Below are positions 1 to 64,000 of a stretch of 64,000 bases of DNA, one piece after another; the first letter of the stretch is position 1; each line of letters starts with the position of its first letter. This DNA is from Microbacterium sp. (GTDB lineage: Bacteria; Actinomycetota; Actinomycetes; Actinomycetales; Microbacteriaceae): positions 42,114 to 106,113 of the forward strand of contig JAFKIL010000008.1 of assembly GCA_017306415.1 (NCBI GenBank), in the 5' to 3' direction. A program made the position numbers and the translations under genes. The notes under the pieces are model-generated. The model was not told the origin of the DNA. It worked only from the letters and a program-made list of their open reading frames with translations, and made no database searches.

Positions 1-314
1 TCGAGGGTGGCGACGCCGGCGTGGATGTGCAGGGCGCCGAGGGCGCACACGACGATGACGCCGAGCTCCGACCGGAAGCGCAGGGTGCGCGGCGCGCGTC
101 CCCCCGAAGAGGGGCCGAACTCGCCGTCCTCGAGGTAGCCCATCTCGATCGCGCGGTCGACGCGCTGCGTCACGACGCCGCGCCCGAGCCCGGTCAGGCG
201 GCCGATCTCGGGACGGGTCGACGCCTCGCCGGTACGCACCATGTTGACGATTCGCAGCAGGCTGGTCACTTCGTCGGTCTGGGCGCCGAAGCGAAGGGTG
301 GACTCGTTGGCCAT
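1..314 (-). CDS. ROK-family transcriptional regulator, N-terminal part
   Basis: The first 104 residues are present and the rest runs off the left edge. The start ATG is at 312-314. Residues about 10-70 form a winged helix-turn-helix of NagC/XylR type: the stretch TRPEIGRLTGLGRGVVTQRV fits the recognition helices, followed by the wing SSGGRAPRTLRF. The sequence then enters the beta strands of the ROK sugar-kinase-like domain (ELGVIVVCALGALHIHAGVATL). ROK repressors usually answer to a sugar or sugar phosphate. It is divergent from the catabolic genes starting near 440 and shares a 125-base promoter region with them, so it is probably their regulator. The ligand is unknown. Confidence 0.8.
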   Translation of the reverse strand, partial: MANESTLRFGAQTDEVTSLLRIVNMVRTGEASTRPEIGRLTGLGRGVVTQRVDRAIEMGYLEDGEFGPSSGGRAPRTLRFRSELGVIVVCALGALHIHAGVATL

Positions 315-439
315 GGTTGATTCTGACACAACGCCGACCTGCTTCGGTCGATCATCGCGCCTACTATCGTCAAAATAGCCAAAACTTAGGTATGCTTCCT
401 GCTCAAGTAGTCCACGGGAACGGAATGAGCGAGGAAGCC
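315..439. promoter_or_regulatory. divergent promoter region between ROK regulator and oxidoreductase operon
   Basis: The gap separates two divergent starts. It contains an A/T-rich tract at about 368-399 (CAAAATAGCCAAAACTTAGG) that stands out in this GC-rich DNA; ROK repressors typically bind A/T-rich sites. TATGCT at about 391-396 could be a -10 for the rightward operon. No site is certain. Confidence 0.4.
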
Positions 440-1483
440 ATGGCCACCGGGGTCGGAATCATCGGAGCGGGGCCGGGCGTCGCCGCCCTCCACATGCCCA
501 CGGTCGCTCGCCTCGCCGACCGCTTCGCCGTCGTGCACGTCTCGGACGGCGGCAGCGGCCGCGCCGACGTGCTCGCGGCGCGCGTCGGGGGCGTGGCGTC
601 CCGCGGACACGAGGAGCTCCTCGCCGACCCCCGCGTCGAGGTGGTGGCGATCTGCAGCCCGCCCGACGCCCACGCCGCCCAGGTGCTCGCCGCCGTGCGG
701 GCCGGCAAGCGCGCCATCCTGTGCGAGAAGCCGCTGGCGCTCACCCTCGAGGACGCCGAGGCCGCGGTCGAGGCGTGCCGGGATGCCGGCACCGCGCTCG
801 TGGTGGGCACCAACCACCACTTCGACCCGGCGTGGGGCCGCGCGAAGCACCACCTGACGGCACTCGGGAGCCGTGTGCGCTCCGTCGTCGTGACGGTCGC
901 GCTTCCGCCCAACGGCAGGTACCACGACGTCGTGTCGGAGGGCGCCGCCGACCTCGCCTCGGCCCCGCGCCCGCGGCCGGACTGGAGCGACCCCGCGGTC
1001 GCCGCGGCGATCGTGCGTCAGCTCGTCCTCGGGCTCGGCATCCACGACCTGCCGCTGCTGCGCGATCTCGTCCCGCACGTCGACGAGGTCGTCTACGCCC
1101 GCGGCATCCCGCCGGTGGGCTACGCCCTCGGGCTCATCGGCGGGGGCGTCCCCGTGCAGCTGAACGCGGTGATGCTGCCCGGTGGCGACGACACGCTGTG
1201 GCGCATGGAGGTGACCACCTCGGTCGACACTCTCGACGTGACGTTCCCGCCGCCGTTCGTGCACTCCGGCAGCGCGGCGGTGCGCGTGCGGTCGGAGGAC
1301 GGCCGCGTCACCGCGTATCCGCGGGAGGGCGGGGACGGCTACGTCGCCGAGTGGCGCGCCGTCGGGGCGCTCCTGGACGGCACGGAGACGGTGGAGTACG
1401 ACGAGATCCTCGCCGACGCCCGGTACGCCGTCGACCTGGCGGATGCCGCCGCCGAGGCCGTCCGCGAGGGAGCGGTCGCATGA
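440..1483 (+). CDS. Gfo/Idh/MocA-family oxidoreductase
   Basis: 347 residues. The N-terminal Rossmann domain has the dinucleotide motif GIIGAGPGVAALHMP and the family's catalytic-region motif CEKPLAL (Glu-Lys-Pro). The C-terminal alpha/beta domain follows, as in glucose-fructose oxidoreductase and inositol dehydrogenases. Such enzymes use NAD(P) to oxidise or reduce sugar or cyclitol hydroxyls. I chose ATG 440, five bases after GAGG; ATG 425 (MSEEAMA) after GGGAACGGA is equally possible. The gene opens the operon divergent from the ROK regulator and overlaps the next gene by ATGA. A role on a 3-keto sugar made by the oxidase at 9391 is my inference. Confidence 0.85.
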   Translation: MATGVGIIGAGPGVAALHMPTVARLADRFAVVHVSDGGSGRADVLAARVGGVASRGHEELLADPRVEVVAICSPPDAHAAQVLAAVRAGKRAILCEKPLALTLEDAEAAVEACRDAGTALVVGTNHHFDPAWGRAKHHLTALGSRVRSVVVTVALPPNGRYHDVVSEGAADLASAPRPRPDWSDPAVAAAIVRQLVLGLGIHDLPLLRDLVPHVDEVVYARGIPPVGYALGLIGGGVPVQLNAVMLPGGDDTLWRMEVTTSVDTLDVTFPPPFVHSGSAAVRVRSEDGRVTAYPREGGDGYVAEWRAVGALLDGTETVEYDEILADARYAVDLADAAAEAVREGAVA

Positions 1484-2238
1484 TGCGCGTGCGTACGACG
1501 CTGCCGGGCTACCTCGCCGCGGTGGCCGAACTCCCGGTCTCGACGTCGCCGACGGCCGAGAGCGCGGGGTCCCTCGTCGTGCTCCCCGGGCGACGCGGGT
1601 GGACGGATGCCGTGGCCCGCGCGGCCGCGGACGGCGCCGCCGTCGTGGTCGTCGACGAGCCCGGCTGGGCCGCGGTGGCGGATCTCGACGCCCTGCTGCG
1701 CCTCGACGTCCCGGTCGTGCTGAGCCGCAGCCGCCTCCGTGCGGACGTCGCCGACGACGCCCGGCGAACCGAACGGGCCGCGCTCGTGGTCGGATCGTGT
1801 GCGGCGGCGCCGCGGGTCCTCGCGGAGGTCGTGCGGGACGCGGTCGGCTGGATCCGCACGCTCGGCGACGCCCCCGTCTCCGCCGTCTCCGCGCGCGGCG
1901 CCGAGCACGGCGGGATCGCGCTGCTCGACGTCGGCGGAACCCCCGCGACGCTGGCGGTGACCGCCCTCGACCCGACCGCTCGGCCGCGCACGCGCGTGAC
2001 CGCGCTCGGTGTGGAGCGCAGCGACGTCGAGACGACGCCGGACGGCACGACGGTGACGGTCTCGTCCGAGAGCGGGGCGCGGCTCCTCCCCGCCCGATTC
2101 GAGGATGCGCCGCGCCTCGCACTGCGCCGCGCGCTCGCCGCCGGCGGCGCGCATGCGGACGACGTCGCGCTCTTCCGCGCGGACGTGGTGGTGGCCGATG
2201 CCCTCGTGGGCGGGCAGGGTCGTCTTCCGGCCTCATAA
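1480..2238 (+). CDS. unrecognised 252-residue protein coupled to the Gfo/Idh/MocA gene
   Basis: I do not recognise the family. The ATG overlaps the upstream stop as ATGA, so the two are translationally coupled and probably act together. The sequence alternates short hydrophobic strands with helices (SLVVLPGR, AAVVVVDEPG, VPVVLSRSRL, AALVVGSC), suggesting an alpha/beta fold in the first 110 residues, then a strand-rich second half (GGIALLDVGG, TTVTVSSESG). There is no nucleotide-binding glycine motif, signal peptide or membrane segment. It may be a degenerate partner subunit of the oxidoreductase or a sugar-binding accessory protein; neither can be shown from sequence alone. Confidence 0.6.
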   Translation: MMRVRTTLPGYLAAVAELPVSTSPTAESAGSLVVLPGRRGWTDAVARAAADGAAVVVVDEPGWAAVADLDALLRLDVPVVLSRSRLRADVADDARRTERAALVVGSCAAAPRVLAEVVRDAVGWIRTLGDAPVSAVSARGAEHGGIALLDVGGTPATLAVTALDPTARPRTRVTALGVERSDVETTPDGTTVTVSSESGARLLPARFEDAPRLALRRALAAGGAHADDVALFRADVVVADALVGGQGRLPAS

Positions 2239-2259
2239 ACGCGGCCGATTCGCCACATA

Positions 2260-2294
2260 GGAACAATCGGGTTCCCATATTGTCGGAAACCGAC
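2260..2294. promoter_or_regulatory. two adjacent palindromes upstream of the ring-cleavage genes
   Basis: GGAAC-N6-GTTCC spans 2260-2275 and GTCGG-AAA-CCGAC spans 2282-2294, both in the 100-base gap before the dioxygenase at 2339. Between them is CATATT, a possible -10. The arrangement looks like an operator overlapping a promoter for a second transcription unit; the regulator is not evident. Confidence 0.4.
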
Positions 2295-2338
2295 CAAAGT
2301 GGCAGATGGCGCGAGAGCCGCTTCCGAAAGGATCGAAG

Positions 2339-3376
2339 ATGATCACACTCCTCTCCCACCTGTCCTACGTGGCGATCACGTCTCCCGACGTCGAGGCGTC
2401 GGTGGAGTTCTACAAGAACCAGGTCGGGCTCATCGAGGTCGACCGCGTCGACGGCGCCGTGTACCTGCGCTGCTGGGGCGACTACTACGCGTACTCCGTC
2501 GTCGTCCTCCCCGGCGACGAGCCGTCGCTCGCGACGATGGCGTGGCGCACCTCCAGCCCCGAGGCGCTCGAGGAGGCCGCGCGGCGGGTCGAGGCCGCCG
2601 GCATCCAGGGCGAGTGGGTCGACGACGTGCACCTGATCGGCCGCGCGTACCGCTTCGTCGGGCCGTGGGGTCACTCGCTCACCCTCCACTGGGACGTCAC
2701 CCGCCATCACGCCACCGACGCGAACGCCCTCGACGGCGAGGCGGCGTCCATCTACCCGGACCGGCCGTCGCGCCGCAGCTCGGTCGCGGGTGCGCCGCGT
2801 CAGCTCGACCACGTCACGGTCGCGACGAGCGACGTCGACGCGTTCGCCGCGTGGTATCGCGATGTGCTCGGGTTCCGGATCATGGCTCGGACGGTGCTCG
2901 ACGAGGCGCCGATCTCGGTGTTCTCGGTGCTGACGACGAACGAGAAGTCCCACGACCTCGGCGTCGTGCTGGACGGCTCGACCCGCGCCGGGCGCGTCAA
3001 TCACTACGCGTTCTGGGTGGACACCCGCGAAGAGCTGCTCATCGCGGCCGACATCCTCGGCGAGAACGGCTACCCGATCGAGTACGGGCCGTCCATCCAC
3101 GGCATCGGGGAGCAGAACTTCCTCTACTACCGCGAGCCGTCGAGCCTGCGGATCGAGCTGAACACCGGCGGGTACCGCAACTACGTCCCCGACTGGGAGC
3201 CGAACACGTGGCGGCCGTCCCAGGGGTCGAACAACTTCTACCGCAACAGCACGATGCCGATGTCGATGACGGAGTCCTTCCCCGCCGCGGACGGCCCCAG
3301 TGCGACGGAGGAGGGCGTCCCCGAGGAGATCCGGGCGGCACTGCTCAACCCCTACGCCGAGCAGGGCCGCGGCTGA
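2339..3376 (+). CDS. VOC-superfamily extradiol (catechol 2,3-type) dioxygenase
   Basis: 345 residues with two tandem vicinal-oxygen-chelate domains (about 5-125 and 155-275), the layout of type I extradiol dioxygenases. The C-terminal domain carries the expected iron ligands: His158 (LDHVTVAT), His222 (VNHYAFWV) and Glu273 (LRIELNTG), preceded by the family-like FLYYREP. It should open a catechol-type ring next to the diol using Fe(II) and O2. The start follows GAAAGG. It lies with hydrolase, cyclase and FAD-monooxygenase genes, as in meta-cleavage pathways. The exact substrate is unknown. Confidence 0.85.
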   Translation: MITLLSHLSYVAITSPDVEASVEFYKNQVGLIEVDRVDGAVYLRCWGDYYAYSVVVLPGDEPSLATMAWRTSSPEALEEAARRVEAAGIQGEWVDDVHLIGRAYRFVGPWGHSLTLHWDVTRHHATDANALDGEAASIYPDRPSRRSSVAGAPRQLDHVTVATSDVDAFAAWYRDVLGFRIMARTVLDEAPISVFSVLTTNEKSHDLGVVLDGSTRAGRVNHYAFWVDTREELLIAADILGENGYPIEYGPSIHGIGEQNFLYYREPSSLRIELNTGGYRNYVPDWEPNTWRPSQGSNNFYRNSTMPMSMTESFPAADGPSATEEGVPEEIRAALLNPYAEQGRG

Positions 3377-3385
3377 TAGACCTGA

Positions 3386-3412
3386 GGGCGGGTCGTCCCC
3401 GACGATCCGCCC
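3386..3412 (+). other. intercistronic hairpin
   Basis: A near-perfect stem, GGGCGGGTCG (3386-3395) against CGATCCGCCC (3403-3412) with a 7-base loop, lies between the dioxygenase and the next gene. There is no T tract, so it is more likely an mRNA stabiliser or partial attenuator than a full terminator. Confidence 0.45.
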
Positions 3413-3449
3413 TCGACAGCCCCGGGCATCCGGGGCAGCAGGAGGATTC

Positions 3450-4418
3450 ATGACGACGAGGTCCGCCGGGCTCACCGCCCCGTTCGCGCTCGCACGCTAT
3501 CGCGATGCCGACGGGACGACCCTCGGACTCGTGGCCGGCGACCGCATCCGTCCGCTCGGCGCTGCCGATCTCGGCGCGCCCGACCTGAACGCCTTCCTCG
3601 TCGCGCCGGACTGGGACCGCGTGGCCGGCCTCGCAGCCGGCGACGCCGACTGGCGCGCGCTGGACGACGTGACCCTGGTCGCACCGGTCGAGCCGCGGCA
3701 GGTGCTGCAGACCGGCGCGAACTACCGGCAGCACGTGATCGAGCTCGTCGCCGCCGGCCTCACGCAGGACGACACCCGCACGCCGGAGGAGGCGCGGGCG
3801 TTCGCCGCGAAGCTCATGGACGACCGGCGTGCGAACGGCGAGCCCTACTTCTTCATCGGACTCCCCGCGTGCGTGGTCGGCGACGACGTGCCGCTCGCGC
3901 TCCCCGCGTACAGCGACGTCCACGACTGGGAGCTGGAGCTGGCCGTCGTGATCGGCGTGCCCGCCTTCCGCGTCGCGCGGGACGAGGCGATGGCGCACGT
4001 CGCGGGCTACACGATCTGCAACGACATCACCACGCGCGACCTCGTCTTCCGCAAGGACATGAAGGAGATCGGCACCGACTGGTACCGGGCGAAGAACGCG
4101 CCCGGGTTCCTCCCGACCGGTCCGTTCCTGGTGCCGGCGCCGTTCGTCGACGCCGCGGACCTGCACGTGCGGCTCGAGCTCAACGGGCAGATCATGCAGG
4201 ATGCCTCGACCTCCGACCTCCTGTTCGACCTGCCCGCCCTCGTCGCGGGCGCATCCTGGAACATGCCGCTGCTGCCGGGCGACCTGCTCCTCACCGGGAG
4301 CCCCGCGGGCAACGGGCAGCACTGGAAGCGGTTCCTCCGCGACGGCGACGTCATGACCGGCAGCATCGAGGGCCTCGGCACCCAGGTCGTCCGCTGCATC
4401 GCGGAGGACGGGCGATGA
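3450..4418 (+). CDS. fumarylacetoacetate-hydrolase-family protein
   Basis: 322 residues. The FAH fold is indicated by QTGANYRQHV near 88, the metal-ligand stretch DWELELAVVIG (Glu161, Glu163) and NDITTRD (Asp192), then LLTGSPAGNG near the end. Family members hydrolyse, decarboxylate or hydrate 2-oxo or 2-hydroxymuconate-type acids using Mg2+. A strong GGAGG sits at 3441-3445, five bases before ATG 3450. Directly after an extradiol dioxygenase it most likely processes the ring-opened product. The insertion at about 104-133, before PYFFIG, is longer than in the second FAH protein of this window at 29109. Confidence 0.85.
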   Translation: MTTRSAGLTAPFALARYRDADGTTLGLVAGDRIRPLGAADLGAPDLNAFLVAPDWDRVAGLAAGDADWRALDDVTLVAPVEPRQVLQTGANYRQHVIELVAAGLTQDDTRTPEEARAFAAKLMDDRRANGEPYFFIGLPACVVGDDVPLALPAYSDVHDWELELAVVIGVPAFRVARDEAMAHVAGYTICNDITTRDLVFRKDMKEIGTDWYRAKNAPGFLPTGPFLVPAPFVDAADLHVRLELNGQIMQDASTSDLLFDLPALVAGASWNMPLLPGDLLLTGSPAGNGQHWKRFLRDGDVMTGSIEGLGTQVVRCIAEDGR

Positions 4419-5413
4419 GCGCGCCGAGCGAGTTCCCCGCCGACCTGGATCGCACCGACCCGGAGGGCGAGATCGCGGCGCGCGCGGCCGCCTACCGCAA
4501 CTGGGGCCGGTGGGGCGCCGACGACCGCCTCGGAACGCTCAACCACATCGACGACGCCAAGCGGATCGAGGCCGCGGGACTGGTCCGCACCGGCCGCGCG
4601 ATCTCGCTCGCGCAGTCGTTCGACACCGCCGGGCCGCAGAAGGGCTGGCGCCGCCGCACCAACCCGGTGCACACCATGACTGACACCGGCGTCGACGCCG
4701 AGCGGGCGAACCAGGGCTTCCCGCACGGCATGGGGGGCGCCGACGACGTCATCGCCATGCCCCTGCAGTGCTCGACCCAGTGGGACGGCCTCGGCCACAT
4801 CTTCGACCACGGCACGGCGTGGAACGGACGCCGCGCAGGCGACGTCGTCACGAGCGAGGGCGACCTGGTGACGGGCATCGAGCACGCGGCATCCGTCGTC
4901 GTATCCCGCGGTGTCCTGCTCGACGTCGGGCGCCACCTGCAGCCGGAATCCGGCGAGCTGCCCGACGGCTACGCCATCACGGCCGCCGACCTGGACGCGT
5001 GCATCGCCGCACAGGGGGAGTCCGCCCGCGTCGGCAGAGGGGACATCGTCCTCGTGCGCACCGGCCAGTACGCGCGCACGCGGCGCGAGGGGTGGGGCGA
5101 CTACGCCGGCGGTCCTGCACCCGGTCTCTCGCTGACGACGGCCGGATGGCTGCACCGCACCGAGATCGCCGGGATCGCCACCGACACGTGGGGCTTCGAG
5201 GTCCGTCCGAACGAGTTCGACGTGCCCGCGTTCCAGCCGCTCCACCAGGTGGTGATCCCGAATCTCGGGCTCACGATCGGTGAGATGTGGAATCTGGAGG
5301 CGCTCGCCGACGCGTGCGCGGCGGAGGGCCGCTACGACTTCCTCCTCAGTGCGGCGCCGCTGCCGATCACCGGCGCCGTCGGCTCGCCGATCAATCCCGT
5401 CGCCCTGCTGTAG
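4415..5413 (+). CDS. cyclase-family (kynurenine-formamidase-like) hydrolase
   Basis: 332 residues, overlapping the previous stop as ATGA. The cyclase/KynB signature is seen as QWDGLGHIFDHG (residues 122-133), the region that supplies metal-binding His and Asp in this metal-dependent hydrolase family, although the canonical HxGTHxDxPxH is altered here. A second conserved block, IATDTWGFEVRP, lies toward the C terminus. Members hydrolyse formyl-amide, lactone or ester bonds. In an aromatic pathway it might open a lactone or remove an acyl group. The substrate is not deducible. Confidence 0.8.
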   Translation: MSAPSEFPADLDRTDPEGEIAARAAAYRNWGRWGADDRLGTLNHIDDAKRIEAAGLVRTGRAISLAQSFDTAGPQKGWRRRTNPVHTMTDTGVDAERANQGFPHGMGGADDVIAMPLQCSTQWDGLGHIFDHGTAWNGRRAGDVVTSEGDLVTGIEHAASVVVSRGVLLDVGRHLQPESGELPDGYAITAADLDACIAAQGESARVGRGDIVLVRTGQYARTRREGWGDYAGGPAPGLSLTTAGWLHRTEIAGIATDTWGFEVRPNEFDVPAFQPLHQVVIPNLGLTIGEMWNLEALADACAAEGRYDFLLSAAPLPITGAVGSPINPVALL

Positions 5414-5455
5414 CCGCACGACGACCCCCGACCGCAGGAACAGAGAGGTTCTGAC

Positions 5456-6592
5456 ATGACCGCAGTGAAGAAGGTCGCGATCGCCGGCAGCGGCGTCGCC
5501 GCGATGGCCGCCGCCATCCAGCTCGCGAAGGCCGGTGTCGACGTCGACGTGTTCGAGGCGAAGCCCGAACTCAGTGCCCTCGGGTCGGGCATCACCCTCC
5601 AGGGCAACGCGCTGCGCGTGTTCGACGCGCTCGGGGTCTGGGAGGACGTGCGCGACAAGGGCTACTTCTTCGAGGGTCTGACCCTCCGCGCGCCCGGCCC
5701 CGACGCGCCCGTCGTCGCGGAGCTCCCCGAGGTGAAGACCGGCGGCCCGGACTACCCCGCGGGTGGGGGGATGCCGCGTCCCGACCTCGCCGCGATCCTC
5801 GTCGAGCACGCCGAGGCGGCCGGCGCGCACGTCCGGTTCGGTGCGCGCGTGACGGGCCTCGACGCCCGCGCGGACGATGCCGTCGAGGTGTTCGTGAACG
5901 ACGAGTCCGCCGGCGTGTACGACCTGCTCATCGGCGCCGACGGGCTCAACTCGACGGTGCGCGAGCTCATCGGCATCGACACCCGCCCCGAGCCGACCGG
6001 CATGGGGATCTGGCGCGCGTTCGTCTCGCGTCCGGCCGAGGTCGAGCGCAGCGAGCTCTACTACGGCGGCCCCGTCTACATCGCCGGCTACACCCCGACG
6101 GGCGAGGACACGATGTACGCGTACCTCGTCGAGGACGCGCAGGACCGCACCGGCGTCTCGGACGACGAGGCCGTGCAGATCATGCTGGGCGAGTCCATGG
6201 CCTACGGCGGTCCGTGGGAGGCGATCCGCGCCGACCTCGCCGCCGGGGCGAGCGTCAACTACACGTGGTTCACGCAGCACATCGTGCCCGCGCCGTGGAA
6301 CCGCGGCCGGGTCGTCGTGATCGGCGACGCGGCCCACAGTTGCCCTCCGACGATCGCGCAGGGTGCCGCACAGGCACTCGAGGACGCGCTCGTGCTCACC
6401 GAGCTCCTCACGGCGCGCGACGCGGTCGACCAGGACCTCTGGGATGCGTTCCACGCGCGTCGCGTCCCCCGCGCGCAGGCCGTCGTCGAGGCATCCGTCC
6501 AGCTGGGTGCGTGGCAGCTCGAGCACAACCGCGATGCCGACGCGCCCGGCCTCATCTTCGGCATCGCGCACCGCATGGCGGAGCCGGCATGA
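5456..6592 (+). CDS. FAD-dependent aromatic-ring monooxygenase
   Basis: 378 residues of the p-hydroxybenzoate/salicylate hydroxylase type. Visible are the dinucleotide-binding start VAIAGSGVAAMAAA (residues 7-20), the DG motif LLIGADGLNS (157-166) and the FAD-binding GD motif VVVIGDAAHS (286-295). It should insert one oxygen into a phenolic ring using NAD(P)H and O2, preparing a diol for the dioxygenase at 2339. GAGAGG lies 7 bases before the ATG. Its stop overlaps the next start (ATGA). Close homologues act on salicylate, 3-hydroxybenzoate or 6-hydroxynicotinate, which cannot be told apart here. Confidence 0.88.
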   Translation: MTAVKKVAIAGSGVAAMAAAIQLAKAGVDVDVFEAKPELSALGSGITLQGNALRVFDALGVWEDVRDKGYFFEGLTLRAPGPDAPVVAELPEVKTGGPDYPAGGGMPRPDLAAILVEHAEAAGAHVRFGARVTGLDARADDAVEVFVNDESAGVYDLLIGADGLNSTVRELIGIDTRPEPTGMGIWRAFVSRPAEVERSELYYGGPVYIAGYTPTGEDTMYAYLVEDAQDRTGVSDDEAVQIMLGESMAYGGPWEAIRADLAAGASVNYTWFTQHIVPAPWNRGRVVVIGDAAHSCPPTIAQGAAQALEDALVLTELLTARDAVDQDLWDAFHARRVPRAQAVVEASVQLGAWQLEHNRDADAPGLIFGIAHRMAEPA

Positions 6593-6681
6593 CCGAGGCG
6601 CATGCGCACGACGCCGGGGTCGCGGAAGACCGAACGCAGGGCGTCGGCATGACCGAGGCGCACGCGCACGACGCCGGGGTC
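6585..6681 (+). repeat. 37-bp direct repeat, period 60, at the amidohydrolase start
   Basis: Positions 6585-6621 and 6645-6681 are identical except one base (6603 T versus 6663 C). The copies lie in the same frame, so the start codon and the first 11 residues are encoded twice. Confidence 0.9.
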
Positions 6682-7680
6682 ACCGACGTCCACGCCCACG
6701 TCCTGCTGCCCTCCCTGCAGGCGGAGGTGGAGCGACGTGCGCCGGAGGGTTTCGCCGCCGCTGCCGCCCTGGAGCTGCGGCGCAACGGCGCCGAGAGCCA
6801 GGCGGTGTCCGGGCCGATGGTCGGGGCGCGCATCCCGAAGCTGACCGATGTCGCGGTCCGGCTCGGGGCGATGGACGCGCAGGGCGTCGACCGCCAGTGG
6901 GTCAGCGCCTCGCCGAACCACTTCTATCCGTGGGCGGAGGAGCAGCTGGCGGTGTGGGCGGCGTGCGAGGCGAACCGCCTCGTCGCCGAGCACGTGGCGC
7001 AGGCCCCGGAGCGGCTCACGGGTCTCGGGCTCGTGCCGCTGCAGCATCCGTCGCGCATCGTGGAGTGCGTCGACGACGCCGTGCTCGGGCGCGGCCTGGC
7101 CGGCGTGGAGATCTCTTCGTTCGCGGGGGACGTCGAGCTGTCCGACGAGCGCCTCGAGCCGTTCTGGGCCCGCGTCGAGGAGCTCGGCGCGATCGTGTTC
7201 CTGCATCCGTTCGGCTGCAGCCTGGACGAGCGGCTCGACCGCTTCTACCTCGCGAACACGGTCGGACAGCCGGCCGAGAACGCGGTCGCCCTCTCGCATC
7301 TGATCTTCGGGGGCGTGCTCGACCGCCACCCCAGGTTGCGCCTGGTCGTCGCACACGGGGGCGGATACCTCCCGACCGCGATCGGCCGCTCCGACCACGC
7401 GTGGCGCGTGCGCCCCGAGGCACACCGCTGCGCGCACGAGCCGTCCCACTATCTGCGGCGGATCTGGTTCGACACCGTCGTCCACGACGAACTGGCGCTG
7501 CGCCATCTCGTCGAGGTGGCGGGCGGCGCGCAGGTCGTGCTCGGGAGCGACTTCCCGTTCGACATGGGGCTCGAGGACCCCGTTGGCTTCGTGACGGGTA
7601 CGGGGCTGCCGGCGGAGGTCGTCGCCCGGATCGTCGGGTCGAACGCCGCCGCGCTCCTCCGCGCGAAGATCCGCACATAA
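6589..7680 (+). CDS. amidohydrolase-family decarboxylase, ACMSD-like
   Basis: 363 residues from ATG 6589. It resembles the ACMSD/gamma-resorcylate decarboxylase branch: zinc motif HAH (His35, His37) in VTDVHAHVLLP, His206 (VFLHPFG), His256 (VVAHGGGYLP) and Asp321 (LGSDFPFD). Such enzymes remove CO2 non-oxidatively from aromatic or muconate acids. The N terminus carries an in-frame 60-base duplication that repeats MTEAHAHDAGV, so ATG 6649 is an equally good start giving 343 residues. It overlaps the monooxygenase by ATGA and is the last gene before the exporter promoter. Confidence 0.83.
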   Translation: MTEAHAHDAGVAEDRTQGVGMTEAHAHDAGVTDVHAHVLLPSLQAEVERRAPEGFAAAAALELRRNGAESQAVSGPMVGARIPKLTDVAVRLGAMDAQGVDRQWVSASPNHFYPWAEEQLAVWAACEANRLVAEHVAQAPERLTGLGLVPLQHPSRIVECVDDAVLGRGLAGVEISSFAGDVELSDERLEPFWARVEELGAIVFLHPFGCSLDERLDRFYLANTVGQPAENAVALSHLIFGGVLDRHPRLRLVVAHGGGYLPTAIGRSDHAWRVRPEAHRCAHEPSHYLRRIWFDTVVHDELALRHLVEVAGGAQVVLGSDFPFDMGLEDPVGFVTGTGLPAEVVARIVGSNAAALLRAKIRT

Positions 7681-7706
7681 CCGCGGCGCCCGCATCGTAG
7701 CTTTAG

Positions 7707-7735
7707 TTGATTTCAGGCTTAAGTGTGATTACAAT
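7707..7735 (+). promoter_or_regulatory. sigma-70-type promoter for the exporter gene
   Basis: TTGATT at 7707-7712 and TACAAT at 7730-7735 are separated by exactly 17 bases, a very good housekeeping promoter in an otherwise GC-rich gap. Transcription would start near 7742, leaving a leader of about 94 bases before ATG 7836. Confidence 0.65.
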
Positions 7736-7835
7736 CGACACTGACGTCGGGGCACTGCGCCCGATCCCGCGCGTGACGTCGCGTCGCGGGGCACACCACG
7801 TCGCGTCGATCGCTCGATCTCTCGGGTACTCCGAT

Positions 7836-9350
7836 ATGAAGCCTTCGTCCCGGGTCCCCGCGCCCGTCCTCACGCCGCTCCGGCTCCGCCTGCTGCTCGT
7901 GTCGCTGCTGTCGGTGTCGTTCCTCGGCGCCCTCGACAACACCGTCGTCTCCACCTCGCTCGCGACGATCGCCGGTCAGCTCGGTGCGCTCGAGCACATG
8001 AGCTGGATCGTCGTCGGATACACGCTGTCGAGCACCGTGCTCCTGCCCGTGCTCGGCAAGCTGGGCGACGTGGTCGGCCCGCGCAGCGTGTTCCTCGCCT
8101 CCCTCGTCCTGTTCCTCCTCGCCTCGCTCGCCTGCGGGTTCGCTCCCGGCATGGGATGGCTGATCGCCGCGCGCGTCGTGCAGGGGATGAGCTCCGCCGG
8201 CCTCCAGCTGATGTCGCAGACGATCGTCGCGCGGGTCACATCCCCGCGTCAGCGTCCCCGCTCGCTGGCGATCATCGGCACCGCGTTCCCCATCGCGATC
8301 CTGATCGGCCCCGTGCTCGGCGGTCTCATCACGGACTACTGGGGCTGGCCCTGGATCTTCTGGATCAACCTCCCGGTCGGCGTCGTCGCGCTGACCCTCG
8401 CGCTCATCGCCGTGCCGCATCTCGCGCCCGGAGAGCGACCGAGCTTCGACATCCCCGGCACCGTGACGCTCACGGTCGGCCTCGTCGCGCTCGTGCTGGC
8501 GGTCACCTGGATCGGCGAGGAGTCGTCCCGCGCGGCCGCGCTGGCATGCTTCCTCGTCGCGGCGATCGCGTTGGCCGCCTTCTTCGCCGTCGAGGTGCGC
8601 GCGTCCGCGCCGATCCTGCCCCTGCGGCTCTTCGCCGACCGTGCGTTCGCGGCGGGCACGGTGCTGTCCGCGATCATCGGCATCGGCCTGTTCTCGGTGA
8701 CGTCGTTCCTCCCCACCTACATCCAGATGGCCTACCGCGCGACCGCCACCGTCTCGGGCCTCGTGCCGATCGCGACGGTGTTCGGCATGCTCTTCGCCAA
8801 CCTCGCCACCGGCTCTCTCGTCGGCCGCAGCGGTCGGTACCGGCTGTACCCGATCCTCGGCACCTCGCTCGGCGCCCTCGGGCTCCTGGGCATGGCGCTG
8901 CTGCCGGTCGGCCTCCCGCTCGCCGCGCCGATGGCGATCATGTTCGTCGTCGGCGTCGGTACCGGATGCTTCATGAGCCTCGTCGTCGCGATCGTGCAGA
9001 GCGCCGCCCCGCCGAGCCAGACCGGCACCGCGACGGCGACCGTGAACCTCGTGCGCCAGATCGGGTCGACGGTCGCGACCGCCGTGATCGGCGGCGTGAT
9101 CGCCGTGGGCGTCGCCGCCGCGCTCCCGCGGGGCCTCGACGCCGCCACCCTCACGCCGCAGCTCGTGCACGCGGCGGACCCGGCGACGCAGGCCGCCGTC
9201 GCCGCCATCTACCGTGACGTCTTCACGCCGATCTTCCTCGCGCTCGCCGCGGTGTACGCGATCGGCATCGTCGCCGCGCTGCTCCTGCCCCGCGGCCGGC
9301 TCTCCGACGACCACGAGCCGGCTCCCGCCACCGAACCGATCGCCGCCTGA
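7836..9350 (+). CDS. DHA2-type major facilitator (14-TM drug/H+ antiporter)
   Basis: 504 residues, almost wholly hydrophobic helices with short loops, consistent with 14 membrane spans. DHA2 signatures are present: LGALDNTVVSTSLATI in TM1, motif A GKLGDVVGPRSVFL after TM2, motif B RVVQGMSSAGLQ in TM4, and the antiporter motif C region LIGPVLGGLI in TM5. It sits in the cytoplasmic membrane and exports small hydrophobic compounds by proton exchange. ATG 7836 is the first ATG of the frame. Between ring-degradation genes and the oxidase it may expel toxic aromatic intermediates, or simply give resistance to them. Confidence 0.88.
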   Translation: MKPSSRVPAPVLTPLRLRLLLVSLLSVSFLGALDNTVVSTSLATIAGQLGALEHMSWIVVGYTLSSTVLLPVLGKLGDVVGPRSVFLASLVLFLLASLACGFAPGMGWLIAARVVQGMSSAGLQLMSQTIVARVTSPRQRPRSLAIIGTAFPIAILIGPVLGGLITDYWGWPWIFWINLPVGVVALTLALIAVPHLAPGERPSFDIPGTVTLTVGLVALVLAVTWIGEESSRAAALACFLVAAIALAAFFAVEVRASAPILPLRLFADRAFAAGTVLSAIIGIGLFSVTSFLPTYIQMAYRATATVSGLVPIATVFGMLFANLATGSLVGRSGRYRLYPILGTSLGALGLLGMALLPVGLPLAAPMAIMFVVGVGTGCFMSLVVAIVQSAAPPSQTGTATATVNLVRQIGSTVATAVIGGVIAVGVAAALPRGLDAATLTPQLVHAADPATQAAVAAIYRDVFTPIFLALAAVYAIGIVAALLLPRGRLSDDHEPAPATEPIAA

Positions 9351-9390
9351 CCCCGACCCGTCGAACCCGAAGCCCCATCGAGGAGTATCC

Positions 9391-10959
9391 ATGCCGCAGC
9401 ATCCCACCATCGCCGTCGTCGGGAGCGGACCCATCGGTGCCGCATACGCCCGGCTCATCCTGGAGGGCGCGCCCTCCGCGAGGGTCGTCATGTTCGAGGC
9501 CGGACCGCAGCTCACGGCCCTCCCGGGCGAGAGCGTGCGCAACATCCCGGACCCGGCCGAGAAGGAGCGCGCCCGCGAGCTCTCGCAGGGCCCGCAGGCG
9601 GGGGCGCTGCGGTCATCGCTCGGCATCCCCGAGACGGCCGTCGTGGAGGGCATGTTCACGGCGCGTCAGGGCACGCACCTGATCGACTTCGGCGGCGAGG
9701 GGTCGGGCCACGCCCCGACGTTCCCGGCCGCCGCGGCCTCGACCAACGTGGGCGGGATGGGCGCGCACTGGACGTGCGCGACGCCCTCGCCGGCGTTCAG
9801 CGAGAAGATCCCATTCATCCCGGACGACGAGTGGGACGAGCTGATCGAGGTGGCGAAGGGCCTGCTCCACGTGCAGAGTGCGGCGTTCGCCGACTCGGGC
9901 GTCGGCGCCGCCATCCGGTCCCTCCTCACGGAGGAGTACGAGGGCGATCTCCCGGATGGCTTCGGGCCGAGCACGCTTCCGGTCGCGGGCGACCCGCAGC
10001 CCGACGGCTCGATGCGGTGGGCGGGTGCGGACGTCGTCCTCGGACCCCTCGCCGTGCCGGGCACTCCGGAGCACGCGCGCTTCGAGCTGCGCGACCTCAC
10101 CCTCGTCCGCCGCGTCGAGACGGAGGACGGCCGGGTGACGGGCGTCACCGTCGAGGACCTGCGGACGCAGGAGACCTCGTTCGTCCCCGCCGACCTGGTG
10201 GTCGTGGCGGCCGACGCGTTCCGATCGCCGCAGCTGCTGTGGGCGTCGGGCATCCGCCCTCGCGCGCTCGGGCACTACCTCACCGAGCACCCTGTCGTCA
10301 TCTGCACGGTGGCGCTCGACGCCGAGCGCATGGCCCGGTTCGCCACGGAAGCCGACCTCGAGGCGGAGCTCGCCCGCCGCGCGGCGAATCCCGTCGATCC
10401 GGTGGCGGCGGTCAACCGCATCCCGTTCTCGGAGCCGGACCACCCGTTCTCGCTGCAGGTGATGTACTCCGAGACCACGCCGTTCCCGATGGAGCCGGGA
10501 GCCGCATACTCCGGCAATCGGTGGGGCTACGTGAACATGGGCTACGGCATGCGCAAGGCGCCGCGCTTCGAGGACGGCGTCACCTTCGACGACGACGACC
10601 GGGACTACCGCGGGTTCCCGAACATGACGATCCAGTACGAGCTCACCGAGAGCGAGAACGCCGAGATCGCCGCCGGCACCGCCCTCCTCCGCCGCGCCGG
10701 CGGCGCTCTCGGCGACTTCGTGGCCGAGCCGCGGCTGCTGCCGAACGGCTCGAGCCTCCACTACCAGGGCACGATGCGCACGGGGGAGACGGACGACGGC
10801 ACGTCGGTCGCCGACCCCTATTCGCGGGTGTGGGGCGTCGAAGGTCTGTACGTGGGCGGCAACGGCCTGATCCCCACCGCGACCACGATGAACCCGACGC
10901 TCATGAGCGTGGCCATCGCCGTGCGAGGCGCCCGTCAGGCGGTCGCCGACATCTCCTGA
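9391..10959 (+). CDS. pyranose-2-oxidase / C-glycoside-3-oxidase-type GMC flavoenzyme
   Basis: 522 residues. The Rossmann motif AVVGSGPIGAAYA opens the protein. The block GGMGAHWTCATP (His126) closely matches the site where fungal pyranose 2-oxidase binds FAD through histidine. The catalytic His-Asn pair is found as SSLHYQG (His457) and TTMNPTLM (Asn501), 44 apart as in that family. It should oxidise a ring hydroxyl of a sugar or glycoside, passing electrons to O2 or a quinone. Actinobacterial relatives, including Microbacterium CarA, are 3-oxidases of C-glycosides. GAGGAG lies five bases before ATG 9391. Whether FAD is covalent here cannot be told. Confidence 0.85.
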   Translation: MPQHPTIAVVGSGPIGAAYARLILEGAPSARVVMFEAGPQLTALPGESVRNIPDPAEKERARELSQGPQAGALRSSLGIPETAVVEGMFTARQGTHLIDFGGEGSGHAPTFPAAAASTNVGGMGAHWTCATPSPAFSEKIPFIPDDEWDELIEVAKGLLHVQSAAFADSGVGAAIRSLLTEEYEGDLPDGFGPSTLPVAGDPQPDGSMRWAGADVVLGPLAVPGTPEHARFELRDLTLVRRVETEDGRVTGVTVEDLRTQETSFVPADLVVVAADAFRSPQLLWASGIRPRALGHYLTEHPVVICTVALDAERMARFATEADLEAELARRAANPVDPVAAVNRIPFSEPDHPFSLQVMYSETTPFPMEPGAAYSGNRWGYVNMGYGMRKAPRFEDGVTFDDDDRDYRGFPNMTIQYELTESENAEIAAGTALLRRAGGALGDFVAEPRLLPNGSSLHYQGTMRTGETDDGTSVADPYSRVWGVEGLYVGGNGLIPTATTMNPTLMSVAIAVRGARQAVADIS

Positions 10960-10986
10960 GCGGCGAGCGGGAGGCCTGGCGGACTA

Positions 10987-11013
10987 TTAGCACTCGCGAT
11001 GGCAGAGTGCTAA
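10987..11013 (+). promoter_or_regulatory. CIRCE operator (HrcA site)
   Basis: TTAGCACTC at 10987-10995 and GAGTGCTAA at 11005-11013 flank exactly nine bases: a perfect match to the CIRCE consensus. HrcA binds it to repress chaperone genes at normal temperature. A possible promoter (TTAGCA, 18 bases, TAACAT at 11011-11016) overlaps it. Confidence 0.95.
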
Positions 11014-11023
11014 CATTTCATTA

Positions 11024-11044
11024 GTTGAGTCATATCGACTCAAC
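11024..11044 (+). promoter_or_regulatory. HAIR operator (HspR site)
   Basis: GTTGAGT-N7-ACTCAAC at 11024-11044 matches the HspR-associated inverted repeat CTTGAGT-N7-ACTCAAG except for the outermost pair. With flanking bases the arms are AGTTGAGTC and GACTCAACT. It lies 11 bases after the CIRCE element. Confidence 0.85.
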
Positions 11045-11087
11045 TCTGGAAGTTCGGATGAGAATCCGACCGCTCGAAGGAGATGAC

Positions 11088-11540
11088 ATGGCCACCTATG
11101 ACCCGCTCCGCGACCTGGAGCGATTCGCGAACAGCATGTTCGAGCCGACCCGTCGAGGACCGCGCGAGATGCCGATGGACCTCTATCGCGACGGCGACCA
11201 CTACGTCCTCGCCGCCGACCTTCCCGGCATCGACCCGGGATCGGTCGACGTCGATGTGGACGGCCAGCTGCTGACGATCCGCGCCGAGCGCACCCTTCCG
11301 GCCGGCGAGGGAGTGAAGTGGATCACGCGCGAGCGTGCCGCCGGCAGCTTCCTGCGCCAGCTGAGCCTCGGCCAGGGGATCGACACCGAGAACATCGCGG
11401 CCAGCTACCGGCACGGCGTCCTCAGCGTGACGCTGCCCGTGAGCGAGAAGGCGAAGGCGCGCAAGGTCGAGGTCCGCACCTCCGACGACGCGCCGTCGCT
11501 CCGCGTGCAGGAGGGCGAGAAGTCGGCCGTCGAGGCCTGA
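11088..11540 (+). CDS. Hsp20 / alpha-crystallin-family small heat-shock protein
   Basis: 150 residues. The alpha-crystallin domain spans about 25-130: MDLYRDGDHYVLAADLPGID, then VDVDVDGQLLTIRAER, an RAAGSFLRQLSL strand, and the closing AASYRHGVLSVTLPVSEKAK with the family GVLxVxLP motif. It acts in the cytoplasm as an ATP-independent holdase for unfolding proteins. GAAGGAG lies six bases before ATG 11088. Regulation is unusually explicit, with CIRCE and HAIR operators side by side upstream. A strong hairpin follows, so it is monocistronic. Confidence 0.95.
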   Translation: MATYDPLRDLERFANSMFEPTRRGPREMPMDLYRDGDHYVLAADLPGIDPGSVDVDVDGQLLTIRAERTLPAGEGVKWITRERAAGSFLRQLSLGQGIDTENIAASYRHGVLSVTLPVSEKAKARKVEVRTSDDAPSLRVQEGEKSAVEA

Positions 11541-11554
11541 CTCCCCGCGCGTGA

Positions 11555-11604
11555 CGCGGTCCCGGCCCCGACCCCCGAGCGGTGGATCGGGGGTCGGGAC
11601 CGCG
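11555..11604 (+). terminator. strong stem-loop terminator after hsp20
   Basis: CGCGGTCCCG (11555-11564) pairs with CGGGACCGCG (11595-11604), and ACCCCCGA (11571-11578) with TCGGGGGT (11587-11594) around an 8-base loop. There is no T tract, as is common for actinobacterial terminators. Confidence 0.75.
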
Positions 11605-11661
11605 TGTCGGTGGGGTGGAGTAGGGTCCGACTGAGCCGTCGGGTGTCTTCGAGGAGTGGGT

Positions 11662-12006
11662 ATGGCTTTTCCGAACGCGCAGACGCTGCAGACGTGGGTG
11701 GACGAGTTCCGCGACCTCGGGTACCCGAGTGCCGGCACGCTCCGTGTGCTCGCGCGCGATGGGGACGCGGCGACCGAAGACGGCCTGCTCACCGTTCACC
11801 TGGCGGACGCGGAGACCAGCATCTACGTCGAGCCCGAGTCGAGCGCGTCCGAGCGCTGGCTGATCACCCTCGAGGCGCGCGATGAGCCGATCACGCTCGA
11901 TCCCGCCGCGATGCTCCGGCTCGCAGGCGAGCTCGCGTCCGTGTCGGCGCTGTGCGCGTTCCTGGAGGCGCGGTCGATCGCGGCGCGCGCGGACCGGACC
12001 GCCTGA
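11662..12006 (+). CDS. conserved-looking hypothetical protein, 114 residues
   Basis: I do not recognise a named family. The start ATG 11662 follows GAGGAG at 11651-11656. The protein is acidic and soluble, with no signal peptide or membrane span. Predicted order is an N-terminal helix (NAQTLQTWVDEFRDLG), several strands (TLRVLARDG, LLTVHLADAE, WLITLEARD), then a C-terminal helical part (AMLRLAGELASVSALCAFLE). It reads as a small alpha/beta sensor-like or immunity-like domain, but no function can be assigned. It stands between terminators and a convergent MarR gene. Confidence 0.65.
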   Translation: MAFPNAQTLQTWVDEFRDLGYPSAGTLRVLARDGDAATEDGLLTVHLADAETSIYVEPESSASERWLITLEARDEPITLDPAAMLRLAGELASVSALCAFLEARSIAARADRTA

Positions 12007-12014
12007 TCGGACCG

Positions 12015-12458
12015 CTACGTCCGCGGCTCGTGCGCCGTCGTCGTGATCGCGTCCAGGAAGGTCGCGAACGCCTCGGTCCTCTCCGGGGGATGGGCACCGA
12101 TGGCCGTGTCGAGGGCGGTGTCGAACCGCGTCAGCGCCGACCACGGCTCGACGTCGAGGTCGACCGTGATCGTGATGCGATTCACCCTGCGGTCGGCGGT
12201 GTCGACGTCGCGACGCACCGCGCCGCGCTCGACCAGCCGGTCGATGACCGTCGTCACCGCGGGCGAGGTAACGCCGAGATACTCCTTCAGCCGGGTGGGA
12301 CGGGTGCCCGGATTCTCCGCGATGAAAAGGAGGGCCCGGGCATCGAGCTCACCGATGCCGAGAGACGTGCGCGCCGCGAGCAGGGCAGCGCCCCGCGCCT
12401 CCAGATAGCGGCGCAGCGCGCTCTGCAGCGCCGTCTGCGGCCGTCGACCCGTGCTCAC
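12015..12458 (-). CDS. MarR-family transcriptional regulator
   Basis: 147 residues from GTG 12458, which follows GAAGGGG; an ATG 30 bases upstream lacks such a site. The winged helix lies at about 40-105: GELDARALLFIAENPGTRPT, recognition helix GVTSPAVTTVIDRLVERG, and the wing DTADRRVNRITITVD containing the DxRxxR-type signature. MarR dimers repress nearby genes and are released by phenolic or oxidant ligands. A TTACTTAA-N5-TTAGGTAA palindrome upstream is a likely operator shared with the divergent gene at 12675. Confidence 0.88.
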   Translation of the reverse strand: MSTGRRPQTALQSALRRYLEARGAALLAARTSLGIGELDARALLFIAENPGTRPTRLKEYLGVTSPAVTTVIDRLVERGAVRRDVDTADRRVNRITITVDLDVEPWSALTRFDTALDTAIGAHPPERTEAFATFLDAITTTAHEPRT

Positions 12459-12547
12459 CGGATCCCCTTCCCTCGAACGACATTTCACCGTACCCCCGTC
12501 GCGCGAACGGTCCGGGTGGCGCTCCTCACGTTGTCTGACTAGACTAC

Positions 12548-12568
12548 TTACTTAAATTGCTTAGGTAA
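12548..12568. promoter_or_regulatory. probable MarR operator
   Basis: TTACTTAA (12548-12555) and TTAGGTAA (12561-12568) form an inverted repeat with one mismatch around ATTGC, A/T-rich as MarR sites are. It lies in the divergent gap of the MarR gene and the 12675 gene and overlaps a possible -10 for the latter (TTGTCT at 12531-12536 as -35). Confidence 0.55.
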
Positions 12569-12674
12569 ATGAGCGAAATATCTGCTCGGGTGCCGGGCGC
12601 GGCCGCGAGATCCATGAAGCGACGGCCGACGACAAGGCCGGTGCGTATGTGACGCAGCGGCCGAAGGAGACATC

Positions 12675-13010
12675 GTGGGCAAGTTCCAGTACAACCAGAT
12701 GACCAAGGTGGACATCGACGACCGGGTCCTCATCCACCTGCAGCACGTGATGTCGACGAAGCTCCGCCGCGGCGAGCCCTTCGCCTTCACGTGGCGCGAC
12801 GATGCGAGCCTCGGCGGCGGCCGCACGACCGTGTGGGTGAACTCCGCGTCCGCGTTGGTGTTCAAGTACTACGGCAGCCGCCAGCCGGCGCTCAACCACC
12901 GCTGGCTCGAGGCCCTCATGTTCGCGGCGAACTCGCCGAACGGACTGCGCTCCGTGCCCGAACCTGAGGACGTCGGTGCGGTGAGCTCGCTCACGGAGGC
13001 CGTCGCCTGA
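12675..13010 (+). CDS. small DUF7882-type protein (often mislabelled DNA ligase)
   Basis: 111 residues from GTG 12675, five bases after GAAGGAG. The pattern MGKFQYNQMTKVDIDDRVLIHLQHVMSTKLRRGEPFAF is cut here to its key parts: an N-terminal strand, a helix ending LRRGEPFAFTW, then RTTVWVNSASALVFKYYGS. This small family is widespread in Microbacteriaceae, and databases often carry 'ATP-dependent DNA ligase' for it without basis, since it lacks any ligase lysine motif. The function is unknown. It is divergent from the MarR gene and probably under its control. Confidence 0.7.
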   Translation: MGKFQYNQMTKVDIDDRVLIHLQHVMSTKLRRGEPFAFTWRDDASLGGGRTTVWVNSASALVFKYYGSRQPALNHRWLEALMFAANSPNGLRSVPEPEDVGAVSSLTEAVA

Positions 13011-13122
13011 TCCCGCCGCGCCCGTCGCCTCTGGCGCGAGCCCCTCGGATGCGGTAGACCTTCCCCAGGACGCGGGCCCGCGACGACGCGGGTCGTCGGC
13101 GCCGACGACTGGGGGAACGGCC

Positions 13123-14358
13123 ATGGGGACGATCGACGACGCGCAGCGCGCGAAGGCGGAGGCCGAGGCGGAGACCGCCCGGAAGCAGGCCGAGGCCGCG
13201 GAGAACGACCGGCTGAAAGCGATCGCCGATCGCGAGGCCGCCGAGATCGCGCGGGACAAGGCGCGCGCGGAGCTGACCGAATGGCAGGCCGGGGCCGCGG
13301 CACGCACGCGGACAGCCGACCTGGCCGCGGAGGCGAGCCGCCTCGACAACGTCGCGAAGCTGCAGACGGCGGTGGGCGCTGCGACGCCCGACCTGAGCGA
13401 GGTCAAGACCGGCGAACTCCACATCCCCGCCGACAAGGTCATGTTCACGACGCTGCTGAGTGCGCGCGCCCTGGCCGACGCGGCCGATCGCGTGCGTGCG
13501 GCCGTGCTGGGGGAACAGGACGACTGCCGCGTGATCGTGACGGCCGATCCGCATCTGCTGGAGCGGGATGCCGCGCGCCTGGGGATCCAGGCCCGCCTCG
13601 CCGACCTCACCGCCGTGATCGGGTCGTTCCCCGGCCCCGCGGTCCACCGGGATGCGCCGTCGCGGTCCCTCGTCGGAACGGCGGTGATCGGCGCGGCCAC
13701 TGCGGCCGCGAAGCTCATCCCCGGCATCCTCAGCCTGCTCGCCGCGAACCGGACGCTCACCGCGGTGGATGTCACGGTGGATGCGGAGAACGCCGTGATC
13801 GCCGTGGCGGGCTCGATCGCCGAGGCCAAGCCCGACTCCGAGGTCGTGATCGACGCGTTCCGCGTGCTCGCGGACGGCGACGCGCCTGCGGAAGGGGGCG
13901 TGCTGGCCGCCCGCAACGCCCTGCAGGCGGCCGTCGTGCAGCTCCAGATGCAGATCGCGGACCAGAACGCGGCGGCGAAGGAGGACCAGGACGCCGACTG
14001 GCTCGCGGCGGCGGCCAGTCTCGCCGCGAACGGGCGCGACGTGCTCGCCGCGATCGACACGATCCCCGCGGGTGCCACGATGTCTCCGCTGACCGCCGCG
14101 ATGGCGGTCGAGCGCCTGCGCTTCGGCGCACACGACGGCATCGTGCTCGTCCGAGTGGTGGGGGCGTCGGCGTCGGAGCTGACGAGCGACCGGGCATCCT
14201 TCCTCAAAGACCGGATCCACGCGTCCGCCAGTGTCGCGCTGTCCTACGCCTTCATCGCACGCGGATCGTCGCGGGTGCGCGCCGCGGGTGTCGTGACCGG
14301 GAGCAGCCAGCTCGTGGGCACGATCGGCGCGCAGATCGACGTGACCGCGCACCCCTGA
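13123..14358 (+). CDS. uncharacterised 411-residue protein with N-terminal coiled coil
   Basis: I do not recognise the family. Residues about 5-60 are an Ala/Glu/Lys/Arg-rich heptad region (KAEAEAETARKQAEAAENDR) that should form a coiled coil. The rest is alpha/beta, with a possible weak membrane-associating helix, GTAVIGAATAAAKLIPGILSLL, near 185-206. Two later blocks read like periodic strands and helices (VDVTVDAENAVIAVAGSIAE; VVIDAFRVLADGD). There is no signal peptide or catalytic motif. The ATG follows GGGGGAA. The gene is alone and closed by a terminator, so context offers no clue. Confidence 0.6.
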   Translation: MGTIDDAQRAKAEAEAETARKQAEAAENDRLKAIADREAAEIARDKARAELTEWQAGAAARTRTADLAAEASRLDNVAKLQTAVGAATPDLSEVKTGELHIPADKVMFTTLLSARALADAADRVRAAVLGEQDDCRVIVTADPHLLERDAARLGIQARLADLTAVIGSFPGPAVHRDAPSRSLVGTAVIGAATAAAKLIPGILSLLAANRTLTAVDVTVDAENAVIAVAGSIAEAKPDSEVVIDAFRVLADGDAPAEGGVLAARNALQAAVVQLQMQIADQNAAAKEDQDADWLAAAASLAANGRDVLAAIDTIPAGATMSPLTAAMAVERLRFGAHDGIVLVRVVGASASELTSDRASFLKDRIHASASVALSYAFIARGSSRVRAAGVVTGSSQLVGTIGAQIDVTAHP

Positions 14359-14395
14359 CCCGGCGCTCCAGACGGCACGGGCGCGGATTGCGCGA

Positions 14396-14434
14396 TACGC
14401 GCACCCGCTGGGCGTTCCCCGGCGGGTGCGCGTA
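14396..14434. terminator. bidirectional stem-loop terminator
   Basis: A perfect 13-bp stem (14396-14408 with 14422-14434; TACGCGCACCCGC arm) and a 13-base loop stand between two convergent genes, serving the 13123 gene and the ABC export operon read from the other strand. Confidence 0.8.
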
Positions 14435-14447
14435 AGGCGGGAGTCAG

Positions 14448-15308
14448 TCAGGCGTCGCGGCGCTTGACCAGGGTGAGCGCGAGGGCGAGCACCGCGACGA
14501 CCCACGCGGAGAGGACGCCGAAGCCGCCCCATCCGTTCAGGACGAGACCGCCGCCGGTCGACACCGTCGCCGTGTCGGTGCTCGCGTAGCCGAAGAGCTT
14601 GCTCCCGGCGCTCTGCGGCATGAGCGCCGACACCGTCGTCACCCAGTCCGCGCCCTGCGTGAGGGCGCCCAGGATCGAAAGGATGATCGGCACGACGAGC
14701 AGGAGGCCGAGTGCCGTCGCCAGCGTCCCCGCCGTGCTGCGCAGGATGATGCCGAAACCGAAGGCGAGCAGGGCGATCATCGTGACGAACACGGCGCCGC
14801 CGAGGAGCGGGAGGAACACTGAGGGCTCGCCCAGCTGCACCTCGACGTCCTTCGCGGCGAGGATCGGCGACGTGATGAGCGCCGAGACCCAGATCCCCAC
14901 GGAGGTGGCGAGGAACGTCGTGACCGCGAGGACGACCGCTTTGGCGGCGATCGCGCCGGTGCGGCGCGGTACGGCCGCGAAGGTCGAGCGGATCATGCCG
15001 GTCGAGTACTCGCCCGTGATGATGAGCGAGCCCAGCACCGCCGCGATGAGGACGGCGATGTTGAGTCCCGCGGTGTTCACGCTCACCACGGTCGAGCGGG
15101 CCGCGTCGCCCGTGAGCGCCGTGCCGCCGAAGGAGCTCAGGCTCGAGGCGAGGACCCCGATGCCGATGACGAGCAGGACGATCAGGCCGTAGCACCAGAG
15201 CGTCGAGCGGACGCTGCGCAGCTTGATCCACTCGGAGCGGATGACGCCTCCGGCGGTGAGCCGGCCCGTGGTGGTGCGGCGACGGGTGGGGGCTGTGGTG
15301 GTGGTCAT
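14448..15308 (-). CDS. ABC-2-type transporter permease
   Basis: 286 residues with a charged N terminus followed by about six membrane spans: LWCYGLIVLLVIGIGVLA, LNIAVLIAAVLGSLIITG, AVVLAVTTFLATSVGIW, VFVTMIALLAFGFGIIL, LGLLLVVPIILSILGAL and VLSAWVVAVLALALTLV. The motif EWIKLRSVRST before TM1 and ITGEYSTGMIRST after TM2 are typical of ABC-2 permeases paired with export ATPases. It overlaps the ATPase gene by four bases and is cotranscribed after it. The exported substrate is unknown; related systems export peptides or drugs. Confidence 0.88.
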   Translation of the reverse strand: MTTTTAPTRRRTTTGRLTAGGVIRSEWIKLRSVRSTLWCYGLIVLLVIGIGVLASSLSSFGGTALTGDAARSTVVSVNTAGLNIAVLIAAVLGSLIITGEYSTGMIRSTFAAVPRRTGAIAAKAVVLAVTTFLATSVGIWVSALITSPILAAKDVEVQLGEPSVFLPLLGGAVFVTMIALLAFGFGIILRSTAGTLATALGLLLVVPIILSILGALTQGADWVTTVSALMPQSAGSKLFGYASTDTATVSTGGGLVLNGWGGFGVLSAWVVAVLALALTLVKRRDA

Positions 15309-16216
15309 GCCGCCACCTCCGATCGGTACTCGACATCGTCCTGGGTCAGTTCGAGGTAGGCCTGCTCGAGGCTCGCCTTCACGGGCGTGAGCTCGTGCAG
15401 CAGCACGCCCGCGTGGAATGCGGCCTCCCCGATCCGCGCCGCGTCGATCCCCGTGATCGACAGGGCGCCGTCGGGCGTGCCCGTCACGCCGACCTCGGGC
15501 CCCGCGATCGCGGAGGCCAGGAGGTCGGGGGACGGCGTCCGCACCGTCACCCGCGTCGTGCCCACCCGGCTGGTGAGGTCGTCCATGGACGCGTCGGCGA
15601 GCACCTTGCCGCGCCCGAGGATGATGACGTGGTCGGCCGTGACCGACATCTCGCTCATCAGATGGCTGGAGAGGAACACCGTGCGCCCCTGTGCGGCGAG
15701 GTGCCGGGTGAGGTGGCGGACCCAGAGCACACCGTCGGGATCCAGACCGTTCACCGGCTCGTCGAGGATGAGCGTCTGCGGATCGCCGAGGAGCGCGACC
15801 GCGATGCCGAGCCGCTGACCCATGCCGAGCGAGAAGCCCCCGACGCGCTTGGATGCCACGTTCTCGAGCCCGGTCATCTCGATCACCTCGTGAACGCGCG
15901 ATTTCGGGATCGAGTGCGTCGCCGCGAGAGCGAGCAGGTGGTTGTAGGCGCTGCGTCCGGTGTGCACGGCCTTCGCCTCGAGGAGGGAGCCGACCTGGTG
16001 GAGCGGGTCGCGATGTTCGGCGTAGCGCTTGCCGTTCACCGTCGCGGCACCCGTCGTCGGGCGGTCGAGCCCCACGATCATGCGCATCGTCGTGGACTTC
16101 CCGGCACCGTTGGGGCCCAGGAATCCGGTCACGACGCCCGGCTTGACCGTGAACGACACGTCGTCCACCGCCAGCTTCGCTCCGTACCGCTTGCTCAGGT
16201 TCGCGACTTCGATCAT
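15305..16216 (-). CDS. ABC transporter ATP-binding protein (export type)
   Basis: 303 residues. Walker A GPNGAGKST, Q-loop region HQVGSLLEAKAVH, signature FSLGMGQRLG (in place of LSGGQ) and Walker B TLILDEPVNGLDPDG are followed by the switch-histidine block VFLSSHLMSEM. The C-terminal 80 residues form the small regulatory domain of the bacitracin/lantibiotic-type export ATPases. It energises the permease encoded at 14448. GGAAGG lies directly before the ATG. The divergent LuxR-type gene at 16310 may be functionally unrelated. Confidence 0.9.
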   Translation of the reverse strand: MIEVANLSKRYGAKLAVDDVSFTVKPGVVTGFLGPNGAGKSTTMRMIVGLDRPTTGAATVNGKRYAEHRDPLHQVGSLLEAKAVHTGRSAYNHLLALAATHSIPKSRVHEVIEMTGLENVASKRVGGFSLGMGQRLGIAVALLGDPQTLILDEPVNGLDPDGVLWVRHLTRHLAAQGRTVFLSSHLMSEMSVTADHVIILGRGKVLADASMDDLTSRVGTTRVTVRTPSPDLLASAIAGPEVGVTGTPDGALSITGIDAARIGEAAFHAGVLLHELTPVKASLEQAYLELTQDDVEYRSEVAA

Positions 16217-16297
16217 GCCTTCCACGCTAGGGGGTCGCAGGCAGCCCGACATCCACCTGTGGAACGACATCGCGGCATCCCATGCAACCTGGACGCC

Positions 16298-16303
16298 CAT
16301 AAT
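16298..16303 (+). promoter_or_regulatory. -10 element for a leaderless mRNA
   Basis: CATAAT ends six bases before the GTG at 16310. This places the transcription start on the start codon itself. No ribosome-binding site precedes the GTG, which supports leaderless translation. Confidence 0.5.
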
Positions 16304-16309
16304 GGACGC

Positions 16310-17347
16310 GTGGAGCAGAGCCTCGGCCGGGCGACGACGACCGACGGCACCGAGGTGGCGTACGCCGTCTCCGGCGCCGGCCGTCCGCTCGTGTACGTCT
16401 CCGGATGGCTCAGTCACCTCGAACTGAGCTGGGAGATGACCGACGAGCGGACGTTCTACGAGAGCCTCGCCGCGGGTTGCCGGCTGGTGCGCTACGACCG
16501 CGTGGGCTGCGGGCTCTCGCCCGAGACGGGGCGGCCGCCGTCGCTGGCCTTCGAGCTGGAGCAGCTCGACGCCGTCGTCGCGGCGCTCGGCGAGGAGCAG
16601 GTCGACCTCATGGGCACCTCGGTGGGCGCGCTCGTCGCCGTCGCGTGGGCGGCGGCGCACCCCGAGCGGGTCCGCCGTCTGGTGCTGTACGGAGGGTGGG
16701 CCGACGGCACCGCCGTCTCGCCGCCCAGCGCGCGCGACCACGTGCTCGGTCTCGTCGCCGCGCACTGGGGCCTCGGATCCGACGTGCTCACCGACATCTT
16801 CGCGCCGGACTCCGGTGCGGCCGCCCGGGCCGCGTTCGCCGGGTATCAGCGCGCCAGCTCGACCGCCGAGACCGCGCGGGCGCTGCTCGCCCTGAGCTAC
16901 GAGCTCGACGTGAGCGCCCTCCTGCCGGCGATCCGCGTCCCGACGCTCGTCATCCACCGCGAGGGGGACCGCGCCGCGCCGGTGGCGCAGGCGGAAGCGC
17001 TCGCGCGCGGCATCCCCGGCGCGGAGCTCGTGGTGCTGCCCGGCCGTTCGCATCTGCCGTTCGCCGGCGATGCGCAGAGCGTCGTCGCGCCGATCCGGCG
17101 CTTCCTCGGCCTTCGCGCCGCGCGACGGGGGTCCCGCGGCCTGACCGCCCGCCAGCGCGAGGTGGCCGCACTGATCAGCGAGGGCTGCACGAACCGCGAG
17201 ATCGCGGCACGCCTGGGCATCGACGAGCGCTCCGCGGAAGGGCACGTCGAGCGCATCCGGGAGCGCCTCGGCGTCCGGTCGCGCGCGCAGATCGCGGTCT
17301 GGTTCACGACCCATCGCGAGGGGCCGGCGACCCACGAAGTGGGGTAG
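16310..17347 (+). CDS. alpha/beta-hydrolase fused to a LuxR-type DNA-binding domain
   Basis: 345 residues. Residues 1-265 are an alpha/beta hydrolase: RLVRYDRVGCGLS, nucleophile elbow LMGTSVGALVAVAW, LVIHREGDRAAPV with the acid, and the histidine in GRSHLPF. Residues about 278-335 are a LuxR/GerE helix-turn-helix: LTARQREVAALISEGCTNRE then AARLGIDERSAEGHVERIRE. The fusion suggests a transcription factor whose sensor binds or cleaves a small ester. The GTG is preceded by CATAAT at six bases, with no Shine-Dalgarno sequence. Methyltransferase and hydrolase genes follow and may be targets. Confidence 0.85.
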   Translation: MEQSLGRATTTDGTEVAYAVSGAGRPLVYVSGWLSHLELSWEMTDERTFYESLAAGCRLVRYDRVGCGLSPETGRPPSLAFELEQLDAVVAALGEEQVDLMGTSVGALVAVAWAAAHPERVRRLVLYGGWADGTAVSPPSARDHVLGLVAAHWGLGSDVLTDIFAPDSGAAARAAFAGYQRASSTAETARALLALSYELDVSALLPAIRVPTLVIHREGDRAAPVAQAEALARGIPGAELVVLPGRSHLPFAGDAQSVVAPIRRFLGLRAARRGSRGLTARQREVAALISEGCTNREIAARLGIDERSAEGHVERIRERLGVRSRAQIAVWFTTHREGPATHEVG

Positions 17348-17390
17348 TTCCCCGCCTGACGCGCGGGGCGGCCGCACGCAGGCTGGGAGC

Positions 17391-18056
17391 ATGACCGACA
17401 CCATCATCGAGGCCCGCCCCGCCGCGGGATTCGTGCAGCACGCGCTGCGCGGACCTTTCAACGCCGCGTTCTTCCGCGCCATGGAACCGTACCTCTCGCG
17501 GAGTCTCGGTCCGCGCAAGGAGCGCGTGTTCGCGGGGCTGCCGCACGCGGTGGTCGAGCTCGGATCGGGGGTCGGCGCCAACCTCCGGTATCTCCCCCGC
17601 GGAGCCACCCTCATCGCGATCGAGCCCAACCGGCACATGCACGCGCGACTGCGCGAGGCCGCGCTGCGGCACGGGGTGCATCTCGAGCTGCGCGCGGACA
17701 CCGCCGAACGGATCGGGCTTCCCGACCACAGCGCCGACGTGGTCATCTCCTCCCTCGTGCTCTGCACCGTCCACGACGTCCCCGCGACTCTGGCCGAGGT
17801 CCGCCGCATCCTTCGCCCTGGCGGCACCTTCCGGTTCGTCGAGCATGTCGCGGCGGGACCGGGCACGCCGACGCGCGCTGTGCAGCGGATCGTGCGGCGG
17901 CCGTGGGCGTGGACGTTCGAGGGATGCTCGTGCGAGCGCGATCTCGAGGGGGATCTCCGCGCCGCGGGCTTCGAGAGCGTCGACATCGAGCGGTACCGCA
18001 TCCGGAGTCCGATCCTCCCCTTCAACACCCATATCGCGGGGGTGGCGCATGCGTAG
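17391..18056 (+). CDS. class I SAM-dependent methyltransferase
   Basis: 221 residues. Motif I VVELGSGVGANLRYLP (about 53-68), post-I TLIAIEPNRHMHAR with the acidic residue that binds the ribose of SAM, and motif III VRRILRPGGTFRFVEHV define the ubiquinone/menaquinone-type (Methyltransf_11) fold. The C-terminal part RAVQRIVRRPWAWTFEGCSC resembles methyltransferase-like 7 relatives. It is cytoplasmic, and the substrate is unknown. It overlaps the next gene by eight bases. A short hairpin, CCCCGC/GCGGGG at 17350-17368, separates it from the LuxR-type gene. Confidence 0.85.
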   Translation: MTDTIIEARPAAGFVQHALRGPFNAAFFRAMEPYLSRSLGPRKERVFAGLPHAVVELGSGVGANLRYLPRGATLIAIEPNRHMHARLREAALRHGVHLELRADTAERIGLPDHSADVVISSLVLCTVHDVPATLAEVRRILRPGGTFRFVEHVAAGPGTPTRAVQRIVRRPWAWTFEGCSCERDLEGDLRAAGFESVDIERYRIRSPILPFNTHIAGVAHA

Positions 18057-18735
18057 CCCGCAGACGCTCCGGCTCGATGAGACCAGCGCCTCGACGCTCC
18101 CGTTCGCGCAGACGGGCACGGCGCCCGGGCCCGTCGAGCGCGCCTTCTCCGTCGACGGGATCCCCGGTGTCCTCTGGTCGCCTGCGCTCGCGATGGGTCC
18201 CGCACCCCTCGTGCTGATGGGACATGCGGGCGGACGGCATACGCGCTCGCCGGGGCTCGGGGCCCGTGCTGCCGAGTTCGTGCGCACGTTCGGATTCCAC
18301 GCCGCAGTGATCGACGCCGCGGAGGATCCCGGGCGCGCGGTCCCGGAGTGGCAGGCAGCCACGGAGGCGCTGCTCGCCCTCCCCGCGATCGACGCCGATC
18401 GGCCGGTGGGCTACGCCGGCACGGCGGGGGCGACGGAGATCGGGCTCCGTCTCGCGGCGGCGGATGCGCGGATCGGTGTGGCGGCGCTCTGGAGCGCGCC
18501 CGCGTCGGACGCCCTCGTCGCCGTGGCACGCCGGGTGCGCATCCCCGTGCAGTTCCTCCTGCCGTGGGACGACCCGGAGATCGACCGCGAGTCGGCCATC
18601 GCTCTGTTCGGCGCCCTCGGGTCGGAGGTCACCTCGCTGCACGTCTTCCCCGGATCGGGGGAGACGGTGCCGGCATCCGAGACGGAGGACGCGGCGTGGT
18701 TCGTCGCCCGCCGGCTGCTCGCTCCGACGATCTGA
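18049..18735 (+). CDS. dienelactone-hydrolase-like alpha/beta hydrolase
   Basis: 228 residues from ATG 18049, overlapping the methyltransferase stop. An early strand and oxyanion region is seen in PLVLMGHAGGRHTRSPG, and an altered nucleophile elbow in VGYAGTAGATEIGLRL, where the usual Ser/Cys position reads Thr (GTAGAT). Further blocks are IPVQFLLPWDDPEID and HVFPGSGE, where a catalytic His would be expected. Because the elbow is altered it may be a non-catalytic or unusual member. It is translationally coupled to the methyltransferase. Confidence 0.65.
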   Translation: MRSPQTLRLDETSASTLPFAQTGTAPGPVERAFSVDGIPGVLWSPALAMGPAPLVLMGHAGGRHTRSPGLGARAAEFVRTFGFHAAVIDAAEDPGRAVPEWQAATEALLALPAIDADRPVGYAGTAGATEIGLRLAAADARIGVAALWSAPASDALVAVARRVRIPVQFLLPWDDPEIDRESAIALFGALGSEVTSLHVFPGSGETVPASETEDAAWFVARRLLAPTI

Positions 18736-18802
18736 CCCCGCCCCCTGGGCGAGAGCCCCGCTCCGTGGGCGAGACCCCGTCCGTGCGGGCCAGGATGGAC
18801 GC

Positions 18803-19801
18803 ATGGACCTCATCCGGCTCCCCGCGAACCAGCCGCCCGAGCGCTTCTACCGCGGAGGATCGCGCATCGACGACCTGCGCGGGGCGCCGCACGGGTCCGA
18901 CCGCCGACCCGAGGACTGGGTGGCCTCGACGACGGCGCTCGCGGGGGAGTCCCGGCTGGGGCTGACGACGCTCCCCGACGGACGGCTGCTCGTGGACGCC
19001 GTGCGGGAGGACCCGGCGTCGTGGCTGGGGCCCGCGCACGTCGCGGCGTTCGGTCCGGTGTCGAACCTGCTCGTCAAGCTGCTCGATGCCGGCCAGCGCC
19101 TGCCGGTGCATGCGCATCCGGACGACGCGTTCGCCGCCGAGCATCTGGACCTGCCCTCCGGAAAGGCGGAGGCCTGGTACCTCCTGGAGCCCGGCACGGT
19201 TCACCTCGGGCTCCGCGAGACGGTGGCGAAGGACCGGATGAGGGAGCTGGTGGCCGCCCAGGACACCGCGGCCATGCTGGCGCTCCTGCATCGCCGGGAG
19301 ATCGCGGCCGGGCAGCTCGTGTACGTGGCCCCGGGGATGCTGCACGCGATCGGAGCGGGCATCCTCCTCGTCGAGCTGCAGCAGCCCGCGGACCTGTCCA
19401 TCCTGCTGGAGTGGCGGGGGTTCGACCTCGACGGCGAGCGGGACGGCCATGTCGGGATCGGCTTCGACCGTGCGCTCGACGCGGTGGAGCTCACGGCGCG
19501 CACGGACGACGAGATCGACGAGCTCATCGTGACCCCCGGCGTCGGCGTCGCGTCGCTGCCGTGGGACGCCGCTCGGTACTTCCGCTTCGAGCGCCGCCCG
19601 GTCACGGCCGGCGCATCCGTCTCGATCGAGCGGGGCTTCGCGGTGCTGATCGTCGTCGAGGGGGACGTGGAGCTCAGCGCCGGCGGGCGACCAGCGGTCG
19701 CGGCGCCATCCGGCTCGACGCTCGTGCTGCCGCACGCGGCGGGCGAGGTGACGGCGACGGGTGCGGGGACCGTGCTGGTCTGCCGGCCGCCCGCGCCCTG
19801 A
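18803..19801 (+). CDS. manA: class I mannose-6-phosphate isomerase
   Basis: 332 residues with the type I PMI cupin layout: LVKLLDAGQRLPVHAHPDDA gives the zinc-binding Gln/His pair, GKAEAWYLLEPG the glutamate, and VAPGMLHAIGAGILLVELQQ the last histidine plus the conserved LVELQQPAD segment. It interconverts mannose-6-phosphate and fructose-6-phosphate using zinc. The C-terminal third is a second cupin (FAVLIVVEGDVEL). CAGGAT lies six bases before the ATG, so the mRNA may be leaderless. It is shorter than the fungal enzymes but normal for actinobacteria. Confidence 0.85.
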   Translation: MDLIRLPANQPPERFYRGGSRIDDLRGAPHGSDRRPEDWVASTTALAGESRLGLTTLPDGRLLVDAVREDPASWLGPAHVAAFGPVSNLLVKLLDAGQRLPVHAHPDDAFAAEHLDLPSGKAEAWYLLEPGTVHLGLRETVAKDRMRELVAAQDTAAMLALLHRREIAAGQLVYVAPGMLHAIGAGILLVELQQPADLSILLEWRGFDLDGERDGHVGIGFDRALDAVELTARTDDEIDELIVTPGVGVASLPWDAARYFRFERRPVTAGASVSIERGFAVLIVVEGDVELSAGGRPAVAAPSGSTLVLPHAAGEVTATGAGTVLVCRPPAP

Positions 19802-19814
19802 CGCGTCGGGGCGC

Positions 19815-20021
19815 CTACTCGTCGGCGGGGAGCTGGATGGCCTCCTCGTCGGACCGGTCGGCGCCCGTCGCGAGTCGATCGGCCTCCGCGCTGTCGACGC
19901 GATCGGGGTCGGCGTCCGGGTCGAGCACCTCCTGGCCGTCGACCTCCTGCACCGGCTCGTCGGGCTCGGACCCGTCGGCGGCGCCGAGCGGGTTGACCGG
20001 GATGATGGGGTTGTTCGTCAT
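19815..20021 (-). CDS. small acidic hypothetical protein, 68 residues
   Basis: Starts at ATG 20021, preceded by GAAGGAG. The product begins MTNNPIIPVNPLGAADGS and is very rich in Asp, Glu and Pro (PDEPVQEVDGQEVLDPDAD), without hydrophobic segments. It should be intrinsically disordered and highly acidic. Similar short acidic proteins are common and uncharacterised in Microbacterium. It converges with manA, leaving a 13-base gap. No function can be assigned. Confidence 0.65.
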   Translation of the reverse strand: MTNNPIIPVNPLGAADGSEPDEPVQEVDGQEVLDPDADPDRVDSAEADRLATGADRSDEEAIQLPADE

Positions 20022-20203
20022 GGCGACTCCTTCGGCGATGGGGTCTCGCCCTCGGGGAGACGGTAGAACCGGGCCGCGGCCGCCTTCCACCGCCTTGACG
20101 TCGGCGGCGCGCGGGGGTAGCGACCGCTCGCCCGTGTCATTCCGGCCGAGGTGCGTCGTCCTCCGTCCCGCTGTACCGGACTCGAACATCTTGGTATTCG
20201 GTG

Positions 20204-20263
20204 TTGCTAAGTACTGCTACCCTGTGTCACTATGTAGTGGTAGTAAGCATCACTGAGTAGTGA
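20204..20263 (+). promoter_or_regulatory. promoter and probable PadR operators
   Basis: TTGCTA (20204-20209) and CACTAT (20228-20233) make a plausible promoter. Two short palindromes overlap and follow it: CACTA-TG-TAGTG at 20228-20239 and TCACT-GAGT-AGTGA at 20250-20263. The sites share the half CACT/AGTG, as expected for autorepression by the PadR protein downstream. Confidence 0.5.
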
Positions 20264-20275
20264 GGAGGTGAGGGA

Positions 20276-20605
20276 ATGAGCAAGCAGGCGACGGAGATGC
20301 TCAAGGGCGTGCTGGAGGGCATCGTCCTGGCGATCCTGGCCGGGCGACCGGCCTACGGGTACGAGATCACGACGTGGCTGCGCGAGCAGGGTTTCAGCGA
20401 CATCGCCGAGGGGACCGTGTACGCGCTGCTCGTCAGAGTCGAGCAGCGCGGTCTCGTGGACGTCGAGAAGGTGCCGTCCGAGAAGGGGCCGCCGCGCAAG
20501 GTGTACTCCCTCAACGCGCAGGGCAGGGAATACCTCGATGAGTTCTGGAGGACGTGGAGCTTCCTCGCAGACCGACTGGAACAGCTCCACCAAGGAGAGA
20601 AGTGA
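20276..20605 (+). CDS. PadR-family transcriptional regulator
   Basis: 109 residues. The winged helix is complete: EGIVLAILAGRPAYGYEITT, recognition region DIAEGTVYALLVRVEQRGLV with the PadR hallmark EGTVYxLLxRLexxGL, and wing KGPPRKVYSLNAQGREYLDEF, then a short dimerisation helix typical of the subfamily-2 type. It should repress the operon it heads. GGAGGTGAGG precedes the ATG. The next gene starts one base after its stop, so regulator, DUF1048 protein and ABC exporter form one operon. Confidence 0.93.
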   Translation: MSKQATEMLKGVLEGIVLAILAGRPAYGYEITTWLREQGFSDIAEGTVYALLVRVEQRGLVDVEKVPSEKGPPRKVYSLNAQGREYLDEFWRTWSFLADRLEQLHQGEK

Positions 20606-20606
20606 C

Positions 20607-20975
20607 ATGGCAGCGAAGTGGATCGAGATGGTCACCGGATCGCTCGAGCAGAAGAAGCAGTACAAGCAGTATCAGCGCCGACTCGAGGCGCTCCCCGAGC
20701 CGTACCGCGCTGCGGCGAAGGCCGTGCAGCGCTACCTCATGTATGCGGGAGGAGTGGTCGACGGCGAGACCCTCGTCACGATGAACGGCGACCTCGTCGA
20801 CCTGTGGGAGCGGGCGGCGGCCGACGGCACCCCCGTGCGCGACATCGTCGGGGAGAACCCGGCGGAGTTCGCCGAGGACTTCGCCCGGGCGTACACCGGC
20901 ACGCAGTGGATCGACAAGGAGCGCGCACGCCTGAACAAGGCGATCGACGACGCCGAGAGGGGTGAGCCGGAATGA
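20607..20975 (+). CDS. DUF1048-family protein
   Basis: 122 residues from ATG 20607 after AAGGAGAGAAG. The pattern MAAKWIEMVTGSLEQKKQYK then RLEALPEPYRAAAKAVQRYL and DIVGENPAEFAEDFARAY matches the small all-helical DUF1048 proteins that sit between PadR regulators and ABC exporters in many Gram-positive genomes. No enzymatic motif is visible. The helices are amphipathic and the protein is soluble. It overlaps the ATPase gene by ATGA and probably modulates the exporter or the regulator, though this has not been shown. Confidence 0.85.
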   Translation: MAAKWIEMVTGSLEQKKQYKQYQRRLEALPEPYRAAAKAVQRYLMYAGGVVDGETLVTMNGDLVDLWERAAADGTPVRDIVGENPAEFAEDFARAYTGTQWIDKERARLNKAIDDAERGEPE

Positions 20976-21754
20976 GCGGAGACGCAGCGATCAGCGTCCA
21001 GGCACTCGAGAAGTCGTACAAGGACGTGTCGGTCCTCACCGGCGTCGACTTCGACGTCGCGCGGGGTAGCATCTTCGCCCTCCTCGGCTCGAACGGCGCC
21101 GGCAAGACGACGGTGGTCCGCATCCTCAGCACCCTGCTGAAGGCGGATGCCGGGACCGCGGTCGTCGACGGGTTCGACGTCGCCGCGAAGCCCGCCGACG
21201 TGCGGGCGGCGATCAGTCTGACCGGCCAGTTCGCCGCCGTCGACGAGATCCTCAGCGGCCGCGAGAACCTCGTGCTCATCGCGCGCCTGCGCCATCAGAA
21301 GGGCCCGCGCCGGATCGCCGACGAGCTGCTGGCCAGGTTCTCGCTCACCGAGGCCGGCGACCGCAAGGTCGGGACCTACTCCGGCGGCATGCGCCGGCGG
21401 CTCGACATCGCGATGAGCCTCATCGGCGACCCGTCGGTGATCTTCCTCGACGAGCCGACCACGGGCCTCGATCCGCAGGCGCGCGTCGAGGTGTGGGATG
21501 CCGTGAAGGAGCTCGCCGGCAAGGGCACCACCGTCCTCCTCACGACGCAGTACCTCGAGGAGGCGGAGCAGCTCGCGGACCGGATCGCGATCCTGCACCA
21601 GGGCCGCATCATCGTGAACGGCACTCTCACGGAGCTCAAGGGGATGCTGCCGCCCGCGAAGGTCGAATACGTCGAGAAGCAGCCGAGCCTCGAGGACGTG
21701 TTCTTCGCGATCGTCGGCGAGCGGACGGACAGCAACACGGAGGCGACATCATGA
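20972..21754 (+). CDS. ABC exporter ATP-binding protein (DrrA-like)
   Basis: 260 residues. Walker A GSNGAGKTT, Q-loop ISLTGQFAAVDEILSGRENL (the FAAVDxxLTGRENL block is typical of DrrA-type multidrug ATPases), signature YSGGMRRRLDIA, Walker B VIFLDEPTTGLDP and switch LLTTQYLEEAEQLAD are all intact. The short C-terminal region ends QPSLEDVFFAIVGE, the DrrA-type tail. It should drive export by the permease at 21751. It overlaps both neighbours by four bases. Confidence 0.93.
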   Translation: MSGDAAISVQALEKSYKDVSVLTGVDFDVARGSIFALLGSNGAGKTTVVRILSTLLKADAGTAVVDGFDVAAKPADVRAAISLTGQFAAVDEILSGRENLVLIARLRHQKGPRRIADELLARFSLTEAGDRKVGTYSGGMRRRLDIAMSLIGDPSVIFLDEPTTGLDPQARVEVWDAVKELAGKGTTVLLTTQYLEEAEQLADRIAILHQGRIIVNGTLTELKGMLPPAKVEYVEKQPSLEDVFFAIVGERTDSNTEATS

Positions 21755-22521
21755 CCACCACCCACTTCGTCGGCGACACCGGTGTCCTGCTCGGGCGCAC
21801 GCTCAAGCACGTCACCCGCAGTCTCGACACGATCATCACCACCGCGGTCACGCCGATCGCGCTCATGCTGCTCTTCGTCTACGTGCTGGGCGGCGCGATC
21901 GACACCGGGCCGGACTCCGGCTCGTACGTGAACTACATGCTCCCCGGCATCCTGCTCATCACCGTGGCATCCGGCGTGGCGTACACGGCCTATCGGCTCT
22001 TCATGGACCTGAAGAGCGGCATCTTCGAGCGGTTCCAGTCGCTGCCCATCGCACGATCCGGAGTGCTGTGGGCGCACGTGCTCACGTCGCTGTTCGCGAA
22101 CGTCATCTCGCTCGTGATCGTCGTCGGCGTCGCGCTCATCATGGGGTTCCGCACTGGGGCGAACGTGCTGGAGTGGCTGGCGGTCGCCGGCATGCTGATC
22201 CTGTTCACGCTGGCCCTCACATGGCTCGCCGTGATCCCCGGGCTCACCGCCAAGACGGTGGACGGCGCGAGCGCGTTCTCCTACCCGCTCATCTTCCTGC
22301 CGTTCATCAGCTCGGCCTTCGTGCCCACGGCGTCGATGCCCGGTCCGGTGCGCTGGTTCGCCGAGAACCAGCCCGTGACCTCGATCGTCGACTCGATCAG
22401 GGCGATCTTTGCCGGACAGCCGGTGGGGGCGGACCTGTGGATCGCGCTGGCGTGGATGCTCGGCATCCTCGTCGTCGCCTACGTCGCCTCGATGCTGATC
22501 TACCGGCGGAAGATCAGCTGA
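21751..22521 (+). CDS. ABC-2-type multidrug permease (DrrB-like)
   Basis: 256 residues with about six spans: TIITTAVTPIALMLLFVYVL, NYMLPGILLITVASGVAYTA, ANVISLVIVVGVALIMGF, EWLAVAGMLILFTLALTWLA, SAFSYPLIFLPFISSAF and WIALAWMLGILVVAYVASML. The DrrB hallmark between spans 2 and 3, FMDLKSGIFERFQSLPIARS, is present, as is the conserved NQPVTSIVDSIRAI loop. It forms the membrane channel of the exporter. It ends the PadR operon, and a long inverted repeat follows. Confidence 0.92.
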   Translation: MTTTHFVGDTGVLLGRTLKHVTRSLDTIITTAVTPIALMLLFVYVLGGAIDTGPDSGSYVNYMLPGILLITVASGVAYTAYRLFMDLKSGIFERFQSLPIARSGVLWAHVLTSLFANVISLVIVVGVALIMGFRTGANVLEWLAVAGMLILFTLALTWLAVIPGLTAKTVDGASAFSYPLIFLPFISSAFVPTASMPGPVRWFAENQPVTSIVDSIRAIFAGQPVGADLWIALAWMLGILVVAYVASMLIYRRKIS

Positions 22522-22542
22522 TCGCTGGCGACTCGCGCCGTG

Positions 22543-22630
22543 GCGCGCAGAACTACGGAGATGTGCAGGATTGCGGACCGAATCGCCCGCGGGCGTCCGC
22601 AGTTCTGCGCATCTCCGCAGTTGTGCACGC
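22543..22630. repeat. long inverted repeat between convergent genes (element A)
   Basis: Arms of 36 bases (22543-22578 and 22595-22630) match at 30 positions around a 16-base GC-rich loop. The motif GCAGAACT is visible in one arm and recurs as AGTTCTGC in the other. It lies exactly between the ends of two convergent genes, so it probably terminates both. Confidence 0.8.
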
Positions 22631-22642
22631 CGACGCACCGCG

Positions 22643-23710
22643 TCAGAGGAGCCCGAAGGCCCATTGCAGGCCGAGGCTGCTGAGGGCGACCACGATCCAC
22701 AGCAGCCCGCCGAGCGCGAGCGGTCGCCATCCCGCCCGTCGGAAGCCGGTAAGGTCGGTCGACAGGCCGATCGCCGAGAGGGCGGTCGCGATCAGGAACA
22801 GCGACACCGCGGTGAGGGCGTCATGCGCCGCGGCGGGGATGACCCCCGTGGAGTTGATCGCCGCCATCACGACGAAGCCCACCAGGAACCACGGCACGAG
22901 CCGGAACACGCGGGCCACCGACAGGCGCCGCGGCGCGCCGTCGGCTCCGGCGGACGCGTCTCGCCGCGGGACCCACGAAGCGAGGGTGACGACGATCGGG
23001 ATGACCATGAGCGTGCGCACGAGCTTCACCACGACGGCATGGTTCGTCGCGACCGCGCCGTAGGTGGATGCCGCGGCCACCACCGACGACGTGTCGTTCA
23101 CGGCGGTGCCGGCGAACAAGCCGAACGCCGTCTGGCTCATCCCCAGCAGGTGGCCGATCAGCGGGAAGACCAGCACGGCGGCGATGTTGAACAGGAAGAT
23201 GGTCGAGACGGCATAGGCGACGTCGACGCTGACGGCGCCGATCACGGGGGCGGTGGCGGCGATCGCCGAGGCGCCGCAGATGCCGGTGCCCACGCCGATC
23301 AGCGTGCGGAGGTCGCCGACGACGCCGAGCGCCCGCCCGATGAGCCATGCGCCGACGAGGCAGATCGCCAGTGTGCCGAGCATCACCGGGAGCGACTGGA
23401 GGCCGACCTTCGCCGCCTCGGCGAGCGAGAGCTGGATGCCGAGGATCACCACCGACAACTGCAGGACGAACTTGCTTGCGAACGCGATCCCGGGCTTCAG
23501 CCGCGGGCCCGGCTTGATGAGTGCGCCGAGGACGACGCCGAGGACGACCCCGGGCACCGCCGCGCCGACCAGCGGGACGACGCGGCCGACGAGTGTCGCG
23601 ACGGCGGCGATGGCGACGGCGAGGCCGAGCCCGGGCAGGATCGCGAGGACCCATTCCGGCACGGTCGGGGGCGGGGTGGAGGCGTCTGTCACGAGCATCC
23701 ACTCTGCCAC
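22643..23710 (-). CDS. YeiH-family (UPF0324) integral membrane protein
   Basis: 355 residues with about ten membrane spans. The family is recognised by LKPGIAFASKFVLQLSVVIL then GIQLSLAEAAKVG, the block GVGTGICGASAIAATAPVIG, and GLFAGTAVNDTSSVVAAASTYG. Members are called putative sulfate exporters, but transport is only documented in a few cases. The frame opens at GTG 23710; ATG 23698 and GTG 23692 are in-frame alternatives, none with a clear ribosome site. It converges on the ABC exporter operon. A sulfite or sulfate role would fit a genome with several sulfur genes, but this is only a guess. Confidence 0.85.
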   Translation of the reverse strand: MAEWMLVTDASTPPPTVPEWVLAILPGLGLAVAIAAVATLVGRVVPLVGAAVPGVVLGVVLGALIKPGPRLKPGIAFASKFVLQLSVVILGIQLSLAEAAKVGLQSLPVMLGTLAICLVGAWLIGRALGVVGDLRTLIGVGTGICGASAIAATAPVIGAVSVDVAYAVSTIFLFNIAAVLVFPLIGHLLGMSQTAFGLFAGTAVNDTSSVVAAASTYGAVATNHAVVVKLVRTLMVIPIVVTLASWVPRRDASAGADGAPRRLSVARVFRLVPWFLVGFVVMAAINSTGVIPAAAHDALTAVSLFLIATALSAIGLSTDLTGFRRAGWRPLALGGLLWIVVALSSLGLQWAFGLL

Positions 23711-23770
23711 CGTGTCGGGTACGCACCACCAGCGCCGTGGCGACGACCGAAAGGTTCGGCCGTCAGTCCA

Positions 23771-23959
23771 CTACTCGAGGCGTGCCCGGTACGCGAGAAT
23801 GACGAGTCCGGCCACAACGAAGGCCACTCCGTAGACGATCTGGAACAGCGAAGTGGTCAGCACCGGGAGGACCAGCCCGAACGTTAACGCCGCCGTGAAA
23901 CATACGATCGCCGCGACGAGCAGCAAGACGGAGGATCGGGTCGAACGGGATGTGCTCAT
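23771..23959 (-). CDS. small two-helix membrane protein, 62 residues
   Basis: Begins MSTSRSTRSS followed by two hydrophobic spans (VLLLVAAIVCFTAALTFGLV and LFQIVYGVAFVVAGLVILAY) and a short basic tail, RARLE. AGAGAGG precedes ATG 23959. It lies 28 bases downstream of the secreted protein at 23988 on the same strand, and the two share lower G+C than the surroundings. The family is not recognised. A role as a small membrane partner of the secreted protein is possible. Confidence 0.6.
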   Translation of the reverse strand: MSTSRSTRSSVLLLVAAIVCFTAALTFGLVLPVLTTSLFQIVYGVAFVVAGLVILAYRARLE

Positions 23960-23987
23960 TGGTATCGCCTCTCTGACGATGGAAGGT

Positions 23988-24638
23988 CTACTCGCCACCG
24001 CTTGCGCAGGCATATCCGGCCGGCGCATAGACCGTGGTTCGGACCCACATGTTCGTTGCGCCCCCCACGTCCGCGTCGAATTTGCCCATGCGATATGAAG
24101 AGTGGTGCGCCCTCGGACTCGATCCGACCGCTGAGTAGTAATCGTTGGACGCAACGATCCCCGCAAAAGCCCAACCGATACCCGTCGTTGGGTAGACGCG
24201 AGTGTTCCAGCTTGTGATGTTCGCACCACTATAGGTGTAGTTGGTCTGCACTCGGAGTTGCTTGATCACGGTGCCAAGCCAGTTCTTCGTGTAGCGGAGG
24301 CATGACGCCCACGCACTGCCTGTGACAGCCGCGACATTCGCAGACGAATCGGGCGCGAGCACCGATCGACTCTTCGTGATCGAACTGTTCGACCAGTGTG
24401 TGTCCGATCCGGTTCCGCTTGCAACCGGGATCGGCCGCATCGCATTCCGGTCACCCCACGCATCTTCGGCAACGGATCTCGGCACACCGTTTGCGGCCGC
24501 CGCGTCGACAAATCGAGTCTCAGTCCAGCCATCCATGCTCAGCGGCGTCTCCGCGGCGTGCGTCGGCAACGGCGTGCCTAGTGCGCACAAGGCGGCCGCG
24601 ACGAAGCCCGAGACTGCTGCTCTCATTGGAACGCTCAT
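23988..24638 (-). CDS. secreted hypothetical protein of atypical composition
   Basis: 216 residues from ATG 24638. A Sec signal peptide is clear: MSVPMRAAVSGFVAAALCAL with likely cleavage after PTHA. The mature part is Ser/Thr/Asn/Tyr-rich (TNYTYSGANITSWNTRVYPT) and holds two cysteines, CLRYTKNW and YACASGGE at the C terminus, which could form a disulfide. I do not recognise the fold. The G+C of this stretch is visibly lower (under 60% by eye) than the roughly 70% of the flanks, hinting at transfer. No clear ribosome site is present. Confidence 0.6.
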   Translation of the reverse strand: MSVPMRAAVSGFVAAALCALGTPLPTHAAETPLSMDGWTETRFVDAAAANGVPRSVAEDAWGDRNAMRPIPVASGTGSDTHWSNSSITKSRSVLAPDSSANVAAVTGSAWASCLRYTKNWLGTVIKQLRVQTNYTYSGANITSWNTRVYPTTGIGWAFAGIVASNDYYSAVGSSPRAHHSSYRMGKFDADVGGATNMWVRTTVYAPAGYACASGGE

Positions 24639-24897
24639 GTGGTTCACCACTGGATCTCCATCCGACGACGTGAAGGCGCTTTCGCCCAATGTGCATAGGC
24701 TCGCGGGCGACCGTGAGCTGACCTCCGAACTATCCCGAACCGCATGACGCGCCCCAAGAACGAGGAGCTTCTGGATAGTTCGCGGTGAGCGCGGCGCCGT
24801 TCGTCGAACTTACTCGAGTTCGAGGACGCTCGCCGAGGGTTATCCACAGGGCGTACGTGTGAGGGCGACCGGCCCATCGGCGCCCGTCCCTCGCGCG
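24639..24897. other. intergenic gap with an inverted repeat
   Basis: 259 bases without a convincing gene. It carries TCGAACT-N6-AGTTCGA at 24804-24823 and a single TTATCCACA at 24840-24848. The inverted repeat resembles a regulatory half-site pair but has the wrong spacing for a LexA box. Nothing else is supported. Confidence 0.4.
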
Positions 24898-27711
24898 TCA
24901 GTGGGGCAGGGCTTCGTCGAGCACCTGCAGCACGTGGCGGTAGTCGTGGCCGGTGGCGCGGGTCATGCCGAGCTCGCACGTGCGGTTGAGGGAGGCGTGC
25001 GCGACGGATGCCGCAACCTCGACGCCGGTGGCTTCGGGTGCGGTGGCGGATGCGGTGAGCTCGGGGTGCAGCATGCCGCGGTCGCCCGCGAAGGCGCAGC
25101 ATCCCCAGTCCTCGGGGATCACGACGGTCTCGGCCGCGGCGGACGCGACGCGGGTGAGGGCGTCGCCGATGCCGAGGTGATGCGATGAGCACGTCGGGTG
25201 CAGGGTGAGCGACGCGACGCGCTGCGCCGGGGGCAGGTGGGGGAGGACGTGCTCGTCGACGAACGCGACGGCGTCCACGACGCGGATGCCCCGCTCGCCG
25301 GCGGCGTCGAGGAGGATCTGCAGTCCCTCGGTGCAGGAGGACGCGTCGCACACGACGGGCAACCGTCCCCTGTCGGTGGCGCGGTGGAGGGATGCCGCGA
25401 CCTTCGCCTTCATGACGGCGTATCCGTCGGTGAGACCCTTCGACTTCCACGGGGTGCCGCAGCACAGCGACGGGATGTCGTCCGGCGTGGACAGCTCCAC
25501 CCCCGCGCGCTCGCAGAGCCGGAGGAAGGATTCGGCGACCCCGTCCGCGCCGACCGGCCCGAACATCGTCGTGGTGCAGGAGGAGAAGTACACCGCGACG
25601 GGCGCCCGCCCCGCCAGCACCTTCCGGCGTGACCCACCGCCGGGAAGGTCGGCGGTGTAGAGGGGGACGGTGTCGGCGCCGAGGATGCCGCGGCCGACCT
25701 TCGTGGCGAGAGCGGGGAGCGCCGTCGGCACGGCGTCCGCGACCGACAGCGCCACTCCGCCGATCGACGAGACCGGCCCCCAGGCTTTGGCGGCGGCCTT
25801 CCATCCGGCCTGGGCGACCGCATTCTGGTTCTCGGCGCGCAGGCGCCGCACGAGGTCGCCGGTGTTGATGAGCACGGGGCACGCGGTCTGGCACATCCCG
25901 TCGACGGCGCACGTCTCGACGCCGTCGTACCCGTACTCCTTCTCCAGCTCCCGCACCAGCATGTCGTCGCCGGCATCGCGGGCGCGCTGCAGCTCGCGGC
26001 GCAGCACGATCCGCTCCCGCGGGGTGAGGGTGAGGTCGCGGGAGGGGCAGACCGGTTCGCAGTAGCCGCACTCCACGCATCGGTCGACCTCCGTCTCGAC
26101 GGTGGGAGCGGTCTTCAGGTGCTTGGTGTGGGCGTGCGGGTCATCGGTGAGCAGCACCCCGACGCCCAGGAGCATCTCGGGATCGACGAGGCGCTTGACC
26201 TCCCACATCACGTCGTACAGCTCGTCTCCGTACTGCCGGTGGACGAACGGGGCCATGATCCGGCCGGTGCCGTGCTCGGCCTTCAACGTCCCCCCCTGCG
26301 ACAGGACGAGCTCGACCATCTCCTCCGTGAACGCCTCGTAGCGGGCGAGGTTGTCGGGGTCGTCGAAGCGCTCGTTGATGAGGAAGTGGATGTTGCCGTC
26401 CTTCGCGTGCCCGAAGATCACGCTGCCCTCGTAGCCGTACTTCGCGAACATCCCGATCAGCGCCGTGCAGGTCTGGTTGAGCCGCTCGACGGGGACGGCG
26501 ATGTCCTCCAGCAGTGCCGTCGTGCCCGACGGGCGGGCGCCCGCGACCGCGGTGAACAGGCCCTTGCGGATGTGCCACAGGTGGGCGCGGACGACGGAGT
26601 CGGTGGTGAGCGACGCCGGCGCGGCGAGCGGCAGCCCCGCGAACACCGCGGACGCCTCGGCGAGCCGTGCGGCGAGGGCGTCCGCGTCCGGCTCCTGGTA
26701 CTCCACGAGCAGCGCCGCGTGGTCGACCACGTCGAGGGCGCGCAGCTCGTCGGTGGCCTCGGGGTCCTGCTGCGCGACGCGGAGGGATGCGGCATCCATC
26801 AGCTCGATCGTCGCGAAACCGGCCTCGATGAGCGTCGTCAGCGACGCCGTCGCATCCGCGATCGAACCGAACAGCAGAAGGCCGGTCGCCATCGCGGGCA
26901 GGATCGGGAGCGTCCGGAACGTCGCCTCGGCGACGAACGCGAGCGTCCCCTCCGATCCGATCACGAGATGCTCGAGGATCTTCACCGGATCGTCGTGGTC
27001 GAGGAACGAGTTGAGTCCGTACCCCATCGTGTTCTTGATCGCGTGCAGCCGACGCAGCGTCGCCACCGACTCCGGGTCCGCCCGCACGCGGTCGCGCAGG
27101 CGCAGCAACCCCTCGTGGATCTCGGGTTCCCGCGCGGCCAGCACCTCGGCCGCATCCTCCGCACCGGTGTCGAGCACCGTGCCCGACGGGAGCACCAGCA
27201 CCGCCGATTCCAGGGTGCGGTAGGTGTTCGCGTGCGTGCCGCACGACATCCCCGACGAGTTGTTCGCCACCACGCCGCCGATCGTGCACGCGATCTCCGA
27301 CGCCGGATCCGGCCCGAGCTTGCGCCCGTGCCGCACCAGCCGCGCGTTGACCGCCCGCACCGTCGCGCCCGGCTGCGTGCGCACGAGCGCCCCGCCGTCG
27401 AGCACGTCGATCCGGCGGAAGTTGCGGCGTGTATCGATCAGCACCCCGTCCGTCCCGGCCTGGCCCGACAGGCTCGTCCCACCGGAGCGGAACGTGACGG
27501 GCACACGCTGGGCCCGGCTCGCCGCCAGCAGCCGCGACACCTCCGCCACGTCCGCCGCGATCGCCACCGCCTGCGGGGTCAACAGGTAGTGCGACGCATC
27601 GTGGGCACCGGCGAGGCGATCCGTCGCCCGCGTCCCCACGTGCGCGCACGCGACCTCGAATGCCGCGATGATCGAGGGGTCCAGCGGAGCCAAGGTGTCC
27701 GTGCGAGCCAC
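24898..27711 (-). CDS. FAD- and [4Fe-4S]-containing D-lactate/2-hydroxyacid dehydrogenase
   Basis: 937 residues from GTG 27711, preceded by GGAAAG. It fuses a GlcD-like half and a GlcF-like half: PCMH-type FAD-binding (FRSGGTSLSGQAGTDG; CTIGGVVANNSSGMSCGT), an FAD-oxidase C domain (GHAKDGNIHFLIN; KAEHGTGRIMAPF), two cluster motifs CVECGYCEPVCP (about 541-552) and CAVDGMCQTACP (about 600-611), and cysteine-rich CCG repeats (SLCCGTPWKSKG; EDWGCCAFAGD). It should oxidise a D-2-hydroxyacid such as D-lactate and hand electrons to the quinone pool. It is divergent from the sugar-acid operon at 27819, whose pathway may yield lactate. Confidence 0.9.
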   Translation of the reverse strand: MARTDTLAPLDPSIIAAFEVACAHVGTRATDRLAGAHDASHYLLTPQAVAIAADVAEVSRLLAASRAQRVPVTFRSGGTSLSGQAGTDGVLIDTRRNFRRIDVLDGGALVRTQPGATVRAVNARLVRHGRKLGPDPASEIACTIGGVVANNSSGMSCGTHANTYRTLESAVLVLPSGTVLDTGAEDAAEVLAAREPEIHEGLLRLRDRVRADPESVATLRRLHAIKNTMGYGLNSFLDHDDPVKILEHLVIGSEGTLAFVAEATFRTLPILPAMATGLLLFGSIADATASLTTLIEAGFATIELMDAASLRVAQQDPEATDELRALDVVDHAALLVEYQEPDADALAARLAEASAVFAGLPLAAPASLTTDSVVRAHLWHIRKGLFTAVAGARPSGTTALLEDIAVPVERLNQTCTALIGMFAKYGYEGSVIFGHAKDGNIHFLINERFDDPDNLARYEAFTEEMVELVLSQGGTLKAEHGTGRIMAPFVHRQYGDELYDVMWEVKRLVDPEMLLGVGVLLTDDPHAHTKHLKTAPTVETEVDRCVECGYCEPVCPSRDLTLTPRERIVLRRELQRARDAGDDMLVRELEKEYGYDGVETCAVDGMCQTACPVLINTGDLVRRLRAENQNAVAQAGWKAAAKAWGPVSSIGGVALSVADAVPTALPALATKVGRGILGADTVPLYTADLPGGGSRRKVLAGRAPVAVYFSSCTTTMFGPVGADGVAESFLRLCERAGVELSTPDDIPSLCCGTPWKSKGLTDGYAVMKAKVAASLHRATDRGRLPVVCDASSCTEGLQILLDAAGERGIRVVDAVAFVDEHVLPHLPPAQRVASLTLHPTCSSHHLGIGDALTRVASAAAETVVIPEDWGCCAFAGDRGMLHPELTASATAPEATGVEVAASVAHASLNRTCELGMTRATGHDYRHVLQVLDEALPH

Positions 27712-27736
27712 AAGCGGTGTCTTTCCGATTAATGAA

Positions 27737-27753
27737 ATTTGCATCTGGCAAAT
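27737..27753. promoter_or_regulatory. palindromic operator in a divergent promoter region
   Basis: ATTTGC (27737-27742) and GCAAAT (27748-27753) are perfect inverted arms around five bases, in the only A/T-rich patch between the dehydrogenase and the small winged-helix gene. It is the natural candidate for that regulator's binding site and could control both directions. Confidence 0.55.
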
Positions 27754-27818
27754 GGAATACGACTACGATAGCCCTCGAACGGTGACCACGACATCCCTCG
27801 ACGAAGAAACGGCTGCCC

Positions 27819-28175
27819 ATGGAAGCCCTCATCGCCTCACGCACGGCGGGCGACGCGGTGCAGACCCCCGCGATGATCGCCGTCGCCCTCGGCGTGCCCG
27901 CGGTGCGGCTCGAACTGCTGCGTGCGCTCGTCACGCGCGGGCAGGCCACCGTCTCCCAGCTCGCGCGAGCGGTGGGATGCACACGCAACGGGCTGCGCCC
28001 GCACCTCGACGCTCTCGAGGAGCTCGGCGCGCTGCGCAGCGAGACCGCCCGCGTGCCCGGGAGCTTCCGGCCATCGCGGGTCTACCGGGTCGACACGGCG
28101 AGGATCGAGGACGTGGCCTGGAGCGTGTACGACGCCGTGATCGGAGAACGGGCCGCGATCGAGGAGGGCGCATGA
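27819..28175 (+). CDS. ArsR-like winged-helix regulator
   Basis: 118 residues. The region PAVRLELLRALVTRGQATVS then QLARAVGCTRNGLRPHLDAL and EELGALRSET is a winged helix of ArsR/MarR type, followed by the wing FRPSRVYRVD. There are no cysteine metal-sensor motifs. It starts the sugar-acid operon and overlaps the lactonase gene by ATGA, so it probably controls that operon and the divergent dehydrogenase through the ATTTGC palindrome. The ATG lacks a strong ribosome site. Confidence 0.75.
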   Translation: MEALIASRTAGDAVQTPAMIAVALGVPAVRLELLRALVTRGQATVSQLARAVGCTRNGLRPHLDALEELGALRSETARVPGSFRPSRVYRVDTARIEDVAWSVYDAVIGERAAIEEGA

Positions 28176-29077
28176 CCGCGGGCGACGACGCGCCCGCGCT
28201 GGGCACCCCGCGCGTCGCGACCGGCGTCGGCATGTTCCTCGGGGAGGGCCCGCTGTGGGACCCGATCCGCGGCGTCCTGCTGTGGGTCGACATCGAGGAC
28301 GGCAGCGTCTACCGCGGGGTGTTCGCCTTCGGCGGCTCGATCGAGATCCAGGAGCGCATCGCGTTCCCCGACACGGCGGGAACCGTCGCCGTCGCGGCAT
28401 CGGGCGAGATGGTGGTGGCGGGCACCCGGAGCCTCTTCTTCCGCACGCCCGACGGCGCGATCACCGCGGGGCCGGACCTCGTCTCGGGCGAGGGGCGGCG
28501 GTTCAACGACGGCAAGCCCGATCCGCAGGGACGGCTCGTCGTCGGGACGAAGGGTCCGGACGGGAGCGACGCCGAGACCCTCCTCCGCGTCGAGCACGAC
28601 GGGAGCGCGACCGTCCTCGACGACGATCTGACCCTCGCGAACGGCCTCGGCTGGACGGCGGACGGGCGGCGGCTCTACACCGTCGACACGCTGAGCCGCC
28701 GCATCCACGTCCGGGACTACGACCCCGACACCGGCGAGACGGGTCCGCGCCGGGTGTTCGTCACTCTGGACGGACCGGGCTACCCCGACGGCATGACGAT
28801 CGACGCCGAGGACCACCTGTGGCTGGCGGTGTGGGGCGGAGGCCGCGTGCTGCGGATCTCTCCCGCCGGCGAGATCGTCGGGCGCATCGATGTGCCGGCG
28901 CCGCACACCTCATCGGTGGCCTTCGCCGGCCCCGAGCTCGACACCATGGTGATCACGACCGCGCAGGAGAACCTGACTCCCGAGGAGCTCGCCGCGGCCC
29001 CGCTGTCCGGACGCCTGTTCACTCTGCGCCCCGGTGTCCGCGGAACTCGCCCGCTCCTGTGGGCGGGTCGTTCATGA
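28172..29077 (+). CDS. SMP-30/gluconolactonase-family sugar lactonase
   Basis: 301 residues forming a six-bladed beta-propeller. Family landmarks are GMFLGEGPLWDP with the metal-ligand glutamate, RFNDGKPDPQGRLVVGT, LANGLGWTADGRRLYTVDTL with the ligand asparagine, and GYPDGMTIDAEDHLWLAVWG with the ligand aspartate. It hydrolyses sugar lactones to acids using a divalent metal. Position before a diketo-acid hydrolase, a Zn-dehydrogenase and an SDR points to a non-phosphorylating route for a deoxy sugar such as L-fucose or L-rhamnose, though the substrate is inferred. Confidence 0.9.
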   Translation: MTAGDDAPALGTPRVATGVGMFLGEGPLWDPIRGVLLWVDIEDGSVYRGVFAFGGSIEIQERIAFPDTAGTVAVAASGEMVVAGTRSLFFRTPDGAITAGPDLVSGEGRRFNDGKPDPQGRLVVGTKGPDGSDAETLLRVEHDGSATVLDDDLTLANGLGWTADGRRLYTVDTLSRRIHVRDYDPDTGETGPRRVFVTLDGPGYPDGMTIDAEDHLWLAVWGGGRVLRISPAGEIVGRIDVPAPHTSSVAFAGPELDTMVITTAQENLTPEELAAAPLSGRLFTLRPGVRGTRPLLWAGRS

Positions 29078-29108
29078 GCCCCCTCATCCCCCTGACGAAA
29101 GGATCAGC

Positions 29109-29969
29109 ATGAAGCTGCTGCGGATCGGCCCCGAGGGCCGGGAGAAGCCCGGCGCGCTCGTCGACGGCGGCCACTACGTCGATCTGTCGGACGAGGTCGC
29201 CGACTTCGACGAGGCCTTCTTCGGTACCGGCGGGCTCGCACGCATCGGCCCGATCGTCGCCGAGCGCGCGGCATCCGGAGAGCGTCTGCCGCTCGCCGGG
29301 CAGCGTGTCGGCGCGCCCATCGCCCGACCGCACCAGATCATCTGCGTCGGCCTCAACTATCGCGACCACGCGGCCGAGACCGGCCAGGCCGTGCCCGATG
29401 AGCCCATCCTGTTCACGAAGTCGCCGAACACGCTTGTCGGGCCCGATGACGACGTGCGCATCCCGCGCGGCTCGACGAAGCCCGACTGGGAGGTGGAGCT
29501 CGGGATCGTCATCGGCACGCGCACGAGCTACCTCGACTCGGTCGACCAGGCCCGCGACCACATCGCCGGCTGGGTGCTCGTCAACGACGTGAGCGAGCGC
29601 GCCTTCCAGATGGAGCGCGGCGGGCAGTGGCTCAAGGGCAAGTCGGCCGAGACGTTCAACCCCGCAGGTCCCTGGCTGGTCACGCAGGACGAGATCGACG
29701 ATGTGAACGACCTCGGCATGTGGCTCGACGTCAACGGTCAGCGCCGCCAGACCGGGTCCACCTCGACGATGGTGTTCGACCCGTTCTTCATCGTGCACTA
29801 CATCAGCCAGTTCATGGTGCTCGAGCCCGGCGACCTCATCAACACCGGTACGCCCCCCGGCGTCGGCATGGGCTTCACGCCGCCGATCTGGCTGCAGGCG
29901 GGGGATGTCATGACCCTCGGCATCGACGGGCTCGGCGCGCAACGGCAGACCGTGATCGGCCCCCGGTGA
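29109..29969 (+). CDS. FAH-family 2,4-diketo-3-deoxy-sugar-acid hydrolase
   Basis: 286 residues. Signature blocks are ICVGLNYRDHAAETG with the catalytic histidine (His87), FTKSPNTLVGP, metal ligands Glu128 and Glu130 in DWEVELGIVIG, Asp160 in VNDVSERAFQ, and GKSAETFNPAGPWLV. This last block resembles the 2,4-diketo-3-deoxy-L-fuconate/rhamnonate hydrolases, which cut the diketo acid to pyruvate and L-lactate, and also ureidoglycolate lyase-like proteins. GAAAGGATC precedes the ATG. The lactate produced could feed the dehydrogenases at 24898 or 33649. Confidence 0.82.
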   Translation: MKLLRIGPEGREKPGALVDGGHYVDLSDEVADFDEAFFGTGGLARIGPIVAERAASGERLPLAGQRVGAPIARPHQIICVGLNYRDHAAETGQAVPDEPILFTKSPNTLVGPDDDVRIPRGSTKPDWEVELGIVIGTRTSYLDSVDQARDHIAGWVLVNDVSERAFQMERGGQWLKGKSAETFNPAGPWLVTQDEIDDVNDLGMWLDVNGQRRQTGSTSTMVFDPFFIVHYISQFMVLEPGDLINTGTPPGVGMGFTPPIWLQAGDVMTLGIDGLGAQRQTVIGPR

Positions 29970-31033
29970 GAGCCCTCGTCCTCGTCGCGCCCGGAGAGGC
30001 GGAGGTGCAGGATGTCCCGGAACCCGTCGCCGCGCCGGGCGACGTCGTCGTCGACGTGCAGCGCGCCGGCGTGTGCGGCACCGACGTCGAGCTGTACACC
30101 GGCGAGATGCAGTACCTCCACGACGGCGTCACCACGTACCCGGTCCGGATCGGACACGAGTGGATGGGCACCGTTTCCGCGGTGGGCGCGGGGGTCGACC
30201 CCGGGTGGATCGGCGTGCGCGTCACGGGCGACACGATGCTCGGGTGCGGCCGGTGCCGGAGGTGCCTCGGCGGCTATCAGCACGTGTGCGCATTCCGCGG
30301 CGAGCTCGGCATCCGCGACGGCCGGCCGGGCGCCCTCGCCGAGCAGGTGGCCGTGCCCGTGACCTCCCTCCATCGGCTTCCGGACGCGGTCGGCGACGCG
30401 GCGGGTGCCCTCGTCGAGCCCGGGGGCAACGCCTTCCGCTCTGTCGAGGCTGCGGCCCTCGCGCCGGGGGAACGTCTGCTCATCGCGGGGGCCGGCACGA
30501 TCGGCCTGCTCGCGGCGATGTTCGCCCGGGCGCGCGGGATCGACGTGCACCTCCTCGGCCGCAGCGAGCGCTCCCTCGGCTTCGCCCGCTCGCTCGGCTT
30601 CGCCCAGGCGTGGTCGGACGACGACCTCCCCGACCTCCCGTGGGATGCCGTGATCGACGCGTCGAACGCCCCGCAGCTGCCCGCCCGGGCCGTCGAGCTG
30701 GTGGAGCCCGGACGCCGTGTCGTCTACGTCGGGCTCGCGGGCAGTCCGAGCCTCGTCGACACCCGGGCCATCGCGCTCGCCGACGTGACCGCGGTGGGCA
30801 TCCTGAGCGCATCGCCCGGACTCGCCGGCACGATCGCCGCGTACGCATCCGGTGCCGTCGATCCGACGCCCCTCGTCGCGGCGACCGTCGATCTCGCGCA
30901 CGTGCCCGGCATCCTCGCCGGCATCCGCCCCGACGGCGCCGGCCCCGGGCCCAAGTTCCACATCGCCATCCGCGACGGCGACGCCATCCGCGACGCCCCG
31001 CACGACGGACAAGACCAAGGAGTATCCCGATGA
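29966..31033 (+). CDS. zinc-dependent medium-chain alcohol/sugar dehydrogenase
   Basis: 355 residues from a GTG that overlaps the previous stop (GTGA). Catalytic zinc ligands Cys37 (GVCGTDVEL) and His64-Glu65 (GHEWMGTV), four structural-zinc cysteines (94, 97, 100, 108 in CGRCRRCLGGYQHVC), and the NAD-binding GAGTIGLLAA are all present. It resembles sorbitol/threonine dehydrogenases and should oxidise a sugar or sugar-acid hydroxyl. In this operon it could be the first, sugar-oxidising step, or it could act on a downstream alcohol. Confidence 0.88.
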   Translation: MRALVLVAPGEAEVQDVPEPVAAPGDVVVDVQRAGVCGTDVELYTGEMQYLHDGVTTYPVRIGHEWMGTVSAVGAGVDPGWIGVRVTGDTMLGCGRCRRCLGGYQHVCAFRGELGIRDGRPGALAEQVAVPVTSLHRLPDAVGDAAGALVEPGGNAFRSVEAAALAPGERLLIAGAGTIGLLAAMFARARGIDVHLLGRSERSLGFARSLGFAQAWSDDDLPDLPWDAVIDASNAPQLPARAVELVEPGRRVVYVGLAGSPSLVDTRAIALADVTAVGILSASPGLAGTIAAYASGAVDPTPLVAATVDLAHVPGILAGIRPDGAGPGPKFHIAIRDGDAIRDAPHDGQDQGVSR

Positions 31034-31704
31034 CCCGTGCACTCGTCACCGGCGGCGCGAGGGGCCTCGGCGCCGCGACCGCCCACCGACTCGCGGCGGA
31101 CGGCATCGACGTCGTCCGCGTCGACATCGCCGGCGACTGCGACGTCCGGCTCGACATCACCGATCAGGATGCCGTCACCGCTGCCGCCGCGGAGATCGGA
31201 GGCATCGACATCCTGGTGAACTCGGCCGGCATCGTCGGACCGAACACGCCGCTGCTCTCGACGACGTCGGACCAGTGGCGCGGCGTCCTCGACGTCAACG
31301 TCATCGGCACCGTCGCGATGATGCGCGCCTTCGTGCCCGGGATGGTCGAACGAGGGTGGGGTCGTGTCGTCAACTTCGCGAGCATGGCCGGCAAGGACGG
31401 CAACCCGAACCTGTCGATCTACTCCGCGTCGAAGGCGGCCGTCATCGCGCTGACGAAGTCGGCAGGGAAGGAGCTCGCCACCACCGGTGTGCTGGTCAAC
31501 GCGATCGCCCCGGCGGTGATCGCGACGCCGATGAACGACGACACCGCCCCCGACGTCCTCGCGCACATCACGAGCCTCATCCCCATGAAGCGCATCGGCC
31601 GCGCGGAGGAGGTCGCCGAACTGGTCGCGTGGCTGACGTCCGACCGCGTGAGCTTCTCCACCGGCGCCGTGTACGACATCAGCGGCGGCCGGGCGACATA
31701 CTGA
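31030..31704 (+). CDS. short-chain dehydrogenase (2-keto-3-deoxy-sugar-acid DH candidate)
   Basis: 224 residues, overlapping the previous gene by ATGA. The SDR pattern is complete: TGGARGLG (7-14), NSAG (64-67), catalytic Ser118, Tyr131 and Lys135 in NFASMAGKDG then YSASK, and SFSTGAVYDISGG at the end. NAD(P) dependence is expected. Paired with a diketo-acid hydrolase it fits the enzyme that oxidises 2-keto-3-deoxy-L-fuconate/rhamnonate to the 2,4-diketo acid. It is the last gene of this operon and converges on the IclR gene. Confidence 0.88.
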   Translation: MTRALVTGGARGLGAATAHRLAADGIDVVRVDIAGDCDVRLDITDQDAVTAAAAEIGGIDILVNSAGIVGPNTPLLSTTSDQWRGVLDVNVIGTVAMMRAFVPGMVERGWGRVVNFASMAGKDGNPNLSIYSASKAAVIALTKSAGKELATTGVLVNAIAPAVIATPMNDDTAPDVLAHITSLIPMKRIGRAEEVAELVAWLTSDRVSFSTGAVYDISGGRATY

Positions 31705-31724
31705 GCCGTCAGGCGACGTTTCCG

Positions 31725-32492
31725 TCAGGCGGCGGCGCCGACCATGTCGCGGATCTGGTCGACCCGCCCGACGAGCTCGGCCAGCGGAAGGCGGAACGCG
31801 AGGGCGCTGACGCTCACGGCGCCGGTGACCCCCGCATCCGGTCCGAGCCGGACGGGCACGGCGAGGCAGTTCACCCCGAGCTCGTTCTCCTGGTCGTCGA
31901 CCGCATAGCCGCGCTCGCGTGTGCGCACGACGTCCGCCCACAGCGCGTCGAGGGTCGTGATCGTGTGGGGCGTCGTCTGCTCGAACGGGCCCTCGCCGAC
32001 GAGTGCGGCGAGGGACGAGGCATCCTTCGCCGCCTCGCTCAGCAGCAGCTTGCCGACCGCCGTGCGGTACGCGGGGTTGCGGCCGCCCACGGCCGAGGTC
32101 AGTCGCACCGAGCCGGAGGAGGGATCCACCTTGGCCCGGTACACCACCTCGGCGCCGTCGCGCACGGCGTAGTGGGCCGTCTCGCCGAAGCGCTCCGCGA
32201 GACGACGCAGGATGGGCTCGACCGCGAGGCGGTCCGGACGCTGGGCGTGGTTCTCGAACGCCAGGCGGAGGAACTCGTCGCCGATCACATACGTGCCACG
32301 GCCGAGCTGGGCTGCGAGGTGCGCACGACGGAGCGACGTCAGCGCGCGATGCACCGTGGACTTCGGGCTGTCGACGGCGGCGGCCAGCTGCTCCAGCGTC
32401 GCGCCCTCCGGGCGCTCGGCGAGCTCGATGAGCACGGCAAGCACGCGATCCGACCCGACGAGACGGTCGCGGTTCTCGGATGTCGTGCTCAC
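31725..32492 (-). CDS. IclR-family transcriptional regulator
   Basis: 255 residues from GTG 32492. N-terminal winged helix: SDRVLAVLIELAERPEGATL, recognition helix DSPKSTVHRALTSLRRAHLA. The C-terminal GAF-like effector domain shows GETAHYAVRDGAEVVYRAKV, GRNPAYRTAVGKLLLSE and YAVDDQENELGVNCLAVPV. Such proteins bind small organic acids. The -10 TAGAGT lies six bases before the GTG, so the mRNA is probably leaderless, and a palindrome overlaps that promoter, pointing to autoregulation. It is likely to control one of the flanking sugar-acid operons. Confidence 0.92.
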   Translation of the reverse strand: MSTTSENRDRLVGSDRVLAVLIELAERPEGATLEQLAAAVDSPKSTVHRALTSLRRAHLAAQLGRGTYVIGDEFLRLAFENHAQRPDRLAVEPILRRLAERFGETAHYAVRDGAEVVYRAKVDPSSGSVRLTSAVGGRNPAYRTAVGKLLLSEAAKDASSLAALVGEGPFEQTTPHTITTLDALWADVVRTRERGYAVDDQENELGVNCLAVPVRLGPDAGVTGAVSVSALAFRLPLAELVGRVDQIRDMVGAAA

Positions 32493-32498
32493 CGTTCC

Positions 32499-32524
32499 AC
32501 TCTATCGGACGGCCATTCCGATAG
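32499..32524 (-). promoter_or_regulatory. IclR promoter with overlapping palindromic operator
   Basis: On the minus strand TAGAGT (32499-32504) is the -10. The inverted repeat CTATCGGA-N7-TCCGATAG spans 32502-32524 and covers the spacer, as expected for an autorepressor site. Confidence 0.6.
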
Positions 32525-32580
32525 TCGGGATGAATGCACTCGCACTGCGGCCCCTTCCGAGACCAGACCCGGGGCCGTGG

Positions 32581-32662
32581 GCAGAACTCCACGGATCCGC
32601 GCCGCATCCTGCGGATATCCGCGATCCGAAGCCGTCTTCGTCCCGGATCCGTGGAGTTCTGC
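32581..32662. repeat. long inverted repeat (element B)
   Basis: Perfect 19-base arms, 32581-32599 (GCAGAACTCCACGGATCCG) and 32644-32662, enclose 44 bases that themselves hold the palindrome GCGGATATCCGC at 32611-32622. It lies downstream of an operon end read from neither side's coding sequence; probable terminator or insulator before the dehydrogenase operon end. It shares GCAGAACT with element A. Confidence 0.8.
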
Positions 32663-32716
32663 ACGTGAGGTCAGCGTGAGGGGCTCGGCGGACCCGGGTG
32701 CGGGGGCGGCGCGGGC

Positions 32717-33652
32717 TCACACCCCCGGGCGGACGAGGTTGCGCAGATCCTGTCCGCGGCGGAGGCGGCCCAGGTTGTCCTCGATGAGCTCCTTCGCCCC
32801 GATCGGTCGGCCGCCGGCGGCGTGCGGCGTGATGATGACGTTCGGGAGGTCCCACAGGGGCGAGGATGCCGCGAGCGGCTCCGTGTCGAACACGTCGAGG
32901 GCGGCCCCGGCGAGGGCGCCGCGCTCGAGTGCCGCCACCAGCGCGCCTTCGTCGAGCGCGGCACCCCGGCCGACGTTGACCACCCACGCGTGCGGGGGCA
33001 GCAGGTCCAGCACGCGCGCATCCACCACCCGGCGGTTCGCCGCGGTGCCCGGCAGCAGCAGCACGAGCGCGTCCACACCCGGCAGCACGGCGTCGAGGTC
33101 GTCGACGCCCACCGTGCCCGGCTCGTCGCCGGCACGGGTGATCCCGACCGGCTGCGCCCCCAGCGCGACGAGCCGGTCGGCGAGGACGTGGCCGATCGAA
33201 CCGAAGCCCCAGATGGCGATGCGCGCCCCGATGAGGGTGGCGAACCGCCCCGGATCGGGGAACGGCTGCCGCCCACCGAGTTCGTCCGCCCACCGGTGCT
33301 CGCGCTGGGCACGGCCGGCCGCGGGAAGCGACCGCGCCGCCGCGAGCAGCAGGGCGAGCGTGTGCTCGGCGACCGGCAGGTCGTGCAGCCCGCGCCCGGA
33401 GGCGATCGCCGCCCGGGGGGTGAACCCGGCCGCCAGCACGGCGTCGGTGCCGGCGCTCAGCGTCTGGACGAAGGCGAGGTCCGGCAGCGCCTCGGCGTAG
33501 CGCCGGAGGAGGTGCGGCGGCGTCTCGAACACCACGAGAGCCGTGGCATCCGCCGCGCCCGGGGGCAGGTCGCCCAGCGGCGGATAGCGGACGATCTCGG
33601 CGCCCGGCACCTCGACCGTGGACCCGAGGTTGTCGGGGACGAGGACCTTCAT
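32717..33652 (-). CDS. D-isomer-specific 2-hydroxyacid dehydrogenase
   Basis: 311 residues. NAD-binding IAIWGFGSIGHVLADRL, the arginine/glutamate region NVGRGAALDEGALVAALERG then GAALDVFDTEPL, and the catalytic-histidine block NVIITPHAAGG mark the family. It reduces 2-keto acids to D-2-hydroxy acids or the reverse with NAD(P)H; glyoxylate/hydroxypyruvate reductase or D-lactate dehydrogenase activity is likely. It is the last gene of a five-gene minus-strand operon and overlaps the oxidase by four bases. Confidence 0.88.
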   Translation of the reverse strand: MKVLVPDNLGSTVEVPGAEIVRYPPLGDLPPGAADATALVVFETPPHLLRRYAEALPDLAFVQTLSAGTDAVLAAGFTPRAAIASGRGLHDLPVAEHTLALLLAAARSLPAAGRAQREHRWADELGGRQPFPDPGRFATLIGARIAIWGFGSIGHVLADRLVALGAQPVGITRAGDEPGTVGVDDLDAVLPGVDALVLLLPGTAANRRVVDARVLDLLPPHAWVVNVGRGAALDEGALVAALERGALAGAALDVFDTEPLAASSPLWDLPNVIITPHAAGGRPIGAKELIEDNLGRLRRGQDLRNLVRPGV

Positions 33653-34821
33653 CGCCCGCGCCCGTTCAGCTCGACGTGGCCGGCGAGCCCGGCGAGGTCG
33701 GAGACGCCGAGGAGCCGCATCGTGGCCGTGAGCTGGCCGGTGAGGATGCGGAGCACCGTGGCGACACCGGCCTCGCCCGCCGCCATCAGTCCGTACAGCG
33801 GCGCGCGGCCGAGCCACACCGAGCCTGCGCCGAGTCCGACCGCGGCGGCGATGTCGGCGCCGCTGCGGAAGCCGCTGTCCAGGTGCACCGGGACGCCCGG
33901 TCCGACGGCGTCGCGGATGTCGGCGAGGCACTCGATCGCCGGGCGCGCGCGATCGAGCTGCCGACCGCCGTGGTTGCTCACGATCAGCTCGTCGGCGCCC
34001 GCCGCCACGGCCTCCCGCGCGGCGCGGGGAGTCAGCACGCCCTTCACGATCAGCCGCCCCGGCCACTGGGCGCGCAGCGTCTCCAGCGACGCCCGGGTGG
34101 CACCGGGGTCGAACATGAGGTTCGCGACCTCGGCGATCGAGCGGCTGCCGCCCGGCGCGAGCGAGACGAACCTCGGCGGACGGCGGACGTAGCCGAGCGC
34201 CCATGCCGGGTGCAGCGCGCCGTCGACGAGGATCGGCAGGCTGATCTTCGGCGGCATGCTGAGGCCCCGGCGCAGGTCGCGCAGGCGTGACCCGCCGACG
34301 GCCATGTCGACCGTGACCACGAGCGCGTCGATCCGCTGATCGATCGCCTCACGGATGAGCTCGGCGGTGCGGGCGGGGTCCTTCCAGAAGTACAGCTGGA
34401 AGAAGACGGCCGCTCGCGGGACGGCGGCGCGCACCTCCGAGATCGACCGCGTGCCCATGGTCGACAGCGTGTACGGGATGCCGGCGGCCGCCGCGGCGCG
34501 CGCCATGGCGAGCTCGCCGTCCGGATGCAGCAGCCCGGTGTAGCCGGTCGGGCCGATCGCGAACGGCAGCGCGCTCGCCTGCCCGCCGATCACCGCGCGC
34601 GTGTCGACCGCGGCGACGTCCCGCAGGACGTCCGGGAGGAAGACGACGTCGTCGAGCGCCCGACGTGCGCGCGCCATCGTGATCTCGTCGTCCGCGCCCC
34701 CGTCGACGAAGTCGAAGACGGCGTGCGGCGTCCGGCGCCGCGCGACCCGGCCGACGTCGTCGACCGTGTGCGTCCGCCGCAGACTCCGCGGCGGGCGGCC
34801 GGCCCCTCCCGGCGCGCTCAT
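33649..34821 (-). CDS. FMN-dependent alpha-hydroxy-acid oxidase/dehydrogenase
   Basis: 390 residues of the L-lactate dehydrogenase/glycolate oxidase TIM-barrel family. Landmarks are FDFVDGGADDEITMARA, FAIGPTGYTGLLHPDGE binding FMN, FQLYFWKDPARTAELI, LIVKGVLTPRAAREAV with the FMN-contacting lysine, and ELIVSNHGGRQLDRARP with the catalytic histidine and arginine. It oxidises L-2-hydroxy acids such as L-lactate to keto acids. L-lactate is a predicted product of the diketo-acid hydrolase at 29109. It overlaps both neighbours by four bases. Confidence 0.9.
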   Translation of the reverse strand: MSAPGGAGRPPRSLRRTHTVDDVGRVARRRTPHAVFDFVDGGADDEITMARARRALDDVVFLPDVLRDVAAVDTRAVIGGQASALPFAIGPTGYTGLLHPDGELAMARAAAAAGIPYTLSTMGTRSISEVRAAVPRAAVFFQLYFWKDPARTAELIREAIDQRIDALVVTVDMAVGGSRLRDLRRGLSMPPKISLPILVDGALHPAWALGYVRRPPRFVSLAPGGSRSIAEVANLMFDPGATRASLETLRAQWPGRLIVKGVLTPRAAREAVAAGADELIVSNHGGRQLDRARPAIECLADIRDAVGPGVPVHLDSGFRSGADIAAAVGLGAGSVWLGRAPLYGLMAAGEAGVATVLRILTGQLTATMRLLGVSDLAGLAGHVELNGRGR

Positions 34822-36899
34822 CCGAGCCGGATGAGCCGCGCGGAGAGCTCTTCGGGGAGTGTGACGACGAGGTCGTCGCCGTCCCACTCGAGTCCCGTCG
34901 GGACGTCGGTCGGAAACAGCACCGAGGCAGGGCGCGCACCGCCTGCGGCCCCGAACGGCAGCCGGATCTCTGCGTCGCCGCCGCGGCGCCACACCGCGAG
35001 GAGGATGCCGTCGTCGTCGGCGAGTCCCTGTGCCACGTGCTCGTCGTACCAGCCGGGGAGTCCGAGCGGCCAGATCGGCGTCATCCCCGGGATGCGCTGG
35101 CGATACGTCCGGTACACCGCCATGGCCTCGGCCACGGTGTCGAGCTGGGCGTCGTCGAGCTTCCACATCCCGCCGCTCAGCTGCGGGCGGGTCAGCATCC
35201 CGTTGACGATGGCGAAACGCAGCTCCTCCCGTCCGAACTCGGGCTGCGGGTACACCCACACGGCCGCCTGCTCCGGGGTCACGCCGCTCGGCGCGCCGGC
35301 TGCGATGGTCGCATACTTCACGTGGTCGGTCTGATCGCTCGTGGAGAGGATGGAGAACTCCCGCATCGAGGCGTAGTCGATGCGGGCGCCGCCGCTCGAG
35401 CAGTTCTCGATCACGAGCCCCGGATGCCGGTCGAACAGCCCGCGGATCCACCGCAGGAACGCACGGTGGTGCTCCAGGAGCGCGTCGCCCGCGCTGTCGG
35501 TGTCGACGTCAGAGCCGATGCCGCCGTTGATGTTGTAGTCGAACTTCAGGTAGCCGAGCCCGTAGTCGGCGATGAGACGGTCGACGACCGCATCCATCCG
35601 TTCGATCACCGCGGGCGCGCGGAAGTCGAGCTGATGGCGGCCCTGGCTGTCGATCCGCGCACCGTGCCGGTGGAAGAACGCCGAGTCGGGCAGCTCCTGC
35701 GCGACGGGGCTCTCGACGCCGACGACGTCGGGTTCGAGCCACAGGCCGGGGATCATCCCGGCGTCGCGGATGAGGTCGAACATGCGGGCGAACCCGTGCG
35801 GGAAGCGTCGGGACGACTCCTTCCACTCGCCTACGGTGTTCCACCAGCCGGGCTCGTCGGCGTACCAGCCGGCGTCGATGCAGAAGTAGTCGGCTCCGGC
35901 GGCAGCGGCGGCCGCGATGACCGGCGGCAGCTTCTGCTCGTCGGGGTCGGCGAGCAGCGAGTTCATGAAGTCGTTGAAGATCACCGGCAGCTCGACGTCG
36001 TCCGCGTTGGGTCGGCGGATGAGGCGACGGTATTCGGTGAGCGGGCGGAGGGCGTCCTCGAGCCGGCCAGGGGTGCACGCGATCGCGAGCGGCACCGCGG
36101 CGAACGACTCACCCGGTGCGAGCACGCGGTGCCAATGGTGCTCCTGGTCGTTGGGCCCGCCGGCCGAGAGGTAGACGGCGCCCTGGTGGTCGCCGACCTC
36201 CCACTGCCACGAGCCGTTGGCCTCGATCTGCCACGCCCACGTGCGGTCGTGGCCGAGGTCCTCGAGCGCGCCCATCGGCAGGTACTCGGTGGTGGACTGC
36301 GTGCCGATGCTCGACACCGAGACGCGCGACTTCGAGGAGTGCACGCTCTCCTCGGTGAAGCCGACGTCGACGATGCCCAGGGATGGCAGCGTGTGCGCGG
36401 TCCAGGCGAACTCGGCGAACAGCGTGTTGTGGGGGATGCGGAGGCGCACGTCGTCCCGCCAGCCGGGGTCGCGGAAGCGGGCGAAGCCGTTGAGCGTGAG
36501 GCTCGACAGGTGCTCGAGCGTGACCGGCCCGTCCGACTCGTTGACGACCTCCTGCTCGACGCGCACGACGGGCAGCTCGCCGAACGTCGTGAATGTCGAG
36601 CGCAGCACCACGCCGTCCGGGGTGCGCTGCACGAGCTCGAGCGTCGAGCCCTCCGGCGAGGTGATGATGTCGTGGCTCACGTACGCGAGCTCGAGCGAGG
36701 TGCCCAGCGCGACGTGGCGCTGACCCTGCGGGAGGCGTCCGCCGGCGATCAGCACCTCGGCGGGCGTGGTTCCGATCCGCGTGGGGATCTCGTCGAGCTC
36801 GGAACCCGCGACGTCGAGTCCCACGATGACGGCGCGGGCGCCGTCGAGCGCGATCCGCAGGCGTACCGCGGAGTTCCCCCAGTCGACGAGCTCGGTCAT
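34818..36899 (-). CDS. GH36-type alpha-galactosidase
   Basis: 693 residues, with an N-terminal beta-sandwich (1-280), a TIM barrel and a C-terminal beta domain. GH36 hallmarks: nucleophile Asp454 in LGYLKFDYNING (family usual KWDxNR is varied), acid/base Asp508 in IENCSSGGARIDYASM, ADYFCIDAGWYAD, and SILSTSDQTDHVKY. There is no signal peptide, so it acts inside the cell on imported oligosaccharides. The altered nucleophile block suggests a sugar other than plain galactose, for example a fucosyl or deoxy unit. It is coupled to the Gfo/Idh gene. Confidence 0.85.
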   Translation of the reverse strand: MTELVDWGNSAVRLRIALDGARAVIVGLDVAGSELDEIPTRIGTTPAEVLIAGGRLPQGQRHVALGTSLELAYVSHDIITSPEGSTLELVQRTPDGVVLRSTFTTFGELPVVRVEQEVVNESDGPVTLEHLSSLTLNGFARFRDPGWRDDVRLRIPHNTLFAEFAWTAHTLPSLGIVDVGFTEESVHSSKSRVSVSSIGTQSTTEYLPMGALEDLGHDRTWAWQIEANGSWQWEVGDHQGAVYLSAGGPNDQEHHWHRVLAPGESFAAVPLAIACTPGRLEDALRPLTEYRRLIRRPNADDVELPVIFNDFMNSLLADPDEQKLPPVIAAAAAAGADYFCIDAGWYADEPGWWNTVGEWKESSRRFPHGFARMFDLIRDAGMIPGLWLEPDVVGVESPVAQELPDSAFFHRHGARIDSQGRHQLDFRAPAVIERMDAVVDRLIADYGLGYLKFDYNINGGIGSDVDTDSAGDALLEHHRAFLRWIRGLFDRHPGLVIENCSSGGARIDYASMREFSILSTSDQTDHVKYATIAAGAPSGVTPEQAAVWVYPQPEFGREELRFAIVNGMLTRPQLSGGMWKLDDAQLDTVAEAMAVYRTYRQRIPGMTPIWPLGLPGWYDEHVAQGLADDDGILLAVWRRGGDAEIRLPFGAAGGARPASVLFPTDVPTGLEWDGDDLVVTLPEELSARLIRLG

Positions 36900-37993
36900 G
36901 AGGCGCGGTCCTTCGCGAGGATGCTGCGCTCCGCGGCCCACGGCGCGTCGTCGACGCGCAGGGTGCGGCCGGATCCGACGGCGTCGTCGATCGCGAGGCT
37001 CAGCAGCTGGTCGTGGCATCCGTCGGCGAGCGGATAGACGGGCGCACCGCCCGCGGCATACTCCGCCATGCGGCGCATGAGCTCCGCCACGGCGAGCTCG
37101 TCGTCGTTGAGCCGGGCTCCGCGGAACGGGTTCTGCCACACGATGTCGTCGCCCCACGCGATCGAGTCGACGAACCACCCCTCGAGATCGCCGTCGATGC
37201 CCGTCGCGCTGCGCTGCAGCGTGCCGGTCGTGGCGTGCCGGGGACCGACGATGTACGACACCTGGTCGTCGGTGATCTGCCCCTTCTCTCCGTAGGCCTC
37301 GACGTGGCGGGGGCGGATCGGGGAGAAGTACTGCTCGAAGTCGAACTCGTACAGCCCGGTGCGGTCGGCGAAGTCGAGGCGGGCGAACGTGCGGTTCGCC
37401 GTGTACTGCGCCGGGACGTCGTTCCAGTCGTCCCGGCCTCGGGCCGACAGGGCGGGCACGGGCGCGGCCCAGCCGCTGATGGCGACGGGGTCGAAGCCGG
37501 CGCCCAGGAACGCCCTGATCAGGCTCACGCCGTGGTAGCCGTGCGCGACGGACATCCGCGTGAACGACACCTCGCCCAGTCGGCCCGACGTGGCGACCGC
37601 GAGCCGCGCCGCCATGTGCGGCTGGAACCGGTACTGCTCTGCGACCTGGACGCGCAGGTCGCGGACGTCCTCGTAGAAGGAGAACAGCACCTCGCGCTCG
37701 CCGGCAGGAGGGGTCTCCGTCAGCACCGCATGGCCGTCTCGCGCGAGCGCGGTCGTGATGCCCGGGGCGATGTCCCGCGGAGTCGCGACGACGACGAAGT
37801 CGTATTCGCCACGACGGAAGTCGTCCAGAGAGGTGGTCGCCTCGACGCCCCACGCCGATCCGGCGCGGGCGGCGGACGACTCCGAGCGGGTGAGGATCCG
37901 CGCCACGTCGAAGTGCTCGGGGAGCACGGAGGCCGCGCGGAGGAAGTACTCACCCCGCCAGCTCGCGCCGACGATGCCGATGCGTGCCGCCAT
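36896..37993 (-). CDS. Gfo/Idh/MocA-family protein lacking the EKP lysine
   Basis: 365 residues with a Rossmann start ARIGIVGASWRGEYFLRAA and VVVATPRDIA, but the usual Glu-Lys-Pro motif reads TETPPAG, so the conserved lysine is threonine. The C-terminal beta domain is present (ITDDQVSYIVGPRHATTG). It may therefore bind a dinucleotide or sugar without normal dehydrogenase activity, or use a different proton relay. It overlaps the glycosidase gene by four bases and the next oxidoreductase gene by one base, so the three are tightly coupled. Confidence 0.8.
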   Translation of the reverse strand: MAARIGIVGASWRGEYFLRAASVLPEHFDVARILTRSESSAARAGSAWGVEATTSLDDFRRGEYDFVVVATPRDIAPGITTALARDGHAVLTETPPAGEREVLFSFYEDVRDLRVQVAEQYRFQPHMAARLAVATSGRLGEVSFTRMSVAHGYHGVSLIRAFLGAGFDPVAISGWAAPVPALSARGRDDWNDVPAQYTANRTFARLDFADRTGLYEFDFEQYFSPIRPRHVEAYGEKGQITDDQVSYIVGPRHATTGTLQRSATGIDGDLEGWFVDSIAWGDDIVWQNPFRGARLNDDELAVAELMRRMAEYAAGGAPVYPLADGCHDQLLSLAIDDAVGSGRTLRVDDAPWAAERSILAKDRAS

Positions 37994-39060
37994 CAGAGCT
38001 CACGCCCGTTGCGGCCGCCGCCGACGCCCGAGTAGGGGGCGCCGGGGTTCCAGTCGGTCGGGCGCTCCGGCTGCTCGCCGTCGATCGGCAGCACGACGGT
38101 CCCGTGCGCGCGGGCCGACTCGTAGGCCGCCTCGACGATCTCCAGCGCCTGCAGGGACGAGTCCGGGATGCTGTAGTCCCGCGTGCCGTCCGCGATCTGC
38201 GCCGCGAGGAACTCGAGGTGGCGCTGGTGGCCGCTCACCGCGAACTGCTCCACGTCGACGCGCTCGCGGTCGTGGCCCGGCGTCACCAGCGTGTAGTACG
38301 GCTCGTACGCGCCGAACTCGATGAACCCGTCGTCGCCGATGATCCGGAACAGGCCCGCGAGACCCGTGCGCGACATGGAGACGTAGTCGCCCGTGTGCAT
38401 GAACATCCGGACGCCTGACACGGTGCGCGCGAGGGTGACGGCGTCGGTCTCGACCTGCATGCCGTCGCGGAAGGTGCGGGTCGAGGCATCCGCCGCCGCC
38501 AGCACGAAGTCGACGTCTTCGCCGCCGGTGAGGGCGACGAAGAACTGGAGCCAGTGGATGCCGGCGTTGATGATGTCCCAGTTCGTGCACTCGATCTCGA
38601 CGACCCGCAGCGTTCCGATGTCGCCCGCGCGGACGCGCTGCACCACCTCGAGCGCGGCTGACTGCGCCATCAGCCCGTGCGGGACGACGACGGGCAGGCC
38701 CGCGTCCTTGATGAGGCCCAGGATCTCCGTGCCGGCGGCGGTGGTGTCGCCGAGCGGCTTCTCGACGAGGAGGCCCTTGATCCCCGGGATCGCCAGGGCG
38801 GCGCGGGTGAGAGGGAGGTGCGTCGGAGCGTAGGTCGACACGCACACGACGTCGGTCGGGCTCGCCGCGAACATCTCCTCCGCGCTCGTGTACGTGGTGA
38901 TCGCGTCGTCCTTCGCGCGGACGCGCTCGAGGGCGGCCTCGCTCATGTCGGCCACCGCGACGAGCGTGAAGTCGTCCGAGGCCAGCAGCGCGTCGATGCT
39001 GAGCGTTCCTCCTGCTCCGGCGCCGATCACAGCGGCGGTCAGCGGTCGTCGATCGCTCAT
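37993..39060 (-). CDS. Gfo/Idh/MocA-family oxidoreductase
   Basis: 355 residues with intact family motifs: AAVIGAGAGGTLSIDALL, VCVSTYAPTHLPL, LLVEKPLGDT (Glu-Lys-Pro), and a C-terminal sheet with GGEDVDFVLAA. It is expected to oxidise or reduce a sugar using NAD(P). It is the first gene of the five-gene minus-strand operon. The ATG follows GAGGAGGAGAAG, a very strong ribosome site. The GntR operator at 39119-39129 lies 58 bases upstream, so this operon may share control with the GntR gene. Confidence 0.88.
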   Translation of the reverse strand: MSDRRPLTAAVIGAGAGGTLSIDALLASDDFTLVAVADMSEAALERVRAKDDAITTYTSAEEMFAASPTDVVCVSTYAPTHLPLTRAALAIPGIKGLLVEKPLGDTTAAGTEILGLIKDAGLPVVVPHGLMAQSAALEVVQRVRAGDIGTLRVVEIECTNWDIINAGIHWLQFFVALTGGEDVDFVLAAADASTRTFRDGMQVETDAVTLARTVSGVRMFMHTGDYVSMSRTGLAGLFRIIGDDGFIEFGAYEPYYTLVTPGHDRERVDVEQFAVSGHQRHLEFLAAQIADGTRDYSIPDSSLQALEIVEAAYESARAHGTVVLPIDGEQPERPTDWNPGAPYSGVGGGRNGREL

Positions 39061-39118
39061 CTTCTCCTCCTCGAGAACAGGGTCACCGGGCGCAGCTCAC
39101 GCCGGACGTGGGCAAAGT

Positions 39119-39129
39119 CTATCTGATAG
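39119..39129. promoter_or_regulatory. GntR operator, site 1
   Basis: CTATCTGATAG is an 11-base perfect palindrome in the divergent gap between the Gfo/Idh operon and the GntR gene. The same core, TATCTGATA, recurs at 40160-40168 and 49420-49428. Confidence 0.7.
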
Positions 39130-39212
39130 GTTGTCTCCGTCAAGCGGAAGAATGCGTCGCAAACATCCTGACGGGGCACTACCTTTTAGGGAAACTCGGA
39201 CAGAGGATGCGA

Positions 39213-39935
39213 ATGAGCCAGAACAAAGCGGCCGGCGACGAGGCCGACGGGACCACGAGCGCCATGGCACGCGTGGTCGAGCGCGTCGAGGAGCTCGTCT
39301 TCGAAGAGCTGGAGCCTGGCCACGAACTGCCCTCGGAGGGTGCGCTCGCGCAGGATCTGGGCGTGAGCAGGCTCACCGTCCGCGAGGGGATGCGGCAGCT
39401 CAGCGCCCGCGGGCTGATCGAGGTGCACAACGGTCGCAAGCCGGTCGTGGCATCCCCCAACGGCAAGGGCGTCGGGGACTTCTTCCGCAATGCGATCCGC
39501 CGTGATCCCCGCGCGCTGCTCGATCTGCTCGAGGTGCGTCAGGCGCTCGAGGTGCACATCGCCGTGCTGGCCGCGCGCAACGCGAGCCGGGCGAGCATCG
39601 GCGCCATGCAGTCGGCCATCGACGAGATGCGGCGCAGCATCGACACGCCCCAGGCGTTCAGCGAAGCGGACATCCACTTCCACGAGCTCCTCGCGGCGGC
39701 GACGGGCAATCAGCTGATGACGATCCTGATCGAGGAGCTGTCGGATTCTCAGCGCACATCCCGCGCCCAGAGCGTGCTCGGGCACGAGCTGCTCGGTCGA
39801 CGTCTCGACGAGGTGCTCGACCAGCACGCCAAGATCCTGGAGTGCGTGGAGCGGCGCGACGAGACGGGGGCAGCGGCGGCGATGCGGCGACACCTCCGCA
39901 GCACCGAGAAGGACCTCGCTGCCGCGCTGCGCTGA
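39213..39935 (+). CDS. GntR-family (FadR subfamily) regulator
   Basis: 240 residues from ATG 39213, six bases after AGAGG; ATG 39207 is too close to it. The N-terminal helix-turn-helix includes LEPGHELPSEGALAQDLGVS and LTVREGMRQLSARGLIEVHN. The C-terminal all-helical FCD domain shows LLEVRQALEVHIAVLAARNA, metal/ligand region DIHFHELLAAATGN, and DQHAKILECVERRDETGAA with the conserved histidine. FCD proteins bind sugar acids or other carboxylates. The palindrome CTATCTGATAG at its own promoter and before two further operons suggests it controls the sugar-acid uptake and degradation genes. Confidence 0.92.
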   Translation: MSQNKAAGDEADGTTSAMARVVERVEELVFEELEPGHELPSEGALAQDLGVSRLTVREGMRQLSARGLIEVHNGRKPVVASPNGKGVGDFFRNAIRRDPRALLDLLEVRQALEVHIAVLAARNASRASIGAMQSAIDEMRRSIDTPQAFSEADIHFHELLAAATGNQLMTILIEELSDSQRTSRAQSVLGHELLGRRLDEVLDQHAKILECVERRDETGAAAAMRRHLRSTEKDLAAALR

Positions 39936-40142
39936 TCGCCCGGGGTGCGCGAACGCTCCGGCGCGCGCACATCCCGGTGCGCGAAAACGCGGATCGGCGG
40001 GTCGACGCGCCGCCGGACAGCCGCGTCCTGCGGCGCGTCGCCGGGCGCATCCGAGGTTTCGAACCGGGTGCGCGTCGACACGGGCGGCGCACCACGAGCC
40101 CGCACAGCCGCCGAGCTCGCCGTGTCGGGCGACAACCTGTGC

Positions 40143-40170
40143 TTGATTTTGCCCGAACCTATCTGATACT
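40143..40170 (+). promoter_or_regulatory. promoter with GntR operator, site 2
   Basis: TTGATT (40143-40148) and GATACT (40165-40170) are 16 bases apart. The operator CTATCTGATAC at 40159-40169 overlaps the -10, fitting repression. It lies 53 bases before the dehydratase start. Confidence 0.65.
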
Positions 40171-40222
40171 TTCCGTAAGCCGGAGAGGAACGAACCTCTT
40201 CGGTGGGACACGAGGTGGATCG

Positions 40223-41404
40223 ATGAAGATTACGCAGATCGTCACGACGGTGGTGGGCACGCCCTGGCGCGAGCTCACGTTCGTCGAGCTCGAGACCGAC
40301 GACGGCCGGGTCGGCGTCGGCGAGGTGCGCATGGTCAACAAGACCGAGACGCTGCTCGCCGCGATCCGCGAGCTGGGCGACCGCTACGTGATCGGCTCCG
40401 AGCCCTTCGACGTCGAGCGCATCGCGCACGGCGTGCTGTGGAAGGAGTACGGGCGGGCCGGGGAGGTCGCGCAGTCGGCGCTGGCCGCGATCGACATGGC
40501 CTGCTGGGATCTGATCGGTCAGGCCTGCGGGGAGCCGGTGTGGCGTCTGCTGGGCGGACGCTTCCGCGATGTCGTGCCCGCCTACGCGAACGGCTGGTAC
40601 CAGGGCGACCGTGACCCGGCGGGTATCGCGGAACTCGCGCGCACCGTGACGGCTCGCGGATACCGCGGCCTCAAGCTCGACCCGTTCGGCGCCGCATCGA
40701 CCGACCTCAGCGCCGGCGAGCTCGCGCGCTCGGTTCGCATCGTCGAGGCGGTCCGGGATGCGGTCGGCGACGACGTCCAGATCATGCTCGAGATGCACGG
40801 ACGCTTCCGCTCCTCCACCGCCGCGCGCGCCGCGCGCGCGCTCGAGCACCTCGCGCCGGCGTGGATCGAGGAGCCGGTCCCGCCGGCGAACGTCCACGGC
40901 CTGCGCAACGTGCGCCGGTCGACCTGGCTGCCGATCGCCACGGGCGAGCGCATCCATGAGATCGAGGAGGTGGCTCCGCTCCTCGAGGAGGGCCTGGTCG
41001 ACACCCTGCAGGTGGACATGACGCACTTCGGCGGCTTCACCGGGGTGCGCAAGGTCGCGGCCTGGGCGGCGGCGTACAACGTGCCCCTCGCTCCGCACAA
41101 CGTGTGCGGCCCCGTCGGCACCGCGGCGAACGTGCACGTGGGCGTGTCGACCCCGAACTATCAGGTCCTGGAGCACTTCAACGACTTCGCCGACACGTGG
41201 GTCCTCGACCTCGTCGACGGCGCCCCGACGGTGGATGCCGCGACCGGCGGCTTCGCGGTCCCCGAGCGCCCCGGCCTCGGCGTCCGCCTCGACCGCGAGC
41301 TCGCGGCGGAGCATCCGAGCAACGGGGCGACCTTCAACCTGTTCGCCGTCGGCTGGGAGCGACGCGAGGGCACGCGCCTCACCGCCGCCATCGGCACCGA
41401 CTGA
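40223..41404 (+). CDS. enolase-superfamily acid-sugar dehydratase
   Basis: 393 residues of the mandelate racemase/galactonate dehydratase group. Active-site features are KLD (Lys151, Asp153) in GLKLDPFG, Glu190 and His192 in MLEMHGRF (compare the D-x-H of galactonate dehydratase), Glu216 in WIEEPVPP, Glu242 in ATGERI, and the acid-base His292 in APHNVCGPV. It should remove water from an aldonic acid to give a 2-keto-3-deoxy acid, using Mg2+. GAGGTGG precedes the ATG. It heads an operon with a sugar ABC importer and an esterase. The substrate may be fuconate, rhamnonate or galactonate. Confidence 0.85.
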   Translation: MKITQIVTTVVGTPWRELTFVELETDDGRVGVGEVRMVNKTETLLAAIRELGDRYVIGSEPFDVERIAHGVLWKEYGRAGEVAQSALAAIDMACWDLIGQACGEPVWRLLGGRFRDVVPAYANGWYQGDRDPAGIAELARTVTARGYRGLKLDPFGAASTDLSAGELARSVRIVEAVRDAVGDDVQIMLEMHGRFRSSTAARAARALEHLAPAWIEEPVPPANVHGLRNVRRSTWLPIATGERIHEIEEVAPLLEEGLVDTLQVDMTHFGGFTGVRKVAAWAAAYNVPLAPHNVCGPVGTAANVHVGVSTPNYQVLEHFNDFADTWVLDLVDGAPTVDAATGGFAVPERPGLGVRLDRELAAEHPSNGATFNLFAVGWERREGTRLTAAIGTD

Positions 41405-41465
41405 CCTCTGCACCACTGCTGTTCAGTACCCGCGCGATTCGCGCACCAAGAGAAAGAGGATGGGA

Positions 41466-42791
41466 ATGCAACGCAAGATGAGGCGATCAGTGGCGATCGC
41501 CGTCGCGGCCTCCGCCGTTTTCGGTCTGGCCGCGTGCTCGGGAGGCGGGGGAGCGAACCCCACCTCGGACGACGGATCCATGAAGGGCACCATCAAGGTG
41601 TGGGACCTGCTCGTAGGCAGTGACAAGAACTGGAAGGCGACGATGGACAAGGTCGATGCCCAGTTCGAGAAGGACCACCCCGGCGCGAAGATCGACCGCA
41701 TCGCGCAGCCCGCGGACCCGGCCACGATCCACCAGCTCATGCAGGCCGCCGCACAGTCCAAGAGCGGACCCGACCTGATCATGATCTGGGCCTGGGGTGA
41801 CGTGCTCACGCTGAAGCCCTCGCTCGTGCCGATCGACAAGTACATCTCCAAGAAGGAGCGCGACAGCCTCACCGGCTGGGACGGTGTGACGTTCGGCGGC
41901 GAGACCTATGGCGTGCCCATCGGCCTGCAGGGTCTCGGTATCTCGTACAACACGAAGCTCTTCCAGGAGGCCGGGCTCGACCCCGACACCCCGCCGGCCT
42001 CGGTCGACGACCTGCTCACGGCATGCAAGGCCCTGAACGCCGCGGGCATCACGCCCATCGGCGGCGGCAACAAGGAGGGCTACCTCAGCGGCTGGACGAC
42101 GTCGACGCTGTACGCGGGTACGGCCACCACAAAGGAGGCGGCGAAGCAGGCTACGTACACGGCGCCGTTCACCGAAGCGCCGTTCGCCGACGCCGCGGCG
42201 GGCGTCATGAAGCTCGTCGACGGAAAGTGCTTCGACAAGAACATGCCCGCGACGCCCTGGTATCCGGACGGCTTCCAGAAGTTCCAGGACGGCAAGGCCG
42301 CCATGCAGTTCACGATCTACAGCCAGTTCGGGTACATGACCGACCCGAAGATCGGCCAGTACGTGAAGTTCATCCCGTCCATCGAGAACACCCGCACACC
42401 GGAGTTCCTGCCCGCGGGTGCGATGAACGTGTGGGCGGTGACGAGCTTCTCGCAGCACAAGAAGCTCGCCGCAGAGCTGGCTGTCTTCCAGGAGCAGGCG
42501 AAGTACCAGCAGGAGCGACTGGACACGGCCGGGTACTTCCCGAACAACAAGGGCGTCAGCTTCGATGACTTCCTGAAGACCCATCCCGGCGCCGCTCCCC
42601 TGGTGAAGATGCTGAAGGATGGGGCGAAGACGGTCCTCCCGGTGCACAACATGCAGGACGCGAAGACGAACGACATCTTCCAGAGCCAGCTGGAGCTGGT
42701 GATGCTCGGTCAGACATCGTTGAAGGATGCGCTGCAGGCGACGGAGGACTCGCGCAAGCAGCAGTATCCGGTCCTCATGGGCTCGCAGTAA
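41466..42791 (+). CDS. ABC sugar-binding lipoprotein
   Basis: 441 residues from ATG 41466, six bases after AGAGG (ATG 41460 abuts it). The lipoprotein signal ends in the lipobox LAAC with Cys24, so the mature protein is anchored outside the membrane. The rest is a type 1 extracellular solute-binding protein: GTIKVWDLLVGSDKNWKATM, GPDLIMIWAWGDVL, YGVPIGLQGLGISYNTKLFQ and KAAMQFTIYSQFGY. It captures a sugar or oligosaccharide for the permeases encoded downstream. No ATPase gene is in this operon, so a shared MsiK-type ATPase is likely. Confidence 0.92.
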   Translation: MQRKMRRSVAIAVAASAVFGLAACSGGGGANPTSDDGSMKGTIKVWDLLVGSDKNWKATMDKVDAQFEKDHPGAKIDRIAQPADPATIHQLMQAAAQSKSGPDLIMIWAWGDVLTLKPSLVPIDKYISKKERDSLTGWDGVTFGGETYGVPIGLQGLGISYNTKLFQEAGLDPDTPPASVDDLLTACKALNAAGITPIGGGNKEGYLSGWTTSTLYAGTATTKEAAKQATYTAPFTEAPFADAAAGVMKLVDGKCFDKNMPATPWYPDGFQKFQDGKAAMQFTIYSQFGYMTDPKIGQYVKFIPSIENTRTPEFLPAGAMNVWAVTSFSQHKKLAAELAVFQEQAKYQQERLDTAGYFPNNKGVSFDDFLKTHPGAAPLVKMLKDGAKTVLPVHNMQDAKTNDIFQSQLELVMLGQTSLKDALQATEDSRKQQYPVLMGSQ

Positions 42792-42807
42792 GACGGAGAG
42801 CAGGACG

Positions 42808-43725
42808 ATGATGGGCAAGCGCCGAATGCGGAAGTACTCGTCGATCGGGACTCTCGCACTGTTCCTCGGGCCGAGCTTGCTCATCATCGCCCTGCTCCGG
42901 GTCTGGCCGGTGATCCAGGGGGCGTTCATCGCCTTCACGCAGTGGGACGGCATCCGCCCTCCCGTGTTCAACGGCCTCGACAACTTCACGCGGATGCTGA
43001 GCGATCCGGTGCTGCTCACCGCGCTCGGCAACACGGGGAAGATCCTGATCCTCGCGCCGGTCTGGATCATCCTCCCGCTGCTGCTGGCGGCGGTGATCCA
43101 GGACCGGATCCCGGGAGCATCCTTCTTCAAGATCTCCTATGTGCTGCCGGTGCTGGTCTCGCCGGCCGTGATCGGCGTGCTGTTCGTGATCATCCTCGGT
43201 CCGGACGGGCCGCTGAACATCGTCCTGCGAGGGATCGGGCTCGGCGCGCTCGCGATCAACTGGACCGTCGACACGACGCTCGTGATGTGGATCGTGGCGG
43301 GGATGCTGATCTGGTCGACGTTCGGCCTCGGCGTGCTGCTGTTCAGCGCGGGGCTCGCCTCGATAGACGAGAGCCTCTACGAGGCGGCGCGCATCGACGG
43401 TGCGAACTGGATGCAGCGCTTCTGGTACGTCACGGTCCCCTCCGTCCGAGGGGTGATCGAGTACTGGACGGTGATGGTCGTGATCATGGCCTTCTCGTCC
43501 GCCATCGTGCTCGGCTACTCGTTCTCGCAGGGCGGGCCCGGCTACGCGTCGACCACCGTCGACCTCTTCATCTACAACCAGGCGTTCCGCTACGGTGCGC
43601 CCGGCTATGCGACCGCGATCGGCATCACGCTGTTCCTGCTGATCGGCATCCTCCTCGTGATCTTCCTCCGCGTCTCCCGGCGCCGGGGTGAGCTCATGTT
43701 CGACGATTCGGGGACACCGCTGTGA
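42808..43725 (+). CDS. ABC sugar permease, MalF type
   Basis: 305 residues with six spans (LALFLGPSLLIIALLRVWPV; TGKILILAPVWIILPLLLAA; ISYVLPVLVSPAVIGVLFVI; TTLVMWIVAGMLIWSTFGLG; VMVVIMAFSSAIVLGYSF; ITLFLLIGILLVIFLRVSR). The cytoplasmic EAA loop EAARIDGANWMQRFWYVTVP is intact for contacting the ATPase. ATG 42808 or 42811 is possible after CAGGA. It overlaps the second permease by four bases. Confidence 0.92.
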   Translation: MMGKRRMRKYSSIGTLALFLGPSLLIIALLRVWPVIQGAFIAFTQWDGIRPPVFNGLDNFTRMLSDPVLLTALGNTGKILILAPVWIILPLLLAAVIQDRIPGASFFKISYVLPVLVSPAVIGVLFVIILGPDGPLNIVLRGIGLGALAINWTVDTTLVMWIVAGMLIWSTFGLGVLLFSAGLASIDESLYEAARIDGANWMQRFWYVTVPSVRGVIEYWTVMVVIMAFSSAIVLGYSFSQGGPGYASTTVDLFIYNQAFRYGAPGYATAIGITLFLLIGILLVIFLRVSRRRGELMFDDSGTPL

Positions 43726-44624
43726 CCGCTCTGCTCACGCCCGACACCGCTGTCGAGGAACCCATCCCGCCGCATCGACGGGGACGGCGGCGGCGGCCGT
43801 GGTCGCCCACCCGATGGGTCGTCGTGGTGGTGTGCGCGGCGATCGCGGTGTCGACGATCTACCCCTTCGTCTTCATGGCCTTCACATCGCTGAAGACCTC
43901 GCGGGACTACGTCGACAACAAGCTCGGTCTGCCGATCCCGCCCACGTTCGAGAACTTCGTCACCGCGCTGACCGGCAACCTCGGGGTCTCGTTCGTGAAC
44001 AGCGTCATCACGGTCGGAGCGGGGACGATCCTGACGGTCATCCTCGGGTGCATGGGCGGGTTCGCGTTCGCCTTCCTGCGGTTCCCGTTCCGGGCCGGGC
44101 TCCTGCGGCTGATCATGATCATCATGGTCCTGCCGGTGACCGTGCTGATCCCGCCGATCTTCAAGGTGATCCTCGACCTCGGGCTCGTGAACACCTATCC
44201 GGGGCTGATCCTGCTGTACGTCGGTCTCAGCATCCCGGCCGGCGTCTACATGATGGCGACGTTCTTCATGGCGGTGCCGAAGGAGCTCGTGGAGTCGGCG
44301 CGCATCGACGGGGCGTCGCCGTTCCGGGTGTTCTTCAACATCGCGGTGCCGCTGGCGCGACCCGCCTTCATCACGCTCGGCACGTTCACCTTCCTGGGGC
44401 TGTGGAACGAGCTGCTGTTCGCGCTGCTGATCATGTCGTCGCCCGAGCAGCGCACGCTGCCGGTGGCCATCACGCTGCTGCGCCAGAGCGTGCAGAACCC
44501 GACGCTCGTGCAGGATGCCATCATCTCGGCGGGCCTGCTGATGTCGGCGGCGCTGCCGTTCCTCCTCTTCATCCTCTTCAACCGGCAGATCACGCAGGGC
44601 ATGGTCGCCGGGGCGCTCAAGTGA
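43722..44624 (+). CDS. ABC sugar permease, MalG type
   Basis: 300 residues, start overlapping the previous stop as GTGA. A cytoplasmic basic N terminus (PPHRRGRRRR) leads into six spans, beginning VVVVVCAAIAVSTIYPFVFM. The EAA loop reads ESARIDGASPFRVFFNIAVP, followed by LGTFTFLGLWNELLFALLIM. It completes the importer with the binding protein and MalF-type subunit. It overlaps the esterase gene by GTGA, so uptake and de-esterification are translationally linked. Confidence 0.92.
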   Translation: MTALLTPDTAVEEPIPPHRRGRRRRPWSPTRWVVVVVCAAIAVSTIYPFVFMAFTSLKTSRDYVDNKLGLPIPPTFENFVTALTGNLGVSFVNSVITVGAGTILTVILGCMGGFAFAFLRFPFRAGLLRLIMIIMVLPVTVLIPPIFKVILDLGLVNTYPGLILLYVGLSIPAGVYMMATFFMAVPKELVESARIDGASPFRVFFNIAVPLARPAFITLGTFTFLGLWNELLFALLIMSSPEQRTLPVAITLLRQSVQNPTLVQDAIISAGLLMSAALPFLLFILFNRQITQGMVAGALK

Positions 44625-45568
44625 ACTCGCACCCGCCGATCGACCCGGAACTGGCGGCGTACCTGCCTGCCGAGGCGGCGACCCGGCCCTTCATAGACGG
44701 GCTCGCCGGAGTCGCGAAGCTGCGCGCGGCCATGGCGGAGTTCGAGGAGTCGGTGGACGATGTCCGTGCGGCGACGGGTGCGCGGATCGAGGAGCGGACG
44801 ATCGAGGGTGTGCCCGTGATCGTCGTGCTGCCCGCGGCCGGCGAGAGCCCGCGGGGCGCGATCCTGAACGTCCACGGCGGTGGACTCGTGGCGGGCAGCT
44901 CGCGGTCCGTGCTCGGCGTCAACGTCCGCATGGCACTGGACCTGGGGTGCGCGATGGTCATCCCGGACTATCGCCTCGCGCCCGAGCATCCCTATCCCGC
45001 GGGGCTCGACGACGTGCACGCCGTGTGGCGGTGGCTGTCGGGCGGGGGCTTCGGGGCGGACGTGGATCTGGATCGCCTGGTCGTCATGGGCGGCAGCGCC
45101 GGGGGTCTGCTGTCGGCCGGGCTGATGCTGCGGCTGATCGCGCGGGGAGAGACCCTGCCTCGCGCGCTCGCCTTGGTGCAGCCGCAGCTCGACGACCGCA
45201 ACATCCAGCCGTCGACGTTCGAGGTCGAGTACGCGCACTTCTGGGATCGGCCGTCGAACGCCTTCAGCTTCGAGGTGTACCTGGCCGGGCTCGACGGGGA
45301 GGTCCCCGCCGAGGCGGCGGCCGCGCGTGCCGAGGACCTGAGCGGGTTCCCCCCGACCTATGTCGAGATCGGTCAGGTCGACATGTTCCGCGACGAGGAG
45401 CTCGACTTCGCCGCGCAGCTGAGCCGGGCCGGTGTCCCCGTCGAGGCGCACCTCTGGGCGGGAGCGTTCCATGGCTTCGACGGGCTGGTGCAGACGCGGG
45501 TCGCGCAACGCGCGGTGGCCGCCCGGGTCGAATTCCTTCGCGGGGTGCTGGAGCAGCGCGCGACGTGA
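44621..45568 (+). CDS. HSL-family carboxylesterase/deacylase
   Basis: 315 residues from GTG 44621. The hormone-sensitive-lipase pattern is complete: oxyanion HGGG (85-88), IPDYRLAPEHPYPAGLDD, nucleophile Ser159 in MGGSAGG, Asp254 in EIGQVDMFRDE and His284 in GAFHGFDG. There is no signal peptide, so it works in the cytoplasm. Attached to the sugar importer operon it may strip acetyl or other acyl groups from imported oligosaccharides. A second, related esterase lies at 49579 in an operon with the same operator motif. Confidence 0.88.
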   Translation: MNSHPPIDPELAAYLPAEAATRPFIDGLAGVAKLRAAMAEFEESVDDVRAATGARIEERTIEGVPVIVVLPAAGESPRGAILNVHGGGLVAGSSRSVLGVNVRMALDLGCAMVIPDYRLAPEHPYPAGLDDVHAVWRWLSGGGFGADVDLDRLVVMGGSAGGLLSAGLMLRLIARGETLPRALALVQPQLDDRNIQPSTFEVEYAHFWDRPSNAFSFEVYLAGLDGEVPAEAAAARAEDLSGFPPTYVEIGQVDMFRDEELDFAAQLSRAGVPVEAHLWAGAFHGFDGLVQTRVAQRAVAARVEFLRGVLEQRAT

Positions 45569-45595
45569 GCGGTCGGTGCCGGTCAGGGGCGGGAT

Positions 45596-45689
45596 CGCGT
45601 CGCCTCGGTGTGATCGGGGTGGCGGTCGGGGCGTGCACACGTCGCGTGTGGGGGCGTGTACGCGTCGCCTCGGTGTGATCGGGGTGGCG
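45596..45689 (+). repeat. 29-bp perfect direct repeat upstream of the phosphotransferase
   Basis: Positions 45596-45624 and 45661-45689 are identical (each begins CGCGTCGCCTCGGTGTGATC), 65 bases apart, with a G/C/T-rich linker of related composition. The second copy runs into the tandem GCGATAGCCTCG copies that form the promoter of the next gene. Confidence 0.85.
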
Positions 45690-45703
45690 ATAGCCTCGGG
45701 CGA

Positions 45704-45709
45704 TAGCCT
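45704..45709 (+). promoter_or_regulatory. -10 element for a leaderless mRNA
   Basis: TAGCCT ends six bases before GTG 45716. A duplicate of the surrounding 12 bases lies immediately upstream. No ribosome site is present. Confidence 0.4.
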
Positions 45710-45715
45710 CGTCGG

Positions 45716-46579
45716 GTGATCGAGCACCCTGTCTTCCCCGGACTGAGGTTTCGCGACGACGACGAACTCGGCGCACTCCTCGGCTCGGCGGTGGCGGAAC
45801 GGCGCGTGGTCCACGAGTGGCCGCTGACCCGGACGGAGGAGGTCAGGCTGTCCGACGGCCGGCACGTGGCATACAAATGCCAGCTGCCGCCGTCGATCGA
45901 GCCGGGTTTCTACGCATCCGCACGGTCGCCTCTGCTCCCCGCGCACGTGGACCTCGGTCGCGACGGCGAGTGCTCCTATCTCGTCACCGACTGGATCGAA
46001 TCGGAGTCCCTGCACGCCCAGAGGCTCTCGCGGGACGACCTCCTCTCGGCCGCATCAGACGTCGTCGATGCGATATCGCGTATCGACGGCGATCCGCCCA
46101 CGTATCTCGACCTTTCCACGCGGAAGAGCTGGGACGAGGCGAACGACGATGTCGTGTCGAAGCTGCGCACGCTGATCGGGATGGGGAGGTTCGGCGCGAT
46201 ACCTCTCGCCGACGTGGATCGCCTGAGACGCTGGGCGGGGGAGCCGGGAGTGATCGCCGCTGCGACAGCGCGTCCGACGGTGGTCCATGGCGACCTGAGC
46301 CTGGAAGAGGTCTTCCGTGTGCACGACGGGTGGCGGGTCATCGACTGGCAGCGCCCGGTGCTCGGGCCGCGTGAACTCGACCTCGTGTCTTTGCTGCGCC
46401 ATGCGCGCATCGACCCGGCGCCTTTCGTTGCACGGGAGTTCGTGGAACTCTCGTCGTTCCTGCTCCTCCACTGGTCGGTCACCGCATCCCACGATCTCCT
46501 CCCCGACCTGCCTCCGGAGCTCCCGCAGAGCTGGGCGGTGACGTCCATCCGGGAGATCCTCGCTTTGCAGGGCGAGTAG
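45716..46579 (+). CDS. APH-type phosphotransferase-like protein
   Basis: 287 residues from GTG 45716, probably leaderless. The kinase-like C-terminal lobe shows TVVHGDLSLEEVF, where the Brenner motif HGDLxxxN has Glu in place of Asn, and VIDWQRPVLGPRELDLVSL with the DxD/E-type metal aspartate. The N lobe carries VAYKCQLPPS, where a lysine could bind ATP. Family members phosphorylate antibiotics, choline or sugars. The altered Asn makes activity uncertain. The start follows duplicated promoter-like repeats. Confidence 0.75.
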   Translation: MIEHPVFPGLRFRDDDELGALLGSAVAERRVVHEWPLTRTEEVRLSDGRHVAYKCQLPPSIEPGFYASARSPLLPAHVDLGRDGECSYLVTDWIESESLHAQRLSRDDLLSAASDVVDAISRIDGDPPTYLDLSTRKSWDEANDDVVSKLRTLIGMGRFGAIPLADVDRLRRWAGEPGVIAAATARPTVVHGDLSLEEVFRVHDGWRVIDWQRPVLGPRELDLVSLLRHARIDPAPFVAREFVELSSFLLLHWSVTASHDLLPDLPPELPQSWAVTSIREILALQGE

Positions 46580-46594
46580 GGAGTGGGAACGACC

Positions 46595-46682
46595 GGCTTC
46601 CGACGGTCGACCGCGGCCTCGACGGCTTCCGATGGCCGACTGCGCGGCCTCGACGGCTTCCGACGGTCGACCGCGCGCGCCG
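46595..46682 (+). repeat. three imperfect tandem repeats of about 30 bp
   Basis: Copies at 46595-46623, 46624-46654 and 46655-46682 all start GGCTTCCGA. The first and third share GGTCGACCGCG; the middle one differs at several bases. The block fills much of the 198-base gap between convergent genes and could fold into stems through its GGTCGACC cores. Confidence 0.8.
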
Positions 46683-46777
46683 CGGGTCGCCCGTCTCACG
46701 ACGCTCACGCGGGGGACAGGCATTCAGGATCCGACTGCCGACCTCATCACTGGGCGGATGCGCGTCGGCGCAAGAAG

Positions 46778-48154
46778 CTAGAACGGGGGCGGATCTCTGT
46801 CGAGCGAGTCGACCGAGGAGAATGCGACCGATGACACGGGGACGTCGCGGTAGATGCGTCCGGTGGGGCTGGTCCATTGGAGGACGCCGTCCGCGAGCTG
46901 CGTCACGCACCAGGCGGTGTGGTGCTTGAGGATGTGATGCCTGCGGCACAGGTGGGCGAGGTTGCATATGCGGGTCTTGCCGCCGTGTGCGGCGTCGTGG
47001 GTGTGGTCGATGTCGCACCGCCAGGTGGGTTGCCGGCAGCCGGGGAAGCGGCAGTGCCTGTCCCTCACTCGCAGGGCCCGGCGGATCTGCTCGCTGGGGC
47101 GGTACCTGTCGACCGCGAGGACGGCGCCGGTGACCGGGTGGGTGAGGATGCGGTCCCAGCCGGGGGCGTGGCCGGCGAGGTGGCGGGCAGTGGCCGGGTC
47201 GATCGGACCGTACCCGGCGAGGTCCACCGGACCGGCATCCTGGCCGAGGAGGGTGAGAACGGGGACGGTCACTTCGACGGTCGCGTGGATCGCGGCGAGC
47301 CCGGTCGGCCCGTCGTGCGCTTCCGGGGCGCCGGTGAGGAGGAGGTCGGCGAGGATGTCTGCCCGCAGCTCATCCATCGACCGTGCGGTCGGGGCGGCGT
47401 CGCCGGGCGGGTCGGTCGCGGCCCCGGTGAGGGGTGCGGCATCTGCGGCCAGGTTAGTACCTGAGCCGCCGGTGGCACCCCCGGCGACGGCCTGCCCGTC
47501 GCGTTCGACGGCCCTCACCTCGTGCGCCATCCGGGTCAGCCGGTCATAGCAGCCGTGAGCGAGCACTGCCGGGAGGACGGCGGTCAGTTCGCTCATCCCG
47601 TCGTCCAGGTCGTTCACCCTCACCCCGCGGCGGGCGCGGGCACGATCGTGGCGTTCCTGCAGCGACGACGGCACCACCTTCTCCGCCCGCACGCGGGCGA
47701 CCGGCTTCAGCCGGGACGCCGACTCCGCCTCCGCATACGGCAGCACCGCCGCCTCGAACACCGCGCGCGCCTCAGGATCAGTCAGGTGGGCGCCCGCGTC
47801 CATGATCACCGCGACATGGGCGCGCGAGACCCGCCCCGCAGCCAACGCCGCGAACGTTGCAGGGAACCGCTCGGTCAGCGTGACCGCCTCCCCCAGCTGC
47901 CGCTGCACCGACCGGTCACTCACACGCAGCGCCGCCCCCAACTCCGCCGCAAGCGACCGCACCGGCAACTCCGCCTCCACCGAACCCGGCCGCGCGCCAC
48001 CAGCCTCGGCCCGCACGGCGGTGAACGCGGTGGCCAACAGCCTCGCCTCCCGGGCCTGCAACGCGGCCATCGACCGGCGAAGCGCGACGACGTCCGCCAC
48101 GATCGCATCCACCGTCGCGGAAGCAACGGGCGCGATCACTGGTGGCTTCGACAT
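46778..48154 (-). CDS. DUF222 / HNH endonuclease (13E12-repeat type)
   Basis: 458 residues. The N-terminal DUF222 region (about 30-330) includes AAELGAALRVSDRSVQRQLG and AGRVSRAHVAVIMDAGAHLT. The C-terminal HNH domain is RDRHCRFPGCRQPTWRCDID then HTHDAAHGGKTRICNLAHLC and RRHHILKH, with zinc-type cysteines and the catalytic His-Asn-His set. These proteins occur in many copies in actinobacteria. ATG 48154 lies six bases from -10 TAGAAT, so the mRNA is probably leaderless. A LexA box overlaps the -35, implying DNA-damage induction. Confidence 0.92.
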   Translation of the reverse strand: MSKPPVIAPVASATVDAIVADVVALRRSMAALQAREARLLATAFTAVRAEAGGARPGSVEAELPVRSLAAELGAALRVSDRSVQRQLGEAVTLTERFPATFAALAAGRVSRAHVAVIMDAGAHLTDPEARAVFEAAVLPYAEAESASRLKPVARVRAEKVVPSSLQERHDRARARRGVRVNDLDDGMSELTAVLPAVLAHGCYDRLTRMAHEVRAVERDGQAVAGGATGGSGTNLAADAAPLTGAATDPPGDAAPTARSMDELRADILADLLLTGAPEAHDGPTGLAAIHATVEVTVPVLTLLGQDAGPVDLAGYGPIDPATARHLAGHAPGWDRILTHPVTGAVLAVDRYRPSEQIRRALRVRDRHCRFPGCRQPTWRCDIDHTHDAAHGGKTRICNLAHLCRRHHILKHHTAWCVTQLADGVLQWTSPTGRIYRDVPVSSVAFSSVDSLDRDPPPF

Positions 48155-48160
48155 CCCCCA

Positions 48161-48191
48161 ATTCTATCCGGAGTATCGAAGATATGTTCGA
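48161..48191 (-). promoter_or_regulatory. LexA (SOS) box and promoter of the HNH gene
   Basis: TCGAAG-ATAT-GTTCGA at 48176-48191 matches the actinobacterial SOS box TCGAAC-N4-GTTCGA at 11 of 12 positions. The -10 TAGAAT (minus strand, 48161-48166) lies just downstream, with the box over the -35. Confidence 0.75.
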
Positions 48192-48388
48192 CTTATCCAC
48201 AGACCGCCCGAGCAATTGCGGGGTGGATTCGAGTCGAGGCGCGTGCCAGAAGTCGCTGCGCAGCTGCCCGGCAGCTGACGACACGTTGGCTGCGGCGCGC
48301 TACCGTTCCGAGATGGACGACGTCGCGCTGGGAACGCTTCGTGGAGGGGTCGTTGCCTCTCGCGCGTCCATCGAGAGGCAGGGCGTAG

Positions 48389-48934
48389 ATGGTGGATCCT
48401 GACGTGACCGAGGTCATCTTCATCGGAGGTCGCTCGGGCGTGGGGAAGACGTCTGTCGCCTTCGAGGCATCGCACATCTTGGCGGATGAGCGAATCCGTC
48501 ATGCCCTCATCGAGGGCGACAACCTCGATCAGGCGTATCCGGAGCCATGGGGAGAGGGCATCGCGCTCGCGGAGCGGAATCTCGCCGCCATGTGGGCGAA
48601 CTACCGGGAGGCCGGCTACACCCGCCTCCTGTTCACGAATACCGTCAGCGTCCTCCAGATCACGCCTCTGGTGCACGCACTGGGTGGAACCGTTCGCTCG
48701 GCTTCGGTCCTGTTGACCGCGTCAGACGAGACCGCAGCCGAACGCCTCGCCCGTCGCGAGATCGGCACCGCCTTGGAGGAGCACATCGAGCGAAGCCGTC
48801 GGGCTGCAACGATGCTCGATGGGGCCCGCGTCGATCACCGGATCCCGACGGACGGTCGCCCGCTCGAGGAGATCGCCCGCGAGATGCTCGCCTCGGCTGG
48901 CTGGCTCGTGGCAGCACCAGATGCCGGCGAGTGA
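48389..48934 (+). CDS. P-loop kinase-like protein
   Basis: 181 residues. Walker A is FIGGRSGVGKTSVAFEAS at about 10-27, followed by ALIEGDNLDQAYPEPWGEGI, where Asp-Asn could bind the acceptor, and a lid-like region AAERLARREIGTALEEHIER. The layout resembles small P-loop nucleoside, sugar or adenylylsulfate-type kinases and AAA-like ATPases. GAGAGGCAGG precedes the ATG. It is followed closely by a broken HIT gene on the same strand. The substrate is not deducible. Confidence 0.8.
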   Translation: MVDPDVTEVIFIGGRSGVGKTSVAFEASHILADERIRHALIEGDNLDQAYPEPWGEGIALAERNLAAMWANYREAGYTRLLFTNTVSVLQITPLVHALGGTVRSASVLLTASDETAAERLARREIGTALEEHIERSRRAATMLDGARVDHRIPTDGRPLEEIAREMLASAGWLVAAPDAGE

Positions 48935-48968
48935 GCCGGATTGCGACGACCCGGACGCCGCTGAAAGC

Positions 48969-49286
48969 ATGGCTCACCTGGCGATGCCCGAAACCCTGCC
49001 GGACGGCGTGTGCATCTTCTGTGCCATCGCGGCCGAACAGGCCGACGCAAGCGTGGTCTACGAGGACGACACGGCCGTGGCGTTCATGGACCTGTTCCCC
49101 GTCACCCCCGGCCATCTCCTCGTCGTGCCGCGCGCGCACGCGATCGACCTCGAAGACATCGACCCCGCGACGAGCGCGCACGTCTGGTCGGTGGGGCACG
49201 GGCTGGCGCGAGCGCTCCGCCGAACGGGCATCCGGTGCGAGGGCATCAACATGCTGGTCTGCGACGGCGAGGCCGCGTCACGCTAA
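48969..49286 (+). pseudogene. HIT-family protein, truncated before its catalytic motif
   Basis: The frame encodes a normal HIT beginning, with zinc-type Cys pair GVCIFCAIAAE, VVYEDDTAVAFMDLFPVTPG, HLLVVPRAHAIDLEDIDP and GINMLVCDGEAASR, then a stop. In intact proteins DGxxAxQxVxHxHxHxxPR should follow. Here the His-rich piece (RHANHFHKPGADI, ending 49317) sits in the next frame and lacks the third histidine, so both a frameshift and a truncation appear to have removed the nucleotide-hydrolase triad. The start could also be ATG 48921 or 48984. Without the triad it should be inactive. Confidence 0.7.
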
Positions 49287-49309
49287 CCATTTCCACAAAC
49301 CTGGCGCAG

Positions 49310-49320
49310 ACATCTGATAG
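49310..49320. promoter_or_regulatory. weak GntR half-site, site 4
   Basis: ACATCTGATAG matches 9 of 11 bases of the palindrome at 39119 and lies 99 bases upstream of site 3. Two spaced sites could allow looping, but this copy is imperfect. Confidence 0.4.
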
Positions 49321-49418
49321 GTGCGTGATGGTCGACGGCAGCGTCCGGGCACGGCGGGCCGAAAAGATGACACTTGTTCATGAAACGTCTTCGAGATTCC
49401 TCCTAGTCCTCCTGCAAC

Positions 49419-49429
49419 CTATCTGATAC
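49419..49429. promoter_or_regulatory. GntR operator, site 3
   Basis: CTATCTGATAC lies 30 bases before the first ATG of the esterase operon. It shares a longer block, AACCTATCTGATAC followed by TTTC after one or two bases, with site 2 at the dehydratase operon, including a candidate -10 (GATACA). Confidence 0.65.
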
Positions 49430-49459
49430 ATTTCGGACAGGTTGACTCGAGGAGGAGCA

Positions 49460-49582
49460 ATGGAGCGTCCCATTCGGACAGCGTGCATCGCCGCGCGATC
49501 CCTGGGCGGTCCGAACCTCCTCGCACAGTCCGCAGCGGAGCTCTTCGCAGCCCGCGAGATCGCGTGCCAGAGCGCATCATGA
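49460..49582 (+). CDS. 40-residue small ORF leading the esterase operon
   Basis: ATG 49460 stands five bases after GAGGAGGAG, the strongest ribosome site in this region, and the frame stays open for 40 codons, ending in TGA that overlaps the esterase ATG (ATGA at 49579-49582). The product begins MERPIRTACIAARSLGGPN and ends FAAREIACQSAS: mildly basic at the start, Ala-rich, no signal. The esterase itself has no ribosome site, so it probably depends on translation of this ORF. I do not recognise the peptide; it may be a real small protein or a coupling leader. Confidence 0.6.
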   Translation: MERPIRTACIAARSLGGPNLLAQSAAELFAAREIACQSAS

Positions 49583-50520
49583 CGGACGCCCAGATCATCC
49601 CGCCAGCGGGACCGGCGTACCTGAGCGCCGCAGCGCGGGCGATCATCGAGCAGCCCATCGAGCGCACCGCCATGCCGCCCGCGACCGACGCCGATGCATG
49701 GCGTCGCCGGATCGCCGAGATGAACGACGACATGGCGGGCTTCATCGCCGAGCCTCGGGACCTCCCCGTGCGCTCGGAACTCACCCACCCGGCCGGCGTG
49801 CCGACCTGGGTCGCCGTCCCCGACGAGGCCGACCGCGACGGCCCGGTCCAGCTCGACATCCACGGCGGCGGCATGATCCTGGGAGCGGGCGAGGTCACGC
49901 GCATCATGGGCGAGATCGACGCCGCGAACACCGGCATCGTGCACTGGGCGGTCGACTATCGGATGCCGCCCGATCACCCCTTCCCTGCCGCGCTCGACGA
50001 CCTGATCGCCGTGTACCGCGCGCTGCTCGCCGAGCGCGACCCGTCGCAGATCGTCGTGGGTGGCGGGTCGGCCGGCGGCAATCTGGCCGCCGCGCTGCTC
50101 CTGCGCGCGAAGGCGGAGGGGCTTCCGATGCCCGCCGGTCTGCTGCTGCTCACGCCGGAGAGCGATCTGATCGAGTCCGGGGATTCGTTCATCACGCTGA
50201 AGGACGTCAGCGTCGGCATGGACGAGAGCCTCGCCGAGGTGAACAGGCTCTATGCCGCCGGCCGCGACCTCACCGACCCGCTCCTCTCGCCCCTGTTCGG
50301 AGACCTGCGCGGGCTCCCGCCGACGTTGCTGATCACCGGCACGCGCGACCTCTACCTCTCCAACACCGTCCGCATGCACCGGGCGCTCCGGGATGCGGGC
50401 GTCTGGGCAGACCTGCACGTGTTCGACGCGCGCCCGCACGGCGGCTTCGGGGGAGCGCCCGAGGAGGAACCGGTGCAGGCCGAGATCCGCGCGTTCGTGC
50501 GGGGTCGTGTCGGCCTCTGA
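49579..50520 (+). CDS. HSL-family carboxylesterase/deacylase
   Basis: 313 residues. HGGG (95-98), VDYRMPPDHPFPAALDD, nucleophile Ser164 in GGGSAGG, Asp257 in GTRDLYLSNT and His287 in ARPHGGFGG give a complete hormone-sensitive-lipase active site. It is cytoplasmic. It follows the small ORF with an ATGA overlap and precedes a Tat-exported beta-helix protein and an SDR. The GntR-type operator upstream links it to the transporter operon, whose last gene is a related esterase, so both may deacylate the same glycan. Confidence 0.88.
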   Translation: MTDAQIIPPAGPAYLSAAARAIIEQPIERTAMPPATDADAWRRRIAEMNDDMAGFIAEPRDLPVRSELTHPAGVPTWVAVPDEADRDGPVQLDIHGGGMILGAGEVTRIMGEIDAANTGIVHWAVDYRMPPDHPFPAALDDLIAVYRALLAERDPSQIVVGGGSAGGNLAAALLLRAKAEGLPMPAGLLLLTPESDLIESGDSFITLKDVSVGMDESLAEVNRLYAAGRDLTDPLLSPLFGDLRGLPPTLLITGTRDLYLSNTVRMHRALRDAGVWADLHVFDARPHGGFGGAPEEEPVQAEIRAFVRGRVGL

Positions 50521-50577
50521 GCGTCCGGGGAGTCCCGGTCGTCCCATCCATCCGCAGTGCCAGCTCAAGGAGGAGTC

Positions 50578-51981
50578 ATGAACCAGCCCACCACCGAAGA
50601 GACCGCCCCGGCGACGTCGGGCCGCCGCGCGTTCCTCGGCCGCGCCGCCATCGGCGGGATCGCCGCCGCGGCCGCGATGGTCCCGCTCGTCGGCGCCGCG
50701 GCGCCCGCATCCGCCGCGCCGAAGCCGGCCCCGCCGGCCCCGCCCGCGCCGAATCCCCACGGTCATCACCGTGTGTTCGACGTGCAGGACTTCGGCGCGA
50801 AGGGCAACGGCACCCACGACGACACCGTCGCCATCCAGAAGGCGATCACCGCCGCCCAGGCCGCCGGCGGCGGGACCGTGTACCTCCCGTCCGGGAAGTA
50901 CAAGACGACGTCGACGCTGAAGATCACCGGGGCGAACATCACCGTCGAGGGGGAGGGCGCCTCGAGCATCATCGCGTGCGCCTTCGCCGCGGGCGACATC
51001 CTGCGCGTCGCACGCACCTCGTCCTCGGCGGCGCTGGTCGCCAACGGCCTGTTCACCGACTTCGCGATCATCTCGACCGTCAAGAAGACGAGCGGCGCGG
51101 CGCTCGCCATGGACGGCGTGCAGGACATGCGGATCTGCAACGTGCACGCCGTCTCGCGCGTGTACTCCGACCCCAACAACCTGTGGGACTCGTTCAGCTT
51201 CCACGACTTCACGATCGTCGTGATGGAGAACTGCAAGATCCAGGCGCAGAACAAGGGCATCACGTGCTGGGGCAACCAGGTCGGCGCGGACCTCTGGATC
51301 ACCGGCGGCACCCTGTGCTCCTTCACGCCCATCGGCGTCCACGTCGGCGGCGGTGTCGGCGGGGTCTACTTCGACGAGTTCCTCTGCTATCTCAACGGCA
51401 CGAACGTGCTCATCGACGACACGCTCGGCGGCTCCGCCAACCGTGAGCTCATCTTCAACGAGGCCGTCTTCGACGGGTCGTATCGGCACAACGTCGAGAT
51501 CATGCCCAACGGCGTATACGTCCTCACCTTCCAGAACACGTGGTTCGGAAACTCCGGCTTCGACCAGAAGGCAGGTCACCCCGAGGGCTGCCTCATCCGC
51601 GTGCACCCCGGGGGGATCCTGCACCCGTCGAACGTCACCGTCTCCGGATGCAAGATGTTCAACGCCTACGGATCGGGGATCTTCGCCGAGTCCGGGGCGT
51701 GGACCATCACCGGCAGCGACATCAGCCTGAACGGCCAGGGCGCGGCGGGCGGCTACGGCGTGATCCTCGGGGCCGGCGCGTCGGGAACCGTGATCAACGG
51801 CAACTCGATGCACACGAACGGCAACTACCCGAGCGCCAAGCCTGTCGGGGTGGGCATCAAGATCGCGTCCGGGGTCAACGACTACATCGTCACGTCGAAC
51901 AGCGTCATCGGCAACGGGACGGCGGGACTGGTCGACGAGGGCGGACCGTCGAAGATCGTCGACCTCAACCTCGGCGCGTGA
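50578..51981 (+). CDS. Tat-exported pectate-lyase-superfamily beta-helix protein
   Basis: 467 residues. A twin-arginine signal, SGRRAFLGRAAIGGIAAAAA ending ASAAP, is followed by a Pro/Ala linker. The mature part starts with the Pectate_lyase_3 hallmark FDVQDFGAKGNGTHDDTVAI, then GGGTVYLPSGKYKTTSTLKI and repeated beta-helix turns to about residue 455. Folded export and this fold suggest a polysaccharide lyase or hydrolase acting outside the cell, but no catalytic residues are obvious. AAGGAGGAG precedes the ATG. It lies in the second GntR-linked operon. Confidence 0.85.
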   Translation: MNQPTTEETAPATSGRRAFLGRAAIGGIAAAAAMVPLVGAAAPASAAPKPAPPAPPAPNPHGHHRVFDVQDFGAKGNGTHDDTVAIQKAITAAQAAGGGTVYLPSGKYKTTSTLKITGANITVEGEGASSIIACAFAAGDILRVARTSSSAALVANGLFTDFAIISTVKKTSGAALAMDGVQDMRICNVHAVSRVYSDPNNLWDSFSFHDFTIVVMENCKIQAQNKGITCWGNQVGADLWITGGTLCSFTPIGVHVGGGVGGVYFDEFLCYLNGTNVLIDDTLGGSANRELIFNEAVFDGSYRHNVEIMPNGVYVLTFQNTWFGNSGFDQKAGHPEGCLIRVHPGGILHPSNVTVSGCKMFNAYGSGIFAESGAWTITGSDISLNGQGAAGGYGVILGAGASGTVINGNSMHTNGNYPSAKPVGVGIKIASGVNDYIVTSNSVIGNGTAGLVDEGGPSKIVDLNLGA

Positions 51982-51991
51982 GCCCCGCGCC

Positions 51992-52747
51992 ATGAGCAGC
52001 ACCGACACCGAACGGGCCTGCGTCGTCACCGGCGGCGCGGGCTCGATCGGCGGCGCCATCGGGCGGTGCCTGCGCGCCGACGGGTGGCGGGTCGTATCGC
52101 TCGACCTGGGCGTGCCCGCTCGGGATGCGGCGGACGTCGCCGTCCTCGGCGACGTCGCCGCTCCGGCGGCGCACGCCGAGGCGGCGGAGCGGGCGGTCGA
52201 GCTCGGCGCACTGCGGGGCTGGGTGAACTGCGCCGGCTACAACATCCTCGGCTCGGTGGACGAGGTGGAGGAAGCGGCCGTGCGGCGCGGCATCGACGTC
52301 GACCTGCTCGGGGTGTTCTTCGGCGCGGCCGAGGCGGCGCGCCGCATGGGCGCGCTCGACGGACCGCAGCGCGGCAGCATCGTCAACATCTCGTCGATCC
52401 ACGCGGCGGTCGGATTCCCCGGCTTCGCGGCCTACGCCATGGCGAAGGGCGGCATCGAGGCGCTCACCCGGCAGGTGGCGGCGGAGTACGTGGCATCCGG
52501 CATCCGCTGCAACGCCGTCGCGCCGGGGCTGATCGAGAGCGAGATGAACGCGCAGCTGCTGGCCGAGGCATCCGATCCGGACGCGCTGCAGGCCGCGTGG
52601 GCGGCGCTCACGCCCATGGGCCGGTGGGGCACGCCCGACGACGTCGCCGCTGTCGTCGCGTTCCTCCTCGACGGCGCCTCCGGCTACATCACCGGCGAGG
52701 TGCTCGCCGTGAACGGAGGCGCGACAGTGCTCGCCCGCGGCCGCTGA
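51992..52747 (+). CDS. short-chain dehydrogenase/reductase
   Basis: 251 residues with the classical pattern: TGGAGSIGGAIG near 13-24, NCAG for the central strand, catalytic SIVNISSIHAAVGFPGFAAY then AMAKGG with Ser, Tyr and Lys, and GYITGEVLAVNGG at the end. It is NAD(P)-dependent and likely works on a sugar or sugar acid. It begins ten bases after the beta-helix gene and closes the operon. A long inverted repeat lies just downstream. Confidence 0.9.
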   Translation: MSSTDTERACVVTGGAGSIGGAIGRCLRADGWRVVSLDLGVPARDAADVAVLGDVAAPAAHAEAAERAVELGALRGWVNCAGYNILGSVDEVEEAAVRRGIDVDLLGVFFGAAEAARRMGALDGPQRGSIVNISSIHAAVGFPGFAAYAMAKGGIEALTRQVAAEYVASGIRCNAVAPGLIESEMNAQLLAEASDPDALQAAWAALTPMGRWGTPDDVAAVVAFLLDGASGYITGEVLAVNGGATVLARGR

Positions 52748-52762
52748 GGCCGGGGGTGCGGA

Positions 52763-52843
52763 ACCACCTCCTCGAGAACCGGCCGCAGCGGGGTGCCGGC
52801 GTGCGCGATCGCCCTTGATCGACACGATTCTCGAGGAGGTGGT
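52763..52843. repeat. long inverted repeat between convergent genes (element C)
   Basis: Perfect 16-base arms, ACCACCTCCTCGAGAA (52763-52778) and its complement at 52828-52843, enclose 49 bases. Outside them GGTGCG and CGCACC can extend the stem. It lies between two convergent genes and probably terminates both. Confidence 0.8.
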
Positions 52844-52918
52844 CGCGCCCGCACCGCGGGTCGGCGGGATGCGCGAGTCCGGGGCGCCGATGGCGGGGCG
52901 GGGCCGAAACTCGGCCTG

Positions 52919-53239
52919 TCAGGGGGTGATCGTCATGCGCGAGATGCGGTCGCCGTCGAGGGTGAAGCGGAAGTCGCTCGTCCCGTTGAAGCCGCCGCCG
53001 GTGACGACGAGGCTGACGACCCACTCGTCGCCGTCCTGTTCGACGCCGGCCGCCTCGAAGTGGGAGTGGCGGCCGATGTTGTCGGTCGAATCCCACGACC
53101 GCACGCCGTCCCGCCCGTGGAAGCCCTTGCCCCAGTCCTCGAGGTAGGCGTCCTCGGTGAACGCGTCGGCGAACGCATCCGCGTCGCCCGCGTTCGTCGC
53201 GTCGATCATGCGCTGGATGGGGGCGGGGATGTCTGTCAT
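52919..53239 (-). CDS. NTF2-like/SnoaL-type small protein
   Basis: 106 residues from ATG 53239. The opening helix IQRMIDATNAGDADAFADAF leads to TEDAYLEDWGKGFHGRDGVR and a curved sheet (HFEAAGVEQDGDEWVVSLVV; FRFTLDGDRISRMTI), the cone-shaped nuclear-transport-factor-2 fold. The family covers isomerases, cyclases and non-catalytic ligand binders. It sits between convergent gene ends, with the flavin reductase upstream on the same strand at a 49-base gap. No specific function can be named. Confidence 0.82.
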   Translation of the reverse strand: MTDIPAPIQRMIDATNAGDADAFADAFTEDAYLEDWGKGFHGRDGVRSWDSTDNIGRHSHFEAAGVEQDGDEWVVSLVVTGGGFNGTSDFRFTLDGDRISRMTITP

Positions 53240-53288
53240 GCGTCGATTCTCGCCGGGCGGGCCTGACGGCGCCAGCGCGGCGGGGTGT

Positions 53289-53870
53289 TCAGACGATGCG
53301 CGAGTGCTCGCCGAGGCGGTGCCAGGTGCGGTTGTGGTACACAAGCGCGTCGCCGTGCGCGCCCGGTTCGATGTCGCGCTGGATGCTCGACTGCAGCGCG
53401 TGCGCGACCACCACGGTGGAATCGCCGGCCGACATGCGGTTCACGACGGCGCAGCGCACCCATGCACGGGCACCGTGGTAGACGGGCTCCCCCGTGACGA
53501 GTCGCGTCCAGAGCGCGGCATCCGCGAACCGGTCGGCGCCGCTCGTGGCGGCGAGGCGCGCGAGCTCGAGGTCCTCCGCGTCGAGCAGGTGGACGACGAT
53601 CGTGGATGCCGCGACGATCGCGGCCGTCGCGGACGAGAGCGACGAGAGTGAGAACACGAGGAGCGGCGGGTCGGCGCTGATCGAGGATACCGACGTCGCG
53701 GTGAGCGCGACGGGCCCGTCCGGTCCGTCGGCGGTGATGATGGCGACGCCGCCGGGGTGGCCGCGGAAGAGGGTCTTGAACTCGTCGGCGCTGAGCGACT
53801 CCCCGACATGCGCCGGCGGCCGCACCGGCTCTGGCGCGGTCGGCGAATCCTGGGGGCGGAACGAGGTCAT
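53289..53870 (-). CDS. flavin reductase-family protein
   Basis: 193 residues. FRGHPGGVAIITADGPDGPV, ALTATSVSSISADPPLLVFS and the later VVHLLDAEDLELARLAATSG match the split-barrel FMN-binding reductases (HpaC/DIM6 type). The final block HALQSSIQRDIEPGAHGDAL replaces the usual GxxxHxxxxG pattern. It supplies reduced FMN to a partner monooxygenase; the FMN monooxygenase gene at 56307 is an obvious candidate although it is 2.4 kb away on the same strand. It is divergent from the cysteine-gene promoter. Confidence 0.85.
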   Translation of the reverse strand: MTSFRPQDSPTAPEPVRPPAHVGESLSADEFKTLFRGHPGGVAIITADGPDGPVALTATSVSSISADPPLLVFSLSSLSSATAAIVAASTIVVHLLDAEDLELARLAATSGADRFADAALWTRLVTGEPVYHGARAWVRCAVVNRMSAGDSTVVVAHALQSSIQRDIEPGAHGDALVYHNRTWHRLGEHSRIV

Positions 53871-53968
53871 GACTTCGACGCTACGCCGACTTCGCGGCGC
53901 CGGATCCGCTCACGGGCGATTGTGTCCGGTGGTTGCCCCGTGTTTCGCCGTGTGACGACGCGCTCGAC

Positions 53969-53997
53969 TTGCCCGATCCGGGTGGGCCACGTAGGGT
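53969..53997 (+). promoter_or_regulatory. promoter of the cysteine/transsulfuration operon
   Basis: TTGCCC (53969-53974) and TAGGGT (53992-53997) are exactly 17 bases apart. The -10 ends six bases before GTG 54004, so the mRNA should start on the leader ORF. Confidence 0.65.
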
Positions 53998-54003
53998 CGT
54001 GGC

Positions 54004-54030
54004 GTGCTGACCTGTCGCTGTTGTCGCTGA
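54004..54030 (+). CDS. leaderless cysteine-rich leader peptide (attenuator ORF)
   Basis: GTG at 54004 lies six bases after a good -10 and opens an eight-codon frame, MLTCRCCR, then TGA. Three of eight codons are Cys (TGT), in a genome where TGT and Cys are rare. Leaderless polycysteine ORFs upstream of sulfur operons in mycobacteria act as cysteine-responsive attenuators, and this one stands before a cysteine-forming gene pair. Hairpins GCACTC/GAGTGC at 54037-54051 and CCGCGC/GCGCGG at 54080-54096 follow, the latter close to the ribosome site CAGGAG. Confidence 0.7.
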   Translation: MLTCRCCR

Positions 54031-54036
54031 GCGTGC

Positions 54037-54096
54037 GCACTCATCGAGTGCCCGCAGCCCCTCGCGACCCCGACAGCATCCGCGCTCTCCGCGCGG
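54037..54096 (+). promoter_or_regulatory. leader hairpins of the cysteine operon
   Basis: GCACTC-ATC-GAGTGC (54037-54051) starts six bases after the leader stop codon. CCGCGC-N5-GCGCGG (54080-54096) ends shortly before CAGGAG. Stalling of the ribosome on the Cys codons could shift which stem forms and so expose or hide the start of the cbs gene. Confidence 0.5.
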
Positions 54097-54115
54097 CACC
54101 TCCCAGGAGCATTTC

Positions 54116-55123
54116 GTGCGTTACGCAGAAAGCGTCGCCGACCTCGTCGGCAACACCCCCCTCGTCCGCCTGAGCCGCGTCACCGCCGGCATCCGCGCCA
54201 CGGTCCTCGCGAAGGTCGAGTACCTCAACCCGGGCGGCTCGGCCAAGGACCGGATCGCCGCCCGCATCGTCGACGAGGCCGAGCGGACCGGCCTCCTCCG
54301 CCCCGGCGGGACCATCGTCGAGCCGACGAGCGGCAACACCGGCGTGGGTCTCGCCCTCGTCGCCCAGCAGCGCGGATACCGGATGGTCTTCGTCGTCCCC
54401 GACAAGTTCGCGGGCGAGAAGGTGGCCGTGCTCCGGGCGTACGGCGCGGAAGTGGTCATGACGCCCACGAACGTGCCGCCCGACGATCCGCGCTCGTACT
54501 ACGGCGTCTCCGACCGCCTCGCGCGGGAGATCCCCGGCGCCTTCAAGCCGAACCAGTTCGCCAACCCGAACGGGCCGCGCAGCCACTTCGAGACGACCGG
54601 CCCCGAGATCTGGCGCGACACCGACGGCCGGGTCACGCACCTGGTCGCCGGCATCGGCACCGGGGGCACGATCAGCGGCACCGGCCGCTTCCTCAAGCAG
54701 GTGTCCGGCGGCGCGGTGCAGGTCGTGGGCGCCGATCCGGACGGGTCGATCTACTCGGGCGGCCCGCTGCACTCCTACCTCGTCGAAGGCGTCGGCGAAG
54801 ACTTCTACCCGCAGACCTTCGATCCGTCCGTCGTGGACGAGTACCACCGCGTCGGCGACGCCGAGGCCTTCGCGATGACGCGCCGCCTCGCACGCGAGGA
54901 GGCGCTGCTCGTCGGCGGCTCGAGCGGCATGGCCGTGGTCGCGGCGCTGCGGACGGCGCGGGACCTCGACGAGGACGCTGTGGTCGTCGTCGTCCTCCCC
55001 GACCACGGCCGGGGCTACCTCGGCAAGCTCTACGACGACGACTGGATGCGCGCCCGCGGATTCGACGTCGACGACCACGCGGCATCCGCCGATCGCCTGC
55101 CCGACACGAGGAGCGACTCATGA
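54116..55123 (+). CDS. cbs: cystathionine beta-synthase / O-acetylserine sulfhydrylase-type enzyme
   Basis: 335 residues from GTG 54116 after CAGGAG. PLP enzyme of fold type II: the Schiff-base lysine is Lys44 in NPGGSAKDR, with the substrate loop TSGNTGVGLALVA and phosphate-binding GIGTGGTISGTGR. It lacks C-terminal CBS domains, so allosteric SAM control is unlikely. Together with the next gene (overlap ATGA) it would run homocysteine plus serine to cystathionine to cysteine. Cysteine synthase activity cannot be excluded. The cysteine-rich leader upstream suggests attenuation by cysteine supply. Confidence 0.87.
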   Translation: MRYAESVADLVGNTPLVRLSRVTAGIRATVLAKVEYLNPGGSAKDRIAARIVDEAERTGLLRPGGTIVEPTSGNTGVGLALVAQQRGYRMVFVVPDKFAGEKVAVLRAYGAEVVMTPTNVPPDDPRSYYGVSDRLAREIPGAFKPNQFANPNGPRSHFETTGPEIWRDTDGRVTHLVAGIGTGGTISGTGRFLKQVSGGAVQVVGADPDGSIYSGGPLHSYLVEGVGEDFYPQTFDPSVVDEYHRVGDAEAFAMTRRLAREEALLVGGSSGMAVVAALRTARDLDEDAVVVVVLPDHGRGYLGKLYDDDWMRARGFDVDDHAASADRLPDTRSDS

Positions 55124-56277
55124 CGACCGATCACCTGCACGGATTCGACAGCCTCGCGGTGCACGCGGGTCAGGACGCCGATCCGACGACCGGCGCGGTG
55201 ATCCCGCCCGTGCACTTCTCCAGCACGTATGCCCAGGACGGCATCGGGGGTCTCCGCGGCGGGTACGAGTACGGACGCAGCGGCAACCCGACGCGCACGG
55301 CGCTGGAGACGCAGCTCGCCGCGCTGGAGGGCGGACGGCATGCGCTGTCGTTCGCATCCGGGCTGGCTGCTCAGGACGCGCTCCTGCGCGCGGCGCTGAA
55401 GCCGGGCGACGAGGTCCTCATCGGCGACGACGTCTACGGCGGGACGTACCGGCTGCTCACCCGCGTCCTCGGACCGTGGGGCATCGGCGTGCGCGTCGTC
55501 GACACGAGCGACGCGGATGCCGTCCGCGCGGCGCTCGCGGAGCGCGCACCGCAGCTCGTGTGGGTCGAGACCCCCAGCAACCCGCTCCTGCGCATCGCCG
55601 ACATCGCGGGCATCGCGGCCGCGGCGCACGAGGTCGGGGCGCTCGTCGTCGTGGACAACACGTTCGCCTCGCCGGCCCTGCAGCAGCCGCTGTCGCTCGG
55701 CGCCGACGTCGTGGTGCACTCCACGACGAAGTACCTGGGCGGCCACTCCGACGTCGTCGGGGGAGCGCTCGTGATCGACGACGACGAGCTCGCCGAGCAG
55801 GCGAAGTTCCTTCAGTTCGCGGCCGGCGCGGTGTCCGGCCCCCTGGACGCGTGGCTCACGACGCGGGGCATCAAGACCCTCCCGCTCCGCATGCGCCGGC
55901 ACAGCGAGAACGCCCGCGCGGTCGCCGGCCATCTGAACGCCCACGGCCGGGTGGCCCGCGTCTACTACCCCGGACTCGCGGAGCACGCCGGCCACGACGT
56001 CGCCGCGCGCCAGATGTCCGACTTCGGCGGCATCGTCTCGGTCGCGCTCGCCGACGCGGCCGCGGCGCGTCGCTTCGCCGAGTCGACGCGCGTCTTCACG
56101 CTCGCCGAGTCGCTCGGGGGCGTCGAGTCGCTCGTCAACTACCCGGACGCCATGACCCACGCGTCGGTGCGGGGCACGGCGCTCGCGGTGCCCGAAGAGG
56201 TCGTGCGGCTGTCGGTCGGCATCGAGTCGGCGGAGGATCTGCTCCAGGACCTCGACGACGCGCTCGCCGGCCTCTGA
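55120..56277 (+). CDS. cystathionine gamma-synthase / gamma-lyase
   Basis: 385 residues of the Cys/Met-metabolism PLP family. The N-terminal tetramer-contact region FDSLAVHAGQDADPTTGAVI with YEYGRSGNPTRTALE, the PLP-Lys204 in VVHSTTKYLGGHSD, and SLGGVESLVNYPDAMTHAS near the C terminus are typical. It either splits cystathionine to cysteine (metB/mccB-type lyase) or forms it; the pairing with cbs favours the lyase direction. It overlaps cbs by four bases and converges on the FMN monooxygenase gene. Confidence 0.9.
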   Translation: MTTDHLHGFDSLAVHAGQDADPTTGAVIPPVHFSSTYAQDGIGGLRGGYEYGRSGNPTRTALETQLAALEGGRHALSFASGLAAQDALLRAALKPGDEVLIGDDVYGGTYRLLTRVLGPWGIGVRVVDTSDADAVRAALAERAPQLVWVETPSNPLLRIADIAGIAAAAHEVGALVVVDNTFASPALQQPLSLGADVVVHSTTKYLGGHSDVVGGALVIDDDELAEQAKFLQFAAGAVSGPLDAWLTTRGIKTLPLRMRRHSENARAVAGHLNAHGRVARVYYPGLAEHAGHDVAARQMSDFGGIVSVALADAAAARRFAESTRVFTLAESLGGVESLVNYPDAMTHASVRGTALAVPEEVVRLSVGIESAEDLLQDLDDALAGL

Positions 56278-56306
56278 GCGGAGGCGCGAACGCCCGCGCC
56301 GTCGCG

Positions 56307-57632
56307 TCAGAAGGCGTCGAGGTTCGCCCGCAGTCCGCCGTCGACGAACTCCGAGCGGAGGATGCCGCGACGGCGGAGGATCGGCACGAGCTCGTCGAGC
56401 GTGCGATGGATCGTCACCGGGTGGAGGTCGCCGGAGAAGATGAGGCCGTCGTTGTCGGCGTCGTCCCCCAGCGCCTCGATGAGGTCGGCCAGCTCGTCGG
56501 CGGTGCCGACCGTGCCGCTGATGCCGTCGCCGATGCGCGTGAGCCGGGCCTTGCCGGTGAGGATGTCGCGCAGCGGCACGTCGTCGAACGAGTCGAACCT
56601 CCCGCGCAGTCCCTTGATCGTGCCCTGCGACACGTGCTCGCCGAAGATCGCGGGGTCGAGCGGCCGGTCGAGGTCGAGCGACGTCAGGTCGGTCTCGAGG
56701 TCGCTCGACCACGCCTCCGCGACCTCGAGGAGCGTCGCATCGCTCGGCTCGGCGGAGGCGCGCACGATCCGGTCGGCCTCCTCGGCGCTCGCCGCGACGA
56801 TCGGCTTGAAGACGAACAGGCTCTTGATGTCCGCGGCATCCCGGCCGTGCGCCGCCGCCGCGGCGTGCACGCGCTCGCGGTAGGCACGGATGCTGTCGAC
56901 GTCCAGTGGCGAGAGCGCGAGCTGGATCTCGGAGTTGCGCCCCGCGAAGTCGAGCCCGCGACCCGATCCGCCCGGTGAGGCGACGATCGGGTCGCCCGCC
57001 GGCAGCGGCGCGGCGTTGAGCGGGCCGTCGAAGGTGAAGTACTCGCCGCGGTGCTGCACGGCCCGGATCTTCGAACCGTCGGCGTAGATCTGCGACACCG
57101 GGTCGGCGATCAGCGCGCCCTCGTCCCAGCTGTGCCACAGCAGCCGCAGCGCGTCGAGCCACTCCTGCGCCCGGTCGTAGGCGGCGTCGTGCGGCAGGCG
57201 CTCGGTGCCGAAGTGGTGGGCGCTGCCGACGTCGGTGACGACGTTGATGCCGACGCGGCTGCCGCTCAGGTGCTGCAGCGACGCGAACTGCCGGGCCGCC
57301 TGATACGGATGCCACGCCGCGGGGTTCGCGGTCGGGATCACGCCCAGGTGGCGGGTGGCGGCGAACAGATAGGGCGCGAGCGTCCAGGGGTCGTGCTTGG
57401 GGCCGCCGTAGGCCTTGCGCACCCGCAGGTCGAGCGTGGCGGGGGTGATGCCCACCGACAGGGCGTCCTCGATCAGGACGAAGTCGAACCCCGCCTGCTC
57501 GAGGTCGCGCGCGGACTGCTGGTACAGGTCGGGCCGCTGCCAGTCGTAGCCCCACTCGTAGTACGGCCGCGCCCAGCCGTGCGGGCCGAACCCGCGGGAG
57601 AGGAACCAGCCGAAGTGCTGCTGCCTGGTCAT
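56307..57632 (-). CDS. LLM-class FMN-dependent monooxygenase (NtaA/SnaA/DmoA-like)
   Basis: 441 residues. The bacterial-luciferase-type barrel shows FGWFLSRGFGPHGWARPYYE, DFVLIEDALSVG, GVIPTANPAAWHPYQAARQF with the phosphate-binding arginine region, GSRVGINVVTDVG and PIVASPGGSGRGLDFAGRNS. NtaA/SnaA-type enzymes need reduced FMN from a separate reductase and oxidise organic sulfur compounds or chelators. It overlaps the MetY gene by four bases, so it probably frees sulfur that MetY then incorporates; the flavin reductase at 53289 may supply FMNH2. Confidence 0.88.
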   Translation of the reverse strand: MTRQQHFGWFLSRGFGPHGWARPYYEWGYDWQRPDLYQQSARDLEQAGFDFVLIEDALSVGITPATLDLRVRKAYGGPKHDPWTLAPYLFAATRHLGVIPTANPAAWHPYQAARQFASLQHLSGSRVGINVVTDVGSAHHFGTERLPHDAAYDRAQEWLDALRLLWHSWDEGALIADPVSQIYADGSKIRAVQHRGEYFTFDGPLNAAPLPAGDPIVASPGGSGRGLDFAGRNSEIQLALSPLDVDSIRAYRERVHAAAAAHGRDAADIKSLFVFKPIVAASAEEADRIVRASAEPSDATLLEVAEAWSSDLETDLTSLDLDRPLDPAIFGEHVSQGTIKGLRGRFDSFDDVPLRDILTGKARLTRIGDGISGTVGTADELADLIEALGDDADNDGLIFSGDLHPVTIHRTLDELVPILRRRGILRSEFVDGGLRANLDAF

Positions 57633-58957
57633 GCGATCCCCGCCCGGGTGAGGATGTCGGCGGCCGCGACGGCGGCGAGGGCCCTGTCGAGGTCGGCGAT
57701 GAGGTCGTCGGGCTCCTCGAGTCCGATCGAGAGGCGGAGGAGGCCCGGACCGATCCCCGCGGCGGCGAGCTCCTCGCGCTCGCGCTGCACGTGGGTCGTC
57801 GTGGCCGGGTGGAGCACGAGCGAGCGGACGTCGCCGAGGTGCGTCATGCGTGTGAAGAGCCGCAGCGCATCCGTGAAGGTCCTGGCCGCCTCGGTGCCGC
57901 CCTCGAGCGTGACCGCGAAGACCGACCCCTGGCCGTCGGGCAGGTACCGCGCGGCCAGGTCGCGGTACGGGCTCGAGTCGAGGCCGCTGTAGTCGACCGC
58001 CGCGACGCCCGGCTGCTCCTCGAGCCAGCGGGCGATGCGGAGGGCGGTGGCGGACTGACGCTGGACCCGCAGCGAGAGCGTCTCGATCCCCTGGAGGATC
58101 AGGAAGGCGTTCAGCGGCGACGGCACGGGCCCGAAGCGCAGGGCGATGTGGCGGGCGTGCTCCAGGAAGGCGGCGCGACCCGCCCGCTCGACGACGGTGC
58201 GGCCGTCGAGCCCGCGTTCGACGGCGAGCTGCGGGAAGCGGTCGGGAGCGGCATCCCACGCGAAGGTGCCGCCGTCGACGATGACGCCGCCGAGCACCGT
58301 CCCGTGGCCGGCGAGGAACTTGCTCGCCGAGTGCACGACGATGTCGGCGCCGTGCTCGATCGGACGCACCAGGTAGGGGGTGCCCAGCGTGTTGTCGACG
58401 ATGAGCGGGAGCCCGTGGCGGTGAGCGACACCCGCGATCGTCGCGATGTCGAGCACCTCGTTCTTCGGGTTCGGGATCGACTCGGCGAACAGCGCCTTCG
58501 TCTCCGGGCGGATCGCGGCCTCCCATGCGGCGGCATCGTTCTGCGCGGCCACGAAGGTGGTCGTGACGCCGAGACGGGCGAGGTCGTCGCGCAGCAGCTC
58601 GCGAGAGCCCTCGTAGATGCTCGACGCCGACACGATGTGGTCGCCCGCCGCGACCAGAGCGAGCACCGTCGTGACCACGGCCGCCTGACCGCTCCCGACC
58701 AGCAGCGCGTCGATGCCGCCCTCGAGGTCGGCGATGCGCCGCTCCGTCGCGGCGTTGGTGGGGTTGCCCACCCGCGTGTAGCTGAAGCCGTCGTCGGTGC
58801 CGGCGAAGCGCGCGTGCCCCTGGTCGAAGTCGTCGAAGACGAACCCTGCCGTCAGGTAGATCGGGGTGGCGCGTGGACGATGGGCGCCGTCGAGCTCGAT
58901 CCCGGCATGGAGCTGACGGGTGGCGAAGCCGAGGCCGGCGGTCGAGGCGTCCGTCAT
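57629..58957 (-). CDS. metY: O-acetylhomoserine sulfhydrylase (MetY type)
   Basis: 442 residues. ATRQLHAGIELDGAHRPRAT then PIYLTAGFVFDDFDQGHARF, FSYTRVGNPTNAATERRIAD, Lys213 in VVHSASKFLAGHGT and the long insert after it fit O-acetyl-L-homoserine aminocarboxypropyltransferase, which makes homocysteine from sulfide. No ribosome site precedes ATG 58957; instead a 12-codon frame, 58992 to 58954, ends in TGA overlapping it. Cotranscribed with the FMN monooxygenase. Confidence 0.88.
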   Translation of the reverse strand: MTDASTAGLGFATRQLHAGIELDGAHRPRATPIYLTAGFVFDDFDQGHARFAGTDDGFSYTRVGNPTNAATERRIADLEGGIDALLVGSGQAAVVTTVLALVAAGDHIVSASSIYEGSRELLRDDLARLGVTTTFVAAQNDAAAWEAAIRPETKALFAESIPNPKNEVLDIATIAGVAHRHGLPLIVDNTLGTPYLVRPIEHGADIVVHSASKFLAGHGTVLGGVIVDGGTFAWDAAPDRFPQLAVERGLDGRTVVERAGRAAFLEHARHIALRFGPVPSPLNAFLILQGIETLSLRVQRQSATALRIARWLEEQPGVAAVDYSGLDSSPYRDLAARYLPDGQGSVFAVTLEGGTEAARTFTDALRLFTRMTHLGDVRSLVLHPATTTHVQREREELAAAGIGPGLLRLSIGLEEPDDLIADLDRALAAVAAADILTRAGIA

Positions 58958-58992
58958 GACAGGACGAGGGGACGGGGCGCGGACGAGGGCAT
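58954..58992 (-). CDS. possible 12-codon leader ORF coupled to metY
   Basis: ATG 58992 lies six bases after TATCGT, a possible -10 on the minus strand, and reads MPSSAPRPLVLS before a TGA that overlaps the metY ATG. The -35 region is weak. It could place ribosomes at metY, which lacks its own site. No cysteine or methionine run is present, so attenuation by sulfur amino acids is not suggested. Confidence 0.3.
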   Translation of the reverse strand: MPSSAPRPLVLS

Positions 58993-59139
58993 GCCGACAC
59001 GATATGCGGCGACCGGCAGACTCGGCGCACCGGGGCGTCATGCGGCGAAATGGAGCGAGGTCTCGCGGTTAGCCGGTGGTTCCGCCCATGATGGAGGGGC
59101 CGACGCCACGCGGCATCCGCCACGCGAGAGGTGAATCAG

Positions 59140-60501
59140 GTGAGCGACCGGGGACTCGTGCGTCGTCTGCGGGAGGCGCTGCGGGGGAGGACCGCGCCGG
59201 CCGTGAGGCCGACCACGCGTCCGCAGATCGGGCTGCCCGAGATGCTCGGCGCGGTGGGGGCCGCGCTGCTCGGCTCGTCGCGCGCCACGAGTGCGGTGGA
59301 GCGCATCCTGCACGAGCTCAGCAGCGCCTACGGGCGCGACGACGTGCAGAGCTTCGTGCTGCCCACCCTCGTCCTCGTCGAAGACCCGTCGGCGGGCTCG
59401 CAGCGCACGGAGCTCTTCCCGGCGACGCACGGCGACCTGCGGCTCGACCAGGCCGGCGCCGTGGAGCGCCTCATCGAGCGGGCGCGGATGCAGCGGATGC
59501 CTCCCGCCGACGTCGTCCGGGAGCTGGAGCGCATCCGCGCGACGCCGCCTCGCTTCAACGCGGTCACGATGATCCTCGGACACGCCCTGCTCACCGTCGG
59601 CTTCGGGCTGGTGCTCGATCCCGTGGCGCTCGCCCTCCCCTTCTACGCCGTCCTCGGCGCGATCGTGGGGACCGTCGTGGTGCTGACCGCCAGGTTCGCG
59701 CAGCTGTCGCTCGTGCTCCCGGTGCTGATCCCCTTCGGCATCACGCTGGGCACGGGACTCTTCGTCGCGCCGCTGATCGGCGACGACCCGATCCGGCTCG
59801 TCGCCCCCGCCCTCGTGAGCCTCCTGCCGGGGCTCACGCTCACGCTCGCCGCCGTGGAGCTCACCAGCAATCAGGTGGTCGCCGGCGCGAGCCGCATGGT
59901 CTACGGCGTCGCCCGGCTCGGACTGCTGGTGTTCGGCGTGTTCGCGGCGATCTCGATCCTCGGTGTGCACCCGGCCGAGAATCCGCTGCCGCCGCTCGGC
60001 GCGTGGGCTCCGTGGGTGGGCGTCGTGCTCACGGCGATCGGCTACACGCTGTTCTCGGTCGCGCCGCGCGGCGCGTTCCCGTGGATCGTGGTCTCGCTCG
60101 TCGTCGCCTACGGGGCGCAGGCGCTCGGGGCGCTCGCGATCGGCGCCCAGCTCTCGGGGTTCGTGGGCGCGGTCGTGGTGATCGTGGTCGTGGGACTGCT
60201 GCGCCGCATCCCGGCGGCGCCGCCGTCGGCGGTCATGCTGATGTGCGCGTACTGGCTGCTCGTCCCCGGTGCGCTCGGCTTCATCGGGCTCAGCCGGGTG
60301 GCCGAGGGGACCGACGGCGCCGGCGCCGCGGACCTCGTCGCGGGGACGCTGGTGTCGCTCGTGTCCATCGCCCTGGGGATGGTCGTCGGCGCCAGCATGA
60401 CGCGCGAGGTCGATGTCGTGGCGCGCGGATGGCGCAGGGTGGCCCGCTTCCACCCATCGCGCGACGCGTCCGCGCCCGGCGCCGAGCCGCCCGCGCGCTG
60501 A
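59140..60501 (+). CDS. ThrE-type threonine/serine exporter
   Basis: 453 residues from GTG 59140, about seven bases after GAGAGGTG; GTG 59131 overlaps that site. The cytosolic N-terminal half (DUF1212-like) includes LPEMLGAVGAALLGSSRATS and LVLVEDPSAGSQRTEL. About ten spans follow, such as AVTMILGHALLTVGFGLVLD, AIVGTVVVLTARFAQLSLVL, PALVSLLPGLTLTLAAVELT and AVVVIVVVGLLRRIP. It resembles Corynebacterium ThrE, which exports threonine and serine. The Pro/Ala/Arg-rich C-terminal tail ends in DNA repeated near 60766. Confidence 0.87.
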   Translation: MSDRGLVRRLREALRGRTAPAVRPTTRPQIGLPEMLGAVGAALLGSSRATSAVERILHELSSAYGRDDVQSFVLPTLVLVEDPSAGSQRTELFPATHGDLRLDQAGAVERLIERARMQRMPPADVVRELERIRATPPRFNAVTMILGHALLTVGFGLVLDPVALALPFYAVLGAIVGTVVVLTARFAQLSLVLPVLIPFGITLGTGLFVAPLIGDDPIRLVAPALVSLLPGLTLTLAAVELTSNQVVAGASRMVYGVARLGLLVFGVFAAISILGVHPAENPLPPLGAWAPWVGVVLTAIGYTLFSVAPRGAFPWIVVSLVVAYGAQALGALAIGAQLSGFVGAVVVIVVVGLLRRIPAAPPSAVMLMCAYWLLVPGALGFIGLSRVAEGTDGAGAADLVAGTLVSLVSIALGMVVGASMTREVDVVARGWRRVARFHPSRDASAPGAEPPAR

Positions 60502-60520
60502 GGGACCAGCCCGCGACCTC

Positions 60521-60607
60521 GCCCGCGAGCCGGCCGCGAGCCGCCCGCGAGCCGCCCGCGAGCCGGCCGCGCGCCGCCCGCGCGCCGCCCGCGAGCCGCC
60601 CGCGCGA
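60521..60607 (+). repeat. degenerate 11-bp tandem repeats
   Basis: About eight units of the form GCGAGCCGCCC or GCGCGCCGCCC, with C/G and A/C swaps, run from the exporter's end. An 11-base period argues against a coding role. It lies in a 419-base gap (60502-60920) that also holds element D and the promoter of the next gene. Confidence 0.8.
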
Positions 60608-60629
60608 GTGCTTCCCCCGCGCCTCGGCT

Positions 60630-60716
60630 GTACCGTTCTCAGGACCGCGAGAGCCCCAGGGCGCCGGGCCGCGGCGTGTCGAGGCGCCGCGACCCCTGCG
60701 TTCCTGAGAACGGTAC
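60630..60716. repeat. long inverted repeat (element D)
   Basis: Perfect 15-base arms, GTACCGTTCTCAGGA (60630-60644) and its complement (60702-60716), enclose 57 GC-rich bases. As with elements A-C, the arms are less GC-rich than the interior. It lies downstream of the exporter gene and before the next promoter, so it is probably a terminator. Confidence 0.8.
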
Positions 60717-60837
60717 GCACGGATGCCGGCGCCGCCCCGCCGGCGCCGCCCCGCCGGAGCCGACCCCCGGCGCCGACCCGCCCGCGCGCTGAGCGTCTGT
60801 CGCACGTGAACAACGCCTTGCGCCAGACATAACACGT

Positions 60838-60876
60838 CGTATGTCTCTTGATAGAAACATCATACGTGTGATATCT
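60838..60876 (+). promoter_or_regulatory. promoter and palindromic operator of the secreted beta-helix gene
   Basis: TTGATA (60848-60853) and ATATCT (60871-60876) are 17 bases apart. ATGT-c-TCT-tgat-AGA-a-ACAT at 60841-60860 is an interrupted palindrome, with outer halves CGTATGT and ACATCATACG at its ends. A LacI- or GntR-like repressor site is plausible in this A/T-rich patch. Confidence 0.5.
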
Positions 60877-60920
60877 CGTTAGATGCGGGACAGGGTGCCC
60901 CGCGGAAAGCGATTGTGAAC

Positions 60921-63900
60921 ATGACACTGACGTCACGTATACGCGGACGCGCGAAAGCGGGTCGGATCGGCCGGCGGGGAGGGGCGCTCGCGGCGATCGG
61001 GTCCGCCGCGCTCCTCACCGCCGGCCTCGTCCCCCTGAGTGCACAGGCGGCGACGACCACCACCTACTACGTCGCTCCGGACGGCGCGGGCGACGGATCG
61101 TGCACGGTGCAGGAGCCGTGCTCGATCGACCGTGCGCAGCACGTCGTCCGCGGCGACGACGCGCGGGGCGACACCGACATCACGGTGCAGCTCGCCGACG
61201 GGACCTACCGGGTCGATCACGTGCTGCGCTTCACCGCCGACGACGGCGGGAGCAAGGACCACCCGGTGTCGTGGGTGGCCGCGCCCGGAGCACACCCCGT
61301 CATCACGGGCGCGACGAAGGTCGGGGGGTGGACGACGTATGACGCCGCCAAGGGCATCTACGTCGCCGACACCCCGCAGGGACTGGACACGCGGCAGCTC
61401 TACGTCAACGGGGTCATCGCGCCGCGCGCGTCGATCCGGGTCGCCAACGCGGACGTGACCCCCACCGCGACCGGCCTCACCATCAAGAACTCGGCGCTGG
61501 CCTACCTCGCCGGGCTGCCCGACCAGAAGCGGATCGAGTTCGAGACGCTCGGCGACTTCACCAACCGCTACACGCCGGTGCAGAGCATCAGCTCCACCCA
61601 GATCACGATGCAGCAGCCCGCATGGGACAACAACACGTGGGGCTGGGACACGGTGCAGAACTCGTTCCTCGCCGGACCCACGTGGTACCTCGACAACTCC
61701 CTCGCCTTCCTCACGCAGGCGGGCCAGTGGTACATCGATCCGACCGCGGGCAAGCTCTACTACAAGCCCGCCCCGGGCGTCGACCCCGCGTCGCTGGACG
61801 TGGAGCTTCCGCGCCTGCAGGCTCTCGTGAGCGTCGGCGGCACGTACGACGCGCCGGTCAGCGGCCTCGCGTTCGAGGGGCTGCAGTTCTCGGGCACGTC
61901 GTGGATGGGCCCGTCCTCGCCGGACGGCTATGCCGACCAGCAGAACGGCACGTTCCTCACCGGCGCGTACTCGTATCGGCCGGCGGACGCCTTCACCAGC
62001 TGCTCGCGCGGCTGCGAGATGTTCGAACGCGCACGCACGGCGTGGGGGCAGGAACCCGCCGCCGTGCAGGTCTCCGCGGCCAGTGACGTCTCCTTCACCG
62101 GAAACCTCTTCACGAACCTCGGGCAGACGGCCCTCGGCATCGGGAACGACGCCAACGCCACCGTGTCCGGTGTCGGGCTCGGCGCCAGGAGCATCTCCGT
62201 CGTCGGAAACCGGTTCACCGAGGCGAGCGGTCACGGCATCGCCGTGGGCGGCGTCCTCGCCGACGCCCATCACCCCAGCGACGTGAGGATGACCAACCAG
62301 GACATCCTCATCGAGGACAACACCGTTGACCACGTCTCGGTCGACTACAAGGACAACGGCGGCATCCTGAGCACGTACGTCACGAACGCGCGCATCCTCC
62401 ACAACGAGGTGTCCAACGTGCCGTACGACGGCATCGACACCGGCTTCGGGTGGGGCATCAACGACGCCGGCGGCTCGAACGACTACGTCGACCGCGGGTA
62501 CTACAACTGGAACCCGAAGTACACCACGCCCACGACGCTGAAGGACAACGTCGTCGAGGGCAACCTCGTGCACAACACGAAGGCGCGCTTCGCGGACGGC
62601 GGCTCGGTGTACAACCTCTCGGCGAGCCCGGGCTCGGTGGTGCAGAAGAACTACCTCTTCAACATCTCCGGTGTCGGGCTGTACCTCGACGAGGGGTCGC
62701 GCTCCATGACCTACCAGAACAACGTGGTGCAGGGCGGATCGTTCGTCTTCACGAACGCGTCCAGCCTGCGCAACAACACGAGCGACAACACGATCCAGAA
62801 CAACTGGTACAACAGCGGCGGAGTCTCGGCGCCGAACGCGACGCAGCACAACAACAAGCTGATCAACAACGTCAAGGTGAACGGCGCGGCCTGGCCCGCG
62901 GCGGCTGTCGACGTGATCTGCGCGTCCGGGGTGGAGTCCCAGTACCGTACCTCGCTCAACGCGAACCAGTTCGGGTTCTCGGGCTGCCCGACCACGGCAC
63001 CCGTCTCGAGCGACTTCGCGACGACGGGCACGTCCGCGCTGAGCTCGTACTTCGGTCAGTCCGGCGACGCGTTCGGGATCGCGGCCAAGGGCGCGGACGT
63101 GTGGGGCTCCGGCGGTCAGCACGACGATGCATTCGGCGCGATCTACCGTCAGGGCGCGGCGAACGCGGTGAGCTCGGTCAGCGCGCGCGTGGTGTCCGTC
63201 AACGACGCGAACGCGTGGGCGAAGAGCGGCGTGATGATCCGCAACGACATCACGAAGGCGGGGGCGTCCGGCGGATACGCGGTCGTCGCCGTCACGGCGC
63301 GCAACGGGGTCGTCTTCGCGTGGGACTCCAACGCCGACGGATACCTGGACACACAGGTGCAGGCCAGCGTCGACGTCCTCCGTCCGGTATGGGTGAAGCT
63401 CGCGCGCAACGGCACCGGCTTCACCGGGTTCTACTCGTACGACGCGGCGAACTGGGTGCAGATCGGGGGGACGGTGACGCTCTCCGGAGCCGCCGCCACG
63501 CAGGATGCGGGGATCTTCTCCACCTCGCACGACACGACGCAGTCCGCGATCAACCAGTTCGACTCCTTCACGGTCACGGCGGCGACCCCGCCGAAGAAGC
63601 CGGCGGCCCCCACGGCCACGGCGACCGCCCAGGCCGTCACGGTGAACTGGCAGGCTCCCGCCGACGGGGGTGCGCCGATCACGGGATACCGCGTCTACCG
63701 CGAGGGCACGACCGACCCGGTCGCGACCGTGGGCGCGGATGCGACCACGGCATCCCTGACCGGGATCTGGCCGGGCGACACGGCGCGGTTCGCCGTCTCC
63801 GCGGTCAACGCCATCGGCGAGGGCCCTCGGTCCGACCTCAGTGCGGCGGTTACGGTTCCGGATGGGGCGACCGCGAAGCCGGGGCAGGGCGCGTTGTCGA

Positions 63901-64000
63901 ATGACAACGGGTGGGATACCGGGTTGCAGGACGGGTCGTACGACGTGGTGATGAACCTGTGGTGGGGGGAGAACGGGTCGATCTACCGGCTGTATGAGAA
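60921..64000 (+). CDS. large secreted multidomain beta-helix protein, 3' end missing
   Basis: At least 1026 residues; the frame is open at the window's end. A basic Sec signal ([20 protein letters not shown] ending LSAQAA) precedes a right-handed beta-helix at about 50-690, with many Asn-rich turns ([44 protein letters not shown]). A jelly-roll domain resembling DUF1349 follows at about 700-885 ([20 protein letters not shown]), then a fibronectin-III domain at about 889-983 ([30 protein letters not shown]), then a piece of a chitinase-type beta-sandwich ([20 protein letters not shown]). The layout is that of an extracellular polysaccharide-degrading enzyme. ATG 60921 follows GGAAAG at a distance. 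Confidence 0.85.

Follow-up and report, generated by a model that had tools for sequence, protein, structure and literature searches.

A conserved, putatively leaderless cysteine-codon uORF upstream of cbs–metB in Microbacterium: a candidate ribosome-mediated attenuator

The window, that is, the whole 64-kb stretch of Microbacterium sp. DNA that was analysed, carries on its forward strand a cbs gene followed by a metB-like gene. cbs (54116..55123) starts with GTG, preceded at 6 nt by the Shine-Dalgarno (SD) sequence AGGAG (54105..54109), and encodes a 335-aa protein whose best model is TIGR01137, at a score (490.8 bits) below the cut-off of 510.25. The protein has the PF00291 (PALP) domain only and represents a short form of cystathionine beta-synthase without the CBS (Bateman) domains; a domain scan found the CBS domain in two full-length relatives. 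The second gene (55120..56277) encodes a 385-aa cystathionine gamma-synthase/lyase, which matches PF01053 and passes the NF005871 cut-off of 513 with 623.5 bits. The two genes overlap by 4 nt and are probably co-transcribed, as their arrangement suggests. Enzymes of these two kinds make cysteine from homocysteine (reverse transsulfuration). The first-pass annotation had recognized such a pair here and the profile matches agree with it. Moreover, in two Microbacterium records CBS and MetB are fused into a single polypeptide, PF00291 followed by PF01053 (L057, 2001-4238, 746 aa; L058, 2001-4313, 771 aa), which argues that cbs and metB serve one pathway. Both fusion loci have the Cys leader described below. 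Neither cbs nor the metB-like gene of the window contains a Cys codon. The genome also encodes cysK, and PF01507 (PAPS reductase/CysD/CysH family) has no match in the whole genome, so the transsulfuration route may matter more than usual. A flavin reductase gene (53289-53870, minus strand) lies beside the operon, which is also flanked by genes for an NtaA/DmoA-type FMN monooxygenase and an O-acetylhomoserine sulfhydrylase-like protein (56307-59123 and 57629-59041, minus strand); judging from these genes, the surroundings look like an organosulfur-use neighbourhood.

Upstream of cbs there is an eight-codon ORF (54004..54030, plus strand), GTG CTG ACC TGT CGC TGT TGT CGC TGA, encoding MLTCRCCR, in which three of the eight codons are TGT Cys codons, just as the first-pass annotation had described it. 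Its stop codon is separated from the cbs start by 85 nt and the two frames differ (offset 112). A −10 hexamer, TAGGGT (53992..53997), lies 6 nt 5′ of the GTG, a spacing shared by relatives, and is preceded by a −35-like hexamer, TTGCCC (53969..53974), with a 17-nt spacer. Transcription would accordingly begin on the G of GTG at 54004, as the promoter spacing indicates, and the uORF, similar to those of relatives, is likely to be translated without a leader of its own. The hexamers and the 17-bp spacing proposed earlier are thus in place and conserved in relatives, whereas a consensus sigma-70 scan called no promoter at the window leader, so that the case for a promoter is one of conservation. 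Indeed, [TC]ANNNT is found 6-7 nt 5′ of the uORF in 124 of 124 distinct upstream regions, although these regions were aligned by this very test. Among the same 124 regions, G reaches 74-75% two and three bases 5′ of the −10 hexamer, the −35 match score is 2.99 compared with 2.26 in shuffled sequences, and 37 regions match the −35 hexamer in at least four of six positions, as do 5% of shuffles. Furthermore, in a scan of both strands of the window for TANNNT followed at 6-7 nt by ATG or GTG and an ORF of up to 30 codons with at least two Cys, the MLTCRCCR site was the sole match; 30 dinucleotide shuffles of the window yielded 0.13 matches on average and none with CC or CxC.

The conservation of the leader was examined in two overlapping sets, the best 80 of at least 497 CBS relatives (the named set) and a sample of 198 genomes of the genus. 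A close CBS was found in 148 of these genomes (149 rows), and 147 loci, the window's own included, were usable after L290 (contig end) and L292 (a second CBS-like gene, 56% identical) had been dropped. In 44 of the best 80 of at least 497 named relatives and in 101 of the 147 genus loci (100 scanned, plus L165 after re-orientation), cbs is preceded by a short uORF that contains two or more Cys codons; the other 46 genus loci lack it. The search required at least two Cys codons and preferred candidates with a −10 hexamer, which favours the corresponding counts; the Cys requirement was checked by searching the non-carriers for any leaderless short uORF. TANNNT lies 6 or 7 nt 5′ of the start in 43 of 45 leaders (the window and the 44 named ones; 3-10 nt allowed), the remaining two having CANNAT at the same distance from ATG or GTG, and in 99 of 100 genus leaders (5-8 nt allowed). 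MLTCRCCR is the commonest peptide (41 of 100 genus leaders), followed by variants such as MSLTCRCCR, MQTCRCCR, MLTLRCCRR and MLTCRCCRPCC, whereas more distant forms are found in Herbiconiux (MFVNLLCCRR), Naasia (MISPTRCCRRR and MFRLTCRCR) and Cellulomonas gelida (MRSCCRP). The 36 non-carriers among the best 80 of at least 497 include Arthrobacter, Blastococcus and Phycicoccus.

The non-carriers are arranged differently. All 46 genus non-carriers have TANNNT 6 nt (39) or 7 nt (7) upstream of cbs itself, a position at which it occurs in none of 100 genus carriers, and their cbs therefore looks leaderless; in the named set, TANNNT lies 5-8 nt 5′ of cbs in 17 of the 36 non-carriers among the best 80 of at least 497. 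None of the 46 genus and 36 named non-carriers has a leaderless ORF between 4 and 16 codons long, whether it contains Cys or not, indicating that the promoter and the Cys uORF come and go together. Thus, the check proposed beforehand, alignment of related leaders, showed Cys codons, GTG/ATG and promoter spacing to be conserved as a set in roughly two thirds of the loci of the genus, and also in certain genera beyond it. The opposite outcome that had been named, a retained promoter with lost Cys codons, was seen in no case, since all 46 genus non-carriers lack the uORF promoter and have one at cbs. This joint conservation of uORF, start and promoter speaks for the attenuator interpretation put forward in the first-pass annotation, in which the leader would respond to cysteine.

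Several further observations concern these loci. Leaders of the MLTCRCCRPCC group (L030, L031, L032, L038, L044 and others) have five Cys codons, the extra two being TGC or TGT, and most of them begin with GTGTTG, complementary by eye to CAACAC/CGACAC beside the SD. In the last 120 nt of many leaderless-cbs loci (e.g. L244, L264, L276), an imperfect inverted repeat, GGATGCCGCGG...GCAACACA...CCGCGGCATCC, can be recognized by eye; it is perhaps an operator or a terminator of the preceding gene. A record titled Vibrio cholerae 35D (L081) clusters inside Arthrobacter, and one titled Planococcus (L047) has a Microbacterium-type cbs with the leader; both are probably mislabelled or contaminated. In the same genome as the window, no other Cys leader was found in the 1.5-kb flanks of seven PF00291/PF01053 loci, namely, ilvA-like (L131), cysK (L132), unnamed (L134), trpB (L135) and three O-acetylhomoserine sulfhydrylase-like genes (L136, L138, L139), weaker PF01053 matches (L140-L143) being left out. 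A pattern search across the family gave a repeated near-match in one other genus (L109-L115), which falls inside open frames of 638-967 codons and was taken as chance.

The Cys codons of the leader are unusually uniform. The named and genus sets together comprise 125 distinct leaders, 123 of which fit the core pattern, and in these 123 every core Cys codon (348 of 348) is TGT. Beyond the core, by contrast, TGC (21) outnumbers TGT (11) among the Cys codons, and the genes of the window, approximated by the longest non-overlapping ORFs of at least 200 aa, use 179 TGC and 35 TGT. The two leaders that do not fit the core pattern (L059, L066) read TGC TGT. The codon between the core Cys codons varies (CGC 60, CGT 42, CGG 12, others 9). 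Where a core codon does not encode Cys, it still ends in T in 15 of 21 cases (CTT 6, CGT 7, GGT 1, CCT 1; the remainder are CTC 3 and CGC 3), although a single change elsewhere in the codon would retain the third-base T anyway. It therefore seems, from the codon patterns, that the third base of the core codons is held by something besides the protein sequence. Slow decoding of TGT by itself would leave the TGC of extra Cys codons unexplained. The wobble bases are probably fixed by pairing in a helix, designated P1, so that the same bases would be both the sensor codons and one arm of a hairpin.

In the minimum free energy (MFE) fold of the window leader, the 5′ arm of P1 begins at the end of codon 5 and reaches slightly beyond the stop codon (54017..54031) and pairs with a C element, CTCGCGACCCCGACAGC (54061..54077), complementary to the Cys codons. 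Cys2 and Cys3 are in the helix and Cys1 is outside it. P1 encloses a local hairpin, H2 (54034..54056), and is followed by another, H3 (54080..54096; CCGCGC-TCTCC-GCGCGG), with no U-tract after it. The two hairpins announced by the first-pass annotation thus appear in the fold as H2 and H3, but the largest predicted structure, and the better supported one, is P1, which it had not mentioned. The RNA from 54004 to 54145 folds better than shuffled sequences (z −2.9, 0 of 200). Single-sequence folds of most genus-type leaders likewise pair the Cys codons with a downstream element, typically CGACGACCCCGACAG, around H2, with H3 following, and the C element includes near-invariant columns of a 35-sequence alignment. 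Over 45 leaders, the expected number of P1 pairs is 9.5 on average compared with 5.1 when the downstream sequence is shuffled; 40 of the 45 exceed the mean of their own shuffles and 22 do so at p≤0.05. For the window alone the values are 10.1 and 6.8 pairs (p 0.15). The same pair-probability test did not reveal P1 in the leaders of Herbiconiux, Naasia and Cellulomonas. In the region downstream of the uORF, GTCAGC, complementary to GCTGAC of codons 1-3, is present in 24 of 125 distinct leaders, and GACAG in 40 of 125.

On average over the class, pairing of a uORF with its own downstream region is stronger than after permutation (−18.05 versus −17.24, with 0 of 2000 permutations as low; 118 leaders, seven of other genera left out). 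However, this permutation result depends largely on the leaders with the PCC extension, and the own uORF pairs better than foreign uORFs do on average in no more than 46 of 118 leaders and in 26 of 55 distinct uORFs (p 0.37). RNAalifold, applied to 35 leaders in a plain MAFFT alignment, gave only three pairs, none covarying, and no P1, since H2 and H3 vary in length and are poorly aligned. P1 is thus supported as a predicted helix by single-sequence folds against shuffles and by one permutation test. Within P1, T opposite A and C opposite G is simply what the pairing rules dictate and was not counted as evidence. Rfam gave no match at E≤1 in 53850-54200, and nowhere in the window did a match reach the gathering score. 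A search for intrinsic terminators in 53500-54600 was negative, and H3 is followed by CACCTCCCAGG.

We considered how these structures might affect the cbs ribosome site. A general sequestration of the SD by the 5′ end ('P0') appeared convincing in the folds of L023, L024, L054, L058 and L060, but it failed three tests and was rejected as a rule. Although the 5′ end sequesters the SD when the window is folded with only 30 nt of cbs, duplex energies between the 5′ end and the SD are −10.0 for own, −9.9 for shuffled and −10.6 for foreign sequences. The SD is less tightly closed by the real uORF than by a shuffled one (3.4 versus 3.8; the real one is higher in 17 of 45), and foreign 5′ ends hold it tighter on average in 33 of 45 leaders (by the Wilcoxon test, p 0.004 against the model, and 0.31 for the 25 distinct heads). 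With a stalled ribosome, opening the SD becomes cheaper by 0.6 kcal/mol (3.4 before, 2.8 after), 27 of 45 leaders lying above shuffles; the window shows no such decrease (3.2 to 3.6). H3-loop/SD pairing was seen by eye in the window and is not universal by eye. The whole ribosome site (−20 to +13; 124 leaders, L165 left out) responds more clearly than shuffles do: its opening cost decreases from 9.05 to 7.44 kcal/mol with a ribosome on the Cys codons, a gain of 1.60 kcal/mol versus 0.32 in shuffles, and 85 of 124 leaders exceed the mean of their own shuffles. The effect is modest (mean z 0.5), with 68 of 124 gaining at least 1 and 12 of 124 losing at least 0.5; the window's own cost drops from 13.1 to 11.6, a gain of 1.6 that the spread of its shuffles (−0.4, sd 3.1) encompasses. 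The classical alternative, a ribosome at the stop codon, was also tried and opens the site to 7.58, about the same as the 7.44 for a stall at Cys1. Since ribosomes at the stop codon and at the Cys codon open the site alike, residence time rather than place would carry the signal.

Collectively, we favour a cysteine-sensing, ribosome-mediated attenuator of cbs-metB that probably acts by translational attenuation, our confidence in this output being moderate, and slightly reduced because the window's own gain is not above the shuffle spread. The mRNA would begin with its own start codon, so that a ribosome could load at the 5′ end at once. With enough Cys-tRNA, it would pass the eight codons and leave the uORF, upon which the Cys codons would pair with the C element some 30-60 nt downstream to form P1; P1 together with H2 and H3, and in some species an extra pairing of the 5′ end, would then hinder opening of the cbs ribosome site. 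When cysteine is short, the ribosome would wait on a Cys codon and keep P1 open, and cbs-metB would be translated more. CBS and MetB, themselves without cysteine, could then make cysteine from homocysteine. We infer the regulatory role of P1 from the folds, whereas the step from stalling to increased cbs-metB translation draws weak support from the modelled opening costs. That the leader responds to cysteine is likewise presumed, as are the direction of the response and whether it acts on translation, transcription or mRNA stability.

The same Cys-codon sensor might instead act through Rho-dependent termination in the stretch between the uORF and cbs, which we regard as unlikely. This stretch is indeed C-rich and G-poor: 3′ of the uORF stop, C and G amount to 0.47 and 0.24 over the 125 distinct leaders, above and below the controls (0.35/0.33 in the 80 nt 5′ of 46 leaderless cbs genes and 0.35/0.35 before 29 ORFs of the window). 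The lack of a U-tract terminator fits as well, and Rho has been suggested for leaders of Mycobacterium, P. acnes and B. longum in the accessible part of PMC1262725. However, stalling on the Cys codons would leave the C element uncovered, and in its simple form this output therefore has the wrong sign for a biosynthetic operon; moreover, the C-rich stretch may merely keep the leader unfolded. Another output of the same sensor, rather improbable in our view, would be protection of the mRNA, a ribosome stalled at the extreme 5′ end shielding it from 5′-end-dependent decay. Stalled ribosomes near the 5′ end stabilize mRNA in other leader systems, and here the uORF apparently coincides with the 5′ end, which the ribosome would therefore cover; yet such protection leaves P1 and the fixed TGT codons unexplained.

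The two remaining readings dispense with codon sensing. According to one of them, the leader is a conserved RNA structure, either protein-bound or merely a folded 5′ leader, and the Cys codons arise only incidentally from the hairpin sequence. The third-base T retained in most core codons that do not encode Cys is what this would predict. By contrast, it does not account for the leaderless short uORFs 5′ of cbs always having at least two Cys codons in the two sets, a Cys-poor one being found in none of the 82 non-carriers, nor for at least two Cys occurring in lineages of different RNA sequence (Herbiconiux, Naasia and Cellulomonas gelida), nor for the conservation of the start codon and its distance from the promoter, and we consider it very unlikely. 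Finally, although the peptide sequence is conserved, an action of the eight-residue peptide itself, for example, as a thiol or metal sensor, is hardly credible: the residues around Cys change freely (LTCRCCR, LTLRCCRR, LTCRCCRPCC, NLLCCRR, RSCCRP) and peptides as short as this are rarely stable. Translational attenuation is therefore retained as the preferred output of the cysteine sensor.

The distribution of the leader was compared with the domain composition of CBS. All 33 genus carriers measured, the window included, comprise 31 short and 2 full-length enzymes, whereas the 16 non-carriers measured (16 of 46) are all full-length. On a FastTree tree of 129 CBS N-terminal parts, for which the root was not inferred and the fusions L057 and L058 had no length label, the leader requires three changes and the short form one. 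As the truncation is a single change on the tree, the association is without statistical support. The two full-length carriers (G547 and G477, loci L293 and L294; 457 and 460 aa) branch beside the short clade, suggesting that the leader may precede domain loss; one of their enzymes was scanned and gave a sub-threshold match to the CBS domain. Furthermore, the best 80 of at least 497 named relatives include seven full-length carriers, from Herbiconiux, Naasia and Cellulomonas gelida, and one short non-carrier, Brachybacterium (L065), indicating that the leader and the short form are not strictly tied. As a tentative scenario, possible rather than probable, control of CBS in the genus may have moved from protein to RNA: one clade would first have acquired the Cys leader and later, in a single event, shed the C-terminal CBS (Bateman) module, whereas the second lineage retains the module and has no leader, its mRNA seemingly starting at the cbs ATG. 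Codon sensing would thereby have replaced allostery, with the sensor codons serving as a hairpin arm.

Leaders of related kinds are known. As far as the accessible part of PMC1262725 goes, a study of 2005 had already predicted leader peptides with Cys codons, which belong to cys operons in Mycobacterium and P. acnes and to cbs in B. longum; it found no conserved terminator hairpins and suggested Rho. These leaders share with the Microbacterium leader an actinobacterial uORF, Cys codons near the stop, a position 5′ of cbs in one case and the lack of a terminator; that part of the paper does not discuss a leaderless start, and for the Microbacterium leader we additionally propose P1. The same excerpt describes the LEU element of actinobacterial leuA, in which a codon run of the leader ORF also base-pairs within the leader RNA, but it concerns leucine and a different RNA and pairs directly with the SD (PMC1262725). 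Tandem Cys codons inside a leader stem are likewise found in the uORFC-8-2 motif 5′ of cysS in Rhodobacterales, which, according to the portion of PMC8632094 available, has an AUG uORF, an intrinsic terminator with a U-run and predominantly UGC codons, whereas the Microbacterium leader has no terminator and uses UGU. A U-tract terminator 5′ of the first gene, which characterizes trp-type transcription attenuators, was not found in 53500-54600. In the open-licence literature, we found no earlier description of a Cys leader in Microbacterium. If the proposed mechanism holds, ribosome-read control by cysteine, so far described in mycobacteria and in a few older predictions, would also operate in a large environmental genus and reach reverse transsulfuration. 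The Cys codons, the arm of the helix and the ribosome site each vary on their own among more than 100 natural variants, so that the output of terminator-less leaders (translation, Rho or stability) becomes directly testable, and in CBS allosteric control may have given way to control by codons.

The closest comparison is with mycobacteria, in which leaderless polycysteine short ORFs were reportedly shown by Canestrari et al. in 2020 to be cysteine-responsive attenuators. For M. smegmatis, the accessible parts of PMC9031893, PMC13236596 and PMC9094748 describe leaderless Cys uORFs as cysteine-responsive attenuators. Common to both are the leaderless start, a short ORF rich in Cys codons and a cysteine gene downstream; in both, ribosome stalling is expected to change mRNA structure. 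The sequence of the Microbacterium leader has the corresponding class traits, namely, leaderless −10 spacing, enrichment and conservation of Cys, and a cysteine-metabolism gene downstream. The two differ in that the mycobacterial polycysteine run is contiguous, whereas in the CRCC of Microbacterium Cys alternates with Arg, the longest run in the window being two within eight codons; here contiguity is taken as a trait of the mycobacterial family from part of PMC9031893 and from a title, and run length is treated as variable. Furthermore, the Microbacteriaceae leader has cbs-metB as its target, its Cys codons form a helix arm with a fixed wobble base, and sequestration of the SD by the 5′ end fails as a rule. 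Strict membership is less likely because the contiguous Cys run is absent and the ribosome-site results are mixed. Thus, it is likelier that the Microbacterium leader works like the mycobacterial leaderless Cys-uORF attenuators than that it is a member of their class in the strict sense.
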